From a virus: DNA of 54,539 nt. The notes under the pieces are model-generated. The model searched no databases. It was not told where the DNA came from and saw only the letters and a program-made list of their open reading frames with translations. This document shows, one piece after another, positions 1-54,539 of the stretch. The first letter of the stretch is position 1. The number at the start of each line of letters is the position of its first letter. Position numbers and translations under genes: made by a program. The stretch lies in IMG/VR virus record IMGVR_UViG_3300042368_000323, positions 1-54,539 of that record; one strand, written 5' to 3'.

Positions 1-16
1 GACGCTCTTCCGATCT
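1..16. other. Residual Illumina adapter sequence
   Basis: The first 16 bases, GACGCTCTTCCGATCT, are identical to the 3' end of the standard Illumina TruSeq read-1 adapter. They are not phage DNA. True sequence begins at about base 17, so this edge is an assembly end and not a biological terminus. Confidence 0.95.
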
Positions 17-46
17 ATTGACATCCGTTCTCCTGGAGGGGAGACC

Positions 47-253
47 TTGCCCTACGAGTCGGGCAACGTGATGTTGATGTCAGCGTTGGGGCTGAAGGTG
101 ACTGAAGGGAGGGTGCACGCTTCGAAGCTGACGGAGGGCCAGCATGCACACTGGCTGCGCTGGGCTGAGGCGCACACCACCAACACCAACGTCACCAACA
201 CCAACGTCGGAAAGGACCCACTTGAGGACGCTATTGACGAACGAAATGCTTGA
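47..253 (+). CDS. Hypothetical small protein (TTG start)
   Basis: Unrecognised 68-residue protein. The TTG start is supported by a strong GGAGGGG ribosome site at 35-41, six bases upstream. Near the C-terminus a perfect 15-bp tandem duplication (179-208) encodes a repeated TNTNV. It lies upstream of the strong promoter at 250-278, whose -35 box overlaps the end of the gene, so it belongs to a separate transcript entering from the left. The non-ATG start and lack of a recognisable family leave the coding call moderate. Confidence 0.5.
   Translation: MPYESGNVMLMSALGLKVTEGRVHASKLTEGQHAHWLRWAEAHTTNTNVTNTNVGKDPLEDAIDERNA
179..208 (+). repeat. Perfect 15-bp tandem duplication
   Basis: The unit ACCAACACCAACGTC occurs twice head to tail inside the first gene. 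Its length is a multiple of three, so the reading frame is kept and the encoded TNTNV is duplicated. Confidence 0.9.
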
Positions 254-278
254 CATAGACGACACATTGTGTTATACT
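250..278 (+). promoter_or_regulatory. Strong sigma70-type promoter
   Basis: TTGACA (250-255) matches the -35 consensus exactly. After a 17-nt spacer comes TATACT (273-278), five of six bases of the -10 consensus. Predicted transcription start is about 285. It faces the early operon and lies just upstream of the boxA-like site, so it is the likely main early promoter, recognised by host RNA polymerase. Confidence 0.85.
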
Positions 279-310
279 ATGTGTTCGGTGGGAGATCGTA
301 TCAAACACCA

Positions 311-329
311 GCTCTTTAACAATTCATCA
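311..329 (+). promoter_or_regulatory. boxA-like antitermination site in the early leader
   Basis: GCTCTTTAACAATTCATCA is nearly identical to the boxA element of proteobacterial rRNA leaders (core GCTCTTTAACA), which binds NusB-NusE and makes elongating RNA polymerase resistant to Rho and other terminators. It lies about 30 nt into the transcript predicted from the promoter at 250-278. The early operon behind it contains many GC-rich hairpins and two strong terminators, which fits an antiterminated transcript. That function is inferred from motif and position. Confidence 0.7.
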
Positions 330-905
330 CCGGGAGGTGCGTCTGACACGCGCACCGTTATCACCGGGGCTTTCTGTATTTACCAGTAAATACAGTGACA
401 AGACACTGAACCAGTGCAAAGCACACAAAACGATCCGCCCTATGCTGGAAGGCAGTTACATGTGACTCGGATGGAACGAAGCAACAAGGCCCTCAAACGC
501 GACGGTGCACGCACCGTGTAAGGCGTCGGTACGTTGTGGAGTTCGGCAATCACATGACTCTGCCCGGTAGGACATAGGGGGTGCGACAGATGTGCGCCCG
601 TGTTTTCAGTTTGCGAGCTTGCTCGCTCTCGACGTGACCGACGGTAAGAATCCGCTTGGCGCGTAGGCCGCAGGGGAAAGACCCTGTGCAGGTTGTTGAC
701 GATACCTAAACGTCAACCGACAAACAATTCATTGACAAACCCGGGCGGACTTGTTCGCCTCGGCGGGTGCATGGTGCGGTTCGTCCGCACGGTGCAAGCC
801 TAGCCGGTAGTACGGGTTCGCAGGGGGCGTGGCCCCCTGCCCAGAGTGCGCCGCAGTGGCGTATTGTGGGCAGCATGTGCTGCGGTAACTTAAAGGCGAC
901 AGACC
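330..905 (+). other. Long structured untranslated leader
   Basis: No convincing gene lies between the boxA site and the gene at 906. Several perfect or near-perfect hairpins are visible: GCGAG/CTCGC (613-626), GTTGACG/CGTCAAC (695-717, 9-nt loop), GTGCGG/CCGCAC (774-790), the 9-bp stem GCAGGGGGC/GCCCCCTGC with loop GTG (820-840) and GCAGCA/TGCTGC (870-883). The series suggests a structured 5' leader RNA or an untranslated RNA. No tRNA-like T-loop or known riboswitch was recognised. Confidence 0.5.
374..395 (+). repeat. Palindromic repeat, copy 1 (operator-like)
   Basis: The arms CTGTATTTAC and GTAAATACAG are perfect reverse complements around a two-base centre (CA). This is the longest copy of a TTTAC-yr-GTAAA motif found five times between 374 and 3991, always outside or at the ends of genes. 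It could be an operator for a phage regulator or an RNA hairpin. Confidence 0.75.
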
Positions 906-1247
906 ATGAACGACAACGTCAAGACAAAGTCCCGCACCGAGCTTGAGGCGCGGTGCCTGGAAGAGATCCGCGCCACCGAGGCGTGGGACCCGCTGCCCAT
1001 GCTGCGGGCGGTGTGCCGGGAGATCAGCCTCCCGTCGAACTTCGACGGGGGATACAAGGACGCCATCGCCGACAAGTCGGCGCGGCTCTCGGATCGCCTG
1101 CGCGAGGGCGAGGCGATGAGCAGGACATCCGCCGAGCGGCGGATGTACATCCGCCTGCTGAACGAGGCCAGCAAGCGTGGCCTGCTGAACGGGTACGACT
1201 GCCCCCGTGCGACGAGCGCAGCGTGGGCCGCGCTGAACGAGGCCTGA
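906..1247 (+). CDS. Hypothetical early protein
   Basis: Unrecognised 113-residue protein, charged (many Arg and Glu) and probably mostly helical, with no membrane segment. It is the first gene after the long leader and starts at ATG 906. An overlapping longer reading in another frame runs from 953, but its first 113 codons are Arg/Pro/Gly-rich shadow sequence and only its 3' part, from 1292, is a real gene. The stop codon is embedded in a hairpin (1245-1260) that separates it from the next gene. Confidence 0.7.
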   Translation: MNDNVKTKSRTELEARCLEEIRATEAWDPLPMLRAVCREISLPSNFDGGYKDAIADKSARLSDRLREGEAMSRTSAERRMYIRLLNEASKRGLLNGYDCPRATSAAWAALNEA

Positions 1248-1260
1248 CCCCTACGGGTCA
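1245..1260 (+). other. Intergenic hairpin 1 (overlaps stop codon)
   Basis: TGACCC/GGGTCA, a 6-bp stem with loop CTAC, begins with the stop codon of the preceding gene. It is the first of seven such hairpins between early genes. There is no U-run, so it is not a classic terminator. Confidence 0.6.
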
Positions 1261-1263
1261 GAG

Positions 1264-1277
1264 TTTATTAGTAAATA
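1264..1277 (+). repeat. Palindromic repeat, copy 2
   Basis: TTTATTAGTAAATA is an imperfect copy of the TTTAC-yr-GTAAA motif. It lies immediately before the AGGAG ribosome site of the gene at 1292, and the whole block GTAAATATAGGAGTGA recurs before the next gene. Confidence 0.65.
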
Positions 1278-1291
1278 TAGGAGTGAGTAAC

Positions 1292-1582
1292 GTGGACATC
1301 ATCACCAACAACAAGCCACGCCCGCTGGCGTGCCTGCTCGACCTGCCGGACAACGTCCGGGCTGACTTCGACTATGTCGCCAAGGACGGCGACTACACCG
1401 CACGGTTCGTGCGGTACCTGGGCTGCTGGTACGACGTGTATGACAGTCAGAGCATCACCCGCGAGCTGGGCTTCGATCAGTTCAAAGGCTGGGACGGGAT
1501 CGTGTCGGAGACATTCTTTAGTGGCGTGCTGTTCCGCCTCGTCGGCGACGACGAGGTCATCGTCGGACGGTATTTCGCCTGA
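1292..1582 (+). CDS. Hypothetical early protein (GTG start)
   Basis: Unrecognised 96-residue acidic protein with an aromatic central stretch (GCWYDVYDSQ). The GTG at 1292 is chosen because AGGAG lies about eight bases upstream and the block preceding it is copied before the neighbouring gene at 1631. The open frame extends upstream to 953, but that part overlaps the preceding gene out of frame. It is followed by a GCCCCC/GGGGGC hairpin. Confidence 0.7.
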   Translation: MDIITNNKPRPLACLLDLPDNVRADFDYVAKDGDYTARFVRYLGCWYDVYDSQSITRELGFDQFKGWDGIVSETFFSGVLFRLVGDDEVIVGRYFA

Positions 1583-1588
1583 CCCGGT

Positions 1589-1602
1589 GCCCCCTCGGGG
1601 GC
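1589..1602 (+). other. Intergenic hairpin 2
   Basis: A perfect 6-bp GC stem, GCCCCC/GGGGGC with loop TC, follows the stop codon of the 1292 gene and directly precedes palindrome copy 3. Confidence 0.65.
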
Positions 1603-1605
1603 TTG

Positions 1606-1617
1606 TTTACTGGTAAA
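1606..1617 (+). repeat. Palindromic repeat, copy 3
   Basis: TTTACTGGTAAA has perfect 5-base arms around TG. It is followed by the same TATAGGAGTGA ribosome-site block as copy 2, so the intergenic region has been duplicated or kept under selection. Confidence 0.75.
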
Positions 1618-1630
1618 TATAGGAGTGACA

Positions 1631-1864
1631 ATGGCTAATCGCAACGTAACTCTGTGGATTCTCAACGATGAGGGTCTGTATCGCACGGCTATGGACTGCA
1701 TCAAGCAGTATCGCCACTGGTCTTCGTTCACGCGGAGCATGACTCCGAGGGAGCGGGCGGCTCACGCGATGCTCGACCGCCTGCACATGGCGGGGATCAC
1801 GCACACACCGGACGGTGCCAAGTACACCGTGACGGCTATCCGTGCGGCAATGGTGGGGCTGTGA
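1631..1864 (+). CDS. Hypothetical small protein
   Basis: Unrecognised 77-residue protein beginning MANRNVTLW. An in-frame GTG exists at 1625, but it lies inside the AGGAG ribosome site (1621-1625), so ATG 1631 is the likely start. Soluble, with no obvious motif. Its stop is one base from the ATG of the following gene, implying translational coupling. Confidence 0.7.
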   Translation: MANRNVTLWILNDEGLYRTAMDCIKQYRHWSSFTRSMTPRERAAHAMLDRLHMAGITHTPDGAKYTVTAIRAAMVGL

Positions 1865-1865
1865 C

Positions 1866-2066
1866 ATGCCATCATGGCACCAACTCAAGGCGGGGCTCCC
1901 CAAGCTCAGCCACCCCACGCAGTGGTCGAGCTACAACCCGACCGGGCACCTGTCGGTGATGCGCCACGCATCGCACGACGAGTGCGTCGAGTACTGCAAG
2001 CGCACGGGGGACATCCCCGTGGCACCGGACAACTTCAACCCCGCCCGCAAGGGCGCGAAGGACTGA
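1866..2066 (+). CDS. Hypothetical small protein
   Basis: Unrecognised 66-residue basic protein with several His and Cys residues (HASHDECVEYC in the middle), which could bind a metal. The start ATG at 1866 follows the previous stop by one base. Its own stop is one base from the next ATG at 2068, so three genes in a row are tightly coupled. Confidence 0.65.
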   Translation: MPSWHQLKAGLPKLSHPTQWSSYNPTGHLSVMRHASHDECVEYCKRTGDIPVAPDNFNPARKGAKD

Positions 2067-2067
2067 C

Positions 2068-2280
2068 ATGACACACAGCATATGCCCCCGGTGCGGGGAC
2101 GACATCGACCCCCGGCGTACCGCCCTGGGTTACCGCCTGTGCCTATGGTGCGGGGAAGAGGACGCCAAAGCTGAGCGCAAGAGCTGGACGGTGGTGCCCA
2201 TGCACAAATCGAACTACGTCCTGCTGACCGATAAGCGGGACCTGCACGGCATCAACAACAAGGGCGGAATTTACCGGTAA
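2068..2280 (+). CDS. Small zinc-ribbon protein
   Basis: A 70-residue protein with two CxxC knuckles in its first half (CPRC at 6-9 and CLWC further on), the spacing of a zinc ribbon. Such small phage proteins often bind nucleic acid or a host polymerase, but no function can be assigned. The stop codon lies within palindrome copy 4, so the last codons and the putative operator overlap. Confidence 0.7.
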   Translation: MTHSICPRCGDDIDPRRTALGYRLCLWCGEEDAKAERKSWTVVPMHKSNYVLLTDKRDLHGINNKGGIYR

Positions 2281-2281
2281 A
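2270..2281 (+). repeat. Palindromic repeat, copy 4
   Basis: TTTACCGGTAAA is a perfect 12-base palindrome spanning the stop codon of the zinc-ribbon gene and followed directly by a GCCCCC/GGGGGC hairpin. Confidence 0.75.
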
Positions 2282-2285
2282 CAAC

Positions 2286-2301
2286 GCCCCCTGTCGGGGG
2301 C
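2286..2301 (+). other. Intergenic hairpin 3
   Basis: GCCCCC-TGTC-GGGGGC, a perfect 6-bp GC stem between the zinc-ribbon gene and the gene at 2314. Confidence 0.65.
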
Positions 2302-2313
2302 TGGAAGGGTATC

Positions 2314-2544
2314 ATGAACATCAACATCGAAGTCACCGACACGTTCGGACACGAACCCAACTACGGTTGGGCCAAGCGACAAACCCTGGAAGCCCCGGAG
2401 GGGCTGTCGAGGTATTCAATCGTCAGGCGTGCCAAGCACGCCGTAGGTTGGACGGGAAAGCGCACCGTCACCGTCGATCATGGCGACATGATCGAACTCC
2501 GCCCACACGGGGAGTGCCTCGTGTGTTTCATCACCTTCAACTGA
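2314..2544 (+). CDS. Hypothetical small protein
   Basis: Unrecognised 76-residue protein (MNINIEVTDTFG). Alternating hydrophobic and polar residues suggest a small beta-rich fold. A GGAAGGG ribosome site precedes ATG 2314. It is bounded by hairpins on both sides (2286-2301 and 2551-2566). Confidence 0.7.
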   Translation: MNINIEVTDTFGHEPNYGWAKRQTLEAPEGLSRYSIVRRAKHAVGWTGKRTVTVDHGDMIELRPHGECLVCFITFN

Positions 2545-2550
2545 CAACCC

Positions 2551-2566
2551 GGGCACCACGGTGCCC
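2551..2566 (+). other. Intergenic hairpin 4
   Basis: GGGCACC-AC-GGTGCCC, a perfect 7-bp stem with a two-base loop, between the genes at 2314 and 2588. Confidence 0.65.
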
Positions 2567-2587
2567 ACAACCAAGAGGCGATAGACC

Positions 2588-2980
2588 ATGAAAGACATTA
2601 ACATAGGTGACACACTCACCTGTGCCGAGACATGGAAGACGTTCATCGCAGCGCAAGAGGGCTGCACGTTCAACTACGCATACACGCCAGAGGGCGAAGT
2701 CCTCTCCGATGAAGGCGTGGACATCAGGCAACGCCGCGAGCTACTCGACCGCACACTGCCTTTCACGGGCTACCTGTCCAGCGATGGGCGACACCTCACG
2801 GGGTGGAAGGGCAACGTGCTCGGCACGGTCGTGGACTGGGCCCCCTGTCGGCTGACGCGCCGCTCGTGGACGCACGGCAAGGACTACCGCTCAGTGCGCG
2901 TGCGCGACATCCACGGTGCCATGTGGTACGGGCGAGGCTCGCCCGGCATCGTCATCAACCTGCGCCCGTGCAAGGGCTGA
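2588..2980 (+). CDS. Hypothetical early protein
   Basis: Unrecognised 130-residue protein (MKDINIGDTLTC) with an AGAGGCGA ribosome region upstream. The C-terminal half is Arg and Trp rich. No membrane segment or recognisable motif. It directly precedes the DUF3150-like/AAA/VWA module but is separated from it by a hairpin, so a functional link is not implied. Confidence 0.7.
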   Translation: MKDINIGDTLTCAETWKTFIAAQEGCTFNYAYTPEGEVLSDEGVDIRQRRELLDRTLPFTGYLSSDGRHLTGWKGNVLGTVVDWAPCRLTRRSWTHGKDYRSVRVRDIHGAMWYGRGSPGIVINLRPCKG

Positions 2981-2991
2981 CATCAACCCCC

Positions 2992-3006
2992 GGGGGCTGT
3001 GCCCCC
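2992..3006 (+). other. Intergenic hairpin 5
   Basis: GGGGGC-TGT-GCCCCC, a perfect 6-bp GC stem upstream of the DUF3150-like gene, followed by its GAGAGAGGT ribosome site. Confidence 0.65.
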
Positions 3007-3026
3007 ACAACCCGAGAGAGGTAACC

Positions 3027-3959
3027 ATGATCGACATCACCACCGCCGCCATGCTCGGCAGCCTCAACATCAGCGTGTGGGAAGCACGCATTCAAGACAA
3101 GCGCACCAAGGACGAGGTGCTCGCCAACAAGGGTGCCAAGTCCAAGAAAGCAGCGAGTGTCTCGAAGAACCTGTTCAGCGAGTGTCCCGAGCTGGAGGCG
3201 ATCAAGGCCTTGCGCAGCGAGGCCCGTGTCTGGTTCAACTCCCACACCTTGCCGTGGGATGACAACGGAAACAGGCTGATCACCACGAGGCAGTACCTCG
3301 ACGTCGTGGGCAAGGCGGCGGAGTACGAAACCAAGTTCGACGGGTTGGTGCGGGCCTTCGTGTCCGCCTATGGCACAGCCATCAGCAAGCAGGCCTTCGA
3401 GATGGGCTCGCTCTTCGATCGTAGTGAGTACCCGCTGGCCGACGAGGTGGCGGCGAAGTTCCGCTTCGGGCTATCCCTCAGCCCACTGCCTTCGTCGGGG
3501 GACTTTCGGGTGGACATCGGCCACGAGGCACAGCGTCAGCTTGCCGAGCAGTACGAGAAGGCCACCGCCGAGCGTGTGGCCGGTGCTGTGCAGGATACGT
3601 GGAACAGGGTGCGAGACCAAGTCTCTTGGGTGCGGGAGAGGATGACCGCCGTGCTTGAGTACAACCCCGACGAGGTCGAGGAGGTCCCCACGACTGACGA
3701 CACCGGCACGGTGGTGTCGGTGGAGATTAAAAAGCGTCGTCGCCCGAAGCTCTACGACAGCATGTTGGAGCAGGGCCTTGAGCTGTGCAAGATGTTGAGT
3801 GATCTCAACGTCACCAACGACCCGCGCCTTGAGGAAGCGCGGCGTGATCTGGAGCGGGCGCTGACCCGCGTCGACATGGACTCGCTGAAGGAGAGCCCTG
3901 AACTGCAACGGGCCACGAAGCAGGCGATGGACGACATCCTCGACAAGTTCTCGTTGTGA
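3027..3959 (+). CDS. DUF3150-like protein of a MoxR-VWA module
   Basis: A 310-residue soluble, largely helical protein. ATG 3027 is chosen because GAGAGAGGTAACC precedes it; the frame is open further upstream but overlaps the previous gene. Length, helical content and position directly before a MoxR/CobS-like ATPase and an HExxH-VWA protein match the DUF3150 family, which typically occurs in that gene trio on plasmids, ICEs and phages. The C-terminal region (residues about 205-310) carries a KKRRRPK basic patch and amphipathic helices. The biochemical role of DUF3150 is unknown. A substrate or adaptor role for the ATPase is inferred from context. Family assignment is by resemblance only. Confidence 0.65.
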   Translation: MIDITTAAMLGSLNISVWEARIQDKRTKDEVLANKGAKSKKAASVSKNLFSECPELEAIKALRSEARVWFNSHTLPWDDNGNRLITTRQYLDVVGKAAEYETKFDGLVRAFVSAYGTAISKQAFEMGSLFDRSEYPLADEVAAKFRFGLSLSPLPSSGDFRVDIGHEAQRQLAEQYEKATAERVAGAVQDTWNRVRDQVSWVRERMTAVLEYNPDEVEEVPTTDDTGTVVSVEIKKRRRPKLYDSMLEQGLELCKMLSDLNVTNDPRLEEARRDLERALTRVDMDSLKESPELQRATKQAMDDILDKFSL

Positions 3960-3964
3960 CCCCC

Positions 3965-3978
3965 GGGGCTTCGGCCCC
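3965..3978 (+). other. Intergenic hairpin 6 with UUCG tetraloop
   Basis: GGGGC-TTCG-GCCCC forms a 5-bp stem closed by a C(UUCG)G tetraloop, an exceptionally stable RNA hairpin. It lies between the DUF3150-like and AAA+ genes and is followed at once by palindrome copy 5. Confidence 0.7.
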
Positions 3979-3991
3979 TTTATCAGTAAAT
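3979..3991 (+). repeat. Palindromic repeat, copy 5
   Basis: TTTATCAGTAAAT is an imperfect copy of the TTTAC-yr-GTAAA motif, located between the hairpin at 3965-3978 and the ribosome site of the AAA+ gene. Confidence 0.6.
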
Positions 3992-4011
3992 CAATCTCTA
4001 GGAAACACATC

Positions 4012-5058
4012 ATGAAACTCAGCATCAACCAATGCGCCGCCGCTATCAACGCCGTCGGCCAGCACACCACCGTGCTCATCGAGGGTCCCTCGGGCTCGGG
4101 CAAGTCTTCGATCCTCGGCATGCTCAACCTGCCGACGCACCGCAAGGTCTACATCGACTGCACCCAGATCGACGTGGGTGACATCCAGATCCCGAGCGTG
4201 AACCACGCCACGGGGACCAGCACCTTCTATCCAAACGAGGTGTTCGGTGTGCATGGCGAGCAGCCCGTCGTCATCTGCCTGGATGAGTTTGGCAAGGCTC
4301 CGAGGTCAGTTCAGAATGCCCTCCTCCCTGTCGTGCTGGATCGCCGTGTCGGTACCCGCCCGCTTCCCGCTGGCTCGGTGGTGTTCGCAACCACCAACCT
4401 CAGCTCCGAGGGCGTGGGTGACACGCTCCAGCTCCACGTCCGCAACCGCATGTCGGTGATCGCGATGCGCAAGCCCACCGTCGAGGAGTACATCAACTAC
4501 TCGCTGGCAAACGACGGCAACCCTGCCGTGCTGGCGTGGGTGCAGGAGACGCCGCAGACCTTGGCCGACGACGACACCGTGGCCAACCCGGACCAGAACC
4601 CCTACATCTGGCACCGCAAGGACCCGAGCCGCAAGGCCTTCTGCTCTCCGCGCAGCATGACCGCTGCCGGTCGCGTGCTCAACGACGCCGAGCACCTCGA
4701 CGACGACACCATGCGGGGCCTGCTCGCTGGCCTGATCGGCGCTCGCTCCGCCGCTGACCTGCATGTGTTCGTGCAGATGGGCAACAAGCTGCCCTCATGG
4801 AAGGCCATCGTGACGAGCCCGCTCCAAGCCCCGGTGCCTGACACGCCGACGATGTGCATGATGCTGGTGCACCGTGCGATCACTCGCACCACAGAGGACA
4901 CGCTCGACCCGGTGATGGTGTACATGAAGCGCTTGCCGATGGAGCTGCAAGCAGTGTTCGTCAACCAGTTCCTGCGTATCCCGCAGCGTGCCAAGTTCGC
5001 TGCATTCAACAAGCCATTCACCAACTGGTGCATGGCTAACAACTGGATCATGGGCTGA
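4012..5058 (+). CDS. MoxR/CobS-like AAA+ ATPase
   Basis: A 348-residue AAA+ ATPase. Visible motifs: Walker A GPSGSGKS (residues 25-32), Walker B ICLDE (D91, E92) and a sensor-1 Asn in ATTN (N129). Length and arrangement match MoxR/CobS-type ATPases, which act as oligomeric remodelling machines with a VWA-domain partner, here encoded immediately downstream. In cobaltochelatase the pair inserts Co2+, but in RavA-ViaA and MoxR systems it remodels protein complexes. No cobalamin genes are present, so protein remodelling is the better guess. N4-like phages also carry an adjacent AAA-VWA pair. Cytoplasmic. Confidence 0.88.
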   Translation: MKLSINQCAAAINAVGQHTTVLIEGPSGSGKSSILGMLNLPTHRKVYIDCTQIDVGDIQIPSVNHATGTSTFYPNEVFGVHGEQPVVICLDEFGKAPRSVQNALLPVVLDRRVGTRPLPAGSVVFATTNLSSEGVGDTLQLHVRNRMSVIAMRKPTVEEYINYSLANDGNPAVLAWVQETPQTLADDDTVANPDQNPYIWHRKDPSRKAFCSPRSMTAAGRVLNDAEHLDDDTMRGLLAGLIGARSAADLHVFVQMGNKLPSWKAIVTSPLQAPVPDTPTMCMMLVHRAITRTTEDTLDPVMVYMKRLPMELQAVFVNQFLRIPQRAKFAAFNKPFTNWCMANNWIMG

Positions 5059-5074
5059 CAACCCACCACAACCC

Positions 5075-5090
5075 GCCCCCTCACGGGGGC
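5075..5090 (+). other. Intergenic hairpin 7
   Basis: GCCCCC-TCAC-GGGGGC, a perfect 6-bp GC stem between the AAA+ and VWA genes, followed by the GAAGGAG ribosome site of the VWA gene. Confidence 0.65.
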
Positions 5091-5106
5091 TCCGAAGGAG
5101 AACCAC

Positions 5107-6324
5107 ATGAATCTGACAGCAGAAGAGCGCATCACCAAGGCCCGTAGCAAGATCATGCGCGACGAGCGCTTCACCGCCATCTCACCGATCCTGATGATCG
5201 GTTCGTGGCAAGTGGTAGACGACATCCCGACAGCGGCAACCAACGGGCGTGATGTCTTCTATGGCCGGAAGTTCATCAACCAGTGCGACGACAGACTGCT
5301 GCGCTTCGTCGTCTTGCACGAATACTTCCACGTTATGCTCATGCACATGACGACGTGGGCCAAGCTCGACAAGGAAGACGCGCAACTGTCCAACATTGCC
5401 AAGGACATGGTGATCAACAACATGCTCAAGGCGATGGACCCGGGCGGGCAGTTCATCACCATCTGGGAGAACGCGTACTGTGACCCGCAGTACGATGGGC
5501 TCGACACCGGTGAGGTGTACAAGCGGCTCAAACAACAGGCCCAGTCCAAGCCGCAAGGCGGCGGGGGCAAGGAGGACAACGGCCCCAAGGGTCAACAGTT
5601 CGACCAGCACCAGCCTGCGGCGGGCGATGGGGACGGCGAGGGTGACGGCGAGGGTGACGGACCCGCACCCCTGACTCAGGCCGAGGCCGAGGAGGTGGCC
5701 AAGGCGGTCGACAACGCGCTGCGCCAAGGGGCGCTGATCGCAGGCAAGACGGGTGCTGGCATGTCCCGGGACATTGCGTCTCTCCTTGAGCCTGTGGTGC
5801 CTTGGCAGGACGTGCTGCGTGACTGGCTGACCAACACCGCCAAGGGCGGCGACCTGTCGACGTGGGCTCGGCCCGCTCGACGCTGGCTCGGGCAGGATCT
5901 CTACCTGCCATCACGGTACACAGAAGCGGTCGACCGCATCGTCATCGGCATAGACACCAGCGGCTCCATCGACGACGAGCAACTTCGACGTGCACTGAGC
6001 GAGGTCGCCAGTGCCTGCGAGGCCGTCTCTCCACAGATGGTCGACGTGATCTACTGGGACTGGGCAGTCGCAGCACACGAGTCCTACGAGGGCGAGCGGG
6101 TGCAGGACATCGTCAAGGCGACGAAGCCCAAGGGTGGCGGGGGTACCGACGTGCGGACCCTGTTCAACTTCATCGACCAGCGGGGGCTGAACCCCAACGC
6201 GGTGATCGTCTTCACCGATGGCTACACGCCGTGGCCTGCGGACCTCAAGCACCCGACGCTGTGGTGCATCAGCACCAAGGGGCTCCGCGCCCCGGTGGGG
6301 GAGACGCTGTATGTCCCAGCCTGA
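5107..6324 (+). CDS. Putative metallopeptidase with C-terminal VWA-like domain
   Basis: A 405-residue protein of the type with an N-terminal metallopeptidase-like domain and a C-terminal VWA-like domain (PF13203/PF09967-like). The zinc motif HEYFH is at residues 71-75. An acidic, Gln/Gly/Asp-rich linker (about 145-190) follows. The VWA-like domain shows a MIDAS signature: DTSGS (283-287), Thr-Asp in GGTD (347-348) and an FTDG strand, so it probably binds Mg2+. It is the expected partner of the AAA+ ATPase upstream, which would remodel a client recruited by the MIDAS. Whether the HExxH site is proteolytic is unknown. All key residues are intact. Confidence 0.85.
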   Translation: MNLTAEERITKARSKIMRDERFTAISPILMIGSWQVVDDIPTAATNGRDVFYGRKFINQCDDRLLRFVVLHEYFHVMLMHMTTWAKLDKEDAQLSNIAKDMVINNMLKAMDPGGQFITIWENAYCDPQYDGLDTGEVYKRLKQQAQSKPQGGGGKEDNGPKGQQFDQHQPAAGDGDGEGDGEGDGPAPLTQAEAEEVAKAVDNALRQGALIAGKTGAGMSRDIASLLEPVVPWQDVLRDWLTNTAKGGDLSTWARPARRWLGQDLYLPSRYTEAVDRIVIGIDTSGSIDDEQLRRALSEVASACEAVSPQMVDVIYWDWAVAAHESYEGERVQDIVKATKPKGGGGTDVRTLFNFIDQRGLNPNAVIVFTDGYTPWPADLKHPTLWCISTKGLRAPVGETLYVPA

Positions 6325-6592
6325 TGGGCCCGTCCCCGGGCTCCGCCCCGGGCGGGAGTGGGCGCTCATAAGCCGCGCTCGCCCACGGAAGTACGGGTTG
6401 TTTGAATACCACAAAGCACCGGATGGTATTGAAGAGGGTAAGTGGCTGGCGACGTTGACACACTCTGGCTTTCTCGACGGCTGGTTTGTGTCAGCGTTCT
6501 TGAACGGCGGCGTTCAATGGCAAGTCAGACTCAGAGAGTCTGACGATCCACCCTTTGAGTTAGCGGAGGTACTTTATGACGCAGTGTGTTGA
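6311..6592 (+). CDS. Tandem paralogue 1 of four (LAExLYDA family)
   Basis: A 93-residue protein of unknown function, first of four adjacent related genes sharing a C-terminal signature PPF-x-LAE-x-LYDA. It starts at ATG 6311 inside the end of the VWA gene (14-nt overlap) with GGGGGAGA upstream. Its C-terminal codons for AEVLYD contain the GCGGAGG ribosome site of the next gene, which begins 17 nt before this stop. Central region is aromatic and beta-like. No homologous family is recognised. Confidence 0.75.
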   Translation: MSQPDGPVPGLRPGREWALISRARPRKYGLFEYHKAPDGIEEGKWLATLTHSGFLDGWFVSAFLNGGVQWQVRLRESDDPPFELAEVLYDAVC

Positions 6593-6863
6593 GGTGCCCA
6601 AGCCCCTCGGTGAGGGCCGAAGCTGGCACCCTGTCGAGGACAAGCTCGTTGAAGCCTACAGCCTGTACGTACCCTACACCATGCCGGAGGGATACAGCAC
6701 GATCAAACGACGGGCGACGCTGTCACGTATTTGGGGCGAGCCCGGGTGGACTCTCACTACAACACCGCGCTGGCCCTTTGACATGACGTCCCAGATGAAA
6801 CTCCCACCAAGCCCCAACCCACCGTTCCAATTAGCGGAGGCACTGTATGACGCTGCTAAGTGA
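6576..6863 (+). CDS. Tandem paralogue 2 of four
   Basis: A 95-residue protein ending PPFQLAEALYDAAK, clearly related at its C-terminus to its three neighbours, while the N-terminal and central parts are strongly diverged. It overlaps the previous gene by 17 nt and the next by 17 nt. Soluble, function unknown. Confidence 0.75.
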   Translation: MTQCVEVPKPLGEGRSWHPVEDKLVEAYSLYVPYTMPEGYSTIKRRATLSRIWGEPGWTLTTTPRWPFDMTSQMKLPPSPNPPFQLAEALYDAAK

Positions 6864-6866
6864 CAC
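6834..6866 (+). repeat. 33-nt junction repeat, copy 1
   Basis: A 33-nt block beginning GCGGAGGCACTG and ending GTGACAC is identical to 7102-7134. It holds the end of one paralogue, the ribosome site and ATG of the next, and both reading frames. Confidence 0.9.
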
Positions 6867-7131
6867 GATACCAGCGCTCCGATCCAACAGGTATTGGAGA
6901 GAGGACAATGGGGCTTTTACCCTTTACGAGGTAAGGCCCACCATTTGGTCAAGTGAGATACGCAAGGCTCTGGATACACGCTCTTTGCTGGCTATATACA
7001 GGTCAGGAGGCCAAGCATGGATAGCAATAAGTTTTCAAAGAGACAGGACTGAAGACCGCTGGTCTATAAAACTTGAATCCATTGACCCGCCCCTAGGGGC
7101 GGCGGAGGCACTGTATGACGCTGCTAAGTGA
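6847..7131 (+). CDS. Tandem paralogue 3 of four
   Basis: A 94-residue protein starting MTLLSDT and ending AEALYDAAK. Its first seven residues are identical to those of paralogue 4, since both starts lie in the identical 33-nt junction repeat. More AT-rich in the middle than its neighbours. Function unknown. Confidence 0.75.
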   Translation: MTLLSDTIPALRSNRYWREDNGAFTLYEVRPTIWSSEIRKALDTRSLLAIYRSGGQAWIAISFQRDRTEDRWSIKLESIDPPLGAAEALYDAAK

Positions 7132-7134
7132 CAC
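7102..7134 (+). repeat. 33-nt junction repeat, copy 2
   Basis: Identical to 6834-6866, 268 nt downstream. It marks the junction between paralogues 3 and 4 and suggests recent duplication or gene conversion of the array. Confidence 0.9.
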
Positions 7135-7369
7135 ACTAAGACCCAACAGACTCTGGGTCGACTTCGGAGGTGCAGGCCTGCTGGTCTACGTACTGCGAGA
7201 GTCGGTAGACGGAGGACCCTACAGAATGATTGCCGAGATCAGTAGGAAAGCAAACACACCGTGGAAGGTAGAGGCAATACTACCCAACAACACGTTGTGG
7301 CAAACGACCATCGACGTCGAAGCACCGCCGTTCAAGGTGGTCGAGGCGTTGTATGACGCGGCGCGTTGA
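7115..7369 (+). CDS. Tandem paralogue 4 of four
   Basis: An 84-residue protein starting MTLLSDT and ending PPFKVVEALYDAAR. Its end again contains an ATG (7353) in the same 17-nt overlap geometry. That ATG opens a frame continuing into the next gene at 7428, as if a fifth member had been replaced by an unrelated gene. Confidence 0.75.
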   Translation: MTLLSDTLRPNRLWVDFGGAGLLVYVLRESVDGGPYRMIAEISRKANTPWKVEAILPNNTLWQTTIDVEAPPFKVVEALYDAAR

Positions 7370-7427
7370 CACCGCGAAGCGGTCCCGGCGCGGACCGGGT
7401 GTCGCTCCCCCAACCCTAGGAACTATC

Positions 7428-7730
7428 ATGAGCAAAGCACAGTTCGACAAAGTAATCCTAAGCATCGACCACAACAAGTTCATCGTGCCGAAAGAGGCAG
7501 CGATGGCGATCTTTGAACTCCTCTCTGGACACGATGTTTACAAGATCCAGACGTGGTATTCCAAAGACTACACCAACAACAGGGAGATGGCAATGCCGCT
7601 GACAGATGGCAACATGCCCAGCATCAGCACGCTGGGCCCGGTGCAGTTCGCAACGATGCGGGCCGCCGCCGACGCCAAGGAAGAGCAGGAGCGGGCGGAA
7701 CAGAGAGCCAAGAAGGAAGCCAATGCTTGA
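7428..7730 (+). CDS. Hypothetical protein with coiled-coil tail
   Basis: A 100-residue unrecognised protein. ATG 7428 with CTAGGA upstream is preferred. An in-frame ATG at 7353, inside the end of paralogue 4, would add a 25-residue Arg/Pro-rich extension that looks non-coding. The last 25 residues are a charged helix (AKEEQERAEQRAKKEANA), probably a coiled coil. The end overlaps the next start by 8 nt. Confidence 0.7.
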   Translation: MSKAQFDKVILSIDHNKFIVPKEAAMAIFELLSGHDVYKIQTWYSKDYTNNREMAMPLTDGNMPSISTLGPVQFATMRAAADAKEEQERAEQRAKKEANA

Positions 7731-8001
7731 CCCCAAGCGCAACCCCAAGTCGTCCTACCACATCAACGCCACCCTGAGCCTGCCCCCGGAGTACGTCAAC
7801 GTCACGACCTACCCACCGATGCCTGAGGAGGTGCACACCGGTACCTATCGCCGCGATGTGCTGCCCCGGTGGATGCTTGAGGCGATGGCGCTGCTGGACG
7901 CTGGGCACCCTGAGACAATCTACAACATCGGCGTGCGGGTAGGCGAAAATTCTTACTGGATTGAGCCCATGGGCGTTGACCCGCCGACAAAGAGTTGGTA
8001 G
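7723..8001 (+). CDS. Hypothetical protein
   Basis: A 92-residue unrecognised protein; ATG 7723 has AAGGAAG upstream. The C-terminus GVDPPTKSW resembles a short segment (GVDPPTKIS) inside the phage DNA polymerase at about residue 245, possibly by chance. The codons of its end contain the candidate promoter at 7976-8004. Confidence 0.65.
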   Translation: MLDPKRNPKSSYHINATLSLPPEYVNVTTYPPMPEEVHTGTYRRDVLPRWMLEAMALLDAGHPETIYNIGVRVGENSYWIEPMGVDPPTKSW

Positions 8002-8004
8002 AGT
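7976..8004 (+). promoter_or_regulatory. Candidate sigma70 promoter
   Basis: TTGACC (7976-7981), 17 nt, then TAGAGT (7999-8004): five of six and four of six consensus bases at ideal spacing, upstream of the gene at 8102. It lies mostly in coding sequence, so chance is possible. Confidence 0.35.
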
Positions 8005-8101
8005 CGGACCACCAATCAACGGAGTAGCCGTCAATCAAGCACCGAGCCCGGTGCGCTAACCCTTCGCCCGCTGCTACTCAACGGGCGCATCAGAGGACAA
8101 C

Positions 8102-8389
8102 ATGTTCCAAGTCGAAGCAGACATCTCCATCCCCAAGGGCACCCGCCCGGGCCGTCGTGGCACCATGTTCCCGTTCGCTGTCATGGGAGTCGGTCACTCT
8201 TTCCTGATCCCCTTCGACACGGCTGGTGACGAGGGCAAGAAGCTGGTGGACTCGTGGCGTCGCAAGGTGCTGAACGCACGGAACCGGTTCAACGCCGTGC
8301 TCATGACCGACGCTGGGTACGGTGGCAACGAGATTGAGACCCGCACCGCCATCATGTCCGATGGTTTGCGCGTGTGGCGCACCGCCTGA
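8102..8389 (+). CDS. Hypothetical protein ahead of tandem terminators
   Basis: A 95-residue unrecognised protein. Central FPFAVMGVGHSFLIPF is hydrophobic but too interrupted for a membrane helix, suggesting a small beta-sheet domain. It is preceded by a 100-nt gap holding a GCACCG/CGGTGC hairpin (8038-8053) and followed directly by two tandem rho-independent terminators, so it ends a transcription unit unless antitermination occurs. Confidence 0.7.
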   Translation: MFQVEADISIPKGTRPGRRGTMFPFAVMGVGHSFLIPFDTAGDEGKKLVDSWRRKVLNARNRFNAVLMTDAGYGGNEIETRTAIMSDGLRVWRTA

Positions 8390-8410
8390 ACGACAACAAC
8401 GTCCCCCACT

Positions 8411-8438
8411 CAACGCTCTGCAAACGCAGGGCGTTTTT
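8411..8438 (+). terminator. Rho-independent terminator, tandem copy 1
   Basis: ACGCTCTGC-aaac-GCAGGGCGT forms a 9-bp stem (one G-U pair) with a four-base loop, followed by TTTTT. It lies 22 nt after the stop of the 8102 gene. Confidence 0.8.
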
Positions 8439-8446
8439 GTTGGCCG

Positions 8447-8480
8447 AACGCTTTACACCCCGCAGGGGCAGGGCGTTTTT
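8447..8480 (+). terminator. Rho-independent terminator, tandem copy 2
   Basis: A second hairpin (outer ACGC/GCGT, inner CCCC-gca-GGGG) followed by TTTTT. The block CAGGGCGTTTTT...GAACGCTTT is repeated 42 nt apart with few changes (8427 and 8469), so the terminator appears to have been duplicated. Confidence 0.65.
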
Positions 8481-8508
8481 CATGGCTGAACGCTTTTGGA
8501 GAGCACAA

Positions 8509-8955
8509 ATGACAAACAAGATTGCACACAAAATCAAGAAGCTGGACAGCTTTCGGGGCGAAGCGGAGTTGTTCCGCATGGAGCCCCCGCACGAGGGCCA
8601 CGAGTACGTCGTGGTCAGCGCTGTCAAGCCCAAGCCCACGGGCATGCCTGAAATCGACAACATCCCGGGACTCCTTGATCCCGAGACATACATCTTCGGT
8701 GCCGACGCCGCAGGTGTGGTGGTGGACTGGTCGGACCTCCCGGGCAGCTTCAGGGGTGCGATGGACATCCCGCAGGCACTGCGCAACGCAGGGTATGAGG
8801 TGGCCGACGCACGCCTGATTGCCGCAGCCCCCGGTTTACTCCAGTGTCTGGAGGAGCTGCTCGCTGTTATTCACGACAGAGAACGCGACGACGCCACTAT
8901 CGCCGCTGTCAACGCGGCGGAAGGTTTGATCGCACAAGTGCGAGGTGACGAATGA
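8509..8955 (+). CDS. Hypothetical protein (AAPxLL motif)
   Basis: A 148-residue protein. Start ATG 8509 is chosen because GGAGA lies seven bases upstream; the frame stays open through the terminators to 8374, but that extension is not credible. The C-terminal DARLIAAAPGLLQCLEELLAV is a signature common in small uncharacterised proteobacterial phage proteins. The stop overlaps the next start (ATGA), beginning a long chain of coupled small genes. Confidence 0.75.
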   Translation: MTNKIAHKIKKLDSFRGEAELFRMEPPHEGHEYVVVSAVKPKPTGMPEIDNIPGLLDPETYIFGADAAGVVVDWSDLPGSFRGAMDIPQALRNAGYEVADARLIAAAPGLLQCLEELLAVIHDRERDDATIAAVNAAEGLIAQVRGDE

Positions 8956-9107
8956 ACACCAAAATACTTCGCCGTGCCCGGGCTCTGTGGGCCTCGGGCG
9001 ACCGCCGCCTAGATCGGCACAATCAGCGGGCATGGGTCCGCGCCCTCCGTCGGCTGGGTGACAAGTGGCTGCTGGCGCGGCATGTGCCGAGAAAGGAGTT
9101 GGTATGA
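8952..9107 (+). CDS. Small basic phage protein (51 aa)
   Basis: A 51-residue Arg-rich protein (MNTKILRRARALW, then ALRRLGDKWLLA). It overlaps both neighbours by four bases (ATGA at each end), strong evidence that it is real. The pattern RRAR-x-LW ... NRxNQRxWVRAxRxLGDKWLLA resembles a short conserved phage protein of unknown function. Confidence 0.75.
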   Translation: MNTKILRRARALWASGDRRLDRHNQRAWVRALRRLGDKWLLARHVPRKELV

Positions 9108-9358
9108 GTGGCGGTTACTTCGACTACGAGCAGTGTCGCATGCAGAACATGGCGGACCGACTTGCGTCCGTTATCGAGACCAACGACGAGTTCAGCAAGG
9201 AGACACTGGCAGAGTTCCACAAGGGACTCGTGCTGCTCATGGTGGCAGCGGTGTACCTAGAGCGTATCGACTTCCTGCTCTCTAGTGACGACAGAGAAGA
9301 GACGTTTCACAAGCGGCTGAAGGAGGACCTACTCCACATCCCCAAGGAGGTATCGTGA
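9104..9358 (+). CDS. Conserved phage protein, MSGGYFDY type
   Basis: An 84-residue protein starting MSGGYFDYEQCRMQNMAD, an N-terminus I associate with a widespread small phage protein of unknown function. Helical, with a hydrophobic centre (GLVLLMVAAVYLERIDFLL). Start ATG 9104 overlaps the preceding stop, and AAAGGAG lies upstream. Confidence 0.75.
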   Translation: MSGGYFDYEQCRMQNMADRLASVIETNDEFSKETLAEFHKGLVLLMVAAVYLERIDFLLSSDDREETFHKRLKEDLLHIPKEVS

Positions 9359-9579
9359 AATACGAAGACACTGAGTTTTCCGATGGCACCGAGCCGACAG
9401 TGCGTCGACTCCCCAAAGGTACAGACCAGCAGGGGCGCTATCCCGAGGCGGCGGAAGCCGTCACCGACATCGGACAGGAGAACGAGGACCCGAAGGAGGA
9501 CACGATGTGGTTCTGGGTCGTGGTCGTCGCGATTTTCACCGCCGTCGTGGTGGCGGCTGCTTGGGAGGGGATGGCATGA
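9355..9579 (+). CDS. Small single-pass membrane protein
   Basis: A 74-residue protein with an acidic N-terminal half and one C-terminal membrane helix (WFWVVVVAIFTAVVVAAAW). The GTG start at 9355 overlaps the previous stop. Alternatively translation starts at ATG 9505, which has its own AAGGAGG site, giving a 24-residue membrane peptide; both products may be made. Function unknown. Confidence 0.6.
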   Translation: MKYEDTEFSDGTEPTVRRLPKGTDQQGRYPEAAEAVTDIGQENEDPKEDTMWFWVVVVAIFTAVVVAAAWEGMA

Positions 9580-10010
9580 CAACACTGCGTGAAGCCGCCC
9601 AGCAGGCGCTGGAGGCGCTGGAGGCAACGCATTACGACGTTGGTTCCGCTGAAAAACAGCGATTGCAGGTTATGGACGCCATCACCGCCCTCCGCGCCGC
9701 GCTGGAGCAGCAGGAGCCGGTGGCGTTTGCAGATCGGATCTCGTTCGATCAAGCCATGAAGTCTGGCAAAGGCCACGATGTGTGGCCCGAAGCTGGTGAC
9801 TATGAGGCTCGCACCGGACGCAAACTGCGCGTTCTCTACACCCATCCACCTCGCCGCGAGTGGCAGTCGTTGACAACACAGGAGGCAATGACCCTTACAG
9901 ACACAGTCCCGAGAGGCACCTTCTACGGATGCGATGCGGGCATTGGTCTGGGTATCTGGATCGCCGCTGTTGCGGCGGCTGAGCGAGCGCTGAAGGAGAA
10001 AAACACATGA
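9576..10010 (+). CDS. Hypothetical protein (LYTHPPRREWQSLT type)
   Basis: A 144-residue protein with an N-terminal helical region (LREAAQQALEALEA...ALRAALEQQEPVAF) and a LYTHPPRREWQSLTTQEA motif. Both elements are common in uncharacterised Burkholderiales and pseudomonad phage proteins. ATG 9576 overlaps the previous stop. The product is soluble with no catalytic motif. Confidence 0.75.
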   Translation: MTTLREAAQQALEALEATHYDVGSAEKQRLQVMDAITALRAALEQQEPVAFADRISFDQAMKSGKGHDVWPEAGDYEARTGRKLRVLYTHPPRREWQSLTTQEAMTLTDTVPRGTFYGCDAGIGLGIWIAAVAAAERALKEKNT

Positions 10011-10147
10011 TGTACTTTGAGCGAAACTATCCGCATTGGCTTGTGTGGCCCGCACTCGCGTTTGGTCGAGACGATCTGCATGGTTTTTGGATCGGCATCG
10101 GTTGGCTAAATATGGAAGTGGGCTGGAAGGAGAAGAATAATGGCTGA
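10007..10147 (+). CDS. Hypothetical 46-aa protein
   Basis: A 46-residue Trp-rich protein (MMYFERNYPHWLVWPALAFG...). It overlaps the previous stop by four bases and the next start by eight, and an AAGGAGAA site precedes it. Possibly membrane-associated. Too short for family assignment. Confidence 0.6.
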   Translation: MMYFERNYPHWLVWPALAFGRDDLHGFWIGIGWLNMEVGWKEKNNG

Positions 10148-10439
10148 AGAAATATCGCCGCTGGAAGACCACGGTTGGTGGATGGAGCGGTTGCGCAAAG
10201 ATGCGAAAGCAAATCGGCCCGAAGCCTTGCGTCTGGCTGCGCAACTAGAAGACGCCGAGTCCGCAAGGTTGCATCTGCTGCCCTATGCCGCAGCCGAACT
10301 GCGCCACCTGCACGCGGTGAATCAGGAACTGCTGGCGGCGCTGATCAGCTTCACAAATTCCGCCTACATCAAGAAACACCACCCCAAGCGGTACGCGGCA
10401 GCAATTGCAGCCATCGCCAAAGCGGAGGAGCAGAAATGA
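10140..10439 (+). CDS. Hypothetical helical protein
   Basis: A 99-residue protein, predicted helical and Ala-rich (RLAAQLEDAESARLHLLPYAAAELRHLHAVNQELLAAL). AAGGAG precedes ATG 10140. It ends in ATGA overlap with the next gene. Function unknown. Confidence 0.7.
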   Translation: MAEEISPLEDHGWWMERLRKDAKANRPEALRLAAQLEDAESARLHLLPYAAAELRHLHAVNQELLAALISFTNSAYIKKHHPKRYAAAIAAIAKAEEQK

Positions 10440-10651
10440 CCCGCGAAGACATCATCCGCATGGCGCGGGAGGCTGGGTTGTACGAGGACGGCAAGTTCTT
10501 TGTGCTCCTCCCGCGCGAGCTTATCCACTTCTATACCCTCGCCGCCGCAGCAGAGCGCGAAGCCTGCGCCGACATCTGCGACCAGCACGCCAGCATCGAG
10601 GGCATTGCGCAGCGGTGCGCGGAGCAGATCAGGGCGAGGAGGAAGACATGA
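10436..10651 (+). CDS. Conserved small phage protein (AAEREACA type)
   Basis: A 71-residue protein with MTREDIIRMAREAG at the N-terminus and AAAAEREACADICDQ in the middle, a combination widespread in small proteobacterial phage proteins of unknown function. Start ATG 10436 overlaps the previous stop, with GGAGGAG upstream. Confidence 0.75.
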   Translation: MTREDIIRMAREAGLYEDGKFFVLLPRELIHFYTLAAAAEREACADICDQHASIEGIAQRCAEQIRARRKT

Positions 10652-10731
10652 AATTCCGCGCCTTCCTGCGCGGTTTCGTCAACGGACTAGCACTGCTGCC
10701 GCTGTGGCGGTGGATAAGGAGGAAGATATGA
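10648..10731 (+). CDS. 27-aa peptide
   Basis: A 27-residue basic, hydrophobic peptide (MKFRAFLRGFVNGLALLPLW...) with a good GAGGAGGAAG ribosome site and ATGA overlaps at both ends. It could insert in the membrane. Evidence is positional only. Confidence 0.5.
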   Translation: MKFRAFLRGFVNGLALLPLWRWIRRKI

Positions 10732-10994
10732 AAGACACCGGAGGACCGGCGTTTCCGTTTTGGTGTGATTCCAACGGAATGGCTAACTTTCAAGGCATGA
10801 CCCTGCGCGATTACTTCGCGGCGAAGGCGAGCGACGCCGATATCGAGGATCTGCGCGAAAGGACGAAGCGCCAAACAGTGCAAATCAACAGCATGGGCCG
10901 ACGCGAAATTTCGCTCGTCGTGCCCCGCGATTGGCGCCAGATCGCACGGTATATACATGCCGACGCCATGCTGGCAGAGAGGAGCAAGACATGA
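10728..10994 (+). CDS. Conserved phage protein, GGPAFP/GMTLRDYFAA type
   Basis: An 88-residue protein with GGPAFPF, GMTLRDYFAAKA and ARYIHADAMLAERSK, the three signature segments of a very common uncharacterised phage protein. AAGGAGGAAG precedes ATG 10728. Overlaps both neighbours by four bases. Confidence 0.8.
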   Translation: MKDTGGPAFPFWCDSNGMANFQGMTLRDYFAAKASDADIEDLRERTKRQTVQINSMGRREISLVVPRDWRQIARYIHADAMLAERSKT

Positions 10995-11191
10995 AAAAGA
11001 TCGACTACTTCTGGCTGCGTGCAGCGGTCCATATCACCGCCATTGTGTTCGCCGTGCAGTGCGTCACTGAGGTCGTGGGCACACGCAAGCCCGAGTATGG
11101 GTGGGTGTTTTGGGCATCTCTCTGCGCGTTCGCCGCATCTGTGTTGTGCAGCGTTGGCGCGGTGGTTTGGAATGCAAGGAGCAAGACATGA
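10991..11191 (+). CDS. Small two-helix membrane protein
   Basis: A 66-residue protein with two predicted membrane helices (AAVHITAIVFAVQCV and WVFWASLCAFAASVLCSVGAVVW) joined by a short polar loop. The upstream frame extends to 10931, but ATG 10991 overlaps the preceding stop. Possible inner-membrane modulator; no lysis motif. Confidence 0.7.
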   Translation: MKKIDYFWLRAAVHITAIVFAVQCVTEVVGTRKPEYGWVFWASLCAFAASVLCSVGAVVWNARSKT

Positions 11192-11421
11192 CCCTCCCCG
11201 CCGACGTAGCCCGCTGCCTCGGCACTGACCTGCCAGAGTGCGCAACCTGCCGCCGCCGCACCGACCCGCCGCATGATCGGCAAGTGTGGACAGGCCCGTG
11301 GGAACTCGAAGGCGTTCCCTGTGAAATGAGAATACCCGTATGCACGACCCAGTCAATCACCCTCAACACTACACCGAGCACCCGTCAGGTGTCGAGTGCA
11401 TCCAAATCACCGAGCACATGA
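11188..11421 (+). CDS. Hypothetical Cys-rich protein
   Basis: A 77-residue protein with CATCRRRT and CEM near the middle (possible metal site). The frame runs 82 nt into the downstream DUF3310-like gene, unlike the 4-nt overlaps nearby; its final 25 residues are low complexity (Thr/Ser-rich). A nonsense or frame change may have extended an originally shorter protein ending near 11340. Confidence 0.6.
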   Translation: MTLPADVARCLGTDLPECATCRRRTDPPHDRQVWTGPWELEGVPCEMRIPVCTTQSITLNTTPSTRQVSSASKSPST

Positions 11422-11552
11422 GCTTTTGTCTCGGCAACGCCGTCAAGTACATCTGGCGTGCAGATCTGAAACACGACGCCATCGAGGATCTCAAGAAGGC
11501 CCGGTGGTATATCGACAGAGAAATTCAGAGGAGAGAAGGTGGCAAGAGCTGA
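11340..11552 (+). CDS. DUF3310 family protein
   Basis: A 70-residue protein matching the DUF3310 pattern: DPVNHPQHYTEHPSGVECIQITEHMSFCLGNAVKYIWRADLK with LKKARWYIDRE following. The family (sometimes labelled nucleotide kinase) is very common in phages. Its activity is not established. Start ATG 11340 lies inside the preceding frame. Confidence 0.85.
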   Translation: MHDPVNHPQHYTEHPSGVECIQITEHMSFCLGNAVKYIWRADLKHDAIEDLKKARWYIDREIQRREGGKS

Positions 11553-11763
11553 CAACATCAAGAGGTGGGCGGATATGCTAGCCCTGTGGGTCAAGGCCCC
11601 AAGGACTGTTGACGAACTCGCTTCGCTGACCGGCCTCGACAGAGGAGTCATCTACCGCTGGCGCAAGGCACTAGAGGATGAGGGCCTGATCACAAGGTGC
11701 GGAAAGACAGCGGTCAACGCCACCATATGGGCCTGGAACCCACCAACGAAGGACAACCCATGA
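11539..11763 (+). CDS. Small winged-helix DNA-binding protein A
   Basis: A 74-residue protein with a helix-turn-helix (APRTVDELASLTGLDRGVIYRWRKALEDEGLI) followed by a short wing, typical of MarR/ArsR-like winged-helix domains reduced to their core. GTG 11539 start. It resembles the gene at 11959 across the HTH, so the two are probably paralogues. Likely a transcription regulator. Confidence 0.7.
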   Translation: MARADNIKRWADMLALWVKAPRTVDELASLTGLDRGVIYRWRKALEDEGLITRCGKTAVNATIWAWNPPTKDNP

Positions 11764-11825
11764 TCGAACTCATCGCCATTGCCAACCTTGCCGGGGCTTT
11801 CGCCCTGCTGTTGTGGAGAGAGTAA
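11760..11825 (+). CDS. 21-aa hydrophobic peptide
   Basis: MIELIAIANLAGAFALLLWRE: a single hydrophobic helix. Starts in ATGA overlap with the preceding stop and its TAA shares one base with the next ATG. Coding status rests on this tight packing. Confidence 0.45.
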   Translation: MIELIAIANLAGAFALLLWRE

Positions 11826-11959
11826 TGCACCCATCAGGACTTACCCTCGCCCGCTGGGCGTGGCCCTTCAAGACCGACGCGGAGCGCGTACTGGTCGCAC
11901 GGTGGTTCGCTAAGCAGGACCATGCCCAACGCGGACAAGGTGAGGAGGCACTCTTCTGA
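11825..11959 (+). CDS. Hypothetical 44-aa protein
   Basis: A 44-residue protein (MHPSGLTLARWAWPFKTDAERVLVARWFAKQDHAQ...). It fills the space between two overlapping genes exactly, sharing one base with the TAA before and ending in ATGA with the next. Soluble, function unknown. Confidence 0.55.
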   Translation: MHPSGLTLARWAWPFKTDAERVLVARWFAKQDHAQRGQGEEALF

Positions 11960-12207
11960 TGCCATACAACACCGAACACCCACCGAAGATTGCGGACCTC
12001 ATCGCACTCTTGATCAAGGCTCCGCGCACAGGACGTGAGCTTGCAGAACTGACAGGCATGCACCTGGGTACCATCCGTGCCTACCTCTTTGCTTTTCACG
12101 CCGAGGGCTTCATCCACTACGAAGAGCCTGCACATCCCACAAAACCACGCATTTATGTTTGGGATACCACGGCACTGGAACCGAGAAAACATGGCCAACA
12201 CACCTGA
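11959..12207 (+). CDS. Small winged-helix DNA-binding protein B
   Basis: An 82-residue protein with an HTH (APRTGRELAELTGMHLGTIRAYLFAFHAEGFIHYEE) closely paralleling the protein at 11539 (KAPRTVDELASLTGLDRGVIYRWRKALEDEGLI). Two near-adjacent paralogues could form a heterodimer or control different sites. It overlaps the nuclease gene downstream by 17 nt. Confidence 0.7.
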   Translation: MPYNTEHPPKIADLIALLIKAPRTGRELAELTGMHLGTIRAYLFAFHAEGFIHYEEPAHPTKPRIYVWDTTALEPRKHGQHT

Positions 12208-12484
12208 ATCCAAAGTCAAGGCGAAGGCCGTTGAGATCATCAAGAAACACAAGGGGTACTACTTCTACCCCGTCACGGGAGGCTATGGACGTTCAGGTAT
12301 CCCCGACATCATCGTGTGTCACCGTGGGAAGTTCTTGGGCGTGGAGTGCAAAGCCGGGTTCAACAAGCCCACCGCACTACAAGACCAAGAGATGACTAAG
12401 ATCGAACAGGCGGGCGGTGCCGCGATGGTGGTGCGAGAAGACACCCTTGACCTACTCGACCGCTGGCTCTGGGAGAACACGTAA
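12191..12484 (+). CDS. VRR-NUC domain nuclease
   Basis: A 97-residue PD-(D/E)xK nuclease of the VRR-NUC type. Catalytic residues visible: GIPDI (D39), then E52 and K54 in VECKAG, with Q65 following. Stand-alone phage VRR-NUC proteins are thought to resolve branched DNA or act in recombination. It abuts the DNA polymerase (1-base overlap). ATG 12191 is chosen because the upstream frame overlaps the HTH gene. Confidence 0.85.
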   Translation: MANTPESKVKAKAVEIIKKHKGYYFYPVTGGYGRSGIPDIIVCHRGKFLGVECKAGFNKPTALQDQEMTKIEQAGGAAMVVREDTLDLLDRWLWENT

Positions 12485-14349
12485 TGGAGGTAGTCGCACT
12501 TGACTTTGAAACCTATTATGACCGCGAGTACAGCCTCACCAAACTCACCACCGAAGAGTACATCCGCGACCCGCGTTTTGAAGTCATCATGCTCGGCGTG
12601 CGCTGGCCGGATTCATCGAAGGAGGTTGTCTCTGGCACGCACCTTGAGATCAAGCAGTGGTGTGATGCGGTGCCCTGGGGACAGTACGCGATCCTGTGTC
12701 ATAACACAATCTTCGACGGTGCCATCCTGGCATGGAAGTTCGGGGTCAAACCCCGCGCGTGGCTCGATACCCTCAGTATGGCCCGTGCCATGTTCAGTGC
12801 CCGGAACAACTCCTTGGCGTCGCTGGCGAAGCGCTACCACTTGGAGGACAAAGGCACCTATGTCATGAATATGCTGGGGCGTAGGTGCTCCGACATGTCG
12901 CCGGGGGAGTTTCGACAATACTCTGAGTACTGCCTGCACGACGTTGACCTGTGCTATGACTTATGGGGTCTCATGTCTACCGGCTGGTACAACCCGACCG
13001 AGGCTGACTTCCGAGGGCCGTTCCCCATCGAGGAGTTGATGCTCATCGACCTGCATATTCGCATGTTCACTGAGCCGATGCTCAAGCTGAACCGCGACAA
13101 GCTGGAGGCGCACCTCGCAGCGGTGCGGGAACGGAAAGCGGAGTTGTTGTCAGCGGCAGGGGTTGAGGTTGACCTGCTCATGAGCAACCAGAAGTTCGCA
13201 GAGGTGCTCAAGGGCTTCGGCGTTGATCCGCCGACAAAGATCAGTGCAACGACAGGCAAGCCCGCCTTTGCCTTCGCCAAGACCGACCCGGGCATGAAGG
13301 CTCTCCTTGAGCATGAAGATGAGCGGGTGCAAGCGGTAGCTGCTGCACGACTCGGCGTCAAGAGCACCTTGGAGGAGACGCGCACCGAGCGCTTCATCGG
13401 CATCTCGACCCGGGGCGATGCCTTCCCCGTGCCGCTCAAGTACGCCTATGCGCGAACAAAACGGTCATCTGGCGGGGACGGGGTCAACCTCCAGAACCTG
13501 CCCTCGCGTGGCAACACCGACCTCAAGGCCTGCATCGAGGCACCCCCGGGCTACGTCATCATCGACTGCGACTCCTCGAACATTGAGGCGCGGGTGCTTG
13601 CGTGGCTGGCGGGGCAGGAAGATCTGGTCAACGACTTCGCCAACGGCGTTGATGTGTATTGCAAGCTGGCAACCAAGATCTACGGTAAGACTGTGACTAA
13701 GGCTGACAAGCTAGAGCGCTTCGTTGGAAAGACGGTGACGCTCGGCTGCGGCTACCAGACCGGCGCAGGCAAGCTCAAGGCGACGCTCAAGGCGGCAACA
13801 CTGTCGGTCGACCTTGACATCGTAGAGTGTGAGAAGATCATCAACACCTACCGTGGCAGTGTGCCGCATATCGTTGACCTGTGGGCACGGGGAGAAGAGT
13901 CTATCCGCTCTATGTACAACGATGAGAGCATGTGGCTGGGGCGTGAAGGTGTGGCGCTGATCGAGGGGAAGAAGGGTATCAAGCTGCCCAGCGGGCTCTA
14001 CATCAGCTATCCACAACTCCACCGTGCACAGGGTGAGCGCTTCGTTGAGTGGCGCTACAAAGATGACACTGGTGTGGTGAACATCTACGGTGGGAAGCTC
14101 ATCGAGAATCTTACCCAAGCACTGGCACGTATCATCGTCATGAGTCAGATGCTACGCATCTCCCGTAAGTTACCCGTCAAGCTCACTGTGCATGACAGCG
14201 TGATAGCATTGGCTCGCGAGGACGAGCGCCAAGCGGCGAGGGCTTACGTCGAGTCTTGCATGCGCTGGGTGCCTGACTGGGCTCAGGGGTGCCCGCTCAA
14301 CTGTGAATCGAAGTGGGGCTACAACTATGGAGAACTGCATGAAGACTGA
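12484..14349 (+). CDS. Family A DNA polymerase with 3'-5' exonuclease
   Basis: A 621-residue PolA-type replicative polymerase without a 5'-nuclease domain. Exonuclease: DFET (D7, E9), HNTIFD (N74, D78) and YCLHD (Y149, D153). Polymerase: motif A IDCDSSNIEAR (D361), motif B R412-x3-K416-x3-L420-x3-Y424 and motif C VHDS (H570, D571). L420 is at the position of E. coli Phe762/T7 Tyr526; Leu there is linked to slower, more accurate viral polymerases. All catalytic residues are present. It works with the PrimPol-helicase and SNF2 helicase encoded downstream. Confidence 0.95.
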   Translation: MEVVALDFETYYDREYSLTKLTTEEYIRDPRFEVIMLGVRWPDSSKEVVSGTHLEIKQWCDAVPWGQYAILCHNTIFDGAILAWKFGVKPRAWLDTLSMARAMFSARNNSLASLAKRYHLEDKGTYVMNMLGRRCSDMSPGEFRQYSEYCLHDVDLCYDLWGLMSTGWYNPTEADFRGPFPIEELMLIDLHIRMFTEPMLKLNRDKLEAHLAAVRERKAELLSAAGVEVDLLMSNQKFAEVLKGFGVDPPTKISATTGKPAFAFAKTDPGMKALLEHEDERVQAVAAARLGVKSTLEETRTERFIGISTRGDAFPVPLKYAYARTKRSSGGDGVNLQNLPSRGNTDLKACIEAPPGYVIIDCDSSNIEARVLAWLAGQEDLVNDFANGVDVYCKLATKIYGKTVTKADKLERFVGKTVTLGCGYQTGAGKLKATLKAATLSVDLDIVECEKIINTYRGSVPHIVDLWARGEESIRSMYNDESMWLGREGVALIEGKKGIKLPSGLYISYPQLHRAQGERFVEWRYKDDTGVVNIYGGKLIENLTQALARIIVMSQMLRISRKLPVKLTVHDSVIALAREDERQAARAYVESCMRWVPDWAQGCPLNCESKWGYNYGELHED

Positions 14350-14542
14350 CGAGGTCATCGACTACGCTATGCCGATGATGAAGATCCAGCAGATGCTGCG
14401 CAAAGCGCATGACCTGTGCCTTGAGCACCACTACGCCGAGGCCCGTGAAGTGGCCTTGCAGCTTGGGGCAGAAGCGCGTATCCTCCAGCACACGCTATCC
14501 ATCATGGAGGACGGGCCTATGGCCCGCGCTGCCACGTCATGA
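14339..14542 (+). CDS. Hypothetical small helical protein
   Basis: A 67-residue protein. ATG 14339 has GGAGA five bases upstream; other in-frame starts lie deeper in the polymerase gene. Helical, Met- and Ala-rich (MPMMKIQQMLRKAHDLCLEHHYAEAREVALQLG). Between polymerase and exonuclease genes, with overlaps on both sides, suggesting a replication accessory protein. Confidence 0.65.
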   Translation: MKTDEVIDYAMPMMKIQQMLRKAHDLCLEHHYAEAREVALQLGAEARILQHTLSIMEDGPMARAATS

Positions 14543-15222
14543 GCCTGCCTGGACCTTGGTCGTTCTCGTCTCTCAAGTCGTTCAAGACTTGTCCAAAAAA
14601 GTTTTTTGAGATCAAGGTCGCAAGAAACTACAAGGAGCCTGAGTACACCGAGGCCACGCTGTACGGGTCGAACTTTCACGAGGCAGCGGAGCGGTACATC
14701 CGCGACGGGGTGGATCTGCCCGAGGCGTTCAACTACGTCAAGGGCCAGCTTGACACGCTCCGTGCGCTGCCCGGGGAGAAGTTCTGCGAGTACGAGATGG
14801 GGCTGACGAAGGACTTCGAGCCCTGCGGGTTCAAAGATCCGAACGTCTGGTGCCGGGGCATCGCTGACTTGCTCATCGTCAACCATGAGACCGGTGTTGC
14901 ACGGGTCATCGACTACAAGACCGGCAAGTCGGCCAAGTATGCCGACACTGCGCAGCTCGAACTCATGGCCTTGATGGTCTTCAAGCACTTCCCGAATATC
15001 AAGAAGGTCAAAGCAGGACTGCTGTTCGTCGTGGCGAACTCGTTCAAGCCAGCGGTGTATGCCTCTGAGCAAGAGAAGATCTACTGGCAGCAGTGGATGG
15101 CTGACGTCAAGCGTCTTGAGAATGCACACCGCACGGGTGTGTGGAACCCCAATCCTTCGGGACTCTGTAAGAGACACTGTGTGGTGATGTCTTGCCCGCA
15201 CAACGGGCTAAATGGAGGTTGA
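14539..15222 (+). CDS. Cas4/AddB-like Fe-S PD-(D/E)xK exonuclease
   Basis: A 227-residue RecB-family nuclease. Motifs: GxxxHEAAE (H47, E48), RGIAD (D110), IDYKTGK (D125, K127) and the QLELMA helix. Four cysteines, C18 near the N-terminus and C210, C214, C219 near the C-terminus, are placed like the 4Fe-4S ligands of Cas4 and AddB. Phage enzymes of this kind are ssDNA exonucleases in recombination or DNA-end processing. No CRISPR array or other cas gene is present, so an adaptation role is unlikely. Confidence 0.88.
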   Translation: MSLPGPWSFSSLKSFKTCPKKFFEIKVARNYKEPEYTEATLYGSNFHEAAERYIRDGVDLPEAFNYVKGQLDTLRALPGEKFCEYEMGLTKDFEPCGFKDPNVWCRGIADLLIVNHETGVARVIDYKTGKSAKYADTAQLELMALMVFKHFPNIKKVKAGLLFVVANSFKPAVYASEQEKIYWQQWMADVKRLENAHRTGVWNPNPSGLCKRHCVVMSCPHNGLNGG

Positions 15223-15223
15223 A

Positions 15224-15490
15224 ATGCCTTACAAGAACAAGGCTGACCGCGACCATAAGAAGGAATACGCCGACTTCTTGGCGGATGGTGGACGTGCCAA
15301 GCAGTCCGAACGTCAGCGGGCGCGACGTGCTTGGGACAAAGAGAACGGCAAGGCGTCACGGAAAGGTAAAGCTCTCGACCACGTTACCCCCATCAAGGAT
15401 GGTGGCAAGAGCAAGCCGGGGAACGTGAAGCTCAAGAGCTTCAGCGCAAACAGCGCACGCAATTTCAAGGGACCGAAGTCCGGGGGCTGA
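15224..15490 (+). CDS. Small HNH endonuclease
   Basis: An 88-residue basic protein with an HNH core LDHVTPIKDGGKSKPGNVKLKSFSANSARN. It lacks the zinc-ribbon Cys pairs of many phage HNH proteins. GGAGG at 14-18 of 15200 favours ATG 15224 over ATG 15212. Located among replication genes, so perhaps a DNA-processing nuclease and not a homing enzyme, though homing cannot be excluded. Confidence 0.75.
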   Translation: MPYKNKADRDHKKEYADFLADGGRAKQSERQRARRAWDKENGKASRKGKALDHVTPIKDGGKSKPGNVKLKSFSANSARNFKGPKSGG

Positions 15491-15510
15491 CCCCGGGTTC
15501 TCCCTATACC

Positions 15511-15534
15511 GCCTAGCATCGCAAGGTGCTAGGC
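15511..15534 (+). other. Intergenic hairpin
   Basis: GCCTAGCA-tcgcaagg-TGCTAGGC is a perfect 8-bp stem with 8-nt loop between the HNH and DEDD exonuclease genes. No U-run follows. A second hairpin (15558-15582, GCTTGA/TCAAGC enclosing GGAC/GTCC) lies downstream, before the next ribosome site. Confidence 0.6.
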
Positions 15535-15607
15535 TTGTCCGCCCTTCGGGGCTCTGAGCTTGACGGACTTTGTCCCTCAAGCGGTTTCCGTTTGTCTAGG
15601 AGCGCAA

Positions 15608-16138
15608 GTGAAACAACATGTCATGGTAGATATCGAGACCCTTGGTACACGTCCGGGGGACATCATCCTGTCTATTGGCGCTGTGAAATTCAGCGTTGAA
15701 GAGGGGATCAAGGGCGAGTTCTATGTCACGATCAACACGGAGTCGTGTAAGGCGGCAGGCCTACGCGCACAGAAGAGCACCCTTGAGTGGTGGAGCAAGC
15801 AGTCTGATGCAGCGAGAGAGGCCGCGTTCAAAGGAGAGTTCCCGCTTGAGGTTGCTCTGATCAAGCTCGCGGTATGGATGCCCCCGCTGGAGGACGTAGT
15901 TGTGTGGGGCAACGGTGCCAACTTCGACAACGCACTGCTGGCCGCTGCGTACCGGGCTATCAAGCACGATACCCCTTGGCATTTCTGGAATGACAGGTGT
16001 TATCGGACTATGTCCACTATGTTCCTCAAAGATCGCATCGAGCGTATAGGTACCGGACACGTCGCGCTTGATGATGCCAAGACTCAGGCAGTGCGGCTGA
16101 TTCACATGGCGAAGAAGAGCAAGATCACTCTGGAGTGA
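15608..16138 (+). CDS. DEDD-type 3'-5' exonuclease
   Basis: A 176-residue RNase H-fold exonuclease of the DnaQ/Rv2179c-like group. DIETLG near the N-terminus gives the first acidic pair, GNGANFDNALL the second motif and GTGHVALDDAKTQA the third (H-x4-D). GTG 15608 is preferred over TTG 15560 because AGGAGCGC lies just upstream and the TTG falls in a hairpin. It may proofread, trim ends or act on RNA. A second exonuclease beside the polymerase's own domain. Confidence 0.85.
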   Translation: MKQHVMVDIETLGTRPGDIILSIGAVKFSVEEGIKGEFYVTINTESCKAAGLRAQKSTLEWWSKQSDAAREAAFKGEFPLEVALIKLAVWMPPLEDVVVWGNGANFDNALLAAAYRAIKHDTPWHFWNDRCYRTMSTMFLKDRIERIGTGHVALDDAKTQAVRLIHMAKKSKITLE

Positions 16139-16140
16139 CG

Positions 16141-17700
16141 ATGCAGATCATTGACGACAAAGCCCTGTTGTTGAAGCTCCGCAATCCACAGCGGGTGCTG
16201 AACACCATTCCGAAAAGCAAGTTGCTCGACGATGGTCATGTGCTTGTCCACTGGGGGCTGGATGAGGCGCGGGTGCTGAAGAACATCGGCATCAAAGGGG
16301 TGCCGTCCCCCATCGAAGGGCGCTACAAATGGCCGGGGCTTTACAAACCCTTCGACCACCAGCGGACGACAGCATCGTTCATGACGCTCCACAAGCGAGC
16401 CTTCTGCTTCAACGATCCGGGCACTGGTAAGACAGCCGCTTTCGCATGGGCTGCGGACTACCTGATGAACAAAGGCTACATCAAGAGAGCCCTCGTCATC
16501 TGCCCTCTGTCAATCATGTCCTCAGCATGGCAGGCGGATCTGTTCAAGGTGGTCATGCACCGACGCGTTGACGTGGCCTACGGCGACCGGCGCAAGCGGG
16601 CCAAGATCATTCAGTCCGATGCCGAGTTCGTCATCATCAACTTCGACGGCGTGCAGACGGTGCTGGAGGAGCTGAAGGCCGGTGGCTTCGACCTTGTCAT
16701 CATCGACGAGGCGAACGCTGTGAAGACCGCGACGACCAACCGGTGGAAGGCGCTCAACGAACTGATCACTTCCGACACATGGCTATGGATGGCAACTGGC
16801 ACCCCTGCGTCCCAAGCACCGACCGACGCCTACGGCCTTGCCAAGATGCTGAACCCGGACTCGGTGCCAAGATACTTCTACGCTTTCCGTGACATGGTCA
16901 TGTGGAAAGTCACGCAGTTCAAATGGAAGCAGAAGAACAACGCCGCCGAAATTGTCAACCGGGTACTCCAACCCGCCATCCGCTTCACCAAGGAAGAGTG
17001 CCTTGATCTACCAGAGCTTCTATACACCACACGGGAGGTAGAACTGACGCCACAACAACTCAAGTACTACAAGCTCCTGAAAGATCAGTTCATCATGTCA
17101 GCGGGCACCGAGACGGTGACGTCAGTCAACGCCGCAACCAATCTCAACAAGCTCCTGCAAGTCTCATCCGGTGCGGTGTACTCCGACGACGGCAACACCG
17201 TCGAGTTTGACATCACTAACCGATACAACGTTTTGCTGGAAGCCATCGAGGAGAGCACCCACAAGGTGCTGGTCTTCGTCCCGTACCGGCATGCCATCAC
17301 GGTGTTGAACGAACGGCTCAAGAAGGACAAGATCGCTGTCGAGGTCATCGACGGCAGTGTGCCGGTGGCGCAGCGCACGAGGATTTTCGCCGCGTTCCAG
17401 ACCGAGCCTGAGCCGAGGGTGCTGCTCATCCAGCCTGCGGCGGCTTCGCACGGCGTGACCCTGCACGCTGCCAACACGGTGGTGTGGTGGGGCCCTGTGA
17501 CGTCAAACGAGATCTACCATCAGGCCAACGCCCGCGTGCACCGTGCGGGCCAGAAGAACCCCTGTCTCGTGGTCAGGCTGTGCGGCAGCGGCGTGGAGCG
17601 CAAGCTGTACGACTCGCTCGACGGCAAGACCGAGGACATGGAGTCCCTGCTCAACTTATATCGCGAGGAGGTGCTTGACACAGTCAAAGTTCAACCGTAG
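16141..17700 (+). CDS. SNF2-type superfamily 2 helicase
   Basis: A 519-residue SF2 helicase/translocase. Walker A PGTGKT (93-98), Walker B IIDEAN (D189, E190), motif III ATGTP and motif VI QANARVHRAGQ, the last diagnostic of SNF2-like enzymes. Length fits the compact phage form without extra domains. Likely a dsDNA translocase in replication or recombination. ATG 16141 is preferred over GTG 16135, which lies in the GGAG ribosome site. Confidence 0.92.
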   Translation: MQIIDDKALLLKLRNPQRVLNTIPKSKLLDDGHVLVHWGLDEARVLKNIGIKGVPSPIEGRYKWPGLYKPFDHQRTTASFMTLHKRAFCFNDPGTGKTAAFAWAADYLMNKGYIKRALVICPLSIMSSAWQADLFKVVMHRRVDVAYGDRRKRAKIIQSDAEFVIINFDGVQTVLEELKAGGFDLVIIDEANAVKTATTNRWKALNELITSDTWLWMATGTPASQAPTDAYGLAKMLNPDSVPRYFYAFRDMVMWKVTQFKWKQKNNAAEIVNRVLQPAIRFTKEECLDLPELLYTTREVELTPQQLKYYKLLKDQFIMSAGTETVTSVNAATNLNKLLQVSSGAVYSDDGNTVEFDITNRYNVLLEAIEESTHKVLVFVPYRHAITVLNERLKKDKIAVEVIDGSVPVAQRTRIFAAFQTEPEPRVLLIQPAAASHGVTLHAANTVVWWGPVTSNEIYHQANARVHRAGQKNPCLVVRLCGSGVERKLYDSLDGKTEDMESLLNLYREEVLDTVKVQP

Positions 17701-17703
17701 ACT
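17675..17703 (+). promoter_or_regulatory. Candidate sigma70 promoter (middle genes)
   Basis: TTGACA (17675-17680), a 17-nt spacer and TAGACT (17698-17703) lie at the very end of the helicase gene, 26 nt before the gene at 17729. Same architecture as the promoter at 250-278, with a weaker -10. It could boost expression of the ssDNA-binding-like protein and primase. Confidence 0.5.
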
Positions 17704-17728
17704 TTCGATCCCAGCCACAGGAGGCCGC

Positions 17729-18139
17729 ATGGAACAGGACATCGAGGCACCTCAGGTGCCCACTGAGAAGCTCGTCAAGGCGTACATCAAGATGCGCGAT
17801 GCGCGTGCAGCGCTCGCCAAGAAGTACGAGGATGACGACAAAGTCATCAAGGATCAGATGGAACTGATTGAACACGCCCTCATGGACGTGTGCAAGAAAG
17901 CGGGTGCAGATAGCATCCGCACCGGAGCAGGCACCGTGATTCGCGGTGTCAAGACGTCGTACTGGACTTCCGACTGGGAGTCTATGCACAACTTCATCAA
18001 GGAGAACCAATCGCTTGATCTACTAGAAAGACGCATTGCTCAACGGGCCATGAAAGATTGGCTCGAAGCGAACCCCGACAAGATGCCCAAGGGACTCAAC
18101 ACTGAGTCGAAGTACACCGTGACCGTAAGGAGGTCCTAA
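17729..18139 (+). CDS. Hypothetical helical replication-region protein
   Basis: A 136-residue protein with a long N-terminal helix (KLVKAYIKMRDARAALAKKYEDDDKVIKDQMELIEHAL), probably a coiled coil, followed by GADSIRTGAGTVIRGVKTSYWTSDW. This combination is common in phage proteins encoded beside single-strand binding or recombination proteins, but it has no assigned activity. GGAGG precedes ATG 17729. One base separates its stop from the next ATG. Confidence 0.75.
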   Translation: MEQDIEAPQVPTEKLVKAYIKMRDARAALAKKYEDDDKVIKDQMELIEHALMDVCKKAGADSIRTGAGTVIRGVKTSYWTSDWESMHNFIKENQSLDLLERRIAQRAMKDWLEANPDKMPKGLNTESKYTVTVRRS

Positions 18140-18140
18140 C

Positions 18141-19109
18141 ATGTCTGAACTCACTCTCTTCCAAACCGGCAACCAACTGCCAGCACATCTGCGCCGCAGC
18201 ACTGCGGATCTCAGCCCGCTGACCAAGTCGCTCATGGGCGGCGGCAACTCGAAGCGCATCAGCATCGAGAACAACGTCTGGCACATGCTAGTCGGCGGCA
18301 AAGAAGTCGCTGTCAACGAAGACCGGGCGATGAACGTCATCGTCATCCGCAGTGCAGATGCGAATCGCCGCACGTTCTACGGCACCACCTACGAGAAGGG
18401 TGTCAAGGGCCGTCCGCAGTGCTGGTCTGAAGATGGTGCCAAGCCGCACGCGTCGGTGAAGACCCCGCAGAATCGCACCTGTGCAGGGTGCCCACAAGAC
18501 ATCAAGGGCTCGGGGACCAACGAGTCGAAGGCGTGCCGGTACAGCCGCCCCGTGGCGCTGCTTCTGGAAAACGACATGCAGGGTGACATCTACGCGCTGA
18601 ACATCAACGCGTCGAGCCTTTTCGGCCAGGGCGAAGGGCGCAAGATGGGCCTTCAGCAGTACGCTCGGTTCCTTGGCGGGCACGGGGTCGAGATCAACGC
18701 TGTCGTGACCGAGATGCGCTTCGATGCCACGGCGAACATGAAGCTGGTGTTCAGTGCGGTGCGTCCGCTGACTGAAGAGGAGTACCGGATCGCGGTGGAT
18801 CGTCAGAACGATCCTGAGGCGGTCAACGCGGTGACCGTGAGCATCGCTGACATGGACAACGTGCCTGCGGCACCTGAGCCTGCTCCTGCGCCTGCGCCTG
18901 CGCCTGCGCCTGCGCCCGCTCCTGCGGCCAAAGCGTTCACCCCTGCGCCTGCGGCCAAGCCCGCTACGTTCAAGGTCACCAAGGACGTGCCAGCACCCGC
19001 TGAGGCTGCACCTGTGGTACGCGAAGCCAAGGCCGCTACGCCTGTGGTGGCGGACGGCCCGAACGTCAACGCGATCCTCGCCGCATGGGGCGACGACGCT
19101 GACGACTGA
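18141..19109 (+). CDS. Candidate ssDNA-binding protein
   Basis: A 322-residue protein. The N-terminal 220 residues look like an OB-type beta domain interrupted by a possible zinc site (CW...CAGC...CRY at about residues 93-132), as in phage T4 gp32-like proteins. An Ala-Pro linker (APAPAP..., residues about 235-260) follows, and the tail is short and acidic (AAWGDDADD), as in SSB proteins that use an acidic tip to bind partners. Position between helicase and primase supports the role. Inference from architecture; no sequence family recognised. Confidence 0.55.
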   Translation: MSELTLFQTGNQLPAHLRRSTADLSPLTKSLMGGGNSKRISIENNVWHMLVGGKEVAVNEDRAMNVIVIRSADANRRTFYGTTYEKGVKGRPQCWSEDGAKPHASVKTPQNRTCAGCPQDIKGSGTNESKACRYSRPVALLLENDMQGDIYALNINASSLFGQGEGRKMGLQQYARFLGGHGVEINAVVTEMRFDATANMKLVFSAVRPLTEEEYRIAVDRQNDPEAVNAVTVSIADMDNVPAAPEPAPAPAPAPAPAPAPAAKAFTPAPAAKPATFKVTKDVPAPAEAAPVVREAKAATPVVADGPNVNAILAAWGDDADD

Positions 19110-19114
19110 TTTAC

Positions 19115-19199
19115 GGGGGCGGCGGTAAGCGCCGTGAGCAGTGTCCTTTGCTGAGTGTCTCCCACTGCGATAGCTCCGGGTTGCGCCGGGGCCGCCCCC
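19115..19199 (+). ncRNA. Structured intergenic RNA element
   Basis: A perfect 9-bp outer stem, GGGGGCGGC (19115-19123) with GCCGCCCCC (19191-19199), encloses 67 nt containing an inner GCAGTG/CACTGC stem (19138-19143/19163-19168) and a CCGG/CCGG hairpin. It fills the gap before the HTH gene. No open frame crosses it convincingly. It may control translation of the HTH gene or be a processed RNA. Confidence 0.45.
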
Positions 19200-19209
19200 A
19201 CCACACACC

Positions 19210-19440
19210 ATGTACACCACAAAGATCATCCGGCGCAACGCCGACGCTGACCCGAGCCTGCTCGGTGTGCAGCTTGGTCGCCTGTGCATCTACAGGCACG
19301 TCTCGGTGAACCAAGTGGTCGCAGACCTTGGCGTGACCAAGGCTGCGGTCTACTCATGGTTCTCGGGTCAACGGGATGTTTCCAAGCACTTGCGCTCCAA
19401 GGTCTTGGCGTATTACCGTTCGATCCTCGCCTTGCCCTGA
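19210..19440 (+). CDS. HTH (Cro/XRE-like) DNA-binding protein
   Basis: A 76-residue protein with a helix-turn-helix VSVNQVVADLGVTKAAVYSWFSGQRDVSKHLRSKVLAYY, consistent with a small Cro/XRE-like regulator. It lies alone between the structured element and the primase. It is a candidate to bind the TTTAC-yr-GTAAA palindromes in the early region, but nothing in the sequence proves this. No good ribosome site is visible. Confidence 0.75.
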   Translation: MYTTKIIRRNADADPSLLGVQLGRLCIYRHVSVNQVVADLGVTKAAVYSWFSGQRDVSKHLRSKVLAYYRSILALP

Positions 19441-19499
19441 CCGGGCACCCATGCACCGTCCGCAACGCTCGCCGCGTTTGTGGCTAACTCCGTGTCACC

Positions 19500-22313
19500 A
19501 TGTCTCCAAAAGAGTTCCTTGAGAACGTCCTCCCACATGGCACGCGATACTCTCTCAGGCTAGTCAAAAAGATTCCGCTGAAAGACACCCTCGTTTGGGA
19601 CCGTCGTTACACCTCCTTTGCCAACATGGCAGAAGCCGTTGAAGAGTTCAACGGTAACGGATGGGACGTGTACTACGCAACCGCTGGGTTCGGTGCGGAA
19701 GAGCACTCGAAGGCTACAAACGCAGTCGCCAAGAGGGAGTTTTACGTCGACGTGGATTGTGGGCCGAAAAAGCCCTATACCGACAAGGCCGCTGGCCTGT
19801 CAGCACTCCGTGAATTTTGCAAGACAGTAGGTCTGCCGAAGCCTACGCTGATTGACTCAGGCAATGGCCTGCACGCACACTGGTATCTCGACAACCCTAT
19901 ACCGGTGCATGAGTGGAAGGCGACAGCCGAAGCCCTGAAAGCCCGCTGCGTCAAAGAAGAGTTTGAAGTCGACGGTGACTGCACTGCCGACATCGTTCGG
20001 GTACTGCGTGTCCCCGGCACCCTGAACAGGAAGAACGACACGCCGGTCGTTCTGCTCACACCGATCAAGTATCACGCCTTCGAGTCCATCCGCGACGCAG
20101 TGGGTGTGGCCGCTGCTGACATGTTCGCCAAGGCCCGGGCATTGTCGGGCGGGGTCTCTGACGAGACCAAGAAGTTGTACATCGACCCGAACCGGATCAG
20201 CAAGTTCGAGACGATCTGGATCAAGTCCAACAACGGCGAGGGCTGTGCGCAGATCGCTGAGGCAGCGAAGAACCAAGAGGCCGTGCCCGAGCCCGTGTGG
20301 CGTGCCGTGTTGTCGATCGCTCAGCACTGTGAGGATCGGGACTGGGCCATACATGAGGTATCCAAGAACCACCCGAACTACAGCCCGGACGAAACCGAGC
20401 GCAAGGCAGCACTGACCAAGGGTCCGTACACATGCGAGTCCTTTCAAGGACTGGACAACGCCAAGCTGTGCATTGGGTGTCCGCACATTGGCAAGATCAA
20501 GTCACCGATTCAGCTTGGCTCCGAGATCAAGCTGGCACCGCCTGAGCCCATACAGGTCAAAGTCGAGAGTGAGACCATCGAGATCCCGCCATATCCACGG
20601 CCATTCTCTCGGGGTGCTACGGGCGGTATCTATCACGACATCACAAAATCAGATGGAGTAGAACGCGTCAAGATATACGACCACGACATCTATATCTACA
20701 AGCGGATGCGTGATGGCACTGGTGGTGGCGATACGCTGTGGGCTAGGCACCACCTCCCTCATGGTGACGTGCGAGAGTTCAGCATCCTCCAGAGTGAGAT
20801 AGCAGCGGCGGACAAGTTCAAAGAAGCGGTGAACCGCGAAGGTGTCATTGCTTTTGACCCCCGTCAGTTGATGTCTCTACAACAGATGTTCGGTCTGATG
20901 ATCCGCGACTTGCAGTTCCGGGAGAAAGCAGACAACATGAGAACCCGATTTGGCTGGACCCCAGATGACACATTCATCATTGGGAACCGTGAGTACACCA
21001 AGCGCGGCGTCATCTATACACCGATCGCCAAGCCCATCGAGCACTACGTACCGTGGCTGAGTCCCAAGGGTTCGATCGACGTGTGGAAGCAGGCCGCTGC
21101 GCACTACGACACGCCGGAGATGGACTTCCATGCGGCGGGGGTGCTCGCCGGGTTTGGCAGTGCGCTGATGCACCTATCACCGGAGAACGGCGGGATCATC
21201 AACTTCTACTCGAAGAAGTCAGGCACCGGCAAGACGACCATCTTGCGCATGGCTAATGCGATATGGGGAGATCCTGTGGCTCTGATGAAGGATGCGCAGG
21301 ACAAGACCCTGACCAAGGTGCACCGGCTGGGGGTGATGAACGGGATCGTTGGCGCTCTTGACGAGATGACCAACGCTGAGCCGACTGAGATGTCGGAGCT
21401 GGTCTACAACAACACACAGGGGCGCGGGCGCGACCGTATGGAAGCGGGGCGCAACATGGAGCGAGTCAATAACGTCCGTTGGAAGCAGATATCTATCTGG
21501 TCTAGCAACTCTACGATTGAAGACCGGCTGATGATGATCAAGAGCGATCCGGCTGGGGAGCTGGCCCGTATCCTTGAGATCCACCTCATGACACCCGTAC
21601 CCTCTGATGTGCTGGAGACGAAGAAGCTGTTTGACAATTTGTTGATGAACTACGGCCATGCGGGTGACGTGTTCATGCGTTTTGTCATCCCTAACCTAGA
21701 CGAGGCTAAGAGGATATGGGAGAACACACGGGACAATATTTACAAAATGGGGGACTGGACTCAGACTGAGCGGTTCAAACTCAACAACGTGATCTGCATC
21801 ATCGCTGCTGGTGCCATCACAAACCAGATCGGGCTGACCAGCTACAACATCAAGAGGATCTTGGATAAGCTCCTTGCGCTGATCAAGCGGGCGACGGTAG
21901 AACAGAGTGTGTCTGCGACTACGGCGGTGTCCACCGTTGCGTCTTATATCAACAAGAACATCCGCAACGTGCTGATTGTGAACAGGAAGCCTGCGGCGGT
22001 GGGCATCAATGACAGGCCCGCACTGGAGCCTATGGGTGAGTTGTTGGTACGGTATGAACCTGATACTGACACGCTGTGGATTACCAAGAAGGAGTTCACC
22101 AAGTGGTGTGCACAGGCTTACATCAACGTGAAGGAGCTGTACTCCTCCTATACCCGTGAGACGGGTGGCACCATGACTCTGACGAAGAAGCGGATGGGTG
22201 CAGGCTGGCGCAGTGACTTCGGCCCGGTGGACGCGATCGAGTTCCCGCAGGCCAAGAAGGCTTTGAACCTTGACCTCGATGTCTCAGCGAACCAAGCAGC
22301 TACGTCTGGTTGA
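19500..22313 (+). CDS. PrimPol-helicase fusion (AEP primase with DUF927-like ATPase)
   Basis: A 937-residue replication initiator/primase-helicase. N-terminal archaeo-eukaryotic primase core: YVDVD (D84, D86), SGNGLHAHW (H125, H127) and DIVRVLRVPGT (D164). A Cys cluster near residues 303-325 (CESF...CIGCPH) may bind zinc. The C-terminal ATPase resembles DUF927 helicases: SGTGKT (574-579) and ALDEM Walker B, with an NNTQGRGRDRM segment. It should prime and unwind for the PolA polymerase. No clear ribosome site precedes ATG 19500. Confidence 0.85.
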   Translation: MSPKEFLENVLPHGTRYSLRLVKKIPLKDTLVWDRRYTSFANMAEAVEEFNGNGWDVYYATAGFGAEEHSKATNAVAKREFYVDVDCGPKKPYTDKAAGLSALREFCKTVGLPKPTLIDSGNGLHAHWYLDNPIPVHEWKATAEALKARCVKEEFEVDGDCTADIVRVLRVPGTLNRKNDTPVVLLTPIKYHAFESIRDAVGVAAADMFAKARALSGGVSDETKKLYIDPNRISKFETIWIKSNNGEGCAQIAEAAKNQEAVPEPVWRAVLSIAQHCEDRDWAIHEVSKNHPNYSPDETERKAALTKGPYTCESFQGLDNAKLCIGCPHIGKIKSPIQLGSEIKLAPPEPIQVKVESETIEIPPYPRPFSRGATGGIYHDITKSDGVERVKIYDHDIYIYKRMRDGTGGGDTLWARHHLPHGDVREFSILQSEIAAADKFKEAVNREGVIAFDPRQLMSLQQMFGLMIRDLQFREKADNMRTRFGWTPDDTFIIGNREYTKRGVIYTPIAKPIEHYVPWLSPKGSIDVWKQAAAHYDTPEMDFHAAGVLAGFGSALMHLSPENGGIINFYSKKSGTGKTTILRMANAIWGDPVALMKDAQDKTLTKVHRLGVMNGIVGALDEMTNAEPTEMSELVYNNTQGRGRDRMEAGRNMERVNNVRWKQISIWSSNSTIEDRLMMIKSDPAGELARILEIHLMTPVPSDVLETKKLFDNLLMNYGHAGDVFMRFVIPNLDEAKRIWENTRDNIYKMGDWTQTERFKLNNVICIIAAGAITNQIGLTSYNIKRILDKLLALIKRATVEQSVSATTAVSTVASYINKNIRNVLIVNRKPAAVGINDRPALEPMGELLVRYEPDTDTLWITKKEFTKWCAQAYINVKELYSSYTRETGGTMTLTKKRMGAGWRSDFGPVDAIEFPQAKKALNLDLDVSANQAATSG

Positions 22314-22515
22314 CGGCAGGCTAGTGCACCGTGAGGCTGAGTACCAGCTCCCTGAGTGGCTGGAGATCGGGCAGAGCTTCTTCCTGCCCACACTCAAGAG
22401 CGATGAGCTGATCACCAAAGTCAAAGCACGTTACGCGGCGCGGGGCATTCAGGTGGTGCACGAGACGCGCATCGAGGCTGACCACCTTGGCATCAGGGTC
22501 TGGAGGGTGCTATAG
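22279..22515 (+). CDS. Hypothetical protein ending the left operon
   Basis: A 78-residue protein (MSQRTKQLRLVDGRLVHREAEYQLPEW), overlapping the end of the primase gene by 35 nt in another frame. ATG 22279 chosen over TTG 22270. Basic, no recognisable motif. Followed by the convergent terminator. Confidence 0.65.
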   Translation: MSQRTKQLRLVDGRLVHREAEYQLPEWLEIGQSFFLPTLKSDELITKVKARYAARGIQVVHETRIEADHLGIRVWRVL

Positions 22516-22563
22516 TCCCGCCCGTCAATGGCTCACACCGTTTGACTGTGCGTCTCCTAGTTA

Positions 22564-22598
22564 GCCCCGGGTTGAGCTTGCTCCTCGGGGCACTTTTT
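22564..22598 (+). terminator. Rho-independent terminator at the convergence
   Basis: GCCCCG/CGGGGC enclosing GAGC-tt-GCTC, followed by CACTTTTTAT. It ends rightward transcription. The leftward polyvalent-protein gene stops within the T-run (22597-22599), so the two transcription units meet here. Confidence 0.8.
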
Positions 22599-25500
22599 AT
22601 CTCGACGCGTCCATCGTCCGCTGCTCCTCGGTCACCTGACGACGCAGTCGGTACACATCCCGAGCCAGATCGTTCTGTTGAGCGCGTAGGTCGTTGATGA
22701 TCACGCGCCGTTCTTCAGGTGACAGGTCCGTCATCTTGTCGATGGCCCGGGCCTGAGCGTTCAAAGCGCGGATTGCCTCCATCGTGCTACGCACCTCACT
22801 ACGCACCACGTACAAGCCGAAGTTGTCCTTGAGGAACTTCTCTGCGTCGTCAGGGTTGTTCTCCAGCTTGCGCCTGTACGAGTTGTAGACCTGCTCGACA
22901 GACCTGTCGAGGTTGTAGATCTCGTCGAGGTAGCGCATGCCGACCGGGTCCTTCATCACAGCCGAGGCACCTGTGAGCTGAGCCGCAATCGTCTGGTGCA
23001 GGGGGCGGTCAGTCCGCGTGGGGTTCACCATGACATCAGCAACGCTCAAGGCGATACCTGCGGACATACCGAACATGCCGCGCACCAAGTTCTCCAGCAT
23101 GATCGGAGAGACCTTCAGAGCCTCAACCCCTGTCGACGTGGCGATGTCAGTCAAGGTTCTGGACGCAGCCTTCATGGCTTCTGAAGTGCCGGTACCGTAG
23201 CGCTCGGACGGGTCGAGGGCCAACTGCGCCTGAGACTCCAGTGGGCGTCCAAGGAAGAACGAGTAGTTGGCGAGGTTCTCAAGGATAGGCTTCAGGACCT
23301 GCGGGGTGATGTTCGGTGCCGAGAAGATGTCGACACCGTTGAGCATCAGTTCCTTCAGCACCCGCATCGCGTCGCGCTCCTCGGGAGTACCTTGGAGCTT
23401 GAAGTACTGCACCACCCGTTCAGGGATAGCCTTGAAGAAGAACGACAGTTCCGCAGGCAGCGGGACAGCGGGCACGAAGCCAAGCTCCTTGCCACCCGGG
23501 ATGACCCAGTTCCGGTCGCGGACGTAGTCGGGTAGGTTCTGGTACTCCTCGTCGTCCGACATCATCAGCGCGTAGCCGAAGCCCATCGCCGTGAGCACCC
23601 CCATCCGCTTGTAGAACAGGTTGCGTGCGTAGCCCGTCGTCGCGCCGATGCTGCGCTGGGCGCTCGGGTTGCCTGCCGCTGCGAGTAGGAGCTTGTCCAT
23701 CGAGCGGGCGTAGGCGTTGAAGAACGGGATGGTGCGGATGAGGTAGTCAGCGGTCTTCGACACACCTCTGCGGCTGAAGTTGATGATCTCCCGGGCGCGT
23801 AGTTCAGCCAGTGCCCGGTCACCGGTCTCCTTCAGCGTCTGGTTGTAGATCGCCTCACGCACGGCGACGTCCGAGGCCTTGGCACCGGCCTCCATGATGC
23901 GCAGGATGGCCTTGCCGACGGAGCGCGGCGCGAGCCCCGTCTCCTCCAAGATGTTCTTCACATTGCCACCGATGATGGTGTCATAGGCAGGCACCACACC
24001 TGACTTGGCGAGTTCCCTGACACCGGCGGACTGTGTCCCCTTGATCTCGTTCCACCAATTTCGAGGGAAGTTCAGCAAGATGCGGGGGAGCATCGCAGTG
24101 GGGTTCTTGACTCCCGAGTGCACATACGCCCGGGTGATGTCATCAAAGACCTGTTTTACAGCGAAGGGCGGTGTAGCGGTCACGCCGATACGCAAGAACT
24201 GCGAGAACTTCTGTGCCCCTCGGATAAACGCGGGTACATCTGTTGTCGGTGCACCAATGAACGCTGCGAGATTGGCAGGGTCCGGGACGTAGAAGACTTT
24301 CTTCTGTCCGTTGACGTAGGTGTCAACGAGCGCACCCTGCTTATTGTTGTCGATAGCGTCACGGTTAGGGACAAACTGCGCGTAGCCAAGCAGCTCCATC
24401 TCAGGCAGCGCACGACCAACTGCATCTGCCTTCATCGACTCATTGACCATCCAGTCCATGAGCTTCGAGAAGTTCTCAACAGGGTTTTGTGTCTGACGGT
24501 CTTGAGAGCCTTTGTACTTCGCAATCTCCTTGAACGCAGCCAGCTTCGCGTTGGAGCCTCCACCCTGCGGAAGTGCCAGATTGTCGAAGTCATCAATCCG
24601 GGAGAACGGGACGTAACCTATCGCATCCTTCCACACTTGGGCTTTGGCTGGCGTGATGCGGCCAGCCTCAACCATTGCGTCGATCATAGCGAAGCGGATC
24701 TGGTCCAGCTTCTCACTCACTCCCTTGATGAACGCGTCAGACTGGAAAGTTTGCTCTGCTGTTGCAGCCTCTTGGGGAGTCAAGAAGAAGTCGAGCCCAG
24801 CGGCCTGCGGAGAGTTCATCAACTCGTATTCGCGATGCGAAGCCAGTGATTCCCCAACTTGATTCTTGAACGTTTCAGGTGCGATACCCCGTGTCTTAGC
24901 CTCAGCAGCGATGTCTTTGAGCACCTGCTTATAGCTGATGTCCTCACCCTTATAGTTCAGCGTCTCGACACTGAGCAGTCCGGTGGGGTCACGGCGCATA
25001 GTGCCGTACTCTTTCACCTCGCTGGCAAAACGCGGCGCATCCAGTGCCCGAGACATGAGGAACACCGGGTTGTAGTCCCCTCGGTTGTCACGGATGCGGT
25101 TGCCGTAGGCCTTGGTGAAGATGTAGTCGACGCCCGCCAGCAGGTCCATCGCCTGTGCACGGAAGCCGATGGCTTTGTTGCCACCGAACTTGGCGTCGAG
25201 TTTGTTCTTCAGCGTGCGCTCTTCCTTCTCTCCGACGAGATCTGGTGTAGTCTCAGGAGAGAGATCGAAGTACTCCGTTTCAGGTGCAGTAGGTGTAGTA
25301 CTTGCAGGGGCGGGGGACTTACTTGCCGCGTCAGCGGCGTCCTTCAACTTCTTGAGTTCTTCTGCTGTGAAAAGATTGCCAGTATAACCGCGAATGTCTA
25401 AGCCGGTATATCTTGAGTCTTTCACACCGAGATAGATAGGGTTACCCTTTGAGTTGCGGCCTTCAATCAAGCCTATATTGCTTGATGGTCCGTCAATCCA

Positions 25501-28500
25501 AACCGGTTTCATCCCAAAACGAAGTATCCATGACGGGAAACCAGTCGTGTTCGCCTGCCTACCAAACGACTGGTACTTCTTGTTCGCCTCTTCAATGTGG
25601 CCTACGAGGGACTCATCAAGTACGTTTTCGGAGATGGTCATCAACTCGGCAAGTGCCGAAGTTTCTTTCCCTTTCAGCTTGAGTACTTCAGATATAAGTT
25701 TGAAGAACCTGCCAAGGAAAGTGCCACCAGTTGGGCTGGGTGTAGATGCAAGCCAATTCTGGAAATCAGCGTTGACCAATCCGTAGGTTATCAACTCTTT
25801 TGAGTTTTCTAGCGCGGCGGCGAACAGACGTTTTTGCCCCAACTCGAAGAGACCGTTTTTGTCCTGTTCTTTGAACTTAGAGACAAGTTCTTTATGGAGC
25901 GCGTTCAGTTTTATTGCCGCAGAACTTTGCGGCGCGTAGTTGATCTGTGCAACAGTAACCGCGTGAATCAGCTCATGTACAAGCGTTTCTTGTCTAAGAG
26001 TGTTCTCCGCAAAAGAGGTGTACCCGTTAATGGTGACTTCTACTTTTGTAGATTCTCCAAGACCACCAACACGCGTAGTCGCTACACCACGTGCACCCTT
26101 GAGCACCGCCCCGGGGTCAGTCAAGCGGAACGAGAACTCGACGCCCATGTTCGTCAGTTCTTCAACACGGCGCTTTACCTTGACCATGACTGCACGGTCA
26201 AGAACATCACGTGCGTTCAGAATGGCGTAGTCGACAACTTCATCAAACGTTGCGCCACGTAGAGCGGCATCCATCTCCTTCGAGTTACGCAGGTCTGCCT
26301 GTTCAAATCGTGTTTGCGTGTACTGGGGCCTTGGCAGTGTTCTGGACGCGGGAGCCGGAGCAGGCGCAGGTGGCTTAGGAGCCGGAGCAGGCGCAGGTGG
26401 CTTAGGAGCCGGAGCAGGCGCAGGTGGCTTAGGAGCCGGAGCAGGCGCAGGTGGCTTAGGAGCCGGAGCAACACGAGTCATCTCCGCCCATTGCGCTTTT
26501 TTAGCTTCGATTTGTCGCCCTAGCTCATCCCACTTTTTGCGTGCAGGTGACTTAGCCGCAGGTGCACGTCCAGCCTTAGTCAGCAGTGCCTGCTGTTGTC
26601 TCTTTAACTCTCGAATCTCATCCATCAAAGCGTCAGATTCAGGGGTATTCCTCCCACTGACAGACGGTGTAGGAGCCGCAGGGGGCGGAGCAGGTGTAGG
26701 AGCCGCAGGAGGCGGAGCAGGTGTAGGAGCCGCAGGGGCTGGCGTCTCTACCTTAGCGTACTTGGCAAGCAGATCAAGTGCAGCTTGAATGCTCTTGGTT
26801 GCGCTCTTGACCCGGTTCCCATCTGGTTCGGTATGTTGCGCGTAGAACGCGTCGTACTCGTCCTGGGGGATGCTCCCAGACACTTGCTCAATCTGCTCGA
26901 TCAGATCTGCACGTTCAGCCGGAGTGCGCTTGGCAGGTTTGGGCGTCGGTGCTACTGCAACGGGCTCGCCTGTTTCTCCGCCAGCAGGCTGTCCAGCATC
27001 CTCGACAGGAGGAACCAATCCGCTTGGCTCAGGGGCTCCAGCCCCTTCGGTGGGGGTGACGGCAGCGGGTCCGCCAGCCACTGGAGCGCCTGCTCCACTT
27101 GGTTGTTCGACAGGTTCGACAGCACTTGGAGTCTCCGGTTCGGGCACCGCAGGTGCCGGGGTGGGCACCGCAGGTGCCGGGGTAGGTTCAGCCGCCACGG
27201 GCGGCGCGGCGGGTTCGACGGCGGGTGCCGTAGGTACCGCAGGCTCAGGCAACCGCGCCAAGAAGGCGTCGATCTTGGCTTCAGTCTTCGGGTTCAGCGT
27301 CCCCTCTTGTCGCTTGGCGTCGAGGTACGTCTGCAAGACGTCACGGACTTCGGGGTCAGCCGGTGCCTTACCGACCAGCATGTTGTGGATCGAACCGCGA
27401 GTGAACCCGATCTTGGCAACCGTCGCGCTGTCAAGCACGTCAGGCAGGGGCGCAGGGGCACCCACCTTGCGGACTTTGGGCTCTTCGACAGGCGGGGCTT
27501 CCGTTGTGGGTGCCGTAGGCGGCGTCCACCGACCTCCACCGACCTCGACCAGACGGGCATCAAGCTCATCGAACTTCCGACGCGCAGGGCTCTTCGGTGC
27601 CGGGGGCTTGCCATTGACCAGCATGTCCTCACGCTGCTGACGCAGGCGAGCAATCTCTTCGCGACGTGCTTGGGTAGGATCGAACTCCTCGCGGGGCGTC
27701 ACAGCCGCTACGGCTGCTTCATCAGCAGGAAGGAACCTGTCCGCACCCCGCTTGTTGGCTACACGTTGCTCGACATCTTCGCGCTGCCTGCGTGCACGCT
27801 CGGCTTCCAAAGCCTTGAGCGCCTCGTTGCGCTGGTTGGTAGGGCGCTCCTGTTTCAGCGTCTCAATCGCCTGCGTCAGCTTTGGGTAAGCCTCGTTGAT
27901 GGGCAACCCCAGCGTCTCGTCAATCGTGGATTGGGCAGTGTTGGCCGGTGCCGCTTTCGCCGCCTCCGCCGCCTGACGCTCGGCCTCTCGCTTGGCCTTG
28001 ACCACGTCGATCTCGGTCTGGCCTTCGGGCGGCACCGGTTCACCAGTACCCGCACCCCGGGCTCGACGACCCAAAGCGAGGTCAAAGAGACCCTGTGCCA
28101 GACCACCCACGGCACCGCCGTAAGCCGCCTGCTCACCAAGGCCCTCGATGAGTTCCTGCTCGGGCTTGTAGACGCCCCGGGCAATCATGTTCTGGGCAAG
28201 GCCTGACGCGGCCTCCTGAGCGGCTTCCTCGCCGCTTGCGATGGCGATCCGCTTGATGCGGTCGACCGCCGTCAGAACCTCACCTTCCGGCACGCGCTTG
28301 AGAATGCGGAACGGCGCGAAGACCTCCAAGGCCCCCGGCAAGGTGCCCAGCGCGGTCGCTGTGGAACGCTGCTCTTCAGTGGCACCCTCGGTCTCGGCTC
28401 GCGTCCGCGCCTCGCCTGCACCGGCTCCAACGCCAAGACCTACGGCAGCGGTCCTACCCGCAAGGCCCAAGGGGCCAAGGCCCAAGAACGGTACCGTTGA

Positions 28501-28854
28501 GCCAACCGCTTCACCGAACTTGCGCCCAACCGTGCCCTCATACCCCGGAGCCGGGGCGAAGGGTGCCTTGGCAGCGCCAGCCACCTGGGCGATAGTCTCT
28601 CGGGCAGCGCGTTCTTGCTCCTCCGGCAGGAGGGCTGAGGCACCGATGGCAGCTTGCTCTACGAGCCCAACCGCACCGGGAATGACACCCTTGAAGGCTT
28701 CGCCTACTTGGCCTAAAAAACTCGTCTCAGGGGCCTGCCCTGCTTCAGGCGATTGCGCCAGCACCGCCTGAATGACTTGTTCCTGTGTCGCACCCGGTGG
28801 CCCCTCGATCTCATAAGTCTTACCGTTGGGGGCCGAGATGCGATAGGTCGTCAT
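22597..28854 (-). CDS. Giant polyvalent virion protein with metalloprotease motif
   Basis: A 2085-residue protein, last gene of the late operon. N-terminus TTYRISAPNGKTYEIEGPPG is a domain often starting phage ejection proteins, followed by Ala/Gly-rich hydrophobic stretches (about 45-190), Pro/Ala-rich linkers with 27-bp repeats, an HExxH zinc-metallopeptidase motif HELIH (960-964), and a long C-terminal region with IPFFNAYARSMDKLL resembling large-polyvalent-protein (LPD38-like) domains. Probably an internal protein injected with the DNA; the protease could act on host targets or the wall. ATG 28854 overlaps the preceding stop (ATGA); an upstream GTG at 28881 is less likely. Confidence 0.8.
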   Translation of the reverse strand: MTTYRISAPNGKTYEIEGPPGATQEQVIQAVLAQSPEAGQAPETSFLGQVGEAFKGVIPGAVGLVEQAAIGASALLPEEQERAARETIAQVAGAAKAPFAPAPGYEGTVGRKFGEAVGSTVPFLGLGPLGLAGRTAAVGLGVGAGAGEARTRAETEGATEEQRSTATALGTLPGALEVFAPFRILKRVPEGEVLTAVDRIKRIAIASGEEAAQEAASGLAQNMIARGVYKPEQELIEGLGEQAAYGGAVGGLAQGLFDLALGRRARGAGTGEPVPPEGQTEIDVVKAKREAERQAAEAAKAAPANTAQSTIDETLGLPINEAYPKLTQAIETLKQERPTNQRNEALKALEAERARRQREDVEQRVANKRGADRFLPADEAAVAAVTPREEFDPTQARREEIARLRQQREDMLVNGKPPAPKSPARRKFDELDARLVEVGGGRWTPPTAPTTEAPPVEEPKVRKVGAPAPLPDVLDSATVAKIGFTRGSIHNMLVGKAPADPEVRDVLQTYLDAKRQEGTLNPKTEAKIDAFLARLPEPAVPTAPAVEPAAPPVAAEPTPAPAVPTPAPAVPEPETPSAVEPVEQPSGAGAPVAGGPAAVTPTEGAGAPEPSGLVPPVEDAGQPAGGETGEPVAVAPTPKPAKRTPAERADLIEQIEQVSGSIPQDEYDAFYAQHTEPDGNRVKSATKSIQAALDLLAKYAKVETPAPAAPTPAPPPAAPTPAPPPAAPTPSVSGRNTPESDALMDEIRELKRQQQALLTKAGRAPAAKSPARKKWDELGRQIEAKKAQWAEMTRVAPAPKPPAPAPAPKPPAPAPAPKPPAPAPAPKPPAPAPAPASRTLPRPQYTQTRFEQADLRNSKEMDAALRGATFDEVVDYAILNARDVLDRAVMVKVKRRVEELTNMGVEFSFRLTDPGAVLKGARGVATTRVGGLGESTKVEVTINGYTSFAENTLRQETLVHELIHAVTVAQINYAPQSSAAIKLNALHKELVSKFKEQDKNGLFELGQKRLFAAALENSKELITYGLVNADFQNWLASTPSPTGGTFLGRFFKLISEVLKLKGKETSALAELMTISENVLDESLVGHIEEANKKYQSFGRQANTTGFPSWILRFGMKPVWIDGPSSNIGLIEGRNSKGNPIYLGVKDSRYTGLDIRGYTGNLFTAEELKKLKDAADAASKSPAPASTTPTAPETEYFDLSPETTPDLVGEKEERTLKNKLDAKFGGNKAIGFRAQAMDLLAGVDYIFTKAYGNRIRDNRGDYNPVFLMSRALDAPRFASEVKEYGTMRRDPTGLLSVETLNYKGEDISYKQVLKDIAAEAKTRGIAPETFKNQVGESLASHREYELMNSPQAAGLDFFLTPQEAATAEQTFQSDAFIKGVSEKLDQIRFAMIDAMVEAGRITPAKAQVWKDAIGYVPFSRIDDFDNLALPQGGGSNAKLAAFKEIAKYKGSQDRQTQNPVENFSKLMDWMVNESMKADAVGRALPEMELLGYAQFVPNRDAIDNNKQGALVDTYVNGQKKVFYVPDPANLAAFIGAPTTDVPAFIRGAQKFSQFLRIGVTATPPFAVKQVFDDITRAYVHSGVKNPTAMLPRILLNFPRNWWNEIKGTQSAGVRELAKSGVVPAYDTIIGGNVKNILEETGLAPRSVGKAILRIMEAGAKASDVAVREAIYNQTLKETGDRALAELRAREIINFSRRGVSKTADYLIRTIPFFNAYARSMDKLLLAAAGNPSAQRSIGATTGYARNLFYKRMGVLTAMGFGYALMMSDDEEYQNLPDYVRDRNWVIPGGKELGFVPAVPLPAELSFFFKAIPERVVQYFKLQGTPEERDAMRVLKELMLNGVDIFSAPNITPQVLKPILENLANYSFFLGRPLESQAQLALDPSERYGTGTSEAMKAASRTLTDIATSTGVEALKVSPIMLENLVRGMFGMSAGIALSVADVMVNPTRTDRPLHQTIAAQLTGASAVMKDPVGMRYLDEIYNLDRSVEQVYNSYRRKLENNPDDAEKFLKDNFGLYVVRSEVRSTMEAIRALNAQARAIDKMTDLSPEERRVIINDLRAQQNDLARDVYRLRRQVTEEQRTMDASR
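26351..26475 (-). repeat. 27-bp coding repeat, four copies plus partial
   Basis: A 27-bp unit (ends 26377, 26404, 26431, 26458, then a 17-bp partial) repeats almost perfectly inside the polyvalent gene and encodes the nine-residue APAPKPPAP linker. Units are in frame, so copy number can change without frameshift. Not CRISPR: no spacers. Confidence 0.9.
26666..26740 (-). repeat. Second 27-bp coding repeat, about three copies
   Basis: Units at 26666-26692 and 26693-26719 differ at one base, with a partial third. They encode APTPAPPPA linkers in the same protein as the repeat at 26351. Confidence 0.85.
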
Positions 28855-30269
28855 GGGTTCACTACTGTTGCTTGACCCCACCCTGCGGTGGTAGCGCCCG
28901 GGGCCGCACTGGCTTGACCGGAGGTTGAGAAGTATCCTACCACCTGTTCTCGCGTAACGCCAAGAGGGGCGACTTGCGTAGCGACTGCGTCGATCTGCTG
29001 ATCAATCAAACGCTGCCTTGCAGAGCCCTTAAGACTCGAAGGTATAGGATTCTTACTCTGTACATCCGCGATAGCTCTGCGAACTAAGCTATCTTTTTGG
29101 AAGTCTGATCTCCCAGCGGTAGCTTCACCCCTGTTAGCCGCAGCAGTAGCTGCCGCGTTGGCGGTGGTTTGTTTGATCTCCAACTCAGTATACTTCTCGT
29201 TCATAGCAGCGCGAATTTCCGCCGCCTTGAGCTTCGCCCGTTGTTCACCCTCGGTGTCCTTCTCCGCACGTGCCAGACGTGCTTCAGCTTCTGCTCTGGC
29301 GAGTTCCTGACGGAGTTTGACGAGGTTGGCTTGCGCTTCCCTACGCCCCTTCTGCTGACCTGCACGGGCTTTGACCAAACCAGTGGCAGCGCCCATCAGC
29401 GTGTCACCAAGTCGATCTGTACCTCTCATGCCCTCAAGGATTGCAGCCATGAGTTCGGGGTTCTCAAAAGCGTTCTGCTCTTGTTGCGCTTCAAGTTCCC
29501 GCATCTGCTGTTCCGCAGGGTCCATCGACGCTTTCAGCATCGCGTCATAGGCTTGGCGTGCTTCAAGGACTCGGGGGTCTACCGCTGCGGTACCCTCAAC
29601 GCCCTTTGCCAACTGCTCGGACATCCGAAGGTATTCCGCCAGACCACCCCTCTGCGGTGCGGCAGCATCACCAGCACCACCAACACCGGCACCGGTACCA
29701 GCAGTGCGGGCGGCAGGAGGACGAGCAGGGGGGCGAGCCACAGGAGCCGCAGCGGCAGCGGCGGCAGCGGCAAGGCCAGCGGGAGCCGCGAAAGTAGGCG
29801 GACGGTTAGAGTCTCGATAGGCCCGCTCCAATGCCGCTGCTTCCCTTGAAGCTGCACGTTCTTGCGCTCCGGGACGTTCACGAGATTGCGGGACGTTACC
29901 TCCGAAAAACTCTACGATGTAGTCAGCAAGGGGCCTGTCAAACAGCCCTTCCGCCACGAGGTCTTCATCAAGACCTTCAAGGTCAGCTTCCGCCAGACCA
30001 CCCTTATCGAACGCCACCATCCCACCACTGGCCATCCCTGGCACCGGCTGTTGTGCCTGTGCCTGCTGAAGTGCCATCTTCAACTGGTCATAGATGGTAG
30101 GCGACATCTGCTGCGCCTGCGACATCGCCTGCTGACCCTGAGCAGCGCGTTCGAGGTTCGCTGTCTTGACAGCCTCATTCAGCGCAAGCAGTTGTTGGAA
30201 CGGCTGCGGTTGAGACGCCATCGGATTGGGGTTACGGGGGGCGATAGCCCCAAGTCCAGCGTTCATCAT
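28851..30269 (-). CDS. Putative internal/ejection virion protein
   Basis: A 472-residue protein rich in Gln, Ala and charged residues. Near residue 80 is the segment MASGGMVAFDKGGLAEADLE, typical of phage internal virion proteins. The centre (about 300-400) is a long coiled coil (LVKLRQELARAEAEARLARAEKDTEGEQRAKLKAAEIRAAMNEKYTELE). Candidate starts are GTG 30275 (overlaps the preceding stop) and ATG 30269, preferred because GGGAAG precedes it. It is translated just ahead of the giant polyvalent protein. Confidence 0.7.
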   Translation of the reverse strand: MMNAGLGAIAPRNPNPMASQPQPFQQLLALNEAVKTANLERAAQGQQAMSQAQQMSPTIYDQLKMALQQAQAQQPVPGMASGGMVAFDKGGLAEADLEGLDEDLVAEGLFDRPLADYIVEFFGGNVPQSRERPGAQERAASREAAALERAYRDSNRPPTFAAPAGLAAAAAAAAAPVARPPARPPAARTAGTGAGVGGAGDAAAPQRGGLAEYLRMSEQLAKGVEGTAAVDPRVLEARQAYDAMLKASMDPAEQQMRELEAQQEQNAFENPELMAAILEGMRGTDRLGDTLMGAATGLVKARAGQQKGRREAQANLVKLRQELARAEAEARLARAEKDTEGEQRAKLKAAEIRAAMNEKYTELEIKQTTANAAATAAANRGEATAGRSDFQKDSLVRRAIADVQSKNPIPSSLKGSARQRLIDQQIDAVATQVAPLGVTREQVVGYFSTSGQASAAPGATTAGWGQATVVNP

Positions 30270-30271
30270 GG

Positions 30272-31150
30272 TCACTTCCCAGCCCTAGAGAAATAGTCCA
30301 TCAGGTTGTACGCACCGAGCCCGCCTTGGAGCCCTGCGGAAATCGCTGACTGTCCTTGCGTACCGGGCTCGTACATGTTGGCCCGCACGGGGAGCCCTTG
30401 CAACAGTGACGACATAAACGTCGCCGCCCCCCGAGGCGCGGCCACCGACTCCTCGAACTGCTTGAAGCCGAAGTCCAACGGCTCCTGTGCGATCCGGCGC
30501 TGCTCCTTGCCTGCGGCCAATTGATCGGCGAGGGACTTGAGTCCGTACTCGGCACCGAACTGCTGCGACTCTTCCCCGTACTTCTGCGCTTTGAGCCCCA
30601 TTTCGGATTCTGCGAGCCGCTGCTCCATCGCCCGGTCGTAGGCAGACTGCAAGCCCTTGGAGCGAATGTCCCCGATCTGCGTGCCGAGATTCCTCTGGCG
30701 CTCGGCCTCCATGATGGCTTGCCTGCTGCCGCCGTAAGCCCCGGCACGGGCGAGCCGCCCCTGCTCCGCTTGGCGTGCAATGTCCGCTTCGCGTCGAGCT
30801 TCCCGAGCCTCGATGTCAGTCACCGCCGACATGTACGGCGACATGTAGTCCTGCACGGAGCCAACCTGCCCCAGGCCAGTGTTGAACTGCGTCGGACTGT
30901 ACGGGTTGATCGCACCGAGACCCGCGAAGGCTTGAGACTCCAGAGGCGAGTACCCTGCACCGTACTGACCCGTGGTGGGGTCCATCTGCCCAAACGCAAA
31001 GCGCTGACCGGTGAACGGGGTGAACGGCATGTTCGCCGCTTCGAACCCCTTGCCCAACATGCCGTAGACGAACGGCGCGAAGTTGGGACTCAGTGTCGAC
31101 TGGGACGGGTCGATAGCGGGCGGTGGGGTGGTAGTGGTGACGTCAGCCAT
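30272..31150 (-). CDS. Putative internal virion protein
   Basis: A 292-residue protein (MADVTTTTPPP). A central helical region (TDIEAREARREADIARQAEQGRLARAGAYGGSRQAIMEAERQRN) is a charged coiled coil characteristic of phage ejection or internal proteins of podovirus-like phages. ATG 31150 shares a base with the preceding TGA. Linked by overlaps to genes on either side, forming a single translational chain from 33101 to 22597. Confidence 0.7.
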   Translation of the reverse strand: MADVTTTTPPPAIDPSQSTLSPNFAPFVYGMLGKGFEAANMPFTPFTGQRFAFGQMDPTTGQYGAGYSPLESQAFAGLGAINPYSPTQFNTGLGQVGSVQDYMSPYMSAVTDIEAREARREADIARQAEQGRLARAGAYGGSRQAIMEAERQRNLGTQIGDIRSKGLQSAYDRAMEQRLAESEMGLKAQKYGEESQQFGAEYGLKSLADQLAAGKEQRRIAQEPLDFGFKQFEESVAAPRGAATFMSSLLQGLPVRANMYEPGTQGQSAISAGLQGGLGAYNLMDYFSRAGK

Positions 31151-31803
31151 CACGCTCTCCTCTCAAGGGCACTCATCAGCCCGTACATGCGTTTGGGACC
31201 ACCAGCCTCCTGCACTGCACGTCGGGGGACGTAGGCTTCGCCGTTTGACACCCGTGCCGGAGTCTGTCCTTTGGACCCAGTGATTGTCGCTGGGATGCTG
31301 TCGCTTGTGCCAGTCCCCGGACCGCGAATCATGCGTGCCTGAGGCAGCGCCGCCGCCAAACCACGCGGCCCGCCAGCTCCCTTGACGGCTCGTTCGGTCA
31401 GAACGAAGCCACCGTCTTCCATGTTGACGTGCCCTCCTTGGGCGTAAGCGTGCATCAGGCCACCGTCGGCTGCATAGCGCACGAGGTCACTGTACTTGCC
31501 GGGGTTCTTCACCTCAACAAGTTGACGTGGTGCCGTCATGCCGTAGGAGACACCGCCCCCGGTGGGTTTGGTTCCGCGCCGACGGTCTTTCGCACTGGCG
31601 AGTGCTGCCAAGATGCTGAGCAGTCCCTTGGGGGTCGACGCAAAGCCCATTGCACCGCGCAGTAGCCTGCTGAGGTCGAAACCGGAGCCGCCATAGTCAC
31701 GATCTTCGTTGAAACCAAACATCTCGGGTTCAACTCCCCCCACACCGGAGTCATCCATGTAGGGCTCGGTGTAACTGTCACCGTAAAGCAAGTATGGGTC
31801 CAT
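31150..31803 (-). CDS. Putative virion protein with GGG-VxR-AV motifs
   Basis: A 217-residue protein. Segments AQGGHVNMEDGGFVLTERAVKGAGG, TSDSIPATI and RVSNGEAYVPRRAVQEAGG form a pattern common near the C-terminus of phage internal or tail-associated proteins. An Arg/Lys-rich helical stretch lies around residue 70. ATG 31803 overlaps the preceding stop. Function unknown. Confidence 0.65.
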   Translation of the reverse strand: MDPYLLYGDSYTEPYMDDSGVGGVEPEMFGFNEDRDYGGSGFDLSRLLRGAMGFASTPKGLLSILAALASAKDRRRGTKPTGGGVSYGMTAPRQLVEVKNPGKYSDLVRYAADGGLMHAYAQGGHVNMEDGGFVLTERAVKGAGGPRGLAAALPQARMIRGPGTGTSDSIPATITGSKGQTPARVSNGEAYVPRRAVQEAGGPKRMYGLMSALERRA

Positions 31804-33101
31804 CACGCTTCTCCAAAATCATAGGCCAGCAACGGCCCGTAGGGTCCTTGGGCTGTACCGTACAACAAGCGTCGTGTGGTGGCTTCAGGTGTTGTGGCAG
31901 CGGGGGTTGTTGGGGCGGTTGCCGCAGCGGGGGGTTCGTTCCCGCCAGATTCGTACGGGTTGAAATCAGGCGTAGTGTAGGCACGCGTCGGAGTGGTCAC
32001 TCCCGACGTTGCAGGAATGGGCGCTGAAGGAGTCCCGCCGAACAGCCCCATGATGCCTTGTGCACCCCGGTTGATCGCATCAGTGATGGAGCTGACGAAC
32101 CTAGTACCCTGTTTAGGCTGCGGTTGAACCGCGTCAGAGACACTCTTTTGGATGGCAGGACCAAGGTTAGTCTCTTTCGCGACGATAGGTGCGAGCGCAC
32201 CAAGCCCTGCACGGCCAAGAGCACCGGTTGCCAGCCCAGAGGCTGCACGCCCTGCGGCGGACCCAACACGCCCTTCGAGGAAATCACCGAGCGCCGGGCC
32301 ACCACCCGGGATACCGAGCTTGCTCGCCAAAGCATCCAGCCCAACACCCATCAAAGCCTGACCCGGCGTTGTCCGCCCAGAGAGCACATTTGCACCCGAG
32401 CGGATCGCGTTGAACGCCAGTCCCATACCCGGAGGGAGCCCTGCTGTGAACAACGAAGGTCCGTATTCGGTGAGGAAATCGTTGGCACGAAACGAGTTCA
32501 GCAGTTGCTGCGCAGTCTGGTCAGGGTTGTTGGGATTGAGTCCTTCTAAACCGCCATATCCCATACCGACAAGCGCACGTACTGCTTCGCGCTCGTTCAT
32601 CCCACTTCGGCCATAGACTGGTGCATCCAGCCTAGGCCCTGTTGGTTGGGTGGCAGTTGGTTGGGTGGCGGGAGCAGCATACGACGGTCGAGCCCCACCA
32701 AGGAGGCCCGCTTCTTCAAGCATTCCGAATGATGGAGTCTGGCCTGTCGGAAAGTCTTCCATTCCATAGGCATAACTTTCCCTACCTCCAACACGATTAG
32801 CAGAGATACGGTCACTCAGCTCTTTGTAGTATTGTTCGTTTATTATTTCTTGGATAGCCGGGAGAGTTGTGCTCTCCCGTATAAGCATTCCGGGGCTTGT
32901 AGAGAAATCAGTACCGTAGTCACGATCCGCCCCACCCCTACCCGGAGCGGCCCCCGAAAAGTAAGACTCTGTAACTGGGTCAAAATACGAGAACGGATCG
33001 TTTACCGTTGTCGGGTCAGACCCAGTACTCGCGTTGCTCGCAGAAGCCGCGTCTATCCCACTGAACTGCGTACCCGGATCATCTCTATCGGCACCTATCA
33101 T
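31803..33101 (-). CDS. Hypothetical virion protein
   Basis: A 432-residue protein. The first half is Asp/Ser/Gly-rich and disordered-looking, the middle (about 180-330) contains Gly/Ala-rich hydrophobic stretches (AGLPPGMGLAFNAIRSGANVL, SGLATGALGRAGLGALAPIV) that could be membrane-active, and the tail is Pro/Thr-rich. GAGGTAACACC precedes ATG 33101. First member of the ejection-type block. Confidence 0.65.
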   Translation of the reverse strand: MIGADRDDPGTQFSGIDAASASNASTGSDPTTVNDPFSYFDPVTESYFSGAAPGRGGADRDYGTDFSTSPGMLIRESTTLPAIQEIINEQYYKELSDRISANRVGGRESYAYGMEDFPTGQTPSFGMLEEAGLLGGARPSYAAPATQPTATQPTGPRLDAPVYGRSGMNEREAVRALVGMGYGGLEGLNPNNPDQTAQQLLNSFRANDFLTEYGPSLFTAGLPPGMGLAFNAIRSGANVLSGRTTPGQALMGVGLDALASKLGIPGGGPALGDFLEGRVGSAAGRAASGLATGALGRAGLGALAPIVAKETNLGPAIQKSVSDAVQPQPKQGTRFVSSITDAINRGAQGIMGLFGGTPSAPIPATSGVTTPTRAYTTPDFNPYESGGNEPPAAATAPTTPAATTPEATTRRLLYGTAQGPYGPLLAYDFGEA

Positions 33102-33110
33102 GGTGTTACC

Positions 33111-33776
33111 TCACGGAAGAATCGGCCTCGGCTCAGGGAGCGGGGCGATGAAGTTTACAGACATCACTGACGATGCGCCAGCGGGGTATGGTGTGGTGGC
33201 GGGCGGTGCTTCGAGCTGGATCTGGGCGAAGTCCGTGTTCACGGACATCTTCAACTCGATGTACTCACCCGCAGCAAGGTCGATGTTGAAGTTCCACGTT
33301 ATTTCACCGTAGTGTCCGTTGTCTTTGACAGTGTGGATACGTGTGGAATAGCTGATGTTGGTGCCGTTGCGTGCAATCCACACCGATACTGACTTGGCGT
33401 TACCGCTGGAACTCAACAACTGGCCGGTGTACTGGAAGTTGTAAACACCGCTGACGAGTACCTGAACCTGCGTTGTACTGGCCGTGTTTGTTACGGGGTC
33501 CCACAGACGCACCGCGTTGCTCAGATACGTCTGGTCAAACTCGATCGGCTCCGCCGTGTTGTTCGCAGGGAACGGTTGGTCTTGGGTGTTGAAGAACAGC
33601 CCATTGGGGCAGTCGATGAACTGCCCACCGTTGCGGCCCAGCACCTTGTCGAAGACGTTCTGGATCTGGTTGAAGAACAACCGCAGCACATTGTTGTGCG
33701 AGTCCAAGTACTGGCGTGAGTAGTCCGGCGTCGGCAGGGGCAGCGCCGGGTTGGTGGGCTTGCTGAGGAAGCTCAA
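33111..33776 (-). CDS. Putative structural (tail/virion) protein
   Basis: A 221-residue protein. N-terminal NPALPLPTPDYSRQYLDSHNNVLRLFFNQI, then a beta-rich domain (VSGVYNFQYTGQLLSSSGNAKSVSVWIARNGTNI...) resembling a C1q/TNF-like jelly roll found in phage receptor-binding or head-associated proteins. ATG 33776 overlaps the tail-tube-like gene upstream by four bases. Confidence 0.7.
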   Translation of the reverse strand: MSFLSKPTNPALPLPTPDYSRQYLDSHNNVLRLFFNQIQNVFDKVLGRNGGQFIDCPNGLFFNTQDQPFPANNTAEPIEFDQTYLSNAVRLWDPVTNTASTTQVQVLVSGVYNFQYTGQLLSSSGNAKSVSVWIARNGTNISYSTRIHTVKDNGHYGEITWNFNIDLAAGEYIELKMSVNTDFAQIQLEAPPATTPYPAGASSVMSVNFIAPLPEPRPILP

Positions 33777-35767
33777 CTCTTGCGCCCGCTAGGCCGCACG
33801 TCCATGCGCGGCGTACCCAACTGCCACTGCACACCCAGTCCGGTCGAAGCAACGCGCAGCGACATCTGCCTGCCGCGCACGCGGATGTACAGGTTGCCGT
33901 CGTACGGCGTGACTGTTCCCGAGAAGCGCTCGATGCCGTTGTCCGCATCACGCTGCACGGTTGCCTCGTTGGTCAGCGCCACCGACATGTTGGCCGCAGG
34001 GCTGACGTTGTCCACACCCCGCGTGTAACCCGAGCCCGAGTTCTGGAGCGGCAGCAGCGCCATCGTGATGGACTGATTTTCAACCGTCGCCGTCGAACCC
34101 GTGAACGTCACGTCGGGCAGCATCCGGCGCACGAACCCGAAGTTGTGCCCGTCGTCGATGTCGAATTGGGACGAGGTGATGTAGGCCTCGATGGGCGCAG
34201 CCTCTGGTGTAGACGCGTCATCGCACCCTGTCTCGTGGTTGAGCAGGCGGCGGTTGTAGTCCGCAGCGATGGGCAGGTTGGAGAGGACGCTGGCGTCGAG
34301 CCACGCGGTGCGCCCCAAGGAGCCGTAGTACCAGATCCTCTCGGCGTAGTTGAAGACCGCGTAGCGGTCGACCACCGTGTTGGGATTGGCAGGCGTGCCC
34401 GTGCCGTCCGGGCCAGTGATGGAGCAGTAGAACCACCACACCTCGCTGAACTGCTCCACGGTAGAGGCGAAGACCTGAAGGTTCTGGTTCGCGTTGAAGT
34501 CGTCGAAGATGAACTTGCGGATGTCGCAGTTGAGCGTCTGCACCCGCCCGTCAAAGACGTAGAACTTCTCGTCGCCCATCCAGTAGGTGACGCCTGCCGC
34601 CACTGCCCATGCACGGTCGCTGACGATGGTGATGTTGTCCGCGAGGATCTGCGAGCCCCACACGATGGGCGGGCCGAGGTACTGGAGTGAGTACAGCGCG
34701 ATGTCTGTCCAGATGAGGATCTCTTGCCGGGTCTGCGCCACGGCGCGGATATCGGAGCCCCGGGACAGTGTCAAGTCGCCCGCCTGCGTGGTGGCCGACG
34801 GCGTCCAGTTGAGGTAGTCCTCCTGATCCGACCAACGGATCAGCATCGGGTTGAGGTCTGACGGACTTGTCGCGCCGATAGGCGTGGTGCCAAAACACAG
34901 CACGATGCGCGACGCATCGGACACCATGCGGTAGTTGGCTGCGAGCGGCGCGTCTGAAGCGCCGGGGTCGTCCGCGATGTTGGTGCCGCGTGCGGTAAAC
35001 CCTGCCGAAGCGTCCCAGTAGTACACCCCGCCGCCCTTGGGTCCGTAGATCAAATCCTCGCCGAAGTTGTACGCGTTCCACAGGTTGATCTGCGTAGGTA
35101 CGAAAGGCGTCAAGCTGCCGCCCCAGACGCCGCTACCCCAAGTGCCGCCGCCCCAGCCCGTAAGAATACCCGGAGGTGGGTACTGAATCGGCGTGCCGAT
35201 GTTGGGCTGATACTGCGCCGTGACGGAGCCGCCACCGGGAGAGCCCGGTGATTGGTCTGTAGCATTCGCCAGCACGGGCGCCCCCGTGCTCGGATCTCGT
35301 GCGTTGAACCTGTAGCTGTTGGCGTTGACGACCTCGGTTACCTGATACTCCAGCTCAAGCACAGCCTGCGTCATGTTGCCGCCAAGGCCTGTGACGTTGT
35401 CGAACTGAACGTAGTCCCCGACAAGCCGACCGTGACTGGTGTGCGCCACGGTAATGACGGCGGAGCCGTCAACCGCACTGAACGGGTTGGTCAGCGCATA
35501 GGTGTCAATTGGCGTGATGTCGTAGTACGCGCCGTAGTAGACGTAGTACTTAACCTCGGTGCCCAGACCGAGGTAGACATCCCAAGGCCAGAGCGCCCGT
35601 GCAAAACCAAGGAACTGGTCGTTGTTGACCTGCTGCCAGCCGCCAATCTTCTCAGGTTGCCCCGAGCGGAAGCGCACCTTGTCGCACTCGTACCATCCGC
35701 CTTCACCCGTATACCGGGTGGCTTCTCTAAAAATTCCGGGTTTGAGCCGTAAGGCTTTAAGGGGCAT
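33773..35767 (-). CDS. Tail tubular protein B-like/stabilisation protein
   Basis: A 664-residue beta-rich protein. N-terminus LRLKPGIFREATRYTGEGGWYECDKVRFRSGQPEKIGGWQ is the hallmark of phage stabilisation or tubular-B-like proteins that form the lower tail tube of podovirus-like phages (P22 gp10/T7 gp12 class; assignment by pattern). Later it shows KFYVFDGRVQTLNCDIRKFIF, a typical propeller-like strand. ATG 35767 with AAGGAG upstream lies inside the end of the GIY-YIG gene. A remnant copy of this start (MPLK) survives at 36499. Confidence 0.75.
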   Translation of the reverse strand: MPLKALRLKPGIFREATRYTGEGGWYECDKVRFRSGQPEKIGGWQQVNNDQFLGFARALWPWDVYLGLGTEVKYYVYYGAYYDITPIDTYALTNPFSAVDGSAVITVAHTSHGRLVGDYVQFDNVTGLGGNMTQAVLELEYQVTEVVNANSYRFNARDPSTGAPVLANATDQSPGSPGGGSVTAQYQPNIGTPIQYPPPGILTGWGGGTWGSGVWGGSLTPFVPTQINLWNAYNFGEDLIYGPKGGGVYYWDASAGFTARGTNIADDPGASDAPLAANYRMVSDASRIVLCFGTTPIGATSPSDLNPMLIRWSDQEDYLNWTPSATTQAGDLTLSRGSDIRAVAQTRQEILIWTDIALYSLQYLGPPIVWGSQILADNITIVSDRAWAVAAGVTYWMGDEKFYVFDGRVQTLNCDIRKFIFDDFNANQNLQVFASTVEQFSEVWWFYCSITGPDGTGTPANPNTVVDRYAVFNYAERIWYYGSLGRTAWLDASVLSNLPIAADYNRRLLNHETGCDDASTPEAAPIEAYITSSQFDIDDGHNFGFVRRMLPDVTFTGSTATVENQSITMALLPLQNSGSGYTRGVDNVSPAANMSVALTNEATVQRDADNGIERFSGTVTPYDGNLYIRVRGRQMSLRVASTGLGVQWQLGTPRMDVRPSGRKS

Positions 35768-36479
35768 CGCTGGCTCCTTTTTTCTTAGCCCAATAGGCTT
35801 TTTTAGCCTCGCTAAGTTTTTTTCTTGTGTCGTCAGAGACAGTCGCTTTTGCTTCTTTGAGCTTGGCTACGGTCTCCACAGTGTGCTTTTTACCGGTACT
35901 GGCCTGACGTAGCTTATCTTTATGCGCCTCTGTTAGCGGCCCACGCTTACTACCGAGCTGACGGGCTGTAATAGCAAGACCAAACTCTGGCGGGTTCACC
36001 CGTTTTTTCATACCCGCCGCAATTCGTGCTTTCCACTCTTCGCTAAACGGAGCCCGTTTAACGCCTAGCTTTTTTTGGCGTATTTTGTCTTTCGTTTCTT
36101 GAGAAGCTGGAGAACGCTTGTTTGCATTCCATTCACGTATAGCAGCCCTGTGCGCTTCTGAAATAGTTTTATTTTTATGGGTACGGCTTATTTTTTTTCT
36201 GATTTCTTCGGTATATCGGATCGCGCCAGCTACGTTTAGATTGTAGCAAGAGACATTCTGCGCAAACATCGCCCGGATGATTGCGGCTTCAAAAGTACGG
36301 CATACATCGTACGTGTTGACTGTCAAAATTTCACGTGAAAAATCACTAGGACGAGCTTCGTATGCTTTAAGCATATGCCTAGAAGAACACACATAGCCAT
36401 CGTCTGTACGGCCCTTGTGCAGCCCTACATACAACTTGGCTGTTGCGCGGTCTGTCCAGCAGTAAACGAAGCTGTCCAT
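35757..36479 (-). CDS. GIY-YIG homing endonuclease with NUMOD3-like repeats
   Basis: A 240-residue free-standing homing endonuclease. GIY-YIG core: VYCW...LYVGLHKG at the N-terminus, then R and E residues (FSREIL, FEAAIIRA). The rest has repeated Lys-rich segments (ETKDKIRQKKLGVKRAPFSEEWK, LTEAHKDKLRQASTGKKHTVETVAKLKEA) like NUMOD3 DNA-binding motifs. It is clearly more AT-rich than its neighbours, so recently acquired. Sits between holin and tail-tube genes and overlaps the latter by 11 nt. Confidence 0.85.
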   Translation of the reverse strand: MDSFVYCWTDRATAKLYVGLHKGRTDDGYVCSSRHMLKAYEARPSDFSREILTVNTYDVCRTFEAAIIRAMFAQNVSCYNLNVAGAIRYTEEIRKKISRTHKNKTISEAHRAAIREWNANKRSPASQETKDKIRQKKLGVKRAPFSEEWKARIAAGMKKRVNPPEFGLAITARQLGSKRGPLTEAHKDKLRQASTGKKHTVETVAKLKEAKATVSDDTRKKLSEAKKAYWAKKKGASDAP

Positions 36480-36481
36480 AA

Positions 36482-36499
36482 TTAGTTTTTCAGCGGCAT
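36482..36499 (-). pseudogene. Five-codon remnant of the tail-tube gene start
   Basis: ATG CCG CTG AAA AAC TAA reads MPLKN-stop. The intact tail-tube gene starts MPLKA (ATG CCC CTT AAA). The remnant lies at the outer boundary of the GIY-YIG gene, where the original start would have been, so it is probably the left-hand scar of the insertion. Confidence 0.55.
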
Positions 36500-36511
36500 G
36501 GCAGACTCAGC

Positions 36512-36676
36512 TCAGCGACGCTTGTCCCACACCGACCAGCCGATACCCGCAAGGGTAGCCACAGAGCCGACCACGGCGTTGACGGCATCGCCGTCCAGGC
36601 CCCAAGAGACGAAGAAACCGCCGCCGACAGCGGTCAGAATGTGTCGCACAAGCGACGCGACGATGGTTGCGTTCAT
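36512..36676 (-). CDS. Holin (Pam3-gp28-like)
   Basis: A 54-residue membrane protein, MNATIVASLVRHILTAVGGG then VNAVVGSVATLAGIGWSVWDKRR: two hydrophobic helices and a short basic tail, the layout of class II holins and of the Pam3-gp28 family. It would permeabilise the inner membrane to release the endolysin encoded upstream. ATG 36676 overlaps the preceding stop (ATGA). Confidence 0.8.
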   Translation of the reverse strand: MNATIVASLVRHILTAVGGGFFVSWGLDGDAVNAVVGSVATLAGIGWSVWDKRR

Positions 36677-36933
36677 AGAACCTCCGGTTTACGGAACACA
36701 CGCGCTGGCACTCTGGTGAAATCACCGTCCAGCCACGCGATTTGAACAGAGTCTCCCGTCAGAAGCCAGCACCCCGGCACACGCACCGGGCCTTGGAGAA
36801 ACACCGCCCACCGGGCGCTCCCCACGCAAGGACCCGCCTCGGCGTACAACTCAACCCGCGCACCACCCTCACGATACTCGGCCACAGGGGCCGGGGCTGC
36901 GGCAAGCAGCAACGCGACGGCGAGAGCAGTCAT
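36673..36933 (-). CDS. Small secreted protein of the lysis cassette
   Basis: An 86-residue protein with a short signal peptide (MTALAVALLLAAAPAPVA, likely cleavage near 18) and a mature part with two Cys (GPCVGSARW, PGCWLL) that could form a disulfide in the periplasm. Located between endolysin and holin. It has no lipobox Cys and is not a recognisable Rz/Rz1 spanin, although a lysis-related role is plausible from position. Confidence 0.65.
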   Translation of the reverse strand: MTALAVALLLAAAPAPVAEYREGGARVELYAEAGPCVGSARWAVFLQGPVRVPGCWLLTGDSVQIAWLDGDFTRVPARVFRKPEVL

Positions 36934-36940
36934 AGCGGCC

Positions 36941-37417
36941 TCACATGGTCAGGATGTCGCAGCAGCGGCGGGTCCACCCGCGACCGAAATCGTCAAAGGT
37001 GCCGAGGTTGGTCATGAAGCGCAGGCGCTGGGCCACGAGGCGGGCGCGGAGCGCGTCGGGGTTGGCTTGGTTGGCCGCAGACATGGTCTGGGGGCCGATG
37101 ACACCGTCGTCCGTCACGCCAAGGGCCCGCTGTAGCCAGCGCACCGACTGCGCAGGGCCTGAGTTCACCGCAGCGTCGAAGACGGCGTAGCGGACCGCAG
37201 GGGGCAGTTGCTCAGCACGGACAGCGTTCCAGTAGTCCTCACGGTAGATGCGCTTGGCCAGATCAAGCGGCAGCTCGCGCATGTCGCCCCGGTAGCCCAC
37301 CCTGCGTGCCACAGCCTCGGTGATGCCGTAGCGGGTCTTGCCGCCCGGGTCAGCGGCGTGGTTGACGAACCCGCCCTCATGCTTGAGGAGAACGTCGAAT
37401 GCTGCGTCGAAGTTCAT
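36941..37417 (-). CDS. Endolysin, GH108 N-acetylmuramidase
   Basis: A 158-residue lysozyme of glycoside hydrolase family 108. The signature LLKHEGGFVNHAADPGGKTRYGIT carries the catalytic Glu (E14), followed by IYREDYWNAVRAEQLP and a C-terminal peptidoglycan-binding-like part (RALGVTDDGVIGPQTMSAA). Cleaves peptidoglycan glycan strands. No signal peptide, so it depends on the adjacent holin. Length is normal for the family. Confidence 0.92.
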   Translation of the reverse strand: MNFDAAFDVLLKHEGGFVNHAADPGGKTRYGITEAVARRVGYRGDMRELPLDLAKRIYREDYWNAVRAEQLPPAVRYAVFDAAVNSGPAQSVRWLQRALGVTDDGVIGPQTMSAANQANPDALRARLVAQRLRFMTNLGTFDDFGRGWTRRCCDILTM

Positions 37418-37420
37418 GGG

Positions 37421-38728
37421 TTACTCGTAGAGGATGTTGATGGAGCCCGCGTCGAAGGTGTCGCCCCCTGCGGAGATACGCAGACGGTCAAGCGTCCCTG
37501 AGAGTGCTTTTTGGCCTGCACTAAAACACATCGCGGCAAGGCCGGAGTCAACACCGTGTACACCAGACCCCACCCACAAGTTTGTCGCAGAGTTGAGCAA
37601 AGTCAAAACAAAATGGCCTGAAAGAGTGTACACAGTACCGTTGTAACGAAGCTCAAACGCGTCACCGCTATAGTTATTACCCCCAGTACCACCACCTATG
37701 ATGTTTGTCTGAGCGCCGGTATACCCTGTAGTTTCTATACCCCCAGAATCACCGATTTGGATGTCAATAAAATTGCTTCCGTTGGTGCTTACACCCGCAA
37801 ACATCACGGTAATTCGCTTGACCCAGGCGGGTATTCCCGTGAAATCAATTTGTGTACCGCTAGTGCTTGCTTGAACGGTATCCAACACCAACGCACCCTT
37901 GCGCAGCGCATCGGGCGTGATCGCCCGCGTGGTGTCGGTGCCAGTCCGCACCTCGGCGTCGGTGGCGAGTTCGACAAGGCCTTCAGCCGACGTCGTCGCG
38001 GAGGCGAGCGTGCCGCTCACCCAGTTCCCCGCACCATCCGAGCGCAGCACGTTGCCCGCAGTGCCCGGAGCCGAAAGCCCAGTGCCGCCGTTGGCGGCGG
38101 GCAGAATGCCCGTCACGTCCGTCGTCAAGGCGACCTTGCCCCAAGCAGGCGCGGTACCCACACCCCCGGCACGCAACACGTTGCCCGTGGCGACACTGGC
38201 GAGCTTGGCCAGCGTCGTGGTTGTGCCCGCGTACAGCAGATCACCCACAGCGTAGCTGCTCTGCCCAGTGCCCCCAGAGGTCGCGGCAAGAGCGGTTCCA
38301 AGGGTCAGCGACGCCACGTGCGTCATCGCCTCTTCCACCCCTGCGGTGGTGACCTTGAGCATCATCGATCTGCCGTTGGGCACGCTGACGCTGGTGCCGC
38401 CAGACGTCGTTACCGTGACGGCATCTCCTGCGCTGTTCTTGATGAAGTACAGCTTGGAGCTTGTCGCACCCGGCGCAGCGGGGACGGTGAGGGTGGCAGG
38501 TCCCGACAAGGTGCCCGTGAGGACGATGAATTGATTCCGCGCATCGGATGAAGCGCCACTGGCAATCGCACTAAGCGTGTTCGGTCCTGCGGTGGTCACC
38601 GCTACGCTGATTGCACCCGCAACAGCCTGCTCAACAAGCGCGGTCACACCGCTGTTGACCGTGGTGCCCCAGCCCGTAGCGCCCAGATCCGGCTGCGTCA
38701 GTTTGAGCAGTGCGGTGTAACTTGCCAT
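37421..38728 (-). CDS. Tail fibre protein
   Basis: A 435-residue fibre-like protein. N-terminal MASYTALLKLTQPDLGATGWGTTVNSGVTALVEQA is a common baseplate/fibre attachment domain. It is followed by LAATSGGTGQSSYAVGDLLYA and NGGTGLSAPGTAGNVLRSDG repeats, then ATTSAEGLVELATDAEVRTGTDTTRAITPDALR, a classic fibre trimerisation repeat. The C-terminal 150 residues form the likely receptor-binding tip. Encoded just before the lysis genes. Confidence 0.85.
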   Translation of the reverse strand: MASYTALLKLTQPDLGATGWGTTVNSGVTALVEQAVAGAISVAVTTAGPNTLSAIASGASSDARNQFIVLTGTLSGPATLTVPAAPGATSSKLYFIKNSAGDAVTVTTSGGTSVSVPNGRSMMLKVTTAGVEEAMTHVASLTLGTALAATSGGTGQSSYAVGDLLYAGTTTTLAKLASVATGNVLRAGGVGTAPAWGKVALTTDVTGILPAANGGTGLSAPGTAGNVLRSDGAGNWVSGTLASATTSAEGLVELATDAEVRTGTDTTRAITPDALRKGALVLDTVQASTSGTQIDFTGIPAWVKRITVMFAGVSTNGSNFIDIQIGDSGGIETTGYTGAQTNIIGGGTGGNNYSGDAFELRYNGTVYTLSGHFVLTLLNSATNLWVGSGVHGVDSGLAAMCFSAGQKALSGTLDRLRISAGGDTFDAGSINILYE

Positions 38729-38735
38729 GATGACC

Positions 38736-41700
38736 TCAAGTTTGGATCTCGACCCAGTTCGGGCCCTGCGCGTCGTTGATCTGCACCCATCCCGGGGACT
38801 GCGCCGTTATCACATTCTGCCAGTTTGCGCTCTGGGTGTCATCTATCGGATTCCAGAGGTAGCCTCCAACGACGACGTCGGTGATCGCGCCTGTCTCGCT
38901 CAACGAGACGCTGAAGGTCGAACCGGCCACGGCAGGGGTGTCCTGCCCAATCGCTGAGGCGCTGAAGCTCGCGTTGAAGGTCGACGCAGCGACGGCAGGG
39001 GCGTCAAGCCCCGAGGCCGTGTCGGAGAAGAACACGTTGAGCGTTGCGGCAGCGGAGACTGCGTCCGCACCTGTGGCTGCGTCCGAGAACTCGACGCCGA
39101 GCGTGGCAATCGTGGAGACCGCGTCTGCCCCCGTGGCAGTGTCGGAGAAGGCTGCGCTGAAGGAGAGCCCGGCCAGCAGGCTGTCCGCGCCCGTGGCGGT
39201 GTCGGAGAAGGCTGCGCTGAACGCGGCAGTGGCGCTGAAGGCATCCACCCCTGTGGCAGTGTCGGAGAAGGCTGCACCGAAGGTCGAGGCTGCGACGGCA
39301 ACGGTGTCAGCACTCGTAGCGGTATCGCTCACCGAGACATTGAAAGTCCCCGTGGAGGAGACTGCGTCGGCACCCGTGGCCGTGTCGGAGATGGCCGCGC
39401 CGAAGGTCGAGGCTGCGACGGCAACGGTGTCAGCACCCGTGGCCGTGTCGGAGAAGGAGACGTTGAACGCAGGGCCTGCGGAAACGGTGTCAGCACCCGT
39501 GGCCGTGTCGGAGAAGGACGCGTTGAAGGCGAACGAGGCGGAGACTGCGTCCGAGCCCGTGGCGGTGTCGGAGAAGGAGACGTTGAACGTCGTACCGCCC
39601 GAAGCCTCGAACAGCCAGCCCAGCGAGCCGTTGTTGGTCGAGTTGGCCCCGGCGTACCACGTGGTGTTCAGATCGTAGGCGCGGATGCCGGTGATCGTCA
39701 GGTAGTCAGGCGCGGTCACCGTGCCCGAGGTCAGCACCAGCGTCGCGGGGGAGGAAGCAGAAGTCCCCGTCAGCGTCAACACTCTACCGGCTTCACCCGT
39801 GGCAGTGAAGCTGCCCACCCGCTGTGTCGTTGTGCCGAAGTTGATGGCGGTGGCACCAGTGGCTTTGTAGGTGTTGGTGATGTTGGCGAAGGTGTTGTTG
39901 CCGCTGATGGTCAGTGTGCCTGCGCCGCCTTGGTTGAGGGTGATGCCGGAGTAGTCTTTGCCGCCGCCTGCGAAGGTCTTGGCAGATGCGGAGGTGAGGC
40001 TGATGGTGCCGGTGCCGGTGACGGTGAGATTGGTGGAGGTTGTTGCATTCCAAACCGTCCCAGAACTGCCAAGAGTCCATGTTCCTGACCCCACGGCAAT
40101 AGTTCTTGTAGTTGTCACAGATGTTTCGATAGTGGCTGTCGAGACGGTAACATTATACCCGTTTGCGTCAAAAATACCGCTATTAACTGCGATGCCTCTT
40201 ACACCGACAAAAGCGTCTTGTAGTGTAACTGACCCGCCAATACTGATGACACTACACGCAAACGCATACGCAACGCCTGCGCTAGTTATTGTTTGGTTAC
40301 CGCGACCGCGGAAAAAAATAGTACCAACACCGGAGAGCGTTGTCCCTGTTCCGTTAAGCCAGTTGCCGTATAAATCAGGAACTAACGAACAGGCTAGCGT
40401 CATCGTATTCGTCGTCCTAGCCGACATGTCGATGGTGCCGATGTTGTAGCTCTGGTTGATGGTGATGGTGGCGCCGCTGTTCAACCCCGTAGCTTCAAAG
40501 AAGCAGGTGTCTTGGGCAAGCGGGAAGTCGTTGATGTTTGGCGTGCCGCCGCTGCCTGTAGCCCATCCAATAGCACCGCCCCAGTTGCCGCCAGCAGCAA
40601 GGTTCCAATACTTGTTCGCCGCAGCCGTGAACGTAATGCCGCTGTTGCCTTTGCAATCTCCGATGCGCGTGCCTGTTGCTGGCGCTGCTACACCGGCTAT
40701 GGTGATGTCTCTGAAGTCAACGTCAGTGAGGGAAACGGCAGCGCAGGTGAGCGTGCGTGCGGTGCCGATGGTGTCAGAGCGAACGAAGTGACGCATCGTG
40801 GCGTTGGTGCCTGCTGAGCAGGTGAAGGTACCTGTGATGGTCTGGTTGGCTGTGACGCTGATGATCTTTAGACCAGCAGAGGTGATGCCGGTGAAGGATA
40901 GGTTGTTGAAGGTGTTGGCTCCGTTGATGGTGACGGTGCCTGCGGATGTGCTGGTGAAGGCGACGTTGTAGAAGGTTTTGCCGTTGCCTGAGAAGGTGGG
41001 GGAAGAAGCAGAGCAGTTAATTTGTGCTGTGCCCGCTGTGACGGTCAGGTTTGCGGCGTTTGTTTCTGTTGTACCAAAGGTAAGTGGCGTGCTGCCGAGT
41101 ATTGTGATTGTGCCTGAGCCAAAATCAATGGTTCTAGAATTTCCGTTGTCGCTAGAAACATTAGCCGTCAGATTGTAGGTGTCGCAGTCAAATAACCCGT
41201 TGGTTACAATAAAGGAGTTATTGCCTGTATTTAACTCACTACCCAACGCCCATTCACACCCAACACCATTAACAATAATTCCTGATGCCAACGTCACGCC
41301 ATTGGTGGTTATAGTTTTCCCTGACGTAGACCCAGATAAATATAAGGCACCTGTAAACGTCCGCGTCAAACCTGTAGCCGGTAGCGTCACATCGTCGTGA
41401 ATGATGAGCGAAAATGAGCCTGCCAGCGTCACGTTGCCCGAGGTGGGGCCAGCAATGGTCAGCTTGTTGCAGCGGATGTTGGCGTTTACCGTTGAGGTGT
41501 AGGCTGTGGCGTTGGAGGCAGCATCAAACACCACATCGTCCAAGCTGGTCGGGATGGCCGCTCCACCACCGCCGCCCGAAGACGTATCCCACCGAGCCGT
41601 GTCACTCCAGTTCCCCGTGCCGCCCACCCAGTAGAGCGTGCGTGCAGCAGGGGGCGCTGTGCGGTAGACAGGCGCTGCAGCCGTGCCTGTGCTATTAGCC

Positions 41701-44681
41701 CCTGCGTAGAACTCACCTAGGCTTGTAACGGCTGAGAAACCAATTGAGCCCATCGCAAGGTAGTCGATGCCCGAGGTAGCAGAGCCAGCGATGACATGGC
41801 TGGTGCCTGTGCCGGTGAGCGTGACGACGTTGCCTGCTGTGCCCGTCACCGTCCATTTGCCGAAGGTCTGCGTTGTGGTGCCAAGGGCAATGGTGTGAGC
41901 TACGGTTTTGGTGCTGGCAAGTTCTGTGAATTGGTTGTTGCCGTTGATGGTGAGGGTAGATGTGCCGGTGGTGCCGCCGATGGTGAGTTTGTTGTATGAG
42001 AGGCCGCCACCCTCGAAGGTGCGGGCAGAAGTGCTGGTGTTGGATAGGACGATGTCAGCGGTGCCTTTGTAGAAATTCACACTGGTACTACCGGACCAAA
42101 CAACAGAAGTTCCCGCTAGCGTCCATGTGCCAGAGCCCATTCTAAGACGCGTACCGGCCGAAGCTGTAAAACTTGCGGCAGTCACGTTGTACGTAACGGC
42201 ATCGAACTCACCTGTATTTAGATTAAAAGAACGTGTAGCTAAAGCTATTGCCGCCGCAAGTTGCAGTTTTGATTCCGGTGATTTGTTTATTTGTATCGCG
42301 CCACCGCCCCAAGAAGCGCCATTTAAATTAATAGTCTGTGTTTTATTACCGGAAAAAGAGGAGAACGCACCGCCCGTAGTAATTGTTACAGAGGAAGAAA
42401 AAGTAAGATCGCCATAAAACTTATGATCGTCAGTTATGCCAGTGCTAAACGTCATCGCACTAGTCCGTGCCGACGCATCAAACGTTCCGATGTTCCAAAC
42501 AGTATTGATCGTCACCGTCCCTGCACTACCTGTGTCATCAAACACCGCCGTGTCTTGCGCCAACGGGAAGTTGTTGATGTCAGGACTGCCTCCAGAGCTT
42601 GGTGCCCAAGCGGTAGCGCTCCAGCTCTGCGCCCCTGCAAGGTTCCAATAGACGGTCTTGGCCGCAGGGAAGGTGATGCCGCTGTTGCCGCCACAGTCGC
42701 CTGCACGGGTCGGAGAAGAGCCTGCTGCGGTGCCTGCAATGGTGATGTCGCGGAAGTCGCAGTCTGTGGCGGCTAGGGTTCCTACGGTGAGTGTGCGTGT
42801 GGTGCCGAGGGTGTCAGAGCGGACGAAGATGCGGCGGACGGCTGTGGCACCGGCGACGGTGAGGGTGCCGGTGATGGTTTGATTAGCATTAAACGAGACT
42901 TGAACAATACTGCCCGCTGCCGCTCCAGCAGGCACCGTCAAATTGTTAAATGTATTCGCACCTAATACACTTCTGCTGTTTGCCGAAGTATCTCCTAATG
43001 TTACGTTATAAAACGCAACCCCTGCTCCACCATTGATACTAGCAATGCTAGACGTAAAATTAAACGACGATGTGCCAGCGTTAAACGTAAGGTTTGTTGA
43101 AGTAGCAAAATTTATTGGCGTAGTACCAGCCGATGTTATCGTACTCGACCCCAATGTTATCGTTCTGACATTGCTGTTGCTGGACGACAGAGAGCCTGCG
43201 GTGACGTTGTAGTTCTTGGTGTCTAAGGTGCCGTTGGTGATGGTGAGGGTGTTACCACCGATGTTTAGCGCGTCAGCGAGTTCAACGGTGCCGCCGTAGG
43301 TGTCGACTGTGATGCCACCGGCAAATGTTTTGCCTGCGCTAGTGATGGTCTGCGTGTTTCGGCCAGAGAACGTTAGAGTAACAAAGCCTGTAACGGAAGT
43401 GCCCGAACCGTTTGTCCAGTTACCGTAACACGTTGTCCCAACGTTCATTGTAATAGTCATCGCGTTTGTTCGCGTTGACATGTTTACGCTGGATATGTGC
43501 GTTGCCAAAGCAGAATCAATCTGCACCGTAGCCGACGTATTCAACCCCGTGTTCTCGATGACAGCCGTATCCTGCGCCAACGGGAAGTTGTTTGTGCTGA
43601 CACCCGCACCAGAGCTTGCAGCCCAAGCATTGGCAGACCAGTTGCCGCCAGCAGCCAAGTTCCAATACACCGTCTTCGGCGTGTCGAAGGTGATGCCTCT
43701 GCACCCACGTAGGTCGCCAACACGCGTGCCGCTGATGGGCGCGGCTGTGCCGATGACGTAGATGTCTCGGAAGTCTGCGTCGGTCAGGCTTGGGGCTGAG
43801 TTGATGGTGAGGGTTTGGGCGATGCCGTAGGTGTTTGAACGAAACCAGACTCTGCGGTTGCCTGCGGTGCCGGTGGTGGAGAGGGTGCCGTTTACGACAA
43901 CTTGCGGAGCATTAATATTTAACTGGACCACACCAGCCGTTGCCGGTCCAGCAACAGATATATTGTTGAACGTTGAACCAGATTCCGCAGAAAAAATGCT
44001 TCTTGTATTTGCGGTCGTATTAGTATACGAAAGATTGTAAAAGGTTTGACCTCCTGAACGTACCTCAGCAGTTGTACCGCTCACATTGATTTGTGAAGTC
44101 CCGGCGTTGAACGTTAGATTTGTCGGCGTCAAAAAATCAACAGGTTGATTTGCACTAAGAGTAAGTGTAGATGAACCAAGAGTAATAGTGCGAATATTGT
44201 TATTAGTGGAAGAAAGAGCAAATGCTGTGATGCTATAGTTTGCCGTATTAAAAGTGCCCTGAGTTACAGTAAGTGCATTACCGCCAATATTCAGCGCATC
44301 CCCCAACGTCACAGTGATGCCTGACCCGTTGATCGTCACTGGCCCCAGCGTCTTCCCTGCCGTCGTCAACGTCCCTGTACCGTTCAACGTCAGCGTACCG
44401 CTGTACGTCACCGTCATCCCTGCCACGAGCGTGACGCTGCCAGATACGGTGATGGCTGCACTACCCGCCAACGTCCCCGTAAACCCTGTGCAGTTGATGG
44501 ACTTGGCACCAGTGTTGCCGCTGGAGATGGTGCAGGTGCCGGTGGACAGATTCGTGAAGAACACATCATCAGCGCTGGTAGGAACGCTTGCCCCGCCGCC
44601 GCCGCCAGACGTAGTTGACCACTTGGTTCCGGCAGTGCCGTCCCAAGCTGCTGTACCACCAACCCAAAAACGATCTGCGAT
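38736..44681 (-). CDS. Giant modular tail adhesin (apparent ATC start)
   Basis: About 1981 residues. The frame is open from ATC 44681; the first standard start is GTG 44564, but residues 2-40 (ADRFWVGGTAAWDG...TSADDVFF) match the repeat modules that follow, so translation probably begins upstream. Architecture: five modules of about 340 residues, each opening with W-(V/N)-x-GG-W, then about 12 copies of a 20-residue SDTATGADxVS repeat, and a C-terminal WVQINDAQGPNWVEI motif. Beta-rich, likely a long parallel beta-helix adhesin. AAGGAGAG lies seven bases before ATC, inside the HNH gene. Confidence 0.8.
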   Translation of the reverse strand: MADRFWVGGTAAWDGTAGTKWSTTSGGGGGASVPTSADDVFFTNLSTGTCTISSGNTGAKSINCTGFTGTLAGSAAITVSGSVTLVAGMTVTYSGTLTLNGTGTLTTAGKTLGPVTINGSGITVTLGDALNIGGNALTVTQGTFNTANYSITAFALSSTNNNIRTITLGSSTLTLSANQPVDFLTPTNLTFNAGTSQINVSGTTAEVRSGGQTFYNLSYTNTTANTRSIFSAESGSTFNNISVAGPATAGVVQLNINAPQVVVNGTLSTTGTAGNRRVWFRSNTYGIAQTLTINSAPSLTDADFRDIYVIGTAAPISGTRVGDLRGCRGITFDTPKTVYWNLAAGGNWSANAWAASSGAGVSTNNFPLAQDTAVIENTGLNTSATVQIDSALATHISSVNMSTRTNAMTITMNVGTTCYGNWTNGSGTSVTGFVTLTFSGRNTQTITSAGKTFAGGITVDTYGGTVELADALNIGGNTLTITNGTLDTKNYNVTAGSLSSSNSNVRTITLGSSTITSAGTTPINFATSTNLTFNAGTSSFNFTSSIASINGGAGVAFYNVTLGDTSANSRSVLGANTFNNLTVPAGAAAGSIVQVSFNANQTITGTLTVAGATAVRRIFVRSDTLGTTRTLTVGTLAATDCDFRDITIAGTAAGSSPTRAGDCGGNSGITFPAAKTVYWNLAGAQSWSATAWAPSSGGSPDINNFPLAQDTAVFDDTGSAGTVTINTVWNIGTFDASARTSAMTFSTGITDDHKFYGDLTFSSSVTITTGGAFSSFSGNKTQTINLNGASWGGGAIQINKSPESKLQLAAAIALATRSFNLNTGEFDAVTYNVTAASFTASAGTRLRMGSGTWTLAGTSVVWSGSTSVNFYKGTADIVLSNTSTSARTFEGGGLSYNKLTIGGTTGTSTLTINGNNQFTELASTKTVAHTIALGTTTQTFGKWTVTGTAGNVVTLTGTGTSHVIAGSATSGIDYLAMGSIGFSAVTSLGEFYAGANSTGTAAAPVYRTAPPAARTLYWVGGTGNWSDTARWDTSSGGGGGAAIPTSLDDVVFDAASNATAYTSTVNANIRCNKLTIAGPTSGNVTLAGSFSLIIHDDVTLPATGLTRTFTGALYLSGSTSGKTITTNGVTLASGIIVNGVGCEWALGSELNTGNNSFIVTNGLFDCDTYNLTANVSSDNGNSRTIDFGSGTITILGSTPLTFGTTETNAANLTVTAGTAQINCSASSPTFSGNGKTFYNVAFTSTSAGTVTINGANTFNNLSFTGITSAGLKIISVTANQTITGTFTCSAGTNATMRHFVRSDTIGTARTLTCAAVSLTDVDFRDITIAGVAAPATGTRIGDCKGNSGITFTAAANKYWNLAAGGNWGGAIGWATGSGGTPNINDFPLAQDTCFFEATGLNSGATITINQSYNIGTIDMSARTTNTMTLACSLVPDLYGNWLNGTGTTLSGVGTIFFRGRGNQTITSAGVAYAFACSVISIGGSVTLQDAFVGVRGIAVNSGIFDANGYNVTVSTATIETSVTTTRTIAVGSGTWTLGSSGTVWNATTSTNLTVTGTGTISLTSASAKTFAGGGKDYSGITLNQGGAGTLTISGNNTFANITNTYKATGATAINFGTTTQRVGSFTATGEAGRVLTLTGTSASSPATLVLTSGTVTAPDYLTITGIRAYDLNTTWYAGANSTNNGSLGWLFEASGGTTFNVSFSDTATGSDAVSASFAFNASFSDTATGADTVSAGPAFNVSFSDTATGADTVAVAASTFGAAISDTATGADAVSSTGTFNVSVSDTATSADTVAVAASTFGAAFSDTATGVDAFSATAAFSAAFSDTATGADSLLAGLSFSAAFSDTATGADAVSTIATLGVEFSDAATGADAVSAAATLNVFFSDTASGLDAPAVAASTFNASFSASAIGQDTPAVAGSTFSVSLSETGAITDVVVGGYLWNPIDDTQSANWQNVITAQSPGWVQINDAQGPNWVEIQT
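38875..39594 (-). repeat. About 12 tandem 60-bp coding repeats
   Basis: Each unit encodes roughly FSDTATGADAVSAAATLNV. Copies are well conserved in the middle and degenerate at the 3' end (FSASAIGQDTP, SLSETGAITDV). The repeats sit between the large modules and the C-terminal tip of the adhesin. Confidence 0.85.
39600..44681 (-). repeat. Five imperfect 1.0-kb coding modules
   Basis: The marker W-x-x-GG/AGG-x-W occurs at about 44668, 43665, 42647, 41630 and 40607, spaced 1003, 1018, 1017 and 1023 bp. Each module then carries TSGGGG/SSGG, FPLAQDT or PTSxDDV and repeated TITLGSSTxT-like strands. Modules 1 and 4 are of the WVGG type, and 2, 3 and 5 of the WNLA type. Confidence 0.8.
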
Positions 44682-44682
44682 T

Positions 44683-45210
44683 TTAGCTCTCCTTAAATTT
44701 CAACGCCTTGTGCCCGTGCGTGTCTAATTGCATATGACATGGTCTGCACACAGTTCTACCATTGTCAACGGCATACCGCAACTCCGGAAAAGAGCACCAT
44801 GGTTTAATGTGGTCAGCTTCCAGATATCCACCACGAACGCTACAGATTTGACAGGTCCAGTTGTCTCTTGTAAAAACAGCTTTTCTCCAATCTCGATACG
44901 GAAACTGAGACATAGCTTGTTTACGCTCTGATCGCTTACCTCCACGCCAATTTGGGTGCTCCGGACCGCATACCTGATTTTTTCGCTGAATTTCTGAGAT
45001 TTTTTGGCAAGTTTCGTCAGTATGTCCTCTTTTTTCTGTGGGTACCAAGTCAGGATGTCCTTTTGTAAACAACCCTTTTAGTTCTCTACCCGCAAAAAAG
45101 CAGGGCTTACTGCAAAACTTTTTCCGGCCTTTGGCAGCCCACGGCTGAACTTCAAACACCTTTTCACAGTGTTTGCAAGTCAAAGTAACTTTGGGCTTTG
45201 CCGCAGGCAT
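44683..45210 (-). CDS. HNH homing endonuclease
   Basis: A 175-residue free-standing HNH endonuclease. N-terminal zinc ribbon (CKHCEKVF...FCSKPC), GPEHPNWRGG (a NUMOD3-like segment) and an HNH-type core: CQIC...LEADHIKPWCSFPELRYAVDNGRTVCRPCH. More AT-rich than the surrounding genes. It starts four bases after the 45214 gene and its stop is one base from the ATC that opens the adhesin. Confidence 0.88.
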   Translation of the reverse strand: MPAAKPKVTLTCKHCEKVFEVQPWAAKGRKKFCSKPCFFAGRELKGLFTKGHPDLVPTEKRGHTDETCQKISEIQRKNQVCGPEHPNWRGGKRSERKQAMSQFPYRDWRKAVFTRDNWTCQICSVRGGYLEADHIKPWCSFPELRYAVDNGRTVCRPCHMQLDTHGHKALKFKES

Positions 45211-45213
45211 CTC

Positions 45214-45489
45214 TTACACCTTGTAGTACCAGACGCCGTCGATCTCAACCAGCTTGGCTCCCGCAGGCGGAACGACCTCTAGTTTCTGATACACCTCGCC
45301 AGCAACCTCTTTGGTCGTCTCAGGCTCAGCCTCAACAGGCGGCGCAGTCACCACAGCAATCCAGTTATCTCGGCGCTGCTCCTTCATCGCCTGGATTTCA
45401 GCCTCTGTGAAGCCGTGATCATCAGGCAGATGAAGAGCATCGGCAAACTTGCCGTGAGGAGTGTCGAAGGAGAAATCGATTTTGATCAT
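45214..45489 (-). CDS. Hypothetical protein
   Basis: A 91-residue acidic protein starting MIKIDFSFDTPHGKFADALHLPDDHGFTEAEIQAMKEQRRDNWI, a pattern seen in small phage tail-region proteins. It follows a strong leftward terminator (45494-45522) and so needs readthrough or its own promoter, which was not seen. Function unknown. Confidence 0.7.
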   Translation of the reverse strand: MIKIDFSFDTPHGKFADALHLPDDHGFTEAEIQAMKEQRRDNWIAVVTAPPVEAEPETTKEVAGEVYQKLEVVPPAGAKLVEIDGVWYYKV

Positions 45490-45493
45490 GGCT

Positions 45494-45522
45494 TAAAAGC
45501 AAAACACCCGCCTAGACGGGTG
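45494..45522 (-). terminator. Rho-independent terminator (leftward)
   Basis: On the minus strand CACCCG-tctagg-CGGGTG is followed by TTTTGCTTTT. It lies between the genes ending at 45544 and starting at 45489, separating head-side structural genes from adhesin, fibre and lysis genes. Confidence 0.8.
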
Positions 45523-45543
45523 CCTTTTCAGAGTTGTTGAAGA

Positions 45544-46044
45544 TCAGGCTTCAAGGCTAAAGGTGTACTCAACATTTAGTTGATCGCCATTAGCCACCGT
45601 TCGGTTTCCGGGAGACGAAAAATTCGAAGCAGAAAACAGTGTCGGAGTACCTGTAGCCGCCGCGCACAAGAAAGCGCCCACAACATCACCAGAGGATGTG
45701 ATTGCAAACTGCGCTTTAGATGCGGTGTTGTTGATTACCGACGGGTCTGCCGTCGTAGCAGTACCAAAGACCGCGGCTTTACGGTTGCCCGTGTAACTAG
45801 TAAACTCAGTCCACGCTTTACTGGCTAGCGTGTCTGTTGCGGTAATTGTTGCAGGAGTAGGTCCTGTGATCAAACCAACAAACCATGCCGCAGAGTACCC
45901 ACTGCCAGTGAAGTACTTGGTATTCATGTCCTGCAACCCCTGGTTTACAACGAGGTTGTGAGACTGCGTCTCCCACTTCAGGTTGCCTTGAGGGTCGTGG
46001 CAAGTGATCTTGAAGACACCGCCCGCTCTGGATTTGTCGAACAT
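45544..46044 (-). CDS. Phage structural protein
   Basis: A 166-residue beta-rich protein (WETQSHNLVVNQGLQDMNTKYFTGSGYSAAWFVGLI) of a type widespread next to tail-adaptor genes, probably a virion component of the tail tip. It sits in tandem with the 46054 gene. No catalytic motif. Confidence 0.75.
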   Translation of the reverse strand: MFDKSRAGGVFKITCHDPQGNLKWETQSHNLVVNQGLQDMNTKYFTGSGYSAAWFVGLITGPTPATITATDTLASKAWTEFTSYTGNRKAAVFGTATTADPSVINNTASKAQFAITSSGDVVGAFLCAAATGTPTLFSASNFSSPGNRTVANGDQLNVEYTFSLEA

Positions 46045-46053
46045 GATGGTTTC

Positions 46054-46470
46054 CTATGCAAAGCGCAACAGCGCAGAAGCGGCTGTTGCCGCAGGGAGTT
46101 GAATGGTGAAAGTACCTGACGCCGTCTTATCCGCACCAAAGTCCAGCACCGCGATGGCGCGGTTGGCCTTGGTCTCGTTGTAGATCAGCCCGCCCCGGCA
46201 GACGAATGAGGCGTTGGTGAACACCGGGTTGTCGAAGGTGACGTAGGCCGTCGTACCGGAGAGGAGGACTTGGACATTGACGAGGGGGATACCACCCGCG
46301 ATGTACCCCGCACCAGACACTTCCCCCGTGGCAGTGTAAACCGTCGTGGCTTGGCTCAGGTTTGCCGCAGCGGTGTAGAGCGCGAGCTTCAGCGTGTCAG
46401 TGTCGAGGTCATGAATACCAAGCCAAGACTCCTGCTTGAACGACGAACACATGCCTTGGAGGATTGGCAT
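46054..46470 (-). CDS. Phage structural protein
   Basis: A 138-residue beta-rich protein (MPILQGMCSSFKQESWLGIHDLDTDTLKLALYTAAANL...GEVSGAGYIAGG...AVLDFGADKTASGTFTIQLP). The pattern is common in phage structural genes and is probably a virion component. ATG 46470 overlaps the HNH stop; the GTG at 46473 belongs to the overlap. Confidence 0.78.
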   Translation of the reverse strand: MPILQGMCSSFKQESWLGIHDLDTDTLKLALYTAAANLSQATTVYTATGEVSGAGYIAGGIPLVNVQVLLSGTTAYVTFDNPVFTNASFVCRGGLIYNETKANRAIAVLDFGADKTASGTFTIQLPAATAASALLRFA

Positions 46471-47105
46471 CACGCAACTCCCTCTACGAGACTGTTACCT
46501 TTGCGTATGTTATCAATCCAAGGGATAACCTGCAAATTTTCTGGGACGTGCAGGCCCGAAACAAGCGCACCTTGCAACGGTATGATGTGGTCAACGTGCC
46601 ACACAAAACCGAACATTTTTGTCCTCAATGCGGCCAGTTTATAAGCCTCTTGGATTACCCAAAGATCGTCACTACTAAGCCATTTTGGTGTCCGCAGAAG
46701 TTTTGCCGCACGCCGCTTAGCTGTATCCGCATTCTTTGCGCCAGGATGTCGTTGGCGGTGCGCAGCAGCATACTCTTTGGCTTTTTCAGGATGCGCAGTC
46801 ATCCACTCCTTAACACGCAAACTCATCTTTTCGCGGTTTTGCTTTTGGTATTGACGGTCTAGTTCCCGCTTTTTAACAACAAACTCTGGGTTTTGCCGTT
46901 GTTTTACATACTGTGTTTTTGTCCATTCCCTGAGTTTTTCAGGGTTATTTTTCCTGCACTTAACCAGTGTCTCTTTAGCACACTGCACGCAAGCGCCGGA
47001 AACCCTACGAAGCCCTTCCAATTCAGGATGTTTTTTGCAGGGCGAGCCGTAACAGGTAGGAAGCCCTTTGGCTATCGCATTTTGTCGTGTTAGGCGTTCG
47101 TTCAT
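46470..47105 (-). CDS. HNH homing endonuclease
   Basis: A 211-residue free-standing HNH endonuclease. N-terminal Cys/His (CYGSPCKKH...CVQCAKE) suggest a zinc finger, the centre is Lys/Arg/Gln-rich helix and the C-terminus carries the HNH core WHVDHIIPLQGALVSGLHVPENLQVIPWIDNIRKGN. Inserted between adaptor and structural genes with four-base and one-base overlaps, AT-rich against neighbours. Confidence 0.88.
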   Translation of the reverse strand: MNERLTRQNAIAKGLPTCYGSPCKKHPELEGLRRVSGACVQCAKETLVKCRKNNPEKLREWTKTQYVKQRQNPEFVVKKRELDRQYQKQNREKMSLRVKEWMTAHPEKAKEYAAAHRQRHPGAKNADTAKRRAAKLLRTPKWLSSDDLWVIQEAYKLAALRTKMFGFVWHVDHIIPLQGALVSGLHVPENLQVIPWIDNIRKGNSLVEGVA

Positions 47106-47755
47106 TTGACGGGGTTCCGTACCTGACCGTTTCTAAACGTATCCCCTCTATTTTTCCCATCACCAAGGTTCTTGAGCAGCAGGAACGACTCATTGAACTG
47201 GTTCTGGTACATCGTCATGATGTCCGCCTCTTCCTTCATGAACCGACCCGCTTCAACCATGACCGCGTTGAACAGCACCGACTCAAAGTTGTCGCCAATC
47301 CATGACGTACCCGCAGTAGCGATGCTCTCGGGGTAGTAGAAGTAGTGCAGCTCCGCCTTGTACCCCGCCACAGGTGTCGGGCCCAGGATGAACGTCAGCT
47401 CGGTCGGCAGGTTGTACACCGGGCCGAAGAGCGCGTAGTAGCGCGGCACGCCCGTCGTCGCCGGGTTCGGGTACGACTCCCGAATGAAGTTGACGTCCTT
47501 GTTCAGCAGGAACGTGTACTCTCCGCCTGCGGCAGGAAACACCGCCATCGAGAAGACCGACAAGAAGTCGTTGGGGGCAGCGAGGTACTGGTTGCCCGCG
47601 CTCAAGTCGCCCGTGACGTTCTTGCGGAGCGCCGGGAGCTGTACGCTGTTGTAGATCTTGTCCTCGGCCAGCCTCGTCAGCGTGGCAAAGTCCGTGTCCG
47701 AGAACGTGTTCTCGACGCTATCCTCAACAGCGGTCTTGAGCTGGGTGTAGTTCAC
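47102..47755 (-). CDS. Phage head-tail adaptor-like protein
   Basis: A 217-residue protein, MNYTQLKTAVEDSVENTFSDTDFATLTRLAEDKIYNSVQLPALRKNVTGDL then PNDFLSVFSMAV and YLLNKDVNFIRESYP. This matches the phage adaptor family that joins portal and tail tube (T7 gp11-like/SU10 adaptor type). ATG 47755 overlaps the preceding stop. Confidence 0.85.
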   Translation of the reverse strand: MNYTQLKTAVEDSVENTFSDTDFATLTRLAEDKIYNSVQLPALRKNVTGDLSAGNQYLAAPNDFLSVFSMAVFPAAGGEYTFLLNKDVNFIRESYPNPATTGVPRYYALFGPVYNLPTELTFILGPTPVAGYKAELHYFYYPESIATAGTSWIGDNFESVLFNAVMVEAGRFMKEEADIMTMYQNQFNESFLLLKNLGDGKNRGDTFRNGQVRNPVK

Positions 47756-47931
47756 GCCATCGGTCCTCGGGCCATGAAGCCCTTGGTCTGAGCCTTGCCA
47801 CCCCGGACCTTGATCCCGGAGGTCTTCACCGGCGGGCAGGGGGCGGTCGACTCAGCACCGACAACAAGGCGCAAGGGAGTGCGCTCAGCGACGCCCACAA
47901 CGGGCGTAGGGACCGGCTTGGCCTTCATCAT
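47752..47931 (-). CDS. Small basic virion-region protein
   Basis: A 59-residue basic protein (MMKAKPVPTPVVGVAERTPLRLVVGAESTAPCPPVKTSGIKVRGGKAQTKGFMARGPMA). AAGGGGTGA precedes ATG 47931. The RGGKAQTKGFMARGP tail resembles basic C-termini of several small genes in this arm. Function unknown. Confidence 0.65.
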   Translation of the reverse strand: MMKAKPVPTPVVGVAERTPLRLVVGAESTAPCPPVKTSGIKVRGGKAQTKGFMARGPMA

Positions 47932-47935
47932 GGGT

Positions 47936-48109
47936 TCACCCCTTCTTGCGCCCGACCGGGCCTTGGTTGCGTGCGCGGGCCATGTTGCGGCCCATATCCT
48001 GCGCCATTTTCGTGGTGACACCGCCCTGGGCGAGCTTCGCGCCGGGGCCGTGCGCCACACCAGCGGGCTTCTTGGCATGCGCCCGGAGGGCCTTCATCGC
48101 GTCTTTCAT
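47936..48109 (-). CDS. Small basic protein (57 aa)
   Basis: A 57-residue Lys/Arg/Ala-rich protein (MKDAMKALRAHAKKPAGVAHGPGAKLAQGGVTTKMAQDMGRN...). AAGGAG precedes ATG 48109. Likely a virion-associated DNA-binding or scaffold-like peptide; no family known. Confidence 0.65.
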   Translation of the reverse strand: MKDAMKALRAHAKKPAGVAHGPGAKLAQGGVTTKMAQDMGRNMARARNQGPVGRKKG

Positions 48110-48144
48110 CTTGAACTCCTTCGGGCTGCGCCCGCTTGAATGAT

Positions 48145-48160
48145 ACCGCTGACCAGCGGT
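48145..48160 (-). other. Intergenic hairpin
   Basis: ACCGCTG-gt-CAGCGGT on the minus strand is a perfect 7-bp stem directly after the glycine-rich gene, with CGGGC-gca-GCCCG (48122-48134) beyond it. No U-run. Similar to the early-region hairpins. Confidence 0.5.
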
Positions 48161-49264
48161 TTAGGGAACTGGGAGGTAGTTGATGCGGACTGCTCCGCCG
48201 CCACCGCTACCCGAATTTGCAACAACACCGCCTGCGCCGACAACAACAGGATACGTAGTTCCGGGGGTGACTGTCAGGAATGTCCAGCGAAGTCCACCAC
48301 CGCCGCCACCGCCACCAGCCGACGCTGATAAACCAGAACCGCCACCACCACCGCCGTACAACGCCCCGTTCTGACCTACAGAGGTTTCTCCGCCAGAACC
48401 CCCTCCGCCGAATCCGCCCCCTGTGCCGTTTGCGCCCTGCCCACTCAGACCTACGCCACCGCCACCAACTCCGTATGAAAGAAACGCGCCGCCGCCGCCC
48501 GCGCCGCCGCCAGTCCCTGCAACTCCGCCAAGACCAAGATAGCTGCCGCCATTTCCACCGTTACCTGCGTACCCGCCCGCCCCGCCACCGCCGCCAGAAA
48601 AAATACTTACCCTGTTACTGCCTGCACCGCCGTTACCGCCAAAGACAGTTGCGCTTAACGTAGTGCCCGTCCCTCCTGCACCGCCGCCAGTACTTGCCCC
48701 CGCGCCGCCGCCACCCGCAAAAAACGTGTCAAAACTAGACGCAACTCCCGGATTTCCAGTACCCGCAACAGGTCCGCCACTTCCTCCGCCGCCAACACAC
48801 AAGACATACACCTGCGTGACACCTACCGGAGCCGTCCAAGCGTACGTACCGGGCGTGGTAAAGAGTACGGAAGTCCACGGCGCAAAAGTCACCTGACCAA
48901 CCTGTCCTACACCAACAAGCGTATTCGGTGTCAACGGATCAGTGAAGTCTCTCGCACCGCCAATCGGAGCCCAACCCCACTGGATGACCAGCATCCCTTC
49001 GCTGACGTTGTTCAACGCGTTGACACCGGACTGGAACCAAGTGTTGGTGTCCGGACGGGGGTTGCGAATAGCCTGCGGGTCTGCAATCGGGTACATACCC
49101 AACTGCAACTGCGGCTGATCCGGCGTCCAGCACTGCGGACAAGCTTTGATCTGTGTCTCTTTCGTCTTGACGACGAGGTTCTTCAGTCGCTTCAGGTCAA
49201 AGCGAAAGCCACAGACGTCGCAAAAGCCGAACGCCTTTCTTCCGTTTGCGAAGCGGTTAGACAT
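48161..49264 (-). CDS. Glycine-rich virion protein with zinc ribbon
   Basis: A 367-residue protein. The N-terminus has a zinc ribbon (CDVCGFRFDLKRL...ACPQC), then a short beta domain, then about 200 residues of Gly-rich repeats (GGGGAGASTGGGAGGTGTT, GGGGGGLRWTFLTVTPGTTYPVVVGAGG). Similar Gly-rich domains form polyglycine-II-type fibres in phage receptor-binding proteins. Possibly a tail or neck fibre. No close match recognised. Confidence 0.75.
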   Translation of the reverse strand: MSNRFANGRKAFGFCDVCGFRFDLKRLKNLVVKTKETQIKACPQCWTPDQPQLQLGMYPIADPQAIRNPRPDTNTWFQSGVNALNNVSEGMLVIQWGWAPIGGARDFTDPLTPNTLVGVGQVGQVTFAPWTSVLFTTPGTYAWTAPVGVTQVYVLCVGGGGSGGPVAGTGNPGVASSFDTFFAGGGGAGASTGGGAGGTGTTLSATVFGGNGGAGSNRVSIFSGGGGGAGGYAGNGGNGGSYLGLGGVAGTGGGAGGGGAFLSYGVGGGGVGLSGQGANGTGGGFGGGGSGGETSVGQNGALYGGGGGGSGLSASAGGGGGGGGLRWTFLTVTPGTTYPVVVGAGGVVANSGSGGGGAVRINYLPVP

Positions 49265-49270
49265 GACAAC

Positions 49271-50011
49271 TCAGGAAATGAATTGTTGCCTTGGGACGAA
49301 CCGCACTGCTGCCTTCTCGCGGTCCTCTGAACTGGCGCGGTCCCAATCAGCGTCGTACTGCTCCTTAAGGACAGGGAGACGGTCGATAGCACCGGGGATC
49401 TTGAGGCCCAAGTAGTACGCCAAACCAGAGACCAAACACGGGAGGAAGCGGAAGGGGATGTCCTGCGTGTAACCGCCGCCTGCACCAGCGTCTTGGACCC
49501 TTCGCAAGTACCAGTAGACGAACTGGTAGACGCCGGTCTGGTCCGGAGTGGGCCACACGGTGATGCTCGGTGAAGCCGTTGCCCCCGGCGAGTAGCTGCT
49601 GCCCGCAGGGTACGTCGCATTGGAGTTCCGGTTCACCAGTACCTGAATGGGCCGCGCCTGCTGGAGCTTGTTGGGGATGGACGAGTAGGTAGAGATCGAA
49701 ATGCGCGTGATGGTCAGGTCAGCCTGCGTACTGACGTTGCCTGCACCGGTCCTGATGACGTGTTCGAGGAGGTCGACGGTGTCAGAGGGCAATGGGTAGG
49801 TGTTGACGCCTTGGGTCAGGTTGATGACCGCTTGGTTGAACGTCCACATGTTCACACCACGGTTCGCCCAGTCTGCGAACAGCAGGTTCAGCGATCTCCG
49901 CGCCGTGCGCAAGTCATAACCCGTGCGCAGCTCAGCACCACAGCGCTCGAAGGCTTCCTCGACCGCTTCGTTGAGGTCAAGGTTGAATGTTGTGGTGCCG
50001 GAGGTAGTCAC
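49271..50011 (-). CDS. Head-tail connector/tubular A-like protein
   Basis: A 246-residue protein, FNLDLNEAVEEAFERCGAELRTGYDLRTARRSLNLLFADWANRGVNMWTF, followed by LPSDTVDLLEHVIR and VWPTPDQTGVYQFVYWYLRRVQD. This pattern is typical of podovirus-like head-tail connector (tail tubular A-like) proteins. ATG 50011 overlaps the preceding gene. With the 47102 adaptor and 33773 tube protein it forms the neck and tail. Confidence 0.75.
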   Translation of the reverse strand: MTTSGTTTFNLDLNEAVEEAFERCGAELRTGYDLRTARRSLNLLFADWANRGVNMWTFNQAVINLTQGVNTYPLPSDTVDLLEHVIRTGAGNVSTQADLTITRISISTYSSIPNKLQQARPIQVLVNRNSNATYPAGSSYSPGATASPSITVWPTPDQTGVYQFVYWYLRRVQDAGAGGGYTQDIPFRFLPCLVSGLAYYLGLKIPGAIDRLPVLKEQYDADWDRASSEDREKAAVRFVPRQQFIS

Positions 50012-50187
50012 TTCTTGAACCCTTTCAGCGTCTGCGCCAGACGCGCACGCTGACCCATCTTACCGGGAGCCTTGGCGGCTGCGGCGAGTTTCTTGGCTGG
50101 GATGGGCTTGTCGCCCTTGACACCAAGGGATTTGCGCAAAGAACCCGGGGACTTTATGGCTCCTGCGATCCAATTCTTCGCCATCAT
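50008..50187 (-). CDS. Small basic virion-region protein
   Basis: A 59-residue basic protein (AKNWIAGAIKSPGSLRKSLGVKGDKPIPAKKLAAAAKAPGKMGQRARLAQTLKGFKK). Start ATG 50187 or 50184 (adjacent Met codons) after the preceding stop. The motif GSLRxSLGVKxGxxIPAKKLAxAAKxxGxxGQRARLAxTL is common to phage genes near the capsid. Function unknown. Confidence 0.75.
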   Translation of the reverse strand: MMAKNWIAGAIKSPGSLRKSLGVKGDKPIPAKKLAAAAKAPGKMGQRARLAQTLKGFKK

Positions 50188-50420
50188 GCACTCCGTTTCT
50201 TCCCCGAAGGACTCACCGGCCAAGACTGCCTAGCAGGGCCCGTTTTGCGCTGTGCCATCGTCTTGCGCTGGGCAGTGGAGAGCTTGCTCGCGGCTTTGGC
50301 AGGGCGGCATGCGGGATAGGCGCGGGAGGACTTCTCCTCCCCTGAGCGACCGCAGGCCTTGCCCGTCTTCACGTCGACCCACTTCTCGCCAAACCACTTG
50401 CCGAGTCCGCCCTTAGCCAC
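50184..50420 (-). CDS. Small basic virion-region protein
   Basis: A 78-residue protein (MAKGGLGKWFGEKWVDVKTGKACGRSGEEKSSRAYPACRPAKAASKLSTAQRKTMAQRK). Two Cys and a Lys/Arg-rich C-terminus. The pattern GLGKWFxEKWVDVxTGxxCGR..RAYPxCRP is recurrent in phage genomes near capsid genes. Function unknown. Confidence 0.75.
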   Translation of the reverse strand: MAKGGLGKWFGEKWVDVKTGKACGRSGEEKSSRAYPACRPAKAASKLSTAQRKTMAQRKTGPARQSWPVSPSGKKRSA

Positions 50421-50667
50421 GCTTCACCCGGTTGTCAGCACCGCCCCAAGACCCACCGCGCTTCTTGTACTCCTTCGCGGCCCACGCGTTGGCGTAGGCG
50501 CTCGGGTACACGTCGAACTTGCTTTTGGCCTCAGACTTGACCTGAGACCACAAAGAGGCATTCTTGGGAGTTGATTTCGTCTCGCCGCCCTTGGCGTATC
50601 CCGGGGCCGAAGCCCGGGACTTGATCAACTCGGGGCGGATACATCCCATGCCACGGGACGCGCGCAT
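50413..50667 (-). CDS. Small basic protein, DUF5872-like
   Basis: An 84-residue protein with KFDVYPSAYANAWAAKEYKKRGGSW, closely resembling the DUF5872-type segment of phage capsid-region proteins. ATG 50667 shares its A with the preceding TGA; the longer frame from 50703 overlaps the upstream gene. Function unknown. Confidence 0.75.
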   Translation of the reverse strand: MRASRGMGCIRPELIKSRASAPGYAKGGETKSTPKNASLWSQVKSEAKSKFDVYPSAYANAWAAKEYKKRGGSWGGADNRVKRG

Positions 50668-51380
50668 CAGACGTACCTTGCCTTCTTGCCGCGAGTCTCG
50701 CACCCGCCACCCTTGGTCATGCCGCCCTTCTTGAAGCCCATCTCGGCACCGCGCTCCATGACGTCACGGGCGTAGTCTTCCGTGGCTTTGCGGCCCTCGC
50801 GCATCTGCGCCTGACGCTTGATGATTTCGTCACGGGGCTTCGGTGCCCGAGTCGGTTGGGGAGGCGTCGTCTTGGATGGCTCACGGGTATACCCCGTGTC
50901 CTTCGACGCCTGCCGAGCCTGCGGGCGCGAGAACGCCGCAGCGGCGTCGTCCAGCTTGGTAGTCACCGGACGTCCAACACGCGATTCAACACGAGGAGCC
51001 GCCTTCGACGCTGCGCTCTTGGCTGCGCCCGCCAGCTTGGAGGCTGCACCTACCCCAGGCATTGCGCCCAGCGCGGCCAAAGTACGACCCTTGGCACGTT
51101 CACGTTCTTCCTCGTTGCTCGCCACGCGCTCACCACGTGCTGCACGATCCTTCATTCGCTCCAGCATAGGAGTAGGGTCCGGCATAGACTTGCGGCGTGG
51201 TCCCGCAGGGGCGGCAGACGCCGGAGCCTTGCCCGTCTTGTCCGCGTTCAACAGATCCCGCAGAGTCTTGTCTGCGCCGTACTTGCGCTTGAAGTCCGCA
51301 AGTTCCTCGCGGCTGACCTTGGCACGCCCTTGGGCGTCTTCGCCACGGTCTTTGACCGGGCCGGTGTAGGTGGTACGCAT
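50667..51380 (-). CDS. Hypothetical virion-region protein with KGG tail
   Basis: A 237-residue very basic, low-complexity protein rich in Ala, Arg, Lys, Pro. The C-terminus GFKKGGMTKGGGCETRGKKARYV carries the KGG/Cys tail also seen in its neighbours. Long helical, unstructured-looking middle. Possibly a nucleoid-like packaging or internal protein. Confidence 0.65.
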   Translation of the reverse strand: MRTTYTGPVKDRGEDAQGRAKVSREELADFKRKYGADKTLRDLLNADKTGKAPASAAPAGPRRKSMPDPTPMLERMKDRAARGERVASNEEERERAKGRTLAALGAMPGVGAASKLAGAAKSAASKAAPRVESRVGRPVTTKLDDAAAAFSRPQARQASKDTGYTREPSKTTPPQPTRAPKPRDEIIKRQAQMREGRKATEDYARDVMERGAEMGFKKGGMTKGGGCETRGKKARYV

Positions 51381-51387
51381 CTCTACC

Positions 51388-51519
51388 TCACTTGCAGCTA
51401 CCGCCGCCCATCATCTTCTTGGGTTTGGCTTTGCCGTCCTTCTTCATGAAGAACGGAAGTTCCTTCTTGCCTTTCGCCTTGGGGGGCATCTTGGCGGACA
51501 TCGGGGGCTTCTTCATCAT
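51388..51519 (-). CDS. 43-aa Lys/Met-rich peptide
   Basis: MMKKPPMSAKMPPKAKGKKELPFFMKKDGKAKPKKMMGGGSCK. GGAAGG precedes ATG 51519, one base after the stop of the previous gene. Lys-rich with a Gly-Gly-Gly-Ser-Cys tail that echoes the neighbouring KGG proteins. Confidence 0.6.
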   Translation of the reverse strand: MMKKPPMSAKMPPKAKGKKELPFFMKKDGKAKPKKMMGGGSCK

Positions 51520-51520
51520 C

Positions 51521-51718
51521 TCACACCTTCCTTCCTCTGGTAGGGCCCTTGGTTATGCAACCGTCGGCCCGAGTCACACCGCCGTTGGTGTACTTCTTGG
51601 GAGCAGGTTTGCGCTTGCTGGGCGGGGGTGGCGCAGGGGGCTGCGGTGGGGTCGGCTTGCCGTCCTTGTAGTCCGGGTCAGGGACCATCTGCCATCCAGA
51701 TCCGCTTTTCGTTGCCAT
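51521..51718 (-). CDS. Small Pro-rich protein
   Basis: A 65-residue protein with a Pro-rich centre (PTPPQPPAPPPPSKRKP) and a tail NGGVTRADGCITKGPTRGRKV typical of a phage-family C-terminus (RADGCxxKGxTRGR). Function unknown. Confidence 0.7.
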   Translation of the reverse strand: MATKSGSGWQMVPDPDYKDGKPTPPQPPAPPPPSKRKPAPKKYTNGGVTRADGCITKGPTRGRKV

Positions 51719-51736
51719 CTTGAACTCCAGTGAGGG

Positions 51737-51982
51737 TCAGCCCGGGTTGGGGCGGTTCTTGAGATTGTCGATCTTGACTTCGAGCCTGTCAAAGCGTTCG
51801 AGCAACTCTTTCATGTCCTGACGAAACTCTGCGCGGGTGAGATGGTCCCGGGCAACTTCCTCGCGTGTCCTGTTCAACAGGATGCTCAAGCGGTCAAGTT
51901 CACGGAACTTAGCGGCCATGAAGAACGCCACCACGCCCAATAGCACCGTCAGGAGGGTGTTCCATAGGAGCGTCGCATCCAT
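51737..51982 (-). CDS. Small membrane protein with coiled coil
   Basis: An 81-residue protein with one N-terminal membrane helix (LLWNTLLTVLLGVVAFFMAAKF) and a cytoplasmic coiled coil (REEVARDHLTRAEFRQDMKELLERFDRLEVKIDNL). ATG 51982 follows GGAAG. This layout resembles phage holin-like or virion-associated membrane proteins. It lies far from the lysis cassette. Confidence 0.7.
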   Translation of the reverse strand: MDATLLWNTLLTVLLGVVAFFMAAKFRELDRLSILLNRTREEVARDHLTRAEFRQDMKELLERFDRLEVKIDNLKNRPNPG

Positions 51983-51983
51983 T

Positions 51984-52238
51984 TCAGCACTTCCATGCAC
52001 GCAAGGATTTGTTGATACGGGAGTTTGGGTCTTTTGCCGTTTTGGAGCTTGTCAGCTTCGCCTTCATGCCTTTCATCCGGGCACAAAAGGAGTCACGACG
52101 AGGCCCGCCTTCAGGCTGCGGGGCCTTCAACCCCGGCTTGCCCGGGTTGGCTGCGTTGTAGCTGGCGCGGCCTTTGGCGTTGAGACCCCCGGCTTCAGAC
52201 TTGCCTTCCTTACGCGTCCACGCAGGTGTCTTAGCCAT
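51984..52238 (-). CDS. Small basic protein, DUF6321-like
   Basis: An 84-residue protein, MAKTPAWTRKEGKSEAGGLNAKGRASYNAANPGKPGLKAPQPEGGPRRDSFCARMKGMKAKLTSSKTAKDPNSRINKSLRAWKC. The pattern W-x-RKEGKxxxGGLNxxGR...SFCARMxGM...NKSLRxWxC is a common phage family (DUF6321-like; by recall). Basic, probably nucleic-acid binding. Function unknown. Confidence 0.78.
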   Translation of the reverse strand: MAKTPAWTRKEGKSEAGGLNAKGRASYNAANPGKPGLKAPQPEGGPRRDSFCARMKGMKAKLTSSKTAKDPNSRINKSLRAWKC

Positions 52239-52512
52239 AGAAAATGGTGACTTTGGCCGCAGTAGGCAGCGTCACATAAACGCCGTTTTCAAACAGAATC
52301 CCCTCTCCGGGGATCAAGTTGGCAAAGGGGTTGTTGGTGTTTGCGGGGACATTGAAGCGCAAACGCTCAAGCCCCGTAGCGGTGCCATCGGTGAAGATGA
52401 TGTCACCGGCTGTACCACCAGAAAGGCACTGGTAGCCTTTCAGCCGCACCCGCCCCGAAACAAGGGAGCCCGTAGCTTCTAGGTGCGCTGATTTGACGTC
52501 AGTCTGCATCAT
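52231..52512 (-). CDS. Putative small structural protein
   Basis: A 93-residue beta-rich protein (MMQTDVKSAHLEATGSLVSGRVRLKGYQCLSGGTAGDIIFTDG). ATG 52512 with GGAG upstream is preferred over TTG 52524. Similar small proteins lie after phage capsid genes and may decorate heads or plug the neck. A GCCCC/GGGGC hairpin lies between it and the 52555 gene. Confidence 0.7.
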   Translation of the reverse strand: MMQTDVKSAHLEATGSLVSGRVRLKGYQCLSGGTAGDIIFTDGTATGLERLRFNVPANTNNPFANLIPGEGILFENGVYVTLPTAAKVTIFYG

Positions 52513-52554
52513 GGTGAACTCCAATAGGAGAACGCCCCCGGAGGGGCGTCAACG

Positions 52555-53055
52555 TCAGTCTTGGAAGGCGGTCGGGTTCACTGAACCATCAGGCTGACGC
52601 TGGACGTAGCTCACCGTGACGACAATCTGTCCCGACGTGGCGTTGCCCGTCGTCGCCGTGAACGTGGCTTGAAGCATGACATCAGAGGTGCCGATGTTGT
52701 CGCAGTCGTCCACTTGAAGCCCCGCGTCGACCGTAGCCTGAGCCGCACGGCCCTTGGTCGTTGCCAGATTCACCGACTCCAGATACTGGTTGTCGTCCGA
52801 CGCATTGCCCACAATCATCGCAACCTGCGAGATGGAGTTGCCCGCCAGCGCCACGGTCTTGTCGGCGATGATCGAGACGATCTTCGACCCCGCAGGCAGC
52901 GTGAACAAATTCTGAGCCGGAGCCGCAGAAGTCAACGCCACACCCGACATGTTGATGGTAGCGGACTGCGTAAGCAGCACCAGACCCGTATTGCGGCCAG
53001 GGTTGTAGCGCTGGGTGCCCGAGCGGAGCGGGCCGGAGAAGGTTGAGAAGCTCAT
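52555..53055 (-). CDS. Putative head-associated structural protein
   Basis: A 166-residue beta-rich protein (MSFSTFSGPLRSGTQRYNPGRNTGLVLLTQSATI). It follows the capsid gene and its terminator, and GAGGAAAAGCC precedes ATG 53055. Resembles minor capsid or decoration-type proteins. Function not recognised. Confidence 0.7.
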   Translation of the reverse strand: MSFSTFSGPLRSGTQRYNPGRNTGLVLLTQSATINMSGVALTSAAPAQNLFTLPAGSKIVSIIADKTVALAGNSISQVAMIVGNASDDNQYLESVNLATTKGRAAQATVDAGLQVDDCDNIGTSDVMLQATFTATTGNATSGQIVVTVSYVQRQPDGSVNPTAFQD

Positions 53056-53171
53056 GGCTTTTCCTCAGTTGTGCCTACCGTCGTGAGGGGCGTCTGCCGG
53101 GACAGTCGATAGGCCGGTCATGGTGCCCGGGGGCCCTTGCGGGCGTAGCCCGAGCCTAGCACACTTGGCCC

Positions 53172-53199
53172 AAAAAGAAAAGGCCCCCGAAGGGGCCTT
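53172..53199 (-). terminator. Strong terminator after the capsid gene
   Basis: On the minus strand AAGGCCCC-ttcg-GGGGCCTT-type hairpin (perfect stem, UUCG-like loop) is followed by TTCTTTTT. Placement directly after the major capsid gene suggests that much transcription ends here, giving high capsid expression with readthrough to downstream genes. Confidence 0.88.
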
Positions 53200-53217
53200 G
53201 GATCACGCCGGAGCCGC

Positions 53218-54129
53218 TCAGCTCGCGCCGGGGGAGCCGTACACGCCCAGCGGGTCAGACCAGCCGAACGAGTAACGCTCGCGGGCCTTGTAGCGGTTGT
53301 TCCCCGTGTCGAAGTCAGCGTCCATCGAGGTGGACATCGGGACGCGCACGAAGTGCTTCAGGCCGTTCGGAACGTCAGTGGTCAGGAACCACGCGTTCGG
53401 GTCGGTCAAGAAGTGGTTGACGGTGTACCCTTCCGGGATCGAGCCGTTGTTCTTCAGCGCGTTGATGTCGTTGTCGGTGGTGCCGACGCGGAGGTTGGTC
53501 TCCAGCAGGCGGGTTGCGACGAACATCAGGGCCGGGGGGATGATCAGCTTCCGGGGCTTGGCAGCGATCAAGAGGCCCTTCTCATCCGTCCACGCAGCGA
53601 TCTGGATCACTGCGTTCTCCAACGCGGTCTCGTTCAGGTCCGTAGCCACCGAAGGACGGTTGCTGTTGGTACCCCCGGAGACCAGCGGGTGGGCAGTGCT
53701 GAACAGCGAGACACCATCACCGCCCGGGAAGGCAGCGTTGAAGCCGTTGTTCAGGATGTTCGCGGCCTTGACCTGCTTGCTGTAGGCCATAGCCCGAGCC
53801 AGCGACTTGGTGTAGCGCGTGCTCAGACTGTCGTACAGGTTGTCTTCCATCGCCTCTTCGGTGATGGAGAAGCCCATAGCGATGGTCTCGTGGTTGTAAC
53901 GAGCGGTCCAGGCTTCCTGCGCGTTGTCATACGCAATGGCCTGACCTTCGTACTTCACCGGAGCGGCAGAGAAACCAGCGAGCTTGGTCTCCTCTTCGAA
54001 CGAGCGGTCGGAGGTCTCCGTTTCGTAGATCTCCTTGTGCTCCTCGGCGTAGCGCTTGTACTCCATGCCGAACAAGGCGTTCAGGCCGGGGAGAAGCTCC
54101 TTGAGGAGCTGTGCACGAGAAATTGCCAT
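53218..54129 (-). CDS. Major capsid protein
   Basis: A 303-residue capsid protein of HK97-like fold. ISRAQLLKELLPGLNALFGMEYKRYAEEHKEIYETETSDRSFEEETKLAGF at the start, an extended central domain and DADFDTGNNRYKARERYSFGWSDPLGVYGSPGAS at the end match the Mu-gpT-like/phage major head proteins. ATG 54129 is 13 nt after the upstream gene. Terminator follows. High expression expected. Confidence 0.88.
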   Translation of the reverse strand: MAISRAQLLKELLPGLNALFGMEYKRYAEEHKEIYETETSDRSFEEETKLAGFSAAPVKYEGQAIAYDNAQEAWTARYNHETIAMGFSITEEAMEDNLYDSLSTRYTKSLARAMAYSKQVKAANILNNGFNAAFPGGDGVSLFSTAHPLVSGGTNSNRPSVATDLNETALENAVIQIAAWTDEKGLLIAAKPRKLIIPPALMFVATRLLETNLRVGTTDNDINALKNNGSIPEGYTVNHFLTDPNAWFLTTDVPNGLKHFVRVPMSTSMDADFDTGNNRYKARERYSFGWSDPLGVYGSPGAS

Positions 54130-54141
54130 GATTCAGACTCC

Positions 54142-54539
54142 TCAGACGCCAGCGGCGAGCAAGTACGAGTGGTAACCGAAGTTCCAGCCGACGATGACTT
54201 CGGGGTAGCCGATGAAGCTAACCGAGGTGCCGCTGGAGGCCGTGACGCTGGCGCTGACCGTGATGGTGTTGGTGCTGGTGACCACACCCGTGACCGTCAG
54301 GTTGCTGCCCGGAGAGCCCGCCGTGGTGCCGCTGATGCCGTCGATGACGCACTGCATGCCCGGGACGATGCCCGTGGTCGACGGAACCGTGAAGGTCGTC
54401 GCGCCCGAGGGAGACGAGGACAGCGCAGTAGCCACCGTGACGGCGGTGTCAGGCACCAGTTGGATCACGCGCAGGCAGGGCGAAGTGCCCGCACCGGTGC
54501 CGACCGTCTGGCGGATGTTGCCAGCCACCGACGAAGCCA
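54142..54539 (-). CDS. Head decoration-like protein, 5' truncated by the window edge
   Basis: About 132 residues visible. The frame is open to the edge; the last two bases (TG on the minus strand) followed by GCT TCG TCG GTG GCT GGC suggest that the true start is ATG with only its A missing (MASSVAGNIRQTVG). A GTG at 54528 could also serve. Thr/Ser/Gly-rich beta strands, ending VGWNFGYHSYLLAAGV. Directly upstream of the capsid gene, so likely a head decoration or stabilising protein. Confidence 0.7.
   Translation of the reverse strand, partial: ASSVAGNIRQTVGTGAGTSPCLRVIQLVPDTAVTVATALSSSPSGATTFTVPSTTGIVPGMQCVIDGISGTTAGSPGSNLTVTGVVTSTNTITVSASVTASSGTSVSFIGYPEVIVGWNFGYHSYLLAAGV

Follow-up and report, generated by a model that had tools for sequence, protein, structure and literature searches.

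The window analyzed here (positions 1–54,539 of IMG/VR virus record IMGVR_UViG_3300042368_000323, i.e., the whole 54,539-nucleotide stretch) is shorter than its relatives, which span 60–67 kb, and may be incomplete. On its plus strand, three consecutive intact open reading frames at 3027–3959, 4012–5058 and 5107–6324 encode proteins of 310, 348 and 405 aa. These are a DUF3150 family protein, a MoxR/Midasin-like AAA+ ATPase, and a DUF2201 protein in which an N-terminal zincin-like metallopeptidase domain is joined by a linker to a C-terminal VWA domain. Each frame is preceded by a Shine-Dalgarno-like sequence, and the intergenic gaps of 52 and 48 bases each hold a predicted GC hairpin, read from the plus-strand sequence as GGGGC-TTCG-GCCCC in the DUF3150-ATPase gap (3965–3978) and as GCCCCC-TCAC-GGGGGC in the ATPase-VWA gap (5075–5090). 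An earlier description of this DNA made from its letters alone (the sequence-only reading) had identified the same three genes and proposed that they form a module. Its observations held overall, with one correction to the VWA metal site, and its interpretation is supported in part, the anti-defence role that it allowed for being the less likely element.

Families and catalytic residues of the three proteins

The first gene is assigned to DUF3150 through its relatives and its predicted fold. The window protein has no match of its own to PF11348 in Pfam, even at E ≤ 1, and a six-frame search of the window returned no match to this family. PF11348 is matched by 44 of the 55 aligned relatives of the window protein (best E = 2.3e-10), and one relative (L137) passes the curated cut-off; this protein shares 35% identity with the window protein over 305 positions (E = 6e-70). 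The AlphaFold2 model of the window protein (pLDDT 82.7) is mostly helical, with two long predicted helices at residues 87–129 and 166–210, and its best match among viral models is one annotated as “DUF3150 domain-containing protein” (E = 8e-19, TM 0.77/0.81). The “DUF3150-like” label given previously was thus right, and structure prediction, the check suggested at the time, places the protein in the DUF3150 fold as opposed to an unrelated one. When the model was searched against solved structures no match fell below E = 0.001, and a sequence search of solved structures with DUF3150 gave helical-bundle noise only.

The second protein matches AAA_5 (E = 1.4e-5) and phrog_1297 (1.7e-49), and the best solved relative of its profile is Midasin (E = 4e-23). 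It is MoxR/Midasin-like, with Walker A, Walker B and sensor 1 all intact and a linked VWA partner gene. The motif positions named in the sequence-only reading stand as given: Walker A (GPSGSGKS, residues 25–32, at 4084–4107), Walker B (D91-E92, 4282–4287) and the sensor 1 asparagine (N129, 4396–4398), all on the plus strand. Residues G28, G30, K31, E92 and N129 are invariant in the 65 ATPases from phages that carry all three genes (65/65), and N129 is found in all 127 ATPases compared. In the plasmid and genome copies, the Walker B glutamate is replaced by aspartate in 54 of 56 sequences.

The third protein matches DUF2201_N (4.4e-31) and the DUF2201 VWA-like domain (2.2e-18), both above the curated Pfam cut-off, with a low-complexity linker at approximately residues 150–190 between the two domains. 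A label of HNH endonuclease attached to this family was rejected as an annotation error, the HNH domain being absent from the profile matches. The predicted zinc site HEYFH (residues 71–75; 5317–5331, plus strand) keeps H71, E72 and H75 in 70 of 70 trio-phage sequences, as it does D100 and N104 of the same domain. D100 (5404–5406, plus strand) would be the third metal ligand, contributed by the next helix as positioned from the helices of the model, with H80 as the alternative.

In the VWA domain, the DTSGS stretch of the MIDAS (residues 283–287; 5953–5967) has D283, S285 and S287 in all 132 VWA sequences, and T347 (6145–6147) is threonine in 130 of these and serine in 2. Both metal sites had been located correctly in the sequence-only reading, whose further pairing of T347 with D348 holds for the threonine and fails for the aspartate: position 348 varies among D, T, R and S, and the MIDAS is most likely closed by D371 (6217–6219, plus strand like the other MIDAS residues), an aspartate present in 132/132 sequences. 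HExxH has disappeared from a few plasmid VWA proteins that retain the MIDAS, so the putative gripping site is conserved more strictly than the cutting site. Together with the plasmid Walker B aspartate, these losses also suggest that hydrolysis and proteolysis may not matter equally everywhere.

Co-inheritance in phages and on plasmids

Scanning IMG/VR with the DUF3150 alignment brought up at least 587 relatives, and 80 of these were taken forward. Profiles of all three proteins were run over the loci, with 54 representatives at <90% identity; these come from one scan and are related, such that the counts below are not independent events. Of these 54 distinct loci, 46 hold the complete trio on one strand, and four gene orders occur among them (with A for the ATPase, V for the VWA protein and D for DUF3150): A-V-D in 20, D-A-V in 17, A-D-V in 7 and V-A-D in 2. 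From the tree topology, at least four changes of order are needed inside one phage clade, with the genes staying together throughout. Seven of the eight loci without the full trio are short or cut contigs, and the remaining exception, Tunturi_3, carries DUF3150 but neither a clear ATPase nor a clear VWA gene (a marginal ATPase match has E = 0.017). Pairwise distances are correlated among the three proteins (0.89–0.94), as common descent by itself would also produce. As the module proposal had it, the three genes are inherited as a unit. These comparisons were made with protein searches, a DNA-level search for phages with the trio having found nothing.

The trio is also carried by plasmids, in agreement with the sequence-only reading. 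Among 57 bacterial loci (plasmid or genome, mostly Burkholderiales), nearly all have the ATPase, DUF3150 and VWA genes contiguous, and on Burkholderiales and other plasmids they lie on one strand in the fixed order A-D-V. All three proteins are homologous to those of the phages and the arrangement is alike, the differences being the fixed order, the Walker B change and the few lost zinc sites. The plasmid copies have primase, RecT, PRTRC or type IV secretion genes in their vicinity, with RadC, DUF4942 and a DNA methyltransferase among the other neighbors.

Phages with the ATPase and VWA genes alone also exist, among them the related Rhizobium phage RHph_TM3_14A and the N4-like phages, and no hidden DUF3150 was found in the pair-only phages. 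Two candidates for such a gene were rejected: N4 gp30 could not be aligned to DUF3150, and by profile comparison the gene of about 310 aa lying between the ATPase and VWA genes in two further loci (L048 and L050) is not DUF3150 either. Together with Tunturi_3, the pair-only phages suggest that the three parts are not required together in every case. In the ATPase tree, the trio ATPases form a group separate from those of the pair-only phages, moderately supported (84/74; recovered in 86% of bootstrap trees); the VWA tree does not resolve at its base. DUF3150 occurs almost only with the ATPase-VWA pair in the loci examined, and is probably an adaptor.

Genome position and comparison with known systems

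Taking strand position as a proxy for the time of expression, we compared 14 long-contig relatives and the window. In all 15 genomes the VWA gene lies on the strand of DNA polymerase A, approximately 5–10 kb upstream of it (a range that allows for contigs starting inside the early region), and in 14 of the 14 genomes with a match to the virion gene phrog_3287 (13 relatives and the window) that gene is on the strand opposite the module. A scan seeded with the polymerase gave the same picture: of the 17 loci that extend at least 8 kb upstream, 16 have module genes on the same strand, ten of them carrying all three and the rest being cut by the locus edge. The module is thus a near-constant part of the replication-strand region of this clade and is not patchy. 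None of the three profiles matched DSL-LC04 (searched whole), HTVC023P (48 of 61 kb) or CRP-902 (96%), all three related to this phage by a virion protein, or KPP25 (whole), which shares the polymerase.

The ATPase-VWA pair is already known. In group 2.2 jumbo phages, a MoxR AAA+ ATPase and a metallopeptidase-vWA protein have been described and a part in virion assembly proposed for them (PMC7824862), a proposal that the sequence-only reading did not mention. The two proteins are the same as here, the VWA domain again being fused to a zincin; the passage describing them names no DUF3150 partner, and the genes of the present study lie in the replication-strand region of phages of approximately 60–67 kb. 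The N4-like phages had been said to carry such a pair, and this is borne out. N4 gp24 and gp25 are a homologous, adjacent ATPase and VWA-peptidase and are core genes of the N4-like group (Schitoviridae) (PMC4193335, PMC7650795), being middle genes in N4 itself (PMC4193335); they differ in that no DUF3150 was found nearby and in the separate grouping of the trio ATPases. The CRISPRi-ART paper tested the rII genes of N4, and none of the passages found in its main text covers gp24/gp25.

Two further systems were considered and set aside: the VMAP ternary conflict system (PMC7159879), since the third component here is DUF3150 and no Pfam or PADLOC match was obtained, and SXT s065/s066, which the literature shows to be Bet/Exo recombination genes. 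DUF3150 was absent from the literature searched, from which subscription journals were mostly missing, and an earlier description elsewhere is possible. Within this scope, the three-part core early phage module appears to be undescribed.

Proposed working of the module and its alternatives

A reasonably likely reading is that the three genes encode one ATP-driven protein-remodeling machine acting within the host cell at an early stage of infection. The relation of the ATPase to Midasin and the presence of the MIDAS in every VWA sequence agree with the protein-remodeling role inside the cell that was the best guess of the sequence-only reading. The nearest functional models, NorQ/NorD and Midasin, likewise combine a motor with a target-gripping MIDAS domain, and in NorQ/NorD both ATP hydrolysis and the MIDAS are required, the latter being assigned to target binding (PMC9976466). 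They differ in acting on other targets and in having neither a fused peptidase nor DUF3150. Matches of the VWA model include the MDN1-MIDAS/UBL complex and NorQD; the model is short, with no obvious pore-entering finger like the one proposed for NorD, so docking on the ATPase may differ from that of NorD.

By analogy, the ATPase would form a ring on which the DUF2201 protein docks, the VWA metal site holding an acidic residue of the target while ATP hydrolysis pulls on or remodels it. The zincin domain, being part of the same polypeptide as the VWA domain, may cut the target, and the helical DUF3150 protein would be the machine's dedicated adaptor or specificity subunit. The target would most likely be a DNA-bound protein complex or another host complex, cleared (and perhaps cut) such that phage or plasmid replication can start. 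The early position of the module, its near-constancy in the clade, and the siting of plasmid copies next to primase, RecT, PRTRC or conjugation genes argue for such an intracellular role at the onset of replication or plasmid establishment rather than in building the virion. Put in its most specific form, that of a new type of AAA+ protease in which three subunits with a DUF3150 adaptor grip, pull and cut a host or DNA-bound complex at the start of replication in phages and conjugative plasmids alike, the proposal is a tentative one.

In the published jumbo-phage proposal, the ATPase and VWA-peptidase would instead act as a chaperone-protease that remodels and trims structural proteins during virion assembly. 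The MoxR-VWA system of the Acidianus two-tailed virus offers an analogy for this, and in a roseophage an extra structural gene module adjoins the gp24/gp25 homologues (PMC4193335). The PA5oct ATPase gene is also annotated “ESI-MS/MS” in its record, which could mean that the protein is present in particles and would go against an early machine. For the trio, however, the gene position on the polymerase strand and opposite the virion gene argues against assembly, as does its occurrence on plasmids, which have no virions; the lack of profile matches in three phages with homologues of a virion protein of this phage (one searched whole, the others over 48 of 61 kb and 96%) points the same way, and we regard this explanation as unlikely.

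Somewhat less improbable, though still on the doubtful side, is a counter-defence function in which a defence complex of the host is taken apart or cleaved by the machine, which so shields incoming phage or plasmid DNA. It would fit a trio that is common to phages and conjugative plasmids, sits among small early ORFs, is missing from some related phages, and has RadC, DUF4942 and a DNA methyltransferase as plasmid neighbors. Such genes are usually patchy, however, and here the module is near-constant and N4-like phages have the pair among their core genes, which makes an accessory anti-defence role less likely in these phages; nor was any defence model matched above chance, using a library that covers defence and not counter-defence. 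The pairing of a MoxR ATPase with a VWA protein also resembles the motor and adaptor subunits of chelatases. A CobS/CobT-like metal chelatase or cobalamin enzyme is nevertheless very improbable, given that the catalytic subunit is missing (in this possibly incomplete record the only ORFs above 900 aa match DUF927, LPD38 or nothing, and none is of CobN type) and that the VWA protein carries a zincin domain.

The analysis places DUF3150 in a module that a large clade of phages maintains and that plasmids also carry. As N4 has the ATPase-VWA pair among its core genes, a laboratory phage is at hand for testing what the machine does. Should the proposed remodeling machine indeed clear a host barrier to replication, lytic phages and conjugative plasmids would have this function in common.

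Family naming and the Walker B position

The PHROGs label for the zincin-VWA family (phrog_1314) is "HNH endonuclease," and the same label is carried by zincin-VWA proteins in many RefSeq phage records, such as gp25 of phage N4 (5999–7141 of the N4 locus, L005). A search of the window's own zincin-VWA protein detected no HNH domain. In the ATPase family, the catalytic glutamate of Walker B is replaced by aspartate in 54 of the 56 plasmid proteins (loci L053–L056 and L138–L193), whereas none of the phage ATPases has this replacement.

Early-region signals and a large LPD38 protein

A near-perfect extended −10 sigma-70 promoter (TTGACA-17-TATACT) is predicted at 250–278, upstream of the early gene cluster. 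Several gaps between the early-region genes contain a short, GC-rich hairpin (1589–1602, 2286–2301, 2992–3006, 3965–3978 and 5075–5090), often immediately 5' of a ribosome-binding site. Terminator-like sites number 15 vs. 4.4 expected from shuffled sequence. Elsewhere, a 2094-aa protein encoded on the minus strand (22597–28881) matches LPD38, a large polyvalent protein domain (1e-33), and one stretch of it matches phrog_2206, the N4 virion RNA polymerase family (2.6e-13); it may be an injected protein.

Genes next to the ATPase and VWA genes

The gap between the ATPase and VWA genes of two phage contigs holds a gene of about 310 aa (7078–8007 in L048, 7066–8007 in L050) that is unrelated to DUF3150 and is perhaps an alternative third partner. 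Immediately 3' of the VWA gene in the window lies a tandem array of four small paralogous ORFs (6311–7369), in which each start overlaps the preceding stop by about 16 bases, and the encoded proteins share the C-terminus PP(F/L)xxxExLYDA(A/V) while their middles differ. The nearest relatives carry from one to several copies at the equivalent site after the VWA gene. The DUF3150/ATPase/VWA module might have these small proteins as its partners or act on them as substrates.
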